Source: Candidatus Poribacteria bacterium
GTDB lineage: Bacteria > Abyssobacteria > SURF-5
Direction: 5' to 3'
Length of the DNA stretch: 17,493 bases
Assembly: GCA_016215705.1 (NCBI GenBank)
Contig: JACRIR010000163.1
Coordinates: forward strand, 1 to 17,493
Positions 1 through 17,493 of the stretch are shown in pieces. Each line of letters begins with the position of its first letter. The stretch's first letter is position 1. The notes beneath the pieces were generated by a model. That model made no database searches. It saw nothing but the letters and a program-made list of their open reading frames with translations, and was not told the DNA's origin. The position numbers and the translations under genes are program-made.

Positions 1-333
1 ACGGATGGCTTTCGAGTCCTGGCCGCCGATGTCGAGAATAAGTCGTGTCTTCGGAAAAAGAAAACATGCTCCTCTAGCATGGCAACTGATTTCAGTAATG
101 CTCTTCAGCCGCTCGTGAACCTGCTCGCGTCCGTAACCTGTGGAGACAAGGCCCGCAACGTGGTCTCTGTTCAGGTCCGCCGCGTCGAGCGCCGTCTGGT
201 AGGCCGTTTCGATGGCATTGCGGCTGCGCGCGCCCGTAAGCACAATTGCCGAAGAGATAATCCGGGCCGATTCGTCAATAATGACGGCATCGCATGTAAG
301 CGAGCCGATGTCGATTCCAGCGAAATAGTTCAT
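1..333 (-). CDS. 2-hydroxyacyl-CoA dehydratase / benzoyl-CoA reductase activase, partial
   Basis: The first 111 codons of an ATPase activator (BcrAD/BadFG, HgdC-like family) are present; the rest lies beyond the left edge. Members of this family use ATP hydrolysis to push an electron at very low potential into a 2-hydroxyacyl-CoA dehydratase or benzoyl-CoA reductase. Translating the minus strand gives the ASKHA phosphate motif GIDIGSLT (residues 6-13), STGYGRE (64-70), the family motif CHARGA (84-89) and the second phosphate motif LDIGGQD (100-106). The cysteines that bridge the [4Fe-4S] cluster in HgdC lie further downstream and cannot be checked. The start is ATG at 331-333, with GGAAGG seven bases upstream. 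A strong promoter precedes it. The position where HgdC-like proteins have Ser-Lys after the GS motif reads Cys-Asp here. The family is clear; which dehydratase it serves is unknown. Confidence 0.88.
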   Translation of the reverse strand, partial: MNYFAGIDIGSLTCDAVIIDESARIISSAIVLTGARSRNAIETAYQTALDAADLNRDHVAGLVSTGYGREQVHERLKSITEISCHARGACFLFPKTRLILDIGGQDSKAIR

Positions 334-376
334 TTTCCATCCTTCCCTTATCGTATCTTATTGTGCGCCAACGGCC

Positions 377-405
377 ATTATAGATTATTTCGACTCCGGG
401 AGCAA
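377..405 (-). promoter_or_regulatory. sigma-70-type promoter for the activase gene
   Basis: On the minus strand a perfect -10 TATAAT (377-382) lies exactly 17 bases downstream of TTGCTC (400-405), a weak -35. Transcription would start near 370 and leave a leader of about 37 bases before the ATG at 333. It diverges from the dnaA side. Confidence 0.6.
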
Positions 406-433
406 GGGGAAATCGTCTGTGCAAATTTTGCGC

Positions 434-462
434 TTGCGCTTTTTTGGTGGCTCTGATATATT
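434..462 (+). promoter_or_regulatory. possible extended -10 promoter pointing toward dnaA
   Basis: TTGCGC (434-439), a 17-base spacer and TATATT (457-462), with TGA just before the -10, form an extended -10 promoter candidate. It would drive the short reading frame at 511-579 and then the dnaA leader. The -35 matches at only three positions, so this rests on the -10. Confidence 0.3.
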
Positions 463-510
463 GACCCCGCTCGACGGCGGAGCTTTGTTCGCAGGGAGGG
501 ATTCATTCAT

Positions 511-579
511 ATGGAGAGGGGGCTGATTGGTTTATTCGTCAAGGAGAATTGGGCGGCTTTCCTGTTGATAACTTGTTGA
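511..579 (+). CDS. possible 22-aa peptide or leader upstream of dnaA
   Basis: An ATG at 511 opens a 22-codon frame (begins MERGLIGLF, ends LLITC) that stops with TGA at 577-579. It is preceded by a purine-rich AGGGAGGG (493-500), ten bases from the ATG, and by the extended -10 candidate at 434-462. Its last codons overlap two DnaA-box-like sites. I recognise no family. It may be chance, but a good ribosome site next to a promoter is uncommon in a non-coding gap. Confidence 0.2.
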   Translation: MERGLIGLFVKENWAAFLLITC

Positions 580-877
580 TAAAGGGGTTGCGGCCACTTT
601 TCCTTTGAAGTCTATTGCATTTCATTCTCAAGCGCTTCTTCTTTCATGCGGGCTGGTGTTCTCTTACAATTCTCTTCTCCCTGCGACCGAAGACAGGCCT
701 TCGCATCCTCCATGTAACATCCCGTTTCCCATATAGTTAGCATATTCCTTTCCACATATTGTGGATAAGTCTGTGGAAAACTTGGTTTTTTTGTTGATAA
801 CCATTATTAAACCCGTCATTTCCTTGCGAATTGTGGCTCAAACATGCTCTTAATTAGCGAACAGTTAATGTGGATAA
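563..877. other. oriC: candidate oriC / DnaA-box cluster upstream of dnaA
   Basis: The gap between the activase and dnaA (334-900) holds six DnaA-box-like 9-mers, all in one orientation (TGTNGAnAA on the plus strand). Two match the TTATCCACA consensus perfectly: 760-768 and 869-877. Others are TGTTGATAA at 563-571, 574-582 and 792-800, and TGTGGAAAA at 772-780. The first pair is spaced 11 bases apart, one helical turn, as are several boxes in the 760-800 group to within a base or two. Position next to dnaA, AT-rich surroundings and a lack of credible long genes fit an origin and/or dnaA autoregulatory region. The minimal origin and the unwinding site are not proven. Confidence 0.65.
782..810 (+). 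promoter_or_regulatory. possible dnaA promoter overlapping a DnaA box
   Basis: TTGGTT (782-787), 17 bases, TATTAA (805-810). The match is modest (3/6 and 4/6), but the spacing is ideal and the spacer contains the DnaA-box-like TGTTGATAA at 792-800, as expected if DnaA represses its own gene. Confidence 0.3.
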
Positions 878-900
878 CTAAATAAAGGAAGGTGTGTTCC

Positions 901-2250
901 GTGAGTTCCGACCTGTGGGACAAGAGCCTCCATGTGCTCAAAGATAAGGTAGACGCCAGGGCTTTCGATGCTTGGCTGGCAAGCACGGATTTCGGCTCGT
1001 ACGAGAATGGGTGCTTGATATTGTATGTTCCCAACAGCTTTGCCGCTAACTGGCTTAGTGAGCACTACTCGGATACCATACGGTCCGTCGTTGCGTCTTT
1101 CGCGCCGGATTTTAGACAGATTTCTTTCATTCCGAAAGATATCACTCAAACAAATGAGAGACGTTCATCCGACAGGGAGAGTGGAGTGGTCGCACTTGAG
1201 GAGCCATTGCCGCCGCAGGAAAGCATCCTGTCTCCCCATCTTAATCCTAAATATACATTTGAGGAGTTTGTCGTCGGGCCGTCGAATCGGTTTGCGCACG
1301 CTGCTGCAAAAGCGGTCTGCGAAACACCGGCTCGAGCATATAATCCTTTGTTTATATATGGCGGCGCCGGTCTTGGCAAGACACATCTCATGCAGGCGAT
1401 CGGCCATGAGATACTGCGACGAAATTCACTAAAAGTCCTTTATATAACATCCGAGGAGTTCACAAACGAGCTTATCTCCGCCATACAACAGCGCTCTCAA
1501 ATGGCATTCAGGAATAAGTACCGCACGGTAGACGTGCTCCTGATAGACGACATCCATTTCATCGCCGGAAAAGACGCAACCCAAGAGGAATTCTTTCACA
1601 CGTTCAACACCTTGCATGACGCCTATAAGCAAGTGGTTCTCTCATCGGACAGGCCGCCAAAAGATATCCCTACCCTTGAAGAGCGTCTCGTAAGCAGATT
1701 TGAATGGGGTCTCGTAACTGATGTTCAACCGCCTGATATTGAGACACGCATCGCAATTCTTCAGCAGAAATCCGAGAAAAGCCACCTCAAATTTACTTCA
1801 GAACTTCTGTTTTTTATCGCAAACCTGGTGAAAGCGAATATCCGTGAGCTCGAGGGCACTTTCAACCGTGTGATCGGATATGCGCGCGCTCATAACTGCG
1901 CTCTCACCATCGAGACAGCCGAGCTTGCCTTGAAGGACATTCTAGAACAATCCGCCGCGAAACAGATAACCATTGACCTGATAAAGAAGATTACGGCTTC
2001 TCATTTCAACATACGGTATGCCGACATGGAATCTCCAAAACGCTCCAAGATGATAGCACTGTGTCGCCAGGTGGCAATGTATCTTGCGCGCGAACACACT
2101 CAATCTTCTCTGATAGATATTGGCGATGCTTTTGGCGGTCGTGACCACTCGACGGTTCTCCATGCGTGTAAGAAAGTACGCGACGCACTTAAGACTGATA
2201 ATCAGTTATCAAAAGACGTAGAAACAATCACCAAGCAACTCAAGACATAA
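901..2250 (+). CDS. dnaA: chromosomal replication initiator protein DnaA
   Basis: DnaA is the AAA+ ATPase that binds DnaA boxes, melts the origin and recruits helicase. The 449-aa product has a domain I (about 1-80), a poorly conserved linker (80-115), and domain III with Walker A GGAGLGKTH (154-162) and Walker B LLIDDIHF (213-220). The LVSRFEWGL arginine-finger region (about 263-271) and the domain IV DnaA signature GGRDHSTVLHA (412-422) follow. I chose GTG at 901 because AAGGAAGG (885-892) lies eight bases upstream; an in-frame GTG at 892 would overlap that ribosome site. A perfect DnaA box at 869-877 sits just ahead of the ribosome site, which suggests autoregulation. Length and motifs are normal for the family. 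Confidence 0.97.
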   Translation: MSSDLWDKSLHVLKDKVDARAFDAWLASTDFGSYENGCLILYVPNSFAANWLSEHYSDTIRSVVASFAPDFRQISFIPKDITQTNERRSSDRESGVVALEEPLPPQESILSPHLNPKYTFEEFVVGPSNRFAHAAAKAVCETPARAYNPLFIYGGAGLGKTHLMQAIGHEILRRNSLKVLYITSEEFTNELISAIQQRSQMAFRNKYRTVDVLLIDDIHFIAGKDATQEEFFHTFNTLHDAYKQVVLSSDRPPKDIPTLEERLVSRFEWGLVTDVQPPDIETRIAILQQKSEKSHLKFTSELLFFIANLVKANIRELEGTFNRVIGYARAHNCALTIETAELALKDILEQSAAKQITIDLIKKITASHFNIRYADMESPKRSKMIALCRQVAMYLAREHTQSSLIDIGDAFGGRDHSTVLHACKKVRDALKTDNQLSKDVETITKQLKT

Positions 2251-2619
2251 GCACCGGGCCGAGCTAACCCGGGTGGTCATAATGAATTTGACAGCGTTTC
2301 AGTTGAAGTTATGCCCGTCATGTGGATACCCTGATGAAAAACATGTTGACTAAACTCTCATAAAATGTTATATAGTGTGGAAGATATATTGATAACTACG
2401 TCGCTGACCTGTAAAATGTTAAGAGTTCCAATACAGCGACAAGAACCTCACCATGTTATCAACGCCATTTATGAGAGACAGCATGCGTGAGAATGCGACA
2501 TTTCCACATAATCCACTGTTCTTACTGCTATGTACGACTAAATATATATATTATTAGAAAGAAGAACAAGTCGGAATCCCCGCGAGAGTTTTTGAAAACT
2601 AATCTTGGAGGAAACGTGC
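2251..2619. other. dnaA-dnaN intergenic region, AT-rich, possible second origin half
   Basis: This 369-base gap has no credible gene. It contains degenerate DnaA-box-like 9-mers: TGTGGATAC (2321-2329), TATTGATAA (2387-2395), TTATCAACG (2456-2464, opposite orientation) and weaker matches near 2500-2517. A run of almost only A and T at 2538-2560 could be an unwinding element. A weak hairpin just after dnaA (2252-2275, CACCGGG against CCCGGGTG with one bulged base) lacks a T-tract. Together with the stronger boxes upstream of dnaA, this resembles the bipartite origins known from Bacillus and Helicobacter, but box quality here is low. Confidence 0.35.
2346..2376 (+). promoter_or_regulatory. promoter candidate for dnaN-dciA
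   Basis: TTGACT (2346-2351) is a 5/6 match to a -35. It is followed by TATATA at 2369-2374 (17-base spacer) or TATAGT at 2371-2376 (19-base spacer). The leader before dnaN would be about 240 bases long and would run across the AT-rich 2538-2560 stretch. Confidence 0.45.
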
Positions 2620-3720
2620 ATGAAACTGGCAATGTCAAGAGATGAACTTCGTGATGCCATCGCAAAAGTGCAGAATGTTGTTTCCACCCGAACTACTCTT
2701 CCTATGCTTCAGTATGTCCTACTGGGAGCAAAGGGAAAAGCGTTGAAGTTGGTTGCGACTGATCTTGAAGTCGGGATAGAGTGTGTTATTGAATGCGAGG
2801 ATATGGACGAGGAGGGAGTCGTGACTCTGCCGTGCAAGAAGATGCATGAAGTTGTGAATAATCTTCCTCCGGGAGTTGTGAAAGTCACGGTGAGTGAAGG
2901 AAACATTGTGAGTTTTAATTCCGGGGTGGTGCGTTACAAGCTTATGGGAATGCCGCCGGATGAGTTTCCAAAGTCGCCTGAAGTAAAGCGTGAGAAAGCT
3001 TTCAGCATGCCGCAGGCAAGTCTTAAGGAAATGCTGAGGAAAGTAAGCTTCTCGATTTCGGCGGACCCGAATAGACCTAACATTACGGGATTGCTTCTTG
3101 CGCTTACGGGTAAGCAATTGCGTTTGGTTTCGACTGACGGCAGACGTTTATCATTGGCCTCGAGTGCGTTGGAGAATCCACCGGATGGAGATAGCTCGTA
3201 TATTGTACCGCGCAAGACGGTTGTAGAATTGGAAAGATTGCTTGGCGATGAAGGAAATGTGGATATATTTCTTTCGGACAATCAGGTAGCGTTTAAGTTC
3301 TTGAATCTTCTCTTGATATCGAATTTGATAGATGCCGTATTTCCGAACTATGAACAGGTTATACCGAAGGGTCATGATAAGAGAGTCGTGGCGGAAAAAG
3401 AGCCGTTTACGGTGGCTACACGACGCGCTCAGGTTATGACGACCGACCGGTATAACCTCGTCAAGTATGAAATCGGCAAGGGTAAAATGGTTGTCAGCAC
3501 AAACTGTCCTGAGGTTGGTGAACTGAAGGATGAGATTCAAGTCGAGTATAGTGGAGAATCTATCGAGATGGGATTCAATCCACAGTTTGTGCTAGATGTT
3601 CTTAAAGTCATAGATGAGGACAAGGTGAGAATGGATTTGAAGGACGCGCAGAGTTCAGGGTTGCTGAAACCCGAAGGCAATGAGAACTACATGTACGTGG
3701 TCATGCCGGTCAGATTATAA
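2620..3720 (+). CDS. dnaN: DNA polymerase III beta subunit (sliding clamp)
   Basis: DnaN forms the ring-shaped dimer that tethers DNA polymerase III to DNA. The 366-aa product begins MKLAMSRDELRDAI and ends with the family's characteristic YMYVVMPVRL. Inside are the expected landmarks of the three-domain clamp: an N-terminal segment with TRTTLPMLQYVLL, the NRPNITGLLL stretch and VSTDGRRLSLA in domain 2, and FPNYEQVIP near the start of domain 3. I chose ATG 2620 because GGAGG (2607-2611) is eight bases upstream; an in-frame TTG at 2605 overlaps that site. The stop overlaps the next start (TAATG), so dnaN and dciA are translationally coupled. Hand counts on sample lines show lower G+C here (24 of 60 at 3241-3300) than in gyrA (37 of 60 at 7561-7620). 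Confidence 0.97.
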   Translation: MKLAMSRDELRDAIAKVQNVVSTRTTLPMLQYVLLGAKGKALKLVATDLEVGIECVIECEDMDEEGVVTLPCKKMHEVVNNLPPGVVKVTVSEGNIVSFNSGVVRYKLMGMPPDEFPKSPEVKREKAFSMPQASLKEMLRKVSFSISADPNRPNITGLLLALTGKQLRLVSTDGRRLSLASSALENPPDGDSSYIVPRKTVVELERLLGDEGNVDIFLSDNQVAFKFLNLLLISNLIDAVFPNYEQVIPKGHDKRVVAEKEPFTVATRRAQVMTTDRYNLVKYEIGKGKMVVSTNCPEVGELKDEIQVEYSGESIEMGFNPQFVLDVLKVIDEDKVRMDLKDAQSSGLLKPEGNENYMYVVMPVRL

Positions 3721-4028
3721 TGGAAATCAGTCGAGAAAGATGGGGGAATGGTCTCGAGCCGATTGAGGATGTGATCGGAAGAGTTCTCGGGACAGGCAGA
3801 CTTGGAAGGTCTGCTCATGTAGCGGAGCTTTGGAGTGGATGGAGAGACATTGTTGGGGAAATAGTGGCCGATCACTGTAGTCCGGAAAAGATAGAGAATG
3901 GAAAATTATATGTGAAGGTAGATAGTGCCGTATGGCGACAACAACTTGATCTACTTAAGGAGGAAATAAAAGGAAAGATAGACCAGAAGTTGAGGGACTC
4001 GGAAATAAAGAAAATCGTGTTCCGCTAA
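3720..4028 (+). CDS. dciA: DciA-like DUF721 protein, putative replicative helicase loader/operator
   Basis: The 102-aa protein shows the DUF721 pattern: a short helical start, WSGWRDIVGEIVADH (about 38-52), then GKLYVKVDSAVWRQQL (61-76) and a C-terminal helix and strand ending IKKIVFR. DciA proteins assist loading of DnaB helicase in bacteria lacking DnaC or DnaI. It starts on the ATG that shares its first A with the dnaN stop codon; there is no clear ribosome site of its own, so it probably depends on coupling with dnaN. It sits where recF often lies in other genomes. It is compact, with essentially only the DUF721 domain. The family call is confident; the helicase-loading role is by analogy. 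Confidence 0.85.
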   Translation: MEISRERWGNGLEPIEDVIGRVLGTGRLGRSAHVAELWSGWRDIVGEIVADHCSPEKIENGKLYVKVDSAVWRQQLDLLKEEIKGKIDQKLRDSEIKKIVFR

Positions 4029-6761
<2,733 letters not shown>

Positions 6762-6808
6762 AGCGTCTCACCCCTCTCCGCGAGGTTAATTGCGCCGGAA
6801 ACGTGAGT

Positions 6809-6838
6809 TTGTTTGGAAGCTGAACCGTCTTTTACTAT
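6809..6838 (+). promoter_or_regulatory. weak promoter candidate for gyrA
   Basis: TTGTTT (6809-6814), 18 bases, TACTAT (6833-6838). It could give gyrA a promoter separate from gyrB. The 109-base gyrB-gyrA gap holds nothing else I can support, and read-through from gyrB is equally possible. Confidence 0.25.
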
Positions 6839-6870
6839 TTCAACTGTAGACCGCAAACCGTGAACCTGCT

Positions 6871-9417
6871 ATGTACACACGAAATGAAATAGTCGTCCCG
6901 GTCAATATCGAGACCGAGATGAAGAAGTCGTTCATTGATTACGCGATGAGCGTGATCGTCGCGCGAGCGCTGCCTGATGCGCGCGACGGCCTCAAGCCGG
7001 TGCACAGGCGCATCCTCTATGCGATGAATGAGCTCGGCCTGGGCTCGAGGCGCACTTATCGGAAGTGCGCGCGCTTCGTCGGCGACACGATGGGTAAATA
7101 TCATCCGCACGGCGACACCGCCATCTATGACTCACTCGTGCGCATGGCGCAGGATTTCAACATGCGCTATCCCCTCATCGACGGGCAGGGCAACTTTGGC
7201 TCGATTGACGGAGACAATGCCGCCGCCATGCGATACACCGAGGCGCGGATGGCCCCGATGGCCGAAGAGATGCTTGCCGACATCGACAAGAACACCGTAG
7301 ATTTTCAGCCCAATTTCGATGAATCGCTTCAGGAGCCCGCGGTGCTGCCCGCTGCCTTCCCGAATCTGCTCACGAACGGCTCCTCCGGCATAGCGGTCGG
7401 CATGGCGACAAATATTCCGCCGCATAACCTGGGCGAAGTGATTGACGCGCTGTGCATGCTCATCGATAACCCGGATGTCTCTCTCACTGAGTTAATGGGG
7501 GCAATCAAAGGACCTGACTTTCCGACCGGCGGGCTTATCCTTGGCGCCGAGGGTATCGAGCAAGCGTTCCGCACGGGCCGCGGAAAAGTGATTGTCCGCG
7601 CGAAGGCGAAAGTGGAGAAGCCTTCCCGGGCCGGCGGCAAAGAAAGCATCGTCGTCACCGAGATACCCTACCAGGTCAACAAGAGCAAACTCATCGAGAG
7701 TATCGCTGACCTCGTCCAGCAGAAGAAGATCGAGGGTATTTCCGACATCCGCGACGAGAGCGACAAGGACGGCATGCGCATCGTCATCGAGATGAAGCGC
7801 GGAGAAGTGGCCGAAGTCATTCTCAACCAGCTCTATAAGCACACCGCGATGCAGACCACCTTCGGCATAATCATGCTCGCGCTCGTCGAGAACCGGCCGC
7901 GCATACTCGGCCTCAAACGCGCTCTGAGCGTATATCTCGACCACAGGGTAGACGTAGTCACGAGGCGCACCCGGTTCGAGCTCGGCAAGGCCGAGGAGCG
8001 GGCGCATATCCTCGAGGGTCTCAAGATAGCGCTCAACAACATCGACGAAGTCATCGAAACCATCAAGAAATCACACACTCCCGAGCAGGCGCGCATCGCT
8101 CTCATCGGCAAGTTCGGATTGACCGAAAAACAGGCGCAGGCGATACTCGATATGAGGCTGCAGCGCCTCACCGGTCTCGAGCGAGAGAAGATAGACGCTG
8201 AGTATGAGGACCTCCTCCGAACGATGGCGAACCTGCGGTCGATTCTGGAAAGTCCGCGCGTCCTCATGGGTGTGATCCGCAATGAGCTTGCCGAGATGAA
8301 GAAGAAATACGCTGACGCACGGCGCACTGAAATCCTCGGCGAAGTCGGCGAATTCAAGGTCGAAGACTTCATCCGCGACGAGGACATGGTCATAACCATA
8401 TCTCACGCCGGCTACATGAAACGGCTGCCGGTGAGCACGTACCGTAAGCAGCGCCGGGGCGGAGTCGGAGTTACCGGCATGGAGACGAAAGAGGAAGACT
8501 TCGTGGAGCACCTTTTCATTGCGTCTACGCACGATTACATCCTCTTCTTTACCGACCGCGGACACGTGCACTGGCTGAAGGTTCACGAAATCTTGCGCGC
8601 AGGTCGCTATTCAAAAGGCCGCGCCATTGTCAATATGCTCCAGTTGGCCGAAGGCGAGACGGTCGCGGCGTTCCTGAGCGTGAAGTCATTCGAAGACGCG
8701 AAATACGTCATGATGGCTACCGAAAGAGGCGTCGTAAAGAAGACCGAGCTTGCCGCTTTCAGCAACCCGCGCAGCGGCGGCATAATTGCGATCTCACTCG
8801 AGGGGGAGGACAGGCTCACGCAGGTCAAGCTGACGAGCGGCGACGATGAGATACTGCTCGGGACAGCGCAGGGACTGGCAATCAGATTCCATGAGAGGCA
8901 AGTGCGTCCGATGGGCCGAACCGCGCAGGGAGTCATCGGCATCCGGCTCGAGGAGGGCGACCACGTCATTGGAATGGAGACGGTCAACGTCGAGGCCACC
9001 ATCCTCGTTGTGACCGAGAACGGCTATGGCAAACGAACCAACTACGACGAATACCGGATACAGAACCGCGGCGGCAAAGGCATCATCAACATAAAGACCA
9101 CGACTCGGAACGGCCGCTGCATCGGGATGCGCACAGTCCGGGAGAATGAAGAAGTTGTCTGCGTTTCCTCGAAGGGTATGGTTGTGCGTTCGCCCGTGAC
9201 CGAAATATCCGTCATCGGGCGGAATACCCAGGGAGTGCGGATCATCAGGCTCCAGGAAGACGACAAGTTCGTTGCCATCGCTGTTGTCATGCCGAAGGAG
9301 CAGGAAGAGTCGTTTGCCAACGGGATCGAGGTTTCGGCGACGGATTCCGACAAAGCCGACGGCGAAGAGGAAGTATCAGAGTCGGGAGAAGAAACGGAAT
9401 CGCCGGAAACCTCCTGA
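6871..9417 (+). CDS. gyrA: DNA gyrase subunit A
   Basis: GyrA is the breakage-reunion subunit of gyrase. The 848-aa product aligns residue for residue with E. coli GyrA at its N terminus: the catalytic tyrosine is Tyr122 in AAAMRYTEARM. The quinolone-determining stretch reads HPHGDTAIYD (78-87), so position 83 is Thr rather than the E. coli Ser, and Asp87 is kept. The C-terminal beta-pinwheel carries the GyrA box QRRGGVG (527-533), which supports true gyrase rather than topoisomerase IV. The protein ends with a Glu/Ser-rich acidic tail. No good ribosome site is visible before ATG 6871, but the exact match in N-terminal numbering supports that start. It follows gyrB on the same strand. Confidence 0.97.
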   Translation: MYTRNEIVVPVNIETEMKKSFIDYAMSVIVARALPDARDGLKPVHRRILYAMNELGLGSRRTYRKCARFVGDTMGKYHPHGDTAIYDSLVRMAQDFNMRYPLIDGQGNFGSIDGDNAAAMRYTEARMAPMAEEMLADIDKNTVDFQPNFDESLQEPAVLPAAFPNLLTNGSSGIAVGMATNIPPHNLGEVIDALCMLIDNPDVSLTELMGAIKGPDFPTGGLILGAEGIEQAFRTGRGKVIVRAKAKVEKPSRAGGKESIVVTEIPYQVNKSKLIESIADLVQQKKIEGISDIRDESDKDGMRIVIEMKRGEVAEVILNQLYKHTAMQTTFGIIMLALVENRPRILGLKRALSVYLDHRVDVVTRRTRFELGKAEERAHILEGLKIALNNIDEVIETIKKSHTPEQARIALIGKFGLTEKQAQAILDMRLQRLTGLEREKIDAEYEDLLRTMANLRSILESPRVLMGVIRNELAEMKKKYADARRTEILGEVGEFKVEDFIRDEDMVITISHAGYMKRLPVSTYRKQRRGGVGVTGMETKEEDFVEHLFIASTHDYILFFTDRGHVHWLKVHEILRAGRYSKGRAIVNMLQLAEGETVAAFLSVKSFEDAKYVMMATERGVVKKTELAAFSNPRSGGIIAISLEGEDRLTQVKLTSGDDEILLGTAQGLAIRFHERQVRPMGRTAQGVIGIRLEEGDHVIGMETVNVEATILVVTENGYGKRTNYDEYRIQNRGGKGIINIKTTTRNGRCIGMRTVRENEEVVCVSSKGMVVRSPVTEISVIGRNTQGVRIIRLQEDDKFVAIAVVMPKEQEESFANGIEVSATDSDKADGEEEVSESGEETESPETS

Positions 9418-9519
9418 GAAAGGAGAAGGGCGAAAGGAACAAGAGGAAAGGGAGAATCCCTAAAAGAAGAAACGTCTCTGGTTCCCATCTCCTTTCTTTC
9501 ACATTTAGCCGCGCTGCAA

Positions 9520-9564
9520 CGGAAAATCGGGGACACGATGCGGCATCGTGTCCCCGATTTTCCG
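9520..9564. repeat. REP-like palindrome, family A copy 1
   Basis: Two perfect 22-base arms (9520-9541 and 9543-9564) surround a single G. The core is GGGGACACGATGC with its complement; the outer arms carry AAAAT on the left and ATTTT on the right. On either strand the GC-rich core is followed by a T-run, the layout of a bidirectional terminator, so it may end gyrA transcripts. Family A recurs at 12366 and, decayed, at 16225. Confidence 0.85.
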
Positions 9565-9607
9565 CATTCTTGCCCAAAACGCCGCATCCCTCTCTCTGTT
9601 ATCTCTG

Positions 9608-9636
9608 TTGTCCGTGTCACCTTGCCGTGACATAAT
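9608..9636 (+). promoter_or_regulatory. promoter of the cysteine-rich small gene
   Basis: TTGTCC (9608-9613), a 17-base spacer and CATAAT (9631-9636) match sigma-70 at 4/6 and 5/6. The predicted start near 9643 leaves a leader of about 30 bases before the ATG at 9673. Confidence 0.5.
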
Positions 9637-9672
9637 TATTTAAGAAGAGAAAATGAAAGGGGGCGATACCCA

Positions 9673-9804
9673 ATGGTCGGAATTGGCGCTATAAGACATT
9701 GTCAGGTTTGCGGATGCACCCCCTGCAAGGCGTGCGGAGCAGACATTGAAAATAGAGTTTGCAGCGGCTGCGGAAAGCCCGCTAAGGAGTGTTCCTGTAA
9801 GTAA
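9673..9804 (+). CDS. small cysteine-rich zinc-ribbon-like protein, 43 aa, unknown function
   Basis: This short gene encodes 43 residues, nine of them cysteine (10, 13, 15, 18, 21, 30, 33, 40, 42), with His9 beside the first. The spacing gives CQVC, CTPC, CKACG, then CSGCG and a final CSC. CKACG...CSGCG (18-34) has the two-knuckle form of a zinc ribbon; the extra cysteines could bind a second metal or an iron-sulfur cluster. There is no signal peptide or membrane segment. AAGGGGG (9657-9663) lies nine bases before the ATG, a promoter lies at 9608-9636 and an intrinsic terminator at 9844-9880, so it looks like a real single-gene unit. An ATG at 9653 is out of frame and closes quickly. I do not know its function; redox, metal handling or a partner-binding role are guesses. 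Confidence 0.7.
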   Translation: MVGIGAIRHCQVCGCTPCKACGADIENRVCSGCGKPAKECSCK

Positions 9805-9843
9805 GCAATCCTCCACGTGGGCAGGACCGCAGTTTTTGAAATG

Positions 9844-9880
9844 AGAAGCCCTTCGAGAAAAATCGGAGGGCTTCTTTCTT
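9844..9880 (+). terminator. intrinsic terminator after the cysteine-rich gene
   Basis: The stem AGAAGCCCT (9844-9852) pairs perfectly with AGGGCTTCT (9867-9875) across a 14-base loop and runs into TTCTT. The T-tract is interrupted by one C. It lies 40 bases after the stop codon at 9802-9804. Confidence 0.75.
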
Positions 9881-9960
9881 GTGGGAGTGATTGCCTTTGA
9901 AGAACTGACTCGAGGTGTGAGGCAGGGTGGCTGTTCCCAGGAAAATGAATCTTCACAGCA

Positions 9961-9989
9961 TTGAAAAACCACACTTCATTCACTATAAT
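9961..9989 (+). promoter_or_regulatory. near-consensus sigma-70 promoter ahead of the repeat cluster
   Basis: TTGAAA (9961-9966, 5/6), exactly 17 bases, then perfect TATAAT (9984-9989). Predicted start is near 9996, eight bases before the first repeat unit. The next gene on this strand is the glycosyltransferase at 10554, so this is either its original promoter, now separated by insertions, or the promoter of a non-coding transcript. Confidence 0.65.
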
Positions 9990-10003
9990 GGGCTTTTCGC
10001 TTT

Positions 10004-10140
10004 ACTAGTAACATGATTCCAAAATAGCATAGCATGAACTTCAAGGATGAGTATGACCGCATATGTCATTCTGAGCGAAGCGAAGAATCTCGTTCTTTAT
10101 GGCTATTGCAACGCTACTTAGGAAGCGCTCTACTAGTGTG
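10004..10140. repeat. MITE-like repeat unit A (internally deleted copy)
   Basis: The first 90 bases (10004-10093) match 10238-10327 at 89 of 90 positions, the one difference being A/G in AAAAT(A/G)GCATAG. The last 41 bases (10100-10140) match 10427-10467 at 33 of 41. The unit begins ACTAGTA and ends TACTAGTGTG, giving short inverted ends. Compared with unit B it lacks about 93 internal bases, including one arm of a hairpin. It carries no transposase gene. Confidence 0.75.
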
Positions 10141-10244
10141 CTGAGTCATAAAAACGTAATCAGTTCCATGGGCCAAAATCTCAGCAAAATCGGACAAAAC
10201 CGCATGTAACTTCATAAACGAATTAATGACTCAGCACACTAGTA
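10131..10244. repeat. 114-bp spacer element with 19-bp inverted ends
   Basis: TACTAGTGTGCTGAGTCAT (10131-10149) is the exact reverse complement of 10226-10244. The outer ten bases of each arm are shared with the ends of units A and B; the inner nine (CTGAGTCAT / ATGACTCAG) belong to the spacer. It could be a tiny non-autonomous element inserted at a CTAG site, possibly with that site duplicated, or merely the junction of two units. No coding capacity. Confidence 0.6.
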
Positions 10245-10467
10245 ACATGATTCCAAAATGGCATAGCATGAACTTCAAGGATGAGTATGACCGCATATGT
10301 CATTCTGAGCGAAGCGAAGAATCTCGTCCGTGGTTTCAAAGGTGCTGCAACTTATGGAGATTCTTCGCTTCGCTCAGAATGACATCCGAGTCTGGCTGTC
10401 TGCATATGGACATGAATATCTTGCTGTGGCTATTGCAGCATTACTTTAGAAGCGTTCCACCAGTGTG
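10235..10467. repeat. MITE-like repeat unit B (longer copy) with foldback hairpin
   Basis: Unit B starts CACACTAGTA and ends CACCAGTGTG. It contains a perfect 29-base inverted repeat (10297-10325 with 10357-10385) around a 31-base loop; the arms include ATTCTGAGCGAAGCGAAG, a motif I know as a dispersed palindromic repeat in diverse bacteria. Unit A carries only the left arm. A reading frame across 10226-10567 is made of these repeats and is not a gene. Confidence 0.75.
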
Positions 10468-10553
10468 TTGTCAAGAGAAAGTTGCGGGTATTGGCGCGTG
10501 GTTCTTTTGCAGCAGACATGGGATTCTGATCGCACGCTTCGCGGGAGTCAGAC

Positions 10554-12182
10554 TTGAAAGACATTGATCACAGCGGAGTCCGTTCGTACTTCAAGATGGT
10601 CTTCTCCCCACCTGTTTTGTTTGTCCTCATTCTGGCAATCGGCCTCGGTCTGCGAATATGTAAACTCTCTACAAATGAGCTTTGGCTGGATGAAGCGCAT
10701 TCGATTTTCATAGCGGGATCATCGTTGGCTGAGACTGTCGAGAATCTCAAGCACGACAGCCATCCGCCGCTGTATTTCGCGCTGATGCTTGCATGGAAGG
10801 GCCTTTTCGGCGAGTCGGAACTGAGCGTGCGGATGCTGTCAGTCTCGTTCGGGATGGCCTCGCTTGGCGCGGTTTACTGGCTCGGTTCGCGGCTGGCGAA
10901 CCGCAGCCTCGGCCTGGCGGCCGCATTTGTGGCCGCGATTGCGCCTCTGCATGTTTATTATTCGCAGGAAGGGCGCATGTACATAATGCTGGCCTTCTTC
11001 TCTTCGGTCGCGTCGGGGTTCCTGTGGCTTTCCGTCAAACACGACAAGAAGAGGTATTGGTGGGGGTATACCCTCGCTGCGGCCTGTCTCGTGTACACTC
11101 ACGTTTTCGGATGGTTTGCCCTTCCGGCGGCGAATGCATTTCTTCTCCTTAAGAAAGAGCGTCGACTGTTTAAGAAACTCCTTTTTCATCAAATCATTGT
11201 GGCGTTTCTTTTTCTTCCGTGGGTTCCCATTCTTCCGCAACAGACGGGCCAGACGGGACTCTGGATGCGCCCATGGTGGCAGGCGACGCCCCCTGCTCTT
11301 GCCATTCCAAAAACATTGGAGTGTTTCGGCGCAGGCGGAAATTATCCGAGGTATCTGGGCTTCTTCCACGTGTCGTCGCTACGGTATATCTCTTACGCTG
11401 TGTTTGCGTTTCTGGGGATTGTTGCGCTCGCGCCCATGCGAGACCGTTCCCTCGTGGCTGAACCGTCCGCAACAGAGCCACCTCCAACCGGGTCCCACCC
11501 CGCTGATCCGTCGGAAGTTCGCTCCGTCAAGACGTATCTACTCCTGAATCTGTTTGTTCCTCTTGTGCTTCCGTATGCGATCTCGTTCGTGAAGCCTATC
11601 TACCTGGTTGGCAGGAATGATTTGATCGCGTACCCGTTCTATGCGTTGCTGATTGGCATAGGCATCGTGAAGCTTGCCCGGTTCGCGTGGGTGGGTGTTA
11701 TCTTCATAAGCTTGCTCGCAGCATATTCATTTTCCAGGCTATATTCTATCCCGAACGACGGTATCGACAAGGAAACAGTCGAGTATCTCGCTCACGAAGC
11801 CAGGGTTAACGACGTTGTCATAGTGATGGGGCTTCGCTTCTGCACGATCGACTATTACATGAGGCGCGAAGGCGCTCGATTCCGGATCATAACCTATCCG
11901 GCCTCGATGCGGCAGCACCCGGGATGGATCGATTACCGACTGACCCGCAAGGAGCTTGCGCGGGATGCGGTCGATGCGACCGTGTCGGCCATCGCCGAAA
12001 CTCCGCCCGACAGACCCGTCTGGCTGCTGCTATATTCGTTCGATCTGACCAGCGCGTCCGGCGGCAACCGGTTCGAGCAGGCCGTCTCCGACCAGTTGAA
12101 CCGGCACTTCTGGGTCTCGGGCTCAAATGACAAATTGGGTGTTATTCGCCTGAAGCAGAAAAACCAGCCCTCCTCCTATTGA
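10554..12182 (+). CDS. GT39/ArnT-like membrane glycosyltransferase
   Basis: This 542-aa integral membrane protein resembles the PMT/ArnT-type family (GT39, PMT_2), which moves sugars from polyprenyl-phosphate donors onto lipids or proteins at the outer face of the membrane. The first membrane helix (about 19-34) is followed by NELWLDEAHS (41-50), which carries the Asp-Glu pair typical of the first extracytoplasmic loop. HDSHPPLYF (67-75) and SQEGRMY (137-143) follow, also family hallmarks. About ten hydrophobic segments run to residue 400, then a soluble C-terminal domain of about 140 residues. The TTG start is supported by GGGAG (10543-10547) six bases upstream; ATG at 10596 lacks a ribosome site. 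A Pro/Thr/Ser-rich stretch near 300-325 looks like a loop. The acceptor substrate cannot be told from sequence. Confidence 0.85.
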   Translation: MKDIDHSGVRSYFKMVFSPPVLFVLILAIGLGLRICKLSTNELWLDEAHSIFIAGSSLAETVENLKHDSHPPLYFALMLAWKGLFGESELSVRMLSVSFGMASLGAVYWLGSRLANRSLGLAAAFVAAIAPLHVYYSQEGRMYIMLAFFSSVASGFLWLSVKHDKKRYWWGYTLAAACLVYTHVFGWFALPAANAFLLLKKERRLFKKLLFHQIIVAFLFLPWVPILPQQTGQTGLWMRPWWQATPPALAIPKTLECFGAGGNYPRYLGFFHVSSLRYISYAVFAFLGIVALAPMRDRSLVAEPSATEPPPTGSHPADPSEVRSVKTYLLLNLFVPLVLPYAISFVKPIYLVGRNDLIAYPFYALLIGIGIVKLARFAWVGVIFISLLAAYSFSRLYSIPNDGIDKETVEYLAHEARVNDVVIVMGLRFCTIDYYMRREGARFRIITYPASMRQHPGWIDYRLTRKELARDAVDATVSAIAETPPDRPVWLLLYSFDLTSASGGNRFEQAVSDQLNRHFWVSGSNDKLGVIRLKQKNQPSSY

Positions 12183-12282
12183 GACTATTGAGAGAATCGC
12201 GAATAAATTCGCATTTATGCGGCTCAGTCTGAATGCTTGGTACACACTTTCACAAATACGCTCACGCATCCTCCGGCTCTGC

Positions 12283-12311
12283 GTAGGGGCGACCCGCCGG
12301 GTCGCTCTTAC
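12283..12311. repeat. REP-like palindrome, family B copy 1
   Basis: GTAGGGGCGACCCG, a central C, then CGGGTCGCTCTTAC. The inner eight bases of each arm pair perfectly; the outer six pair as GTA/TAC with two G-T wobbles. This GTAGGGGCGAC type is a dispersed intergenic repeat that I recognise from many environmental genomes. A second copy is at 14703-14731. Confidence 0.75.
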
Positions 12312-12365
12312 TTTCCGTTCCGGCGAAAGGCGCAACGGTATTTCTGAATAGGACTACTTAGTTGT

Positions 12366-12432
12366 CGGGAAAAACGGGGACACGATGCCGCATCGTGTCC
12401 CCGTTTTTCCCGGCATCGTGTCCCCGTTTTTC
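12366..12432. repeat. REP-like palindrome, family A copy 2 with duplicated arm
   Basis: Perfect 23-base arms (12366-12388 and 12390-12412) surround a single C; the core GGGGACACGATGC is the same as at 9520. The right arm is then repeated in tandem: GCATCGTGTCCCCGTTTTTC occurs again at 12413-12432. The A-tract/T-tract flanks differ from copy 1 (AAAAAC/GTTTTT instead of AAAATC/GATTTT) but stay complementary. It may terminate transcription in both directions. Confidence 0.85.
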
Positions 12433-12452
12433 GCGAGGTAACGGTGGATTTG

Positions 12453-12461
12453 TGGTACAAT
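12453..12461 (+). promoter_or_regulatory. extended -10 promoter candidate for the histidine kinase
   Basis: TGG followed by TACAAT (12456-12461) forms an extended -10, 43 bases before the GTG start. No acceptable -35 lies 16-18 bases upstream, where the family A repeat ends. Confidence 0.35.
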
Positions 12462-12504
12462 AAAATATCCGGCTGAAGTAGTTATCCGGGGCAGGAGCAA
12501 GACA

Positions 12505-14688
12505 GTGCATCTCAGCCAACTGATAGAGTTTATCGGCCACTTCATGGGAGCGGTGCTTCAACTGATCCTCATCATGATGATGGCGCGGCGCAGAGAGAAG
12601 GAACAAAGCGAGAAAGTCTTTTTTTCTCTCGTCGCCGCGATTTTCATCTGGCATGCAGGCAACTTCGTCACAACGTTCTCGGAACTGCTGACCGGCCAGC
12701 GCATCATAATCATCGGGCTCGTGTGGGATACCGCGGCCACCTTGAGCATGGGTTTCGTTCCGCCGTTGCTCATACACGCGCTGCTCGGCTTTCTTGAAAA
12801 GGCGCCCAAGAATTTCTTCTCGCGTTGGCGATATGCCGTCCTTTTCGCAGCGTATGCGCCGCTTCCGTTTTTTTGGAGCACGCCTTTAAGGCTTATCAAG
12901 CATCCGGAGTTGCCGAGGGCCGAGAATCTGCTGCTCGTAACCCAGATGTTTCACTATTGGGTGATAGTCGCGCTTGCGGCGGCCTCTTATATGTGCTACG
13001 TGTTGTCGAAGATATCACGCGACGAAATTCAGCGCCGATTCTATGTGTCGCTCATGCGGATGCTTGTCAGCATCCTGGCTCTTATGACGCTCACCCACGT
13101 CTTCTATTTCAAATCGATTCCCGTGCTGGGCGCCTATTTCCTCGCTGCGTGCGCGCTGGCGCCGATGTTCCCTGCAATCATCTTTTCCTATTTCATCCTT
13201 CGATACAATTATATGGAGTATGTCCTGAAGAGGAGCCTCTTCTATGCGCTCGCTTCGATATTCGTCGTGGGCGTCTACGTCCTGATTATCAGGCGCATTG
13301 GCGATTTCGTCGAGCAGGTTGTCAACGTCGACTTCAGGATTGTCGAGGCAATTCTCGTTATCGGCCTGATCATGCTCATCGAGCCGCTGCGCGAGAAGTT
13401 CCAGGCGATCTTCAACCTGCTGTTTTTCCCCGAGCGACGTTACTATCATCTCGTTTTCACCGAACTGAGCCAGCGTCTGAGCTCTTTGCAGGGGATCGAG
13501 GTTGGTCGGCTGCTGCGTTATGTGGCCAACAGCGTGCAGGCGGCAATGCGGCTGACGAACTGCAGAATCGTTCTGTTCAGGCCCGAAGGTGACCGGCTCG
13601 TGGTCGACGAGGCGTCTTCGCCGCTTCCGTCGAATGAAATCGACGCCATCACGCGGTATTTCAGGAGCACGCATTCCCGCAGTGTTTCGCTTTGGCAGGC
13701 GCCGGACCCTGCTCTCGTCCGCGAAATGAAGGTGCTTGACGCTGCTCTGGTCTTGCCGATCTACCGCGATGGTCATCTGGCGGGTATCCTCTCCCTTGGC
13801 GAGAGCACGCAGTACGGGGACCTCTATGAGGGTGAGATAGAGATGCTCTCGATTCTGCTGAACCACCTCATCACCGCGACCGCAAACACGCGGCTCATGC
13901 GCGACAAGCTCGAGATGGAACGGCGCATGCTCGCGAGTGAGAAGTGGATGAGCCTCGGACGGCTGTCGGGCCAGATCGCCCACGAGGTGAAGAACCCGCT
14001 GAGTTCGATCAAGGCGATAACACACGTGATGCGCGAGGAACTCGCGCCCGACACACAGTTCCACAAGGACCTCTCGATTGTGGAAGACGAGATCGACAAG
14101 CTGACCGGTGTCGTGAACCAATTGTTGCACAAGGCGCGGTCGACCACCCAGGAGGAGCGGGTGGCGGACCTGCGCGATGTCATCGAGAGCATCACCGGCG
14201 TTCTCCGAACCGAGGCCTCGCAGAACAACATCGTAATTTCCACCGATTTCTCCGAGGGACTTCCTCGAATAAAGGCGGACCCGGTCATTCTGCGGGAGAT
14301 AGTCTTCAACCTGATGCACAACGGCCTACAGTCTATGGCCGTGCGGTCTGCCGGCGACCGACCCGTGACCGACCAGCCGGCGGCGTCAGGGGGCGATTTG
14401 CATGTCTCGGTCACGTATCCTGCGCCGGGAACCGGAGACGGCGCGCCTTCCGTCCTCATTGCCGTGCGTGACACCGGCCCGGGCATCCCGGCAGAGGCGC
14501 TCCCCAAGATATTCGAGCCTTTCTACACAACGAAAGAAGGCGGCACGGGGCTGGGGTTGTGGATCGTCCGCGAGAAGGTGACCGAGATGGGCGGACAAAT
14601 CAGCGTCGAGAGTGACGGAGGGACTACCGTTAAAGTGACTATTCCGATAGAACCCAAGACGATGGCGTCGGGGGACGCTCTTCCGTAA
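12505..14688 (+). CDS. membrane sensor histidine kinase, NtrB-like catalytic core
   Basis: The 727-aa kinase has a large membrane sensor: eight or nine hydrophobic segments between residues 5 and 295. A GAF-like soluble domain (about 315-460) follows, then a short coiled coil, and then the kinase core. The core shows IAHEVKNPLSSIK with phospho-acceptor His493, an N box FNLMHNG (601-607, Asn606), DTGPGIP (656-662) and EPFYTTKEGGTGLGL (671-685). The catalytic type is that of NtrB-like kinases, which pair with sigma-54 activators. GTG start with AGGAG seven bases upstream. The next gene is an NtrC-type regulator, its likely partner, 98 bases away with a REP-like hairpin in between. The layout recalls PrsK of exosortase/PEP-CTERM systems, but nothing else here supports that. 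Signal unknown. Confidence 0.88.
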   Translation: MHLSQLIEFIGHFMGAVLQLILIMMMARRREKEQSEKVFFSLVAAIFIWHAGNFVTTFSELLTGQRIIIIGLVWDTAATLSMGFVPPLLIHALLGFLEKAPKNFFSRWRYAVLFAAYAPLPFFWSTPLRLIKHPELPRAENLLLVTQMFHYWVIVALAAASYMCYVLSKISRDEIQRRFYVSLMRMLVSILALMTLTHVFYFKSIPVLGAYFLAACALAPMFPAIIFSYFILRYNYMEYVLKRSLFYALASIFVVGVYVLIIRRIGDFVEQVVNVDFRIVEAILVIGLIMLIEPLREKFQAIFNLLFFPERRYYHLVFTELSQRLSSLQGIEVGRLLRYVANSVQAAMRLTNCRIVLFRPEGDRLVVDEASSPLPSNEIDAITRYFRSTHSRSVSLWQAPDPALVREMKVLDAALVLPIYRDGHLAGILSLGESTQYGDLYEGEIEMLSILLNHLITATANTRLMRDKLEMERRMLASEKWMSLGRLSGQIAHEVKNPLSSIKAITHVMREELAPDTQFHKDLSIVEDEIDKLTGVVNQLLHKARSTTQEERVADLRDVIESITGVLRTEASQNNIVISTDFSEGLPRIKADPVILREIVFNLMHNGLQSMAVRSAGDRPVTDQPAASGGDLHVSVTYPAPGTGDGAPSVLIAVRDTGPGIPAEALPKIFEPFYTTKEGGTGLGLWIVREKVTEMGGQISVESDGGTTVKVTIPIEPKTMASGDALP

Positions 14689-14702
14689 GGGTATGCTCAT
14701 CC

Positions 14703-14731
14703 GTAGGGGCGACTCGGCGAGTCGCCCGCAC
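14703..14731. repeat. REP-like palindrome, family B copy 2
   Basis: GGGCGACTCG (14707-14716), a central G, then CGAGTCGCCC (14718-14727): ten perfect pairs, with GT/AC ends at 14703-14704 and 14730-14731 as in copy 1. The inner sequence differs from copy 1 (ACTCG against ACCCG), yet both stay palindromic. It lies between the kinase and regulator genes and could lower read-through. Confidence 0.7.
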
Positions 14732-14786
14732 AGAGGGCAGTAGGGACACATGACGGAACCTGTGAGACCAACTGGGGAGGAAGGCA

Positions 14787-16184
14787 ATGCCTGACCCGAC
14801 GATCCTTCTTGTTGATGATGAAAAACCGGCGCGCTACGGCATGCGGCGCGCGCTTTCGAGCCTCGGCAGAATCCTCGAGGCCACAAACGGGAAAGAAGCC
14901 CTGGACGTTGCCGGCGCGGATAAGCCCGACCTGGTAATCATGGACATCGCCATGCCGGAGATGGATGGGCTGACGGCGCTCGAGAAACTGAAACAGAGCC
15001 CGGAGCCACCGCTCGTAATCATGGTAACCGCTCATGGCTCGGAGAAAGTGGCGGTCGAGGCGATGAAGAAGGGCGCATACGACTACGTCGCCAAGCCGTA
15101 TGACGTGGACGAGCTTCGAATCGTCGCGCGCAACGCGCTCGAGAAGATAGCGCTCGAGCGTGAAAACCGGCGCCTCGCGGAGGAACTCAAAAAGCATGAG
15201 GCCTATGGCGAAATCATCGGAACGACCGATACAATGCGCCAGGTGTTCGACCGCATCGCGAAAGTGTGTCAGACCGACGTGGCCATCCTTATCGAGGGCG
15301 AAAGCGGCACGGGAAAAGAGCTCGTCGCCAACGAGATTCACAAGCGCAGCAATCGCAGCGGAAAGCCATTCGTGATAATGAACTGCGCAGCCCTGCCTGA
15401 GAATCTGATCGAGAGCGAAATGTTCGGGCACGAGAAAGGCGCATTCACGGGAGCGACTGCTCAGCGGAGAGGAAAGTTCGAGGTAGCCGACGGGGGCACT
15501 CTGTTTCTCGACGAGATCGGCGACATGAGCGTGAACACGCAGGCAAAGGTGCTGCGAGTGTTACAGGAGCAGAAATTCGAGAGGCTCGGTGGCGAAAAGA
15601 CCCTCCAGGTGGATGTCCGCATCATTAGCGCGACCAACAAAGACCTTGCGACAATGACCAAGGAGGGCCTCTTCAGGGAAGACCTTTACTACCGGCTCAA
15701 GGTCATTAGTATCGCACTCCCGCCTCTGAGAGAGCGGAAGGAAGATATCCCGGTGCTCGCGAATCGGCTGGTTGAGATGTTCAGCCAGAAGCACAAGAAG
15801 GGCATCCAGGGGATAGAACCCGATGCTTTGCGGCTCCTGCGCGCCTATCCGTGGCCCGGGAACGTCCGCGAGTTGCGAAACGCGCTCGAAAGCGCCGTGG
15901 TCCTTGCAACGGGGAACATATTGAGGAAAGAGGACTTGCCGCCGGAGATAGAGAAGCAGGCCACCGGCTCGCTTGCCGGCGGCCTCGCCGTCGATGATAG
16001 TTTGCCGTTCCGCGAATGGAAGAAACGGATGGTCGAGGCGGCCGAACGCCAGTATTTCATCCGCAAACTCGAGCAAAACAAACGCAATATCAGCCAAACA
16101 GCCCGCGCCCTCGAGATGCACCGCCAGAGCCTCCAGCAAAAGCTGAGAGAACTCGGCATCGATGTGAAGGAATTGCAGGAATAA
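14787..16184 (+). CDS. NtrC-family sigma-54-dependent response regulator
   Basis: The 465-aa protein is a complete three-domain activator. The receiver domain (1-120) has the acidic pair Asp10/Asp11, phosphorylated Asp53 in LVIMDIAMPEMDG and Lys103. The AAA+ domain has Walker A GESGTGKE (171-178), the sigma-54 contact loop GAFTGA (218-223) intact, Walker B GGTLFLDE (236-243), and arginine-finger region FREDLYYRL (297-304). The C-terminal Fis-type helix-turn-helix (about 433-458) contains NISQTARALEMHRQSLQQKL. A coiled linker (115-140) joins receiver and ATPase. The start ATG has a strong GGGGAGGAAGG ribosome site. It is almost certainly phosphorylated by the kinase encoded just upstream. I found no good -24/-12 sigma-54 site in this window, so targets are probably elsewhere. 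Confidence 0.95.
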   Translation: MPDPTILLVDDEKPARYGMRRALSSLGRILEATNGKEALDVAGADKPDLVIMDIAMPEMDGLTALEKLKQSPEPPLVIMVTAHGSEKVAVEAMKKGAYDYVAKPYDVDELRIVARNALEKIALERENRRLAEELKKHEAYGEIIGTTDTMRQVFDRIAKVCQTDVAILIEGESGTGKELVANEIHKRSNRSGKPFVIMNCAALPENLIESEMFGHEKGAFTGATAQRRGKFEVADGGTLFLDEIGDMSVNTQAKVLRVLQEQKFERLGGEKTLQVDVRIISATNKDLATMTKEGLFREDLYYRLKVISIALPPLRERKEDIPVLANRLVEMFSQKHKKGIQGIEPDALRLLRAYPWPGNVRELRNALESAVVLATGNILRKEDLPPEIEKQATGSLAGGLAVDDSLPFREWKKRMVEAAERQYFIRKLEQNKRNISQTARALEMHRQSLQQKLRELGIDVKELQE

Positions 16185-16224
16185 AAAGAGACCTCACCGA
16201 CAAGGCGCAAAGGGAAGCCGATCG

Positions 16225-16265
16225 TTTATTCGGCGACACCATGGCGCATTGTGTCTCCGAATAAA
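16225..16265. repeat. REP-like palindrome, family A copy 3 (degenerate), between convergent genes
   Basis: Arms of 20 bases around a central C at 16245 pair at 17 of 20 positions. GACAC-ATG / GCAT-GTGTC keeps the family core; the outer arms TTTATTCGG and CCGAATAAA are new but perfectly complementary. It sits in the 123-base gap between the regulator stop and the MFS stop, the usual place for a shared terminator, though it lacks a clean T-run. Confidence 0.6.
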
Positions 16266-16307
16266 AGCTGGTTTCCTGGGAGAGGCAAAGAGGAGAATCC
16301 CCGCCGC

Positions 16308-17493
16308 TCAAACGCCATTTCCCCTTCGCTCTTCGGTGAGCAGCAGCGCTATAAGGCGGACGATCCATGTGCCGAAAATAAGCATGACGGTGGATTGATA
16401 GGCGAGCAGGGGATAGGCGCCTTCGGTTTTTGCGAAGAGCTCGACCATGTGCCCCATCAGCTGAGTGAAGGCCGCGCCGCCGAGGAACGTGAAAAAGTTG
16501 ATTATGCCGACGGAGATACCGAGGACTTCGGAAGAGAACGATTCGCGCGCCATCGCATGAGTCAACACCCCGCCTCCGGCCGCCGCCGACATGAGAAACA
16601 GGAGCGCGTGCACCCCCCACCGTGGTATGGATAGAGGCATGAACGCCGGAAAGAACCATACTGTCATAGAAAGGAGCGAGCCTATTACCAGGACACGCTT
16701 GCGCGATTTGAACAGCCGGTCGGACAAAAGGCCCCAAAACGGCGCGCCGCAAATGCCACCCAACGAATACCACAGGAGCGCGTTTCCCATCTCGACCAGC
16801 GAGTAACCGTAGCTCCGGCTCAGGAAAGGTCCGCCCCACAGACTTTGAAACCCTTGCTGTGATGCACCCGCGATCATGAAGATGTTGAGCATAAGGTAGC
16901 TCCGATTCCGCATGAGCGTCCATACCGTTCGCGCCACGGAAGCCAGTTTCTCGCTCATCGTCTCGATCGGGGCAAGGGCGTCGACGCCAGTGGCGCTTGA
17001 GTCTGGAAGCGGGTCATCGTTTTCCGGCGCGTTCTTGACGCGGAAGTAAACGAGAACGATGAGGCCGAGAGTCAAAAGGCCGACCGCCAGGTACGAGTTG
17101 CGCCAACCCATCAGCTTGACCGACAGCGCCAGCGGGCTTGTCGCGAGCATATTTCCGAGCATCCCGAGCGACATGAGTATTCCGAGGATCACGCCGAACT
17201 CGTTCTCTTTGTACCATGCGCTCAGTATCTTGATGAGAGAAAGATAGATGCACGAGATGCCGATCCCTACGAGAATCCTCCCGCATATCGCCACTGCGAA
17301 GCTGTGCGCAACGCCAAAAACAACCGAGCCTGCCGCTGAAAACATGAGCGACAGGATGATCGTGCGCTTCGGGCCGACGTGATCGGCGAGGATGCCGGAG
17401 GGCAATTGCATGAAAGCATAGCAATAGAGCAGGATGCCGCCGAGAAGCCCGAGTTCGGCCGGACCGAGGTTGAACTCGGAAGCAAGCAAATCT
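16308..17493 (-). CDS. major facilitator superfamily transporter, N terminus cut off
   Basis: The visible 394 codons run from the right edge to a TGA at 16308-16310. The protein is an MFS secondary transporter lacking only about the first membrane helix, which lies outside the window. Visible hallmarks are the MFS signature after helix 2, GILADHVGPKRT, the motif RILVGIG in helix 4, and GWRNSYLAVG before helix 6. A polar central loop of about 40 residues (PENDDPLPDSS...) follows helix 6, and the inter-domain copy GLLSDRLFKSRKR is also present. About eleven hydrophobic segments can be counted. A TTG at 17489 is not the true start, because the open frame continues upstream with matching sequence. 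Substrate is unknown. It converges on the two-component operon, so a functional link is not implied. Confidence 0.88.
   Translation of the reverse strand, partial: DLLASEFNLGPAELGLLGGILLYCYAFMQLPSGILADHVGPKRTIILSLMFSAAGSVVFGVAHSFAVAICGRILVGIGISCIYLSLIKILSAWYKENEFGVILGILMSLGMLGNMLATSPLALSVKLMGWRNSYLAVGLLTLGLIVLVYFRVKNAPENDDPLPDSSATGVDALAPIETMSEKLASVARTVWTLMRNRSYLMLNIFMIAGASQQGFQSLWGGPFLSRSYGYSLVEMGNALLWYSLGGICGAPFWGLLSDRLFKSRKRVLVIGSLLSMTVWFFPAFMPLSIPRWGVHALLFLMSAAAGGGVLTHAMARESFSSEVLGISVGIINFFTFLGGAAFTQLMGHMVELFAKTEGAYPLLAYQSTVMLIFGTWIVRLIALLLTEERRGNGV

Follow-up and report, generated by a model that had tools for sequence, protein, structure and literature searches.

A small, strongly conserved family of cysteine-packed, probably metal-binding proteins in bacteria and archaea

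The window analysed here (the whole stretch of DNA, 17,493 nucleotides long) contains at 9673-9804 a real gene for a 43-amino-acid protein, MVGIGAIRHCQVCGCTPCKACGADIENRVCSGCGKPAKECSCK, which belongs to a conserved family with invariant cysteines and is under purifying selection. The cysteines are residues C10, C13, C15, C18, C21, C30, C33, C40 and C42; an earlier reading made from the sequence only had described a 43-amino-acid ORF with nine cysteines at these positions, and our reading agrees with it. The family is a small, strongly conserved and uncatalogued one of cysteine-packed, probably zinc-binding proteins found in both bacteria and archaea. To judge from the sequences of its members, the product is most likely a small protein of the Zn(II)-thiolate type with a metal-buffering role like that of metallothioneins, a reading that we hold tentatively, with slightly less than even confidence. 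The features to which the text refers are the following.

6871 to 9417, forward strand: gyrA, the upstream neighbour kept in Abyssubacteria (context, outside the gene)
9608 to 9636, forward strand: sigma-70-like promoter TTGTCC-17-CATAAT with an extended -10, TGACATAAT
9655 to 9663, forward strand: ribosome binding site GAAAGGGGG, by direct reading, 9 nt upstream of the ATG
9673 to 9804, forward strand: ORF of 43 amino acids plus stop with nine cysteines, based on the reading of the sequence, homologues and dN/dS
9700 to 9738, forward strand: N-terminal unit C10-x2-C13-G-C15-x-P-C18-x2-C21-G
9760 to 9798, forward strand: C-terminal unit C30-x2-C33-x-K-P-x3-C40-x-C42, present in every member by retrieval
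9843 to 9876, forward strand: intrinsic terminator hairpin of 14 pairs with a T-rich tail (dG -24.3, z -5.2)

The gene stands at the end of the order dnaA, dnaN, a dciA-like gene (DUF721), gyrB and gyrA, these names having been assigned from the sequences of the genes. In Candidatus Abyssubacteria all three genomes examined carry the nine-cysteine gene after gyrA, as a strong match in single copy. One of the relatives (G001) has gyrA directly upstream and a Pyridox_ox_2 gene downstream; in the other (G002) a TPR gene on the opposite strand lies between gyrA and the nine-cysteine gene. The promoter, ribosome site and terminator that the sequence-only reading had seen in the right places were all found, and a TG precedes the second hexamer of the promoter-like element. 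G002 has an identical GAAAGGGGG upstream of its own nine-cysteine gene, has the promoter segment GTGACATA(A/G)TTAT in common with the window and ends in a comparable hairpin; the hairpin of G001 was no stronger than shuffles (z -1.3).

A frame with nine cysteines within 35 residues occurred once in the real window and in none of 300 first-order resampled windows. Two further genera have the protein, with conservation of 74% and 67%. Comparison of the window with G001 gave a dN of 0.22 and a dS of 2.98 (ratio 0.07), and silent sites were saturated in the remaining two Abyssubacteria pairs. Amino-acid replacements within this phylum were concentrated in residues 1-9, and no frameshift was seen in these close relatives. 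Ten additional family pairs showed a pN of 0.00-0.17 against a pS of 0.30-1.10. The earlier reading had pointed to homologues with the same cysteine spacing, to a bias toward silent change and to intact frames as marks of a genuine gene; the spacing is kept in relatives near and distant, and silent changes dominate. Its view of the ORF as a real small gene is supported. An untranslated chance ORF in an intergenic region would be in keeping with a length of just 43 codons and with the failure of every family library to recognise the protein, but the conservation spans phyla and both domains, change is silent-biased, most members are preceded by ribosome sites and the chance rate was zero in the 300 windows. 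We regard this explanation as effectively refuted, its probability being close to nil.

A profile made from the three Abyssubacteria sequences was searched in 386 diverse genomes, and this search, free of any pattern bias, found two clear outsiders, in G228 (E 5e-16, MCQVCGCTPCKKCGKPIEKKVCSGCNKPARECSC) and G209 (E 9e-10, MCKTCGCTLCKCGKKIVNRVCEGCGKPYDDCTC). Some 85,000 species genomes were scanned with a DNA pattern for CG-x7-CxxC-x-K-P-x3-C-x-C; of the 37 stretches that matched, about 26 encode clear nine-cysteine relatives (one with eight cysteines). With profile and pattern together, members outside the phylum number about 26 and are 33-43 amino acids long; most of them begin with Met-Cys and have a ribosome site upstream. 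The bacterial carriers are Phycisphaerae and other planctomycetes, Brocadiia, Kuenenia (anammox relatives), Nitrospinota, Nitrospirae, Deltaproteobacteria, the acidobacterium Sulfotelmatobacter and, in the CPR, Gottesmanbacteria and Paceibacterota. Among archaea the family was found in several Bathyarchaeota, with two paralogues in one record (L050, L066), and in Micrarchaeota and Marsarchaeota. Its distribution is sparse, with five carriers among the 386 genomes, three of these being Abyssubacteria, and one among the six genomes examined in the phylum of G209; because the retrieval pattern is exact, the family counts are lower bounds. The conserved neighbours that the sequence-only reading had proposed to look for did not emerge, as no gene context is common across lineages and conservation of neighbourhoods is limited to single lineages.

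Single-sequence searches of 60 relatives gave weak matches that were almost all cysteine-rich noise. A match in the own genome at C83 (E 0.0017) was rejected, its frame being Arg-rich and low in cysteine. Phage and plasmid collections contained no homologue, and viral matches to the patterns (three plus one) were discarded as unrelated longer proteins.

The family consensus is MCxTCGCxPCKx(0-1)CGxxIxxxVCxGCxKPxxxCTC. Four positions, C10, C13, G14 and C18, do not vary in the alignment of 29 members, and 28 of the 29 have C15; none of these positions is part of the retrieval pattern. Between C21 and C42, whatever the pattern demands is invariant by construction, and this holds for the invariant G22 and K35-P36, all three of which are in the pattern; G32 is near-invariant. 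Most members have CxxCG-x7-CxxC, and the archaeal type has CxCG. Nine cysteines are present in 28 of the 29 members, and 27 have no histidine. His9, to which the earlier reading had drawn attention, occurs in just 2 of 29 and is therefore not a conserved ligand.

Relatives with other cysteine numbers differ from this pattern by whole units. Three planctomycete variants with 11 cysteines (L041:6043, L049:6124 and L063:1871) are 47 amino acids long, have the terminal CxxCxxPxxxCxC unit duplicated and the N-terminus changed, and show a pN of 0.06-0.12 and a pS of 0.66-0.88. Two mini forms with seven cysteines, in a Pacearchaeote (L065:929-1006, reverse strand) and a Falkowbacterium (L071:938-1021, forward strand), keep CxxCGC and the terminal unit and have no middle pair; one added pattern, with a middle gap of at most 36 nt, covered this seven-cysteine form alone and not the nine-cysteine form. 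Such loss and duplication of units implies modular metal sites, and on the simplest reading the terminal four-cysteine unit would bind metal at one site, with a second site made by the N-terminal cysteines. The claim that the cysteine pattern goes beyond a single zinc ribbon is supported, and the tentative suggestion of two metals or a cluster would fit the modular 7-, 9- and 11-cysteine variants. On a separate point, downstream of each of the three 11-cysteine genes the opposite strand carries first a PTS EIIA-type gene and next a queA-like one.

Searches of Pfam, NCBIfam and PHROGs gave no member a match above weak noise. The matches of single proteins in Pfam, NCBIfam and the PDB (NuoE, L32, L37, NOT4) were weak and cysteine-driven and were rejected, NuoE because the match covered one cysteine-containing stretch and was found in 2 of 29 members. 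The PDB profile search gave weak matches to the NOT4 RING and L37 and no convincing relative. In the predicted structure (mean pLDDT 78, pTM 0.49) there is one short hairpin around I25-V29, with strands at 25-26 and 29-30, and a fold search with this model (pTM 0.49) found no structural relative. The C-terminal half of the NOT4 RING (PDB 1ur6/1e4u) has the same order C-G-x-x-x-C-x2-C ... C-x-x-C-x-K-P (E 0.002), but the family is without the first RING cysteine pair and has a C-terminal CxC added; the resemblance is most likely convergence of cysteine-rich sequences. Zinc ribbons of the DZR type (PF12773) have CxxCG knuckles with a short hairpin between them, an arrangement that the family may share; in the family the loop is shorter (7 residues), a further CxxCGC and CxC are present and Lys-Pro follows the last knuckle; the DZR profile matched 1 of 29 members at E 0.026, short of the threshold.

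Metallothioneins of the SmtA/BmtA type (PF02069) resemble the family in that nine cysteines are packed into a tiny protein encoded by a free-standing gene. Common to both are an initial C-x-C-x(2)-C-x-C, which reads CGCTPCKC in archaeal members and CACEPCLC in the cyanobacterial proteins, and a C-x-C at the end. The metallothioneins differ in being 53-60 amino acids long as against 33-43, and in having 5.3% histidine as against 0.2%, and the family is Lys-rich with another middle spacing and Lys-Pro. The Metallothio_Pro profile PF02069 matched none of 29 members at E 0.1 and found nothing in the own genome, and hhalign against 30 cyanobacterial-type metallothioneins gave a probability of 0.7%. 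Since there is no profile similarity and the metallothioneins are longer and His-bearing, the family stands outside Metallothio_Pro. For SmtA and PflQ2MT, 3-4 bound Zn have been published (PMC10612145). In the open-access papers searched, the motif was absent as text, the single match being unrelated. What we describe is a real small-protein family of a familiar kind, probably a cysteine-rich metal binder, and an unnamed cluster of it may exist in small-ORF catalogues.

The composition of the 29 members (23% cysteine and 1% aromatics, with 19 lacking any aromatic residue) and their net charge, mostly +3 to +8, point to a metal-thiolate character. Metal binding, the assignment of cysteines to sites and buffering are what we infer. 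The product would be a small metal-thiolate protein, free-standing and transcribed on its own, in which the nine cysteines within 33 residues enclose Zn(II) or similar ions, probably two in number and possibly three. The C-terminal unit CxxCxKPxxxCxC would form one site and the N-terminal CxxCGCxPCxxC cluster the other, the short beta hairpin (I25-V29) would lie between the second and third knuckles, and the lysines would offset the thiolate charge. Its most likely role would be to buffer or carry metal inside the cell in the manner of a metallothionein. A buffer is preferred to a protein with a dedicated partner because the gene has its own promoter and terminator, there is no constant neighbour, the distribution is patchy and one Bathyarchaeota record has two paralogues. 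The change of cysteine number by whole units is among the other points in its favour, and the single hairpin at the expected place in the predicted model was also counted for it. Against it we counted the lack of a profile match to known bacterial metallothioneins and a structure search that found no relative for the model, whose pTM of 0.49 is low; among the genes beside the nine-cysteine gene, none was recognised as a metal sensor or a metal transporter. Gly, Lys-Pro and Ile/Val stand at fixed positions, as if the protein had a specific fold; such a fold would be expected of an adaptor too and counts against a buffer.

Such an adaptor is the chief rival, a possibility that we take seriously while thinking it on balance improbable. 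It would be a structural double-zinc microprotein, a rigid mini-fold fixed by zinc through the knuckles CxxCG-x7-CxxC and a second site, with a surface for contact with another protein or with RNA or DNA, the metal being structural and not cargo. The knuckle-like spacing, the invariant G22 and K35-P36 (set by the retrieval pattern) with the near-invariant G32, the net positive charge and sub-threshold likenesses to zf_C2H2_13, DZR, the NOT4 RING and the L37/L32 ribosomal zinc ribbons are consistent with it. However, no partner gene is conserved, the distribution is patchy, the cysteine count changes by whole units, and the zinc-module resemblances are weak and of a sort expected of any cysteine-rich sequence. 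It is unlikely that the protein carries an iron-sulfur cluster, has a redox function or assists in the assembly of Fe-S clusters. In its favour, a cysteine desulfurase and a NifU_N/FeS_assembly_P fusion directly precede the gene of G209 (L036 1-1602) on the same strand, about 100 bp away, and many carriers appear to be anaerobes; yet this neighbourhood was seen once, the family motif matches no known Fe-S motif and Zn sites typically have the knuckle-like CxxCG spacing.

Returning to the metal buffer, the further proposal that the family is a new prokaryotic class of metallothionein-like buffers, 33-43 residues long, composed of cysteine units that can be exchanged (7, 9 or 11 cysteines in all), present in both bacteria and archaea and without sequence relationship to SmtA/BmtA, is one that we offer with distinct reserve. 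Proteins of such length usually escape gene callers, and none of the curated libraries covered here contains this family, although selection on it is strong in bacteria and archaea that are far apart. As a metal buffer it would represent a compact type, metallothionein-like but lying outside the prokaryotic family known so far; as an adaptor it would rank with the smallest folds that hold several metals. The 33-residue core is within reach of chemical synthesis, and therefore its metal stoichiometry is directly testable.

Several repeats were also noticed. An inverted repeat, GTGTCAC-N6-GTGACAT, at 9614-9633 overlaps the -10 region of the promoter and is a possible operator; in the promoter comparison it is not kept as a palindrome in G002. 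At 10004-10327 the window has two 90-nt direct copies (99%) of a sequence with the motif TGTCATTCTGAGCGAAGCGAAGAATC, with an inverted copy at 10357-10385 and fragments at 55 sites in the genome, and this dispersed repeat may have displaced the Pyridox_ox_2 neighbour known from relatives. A perfect palindrome, CGGGGACACGATGC-NN-CATCGTGTCCCCG, occurs at 9520-9564 and 12375-12403, where it forms very stable hairpins. With at most 2 mismatches it has 264 forward matches in the genome, against 0 for the reversed control; it constitutes a REP-like element family, one copy of which lies just 5' of the promoter of the nine-cysteine gene.
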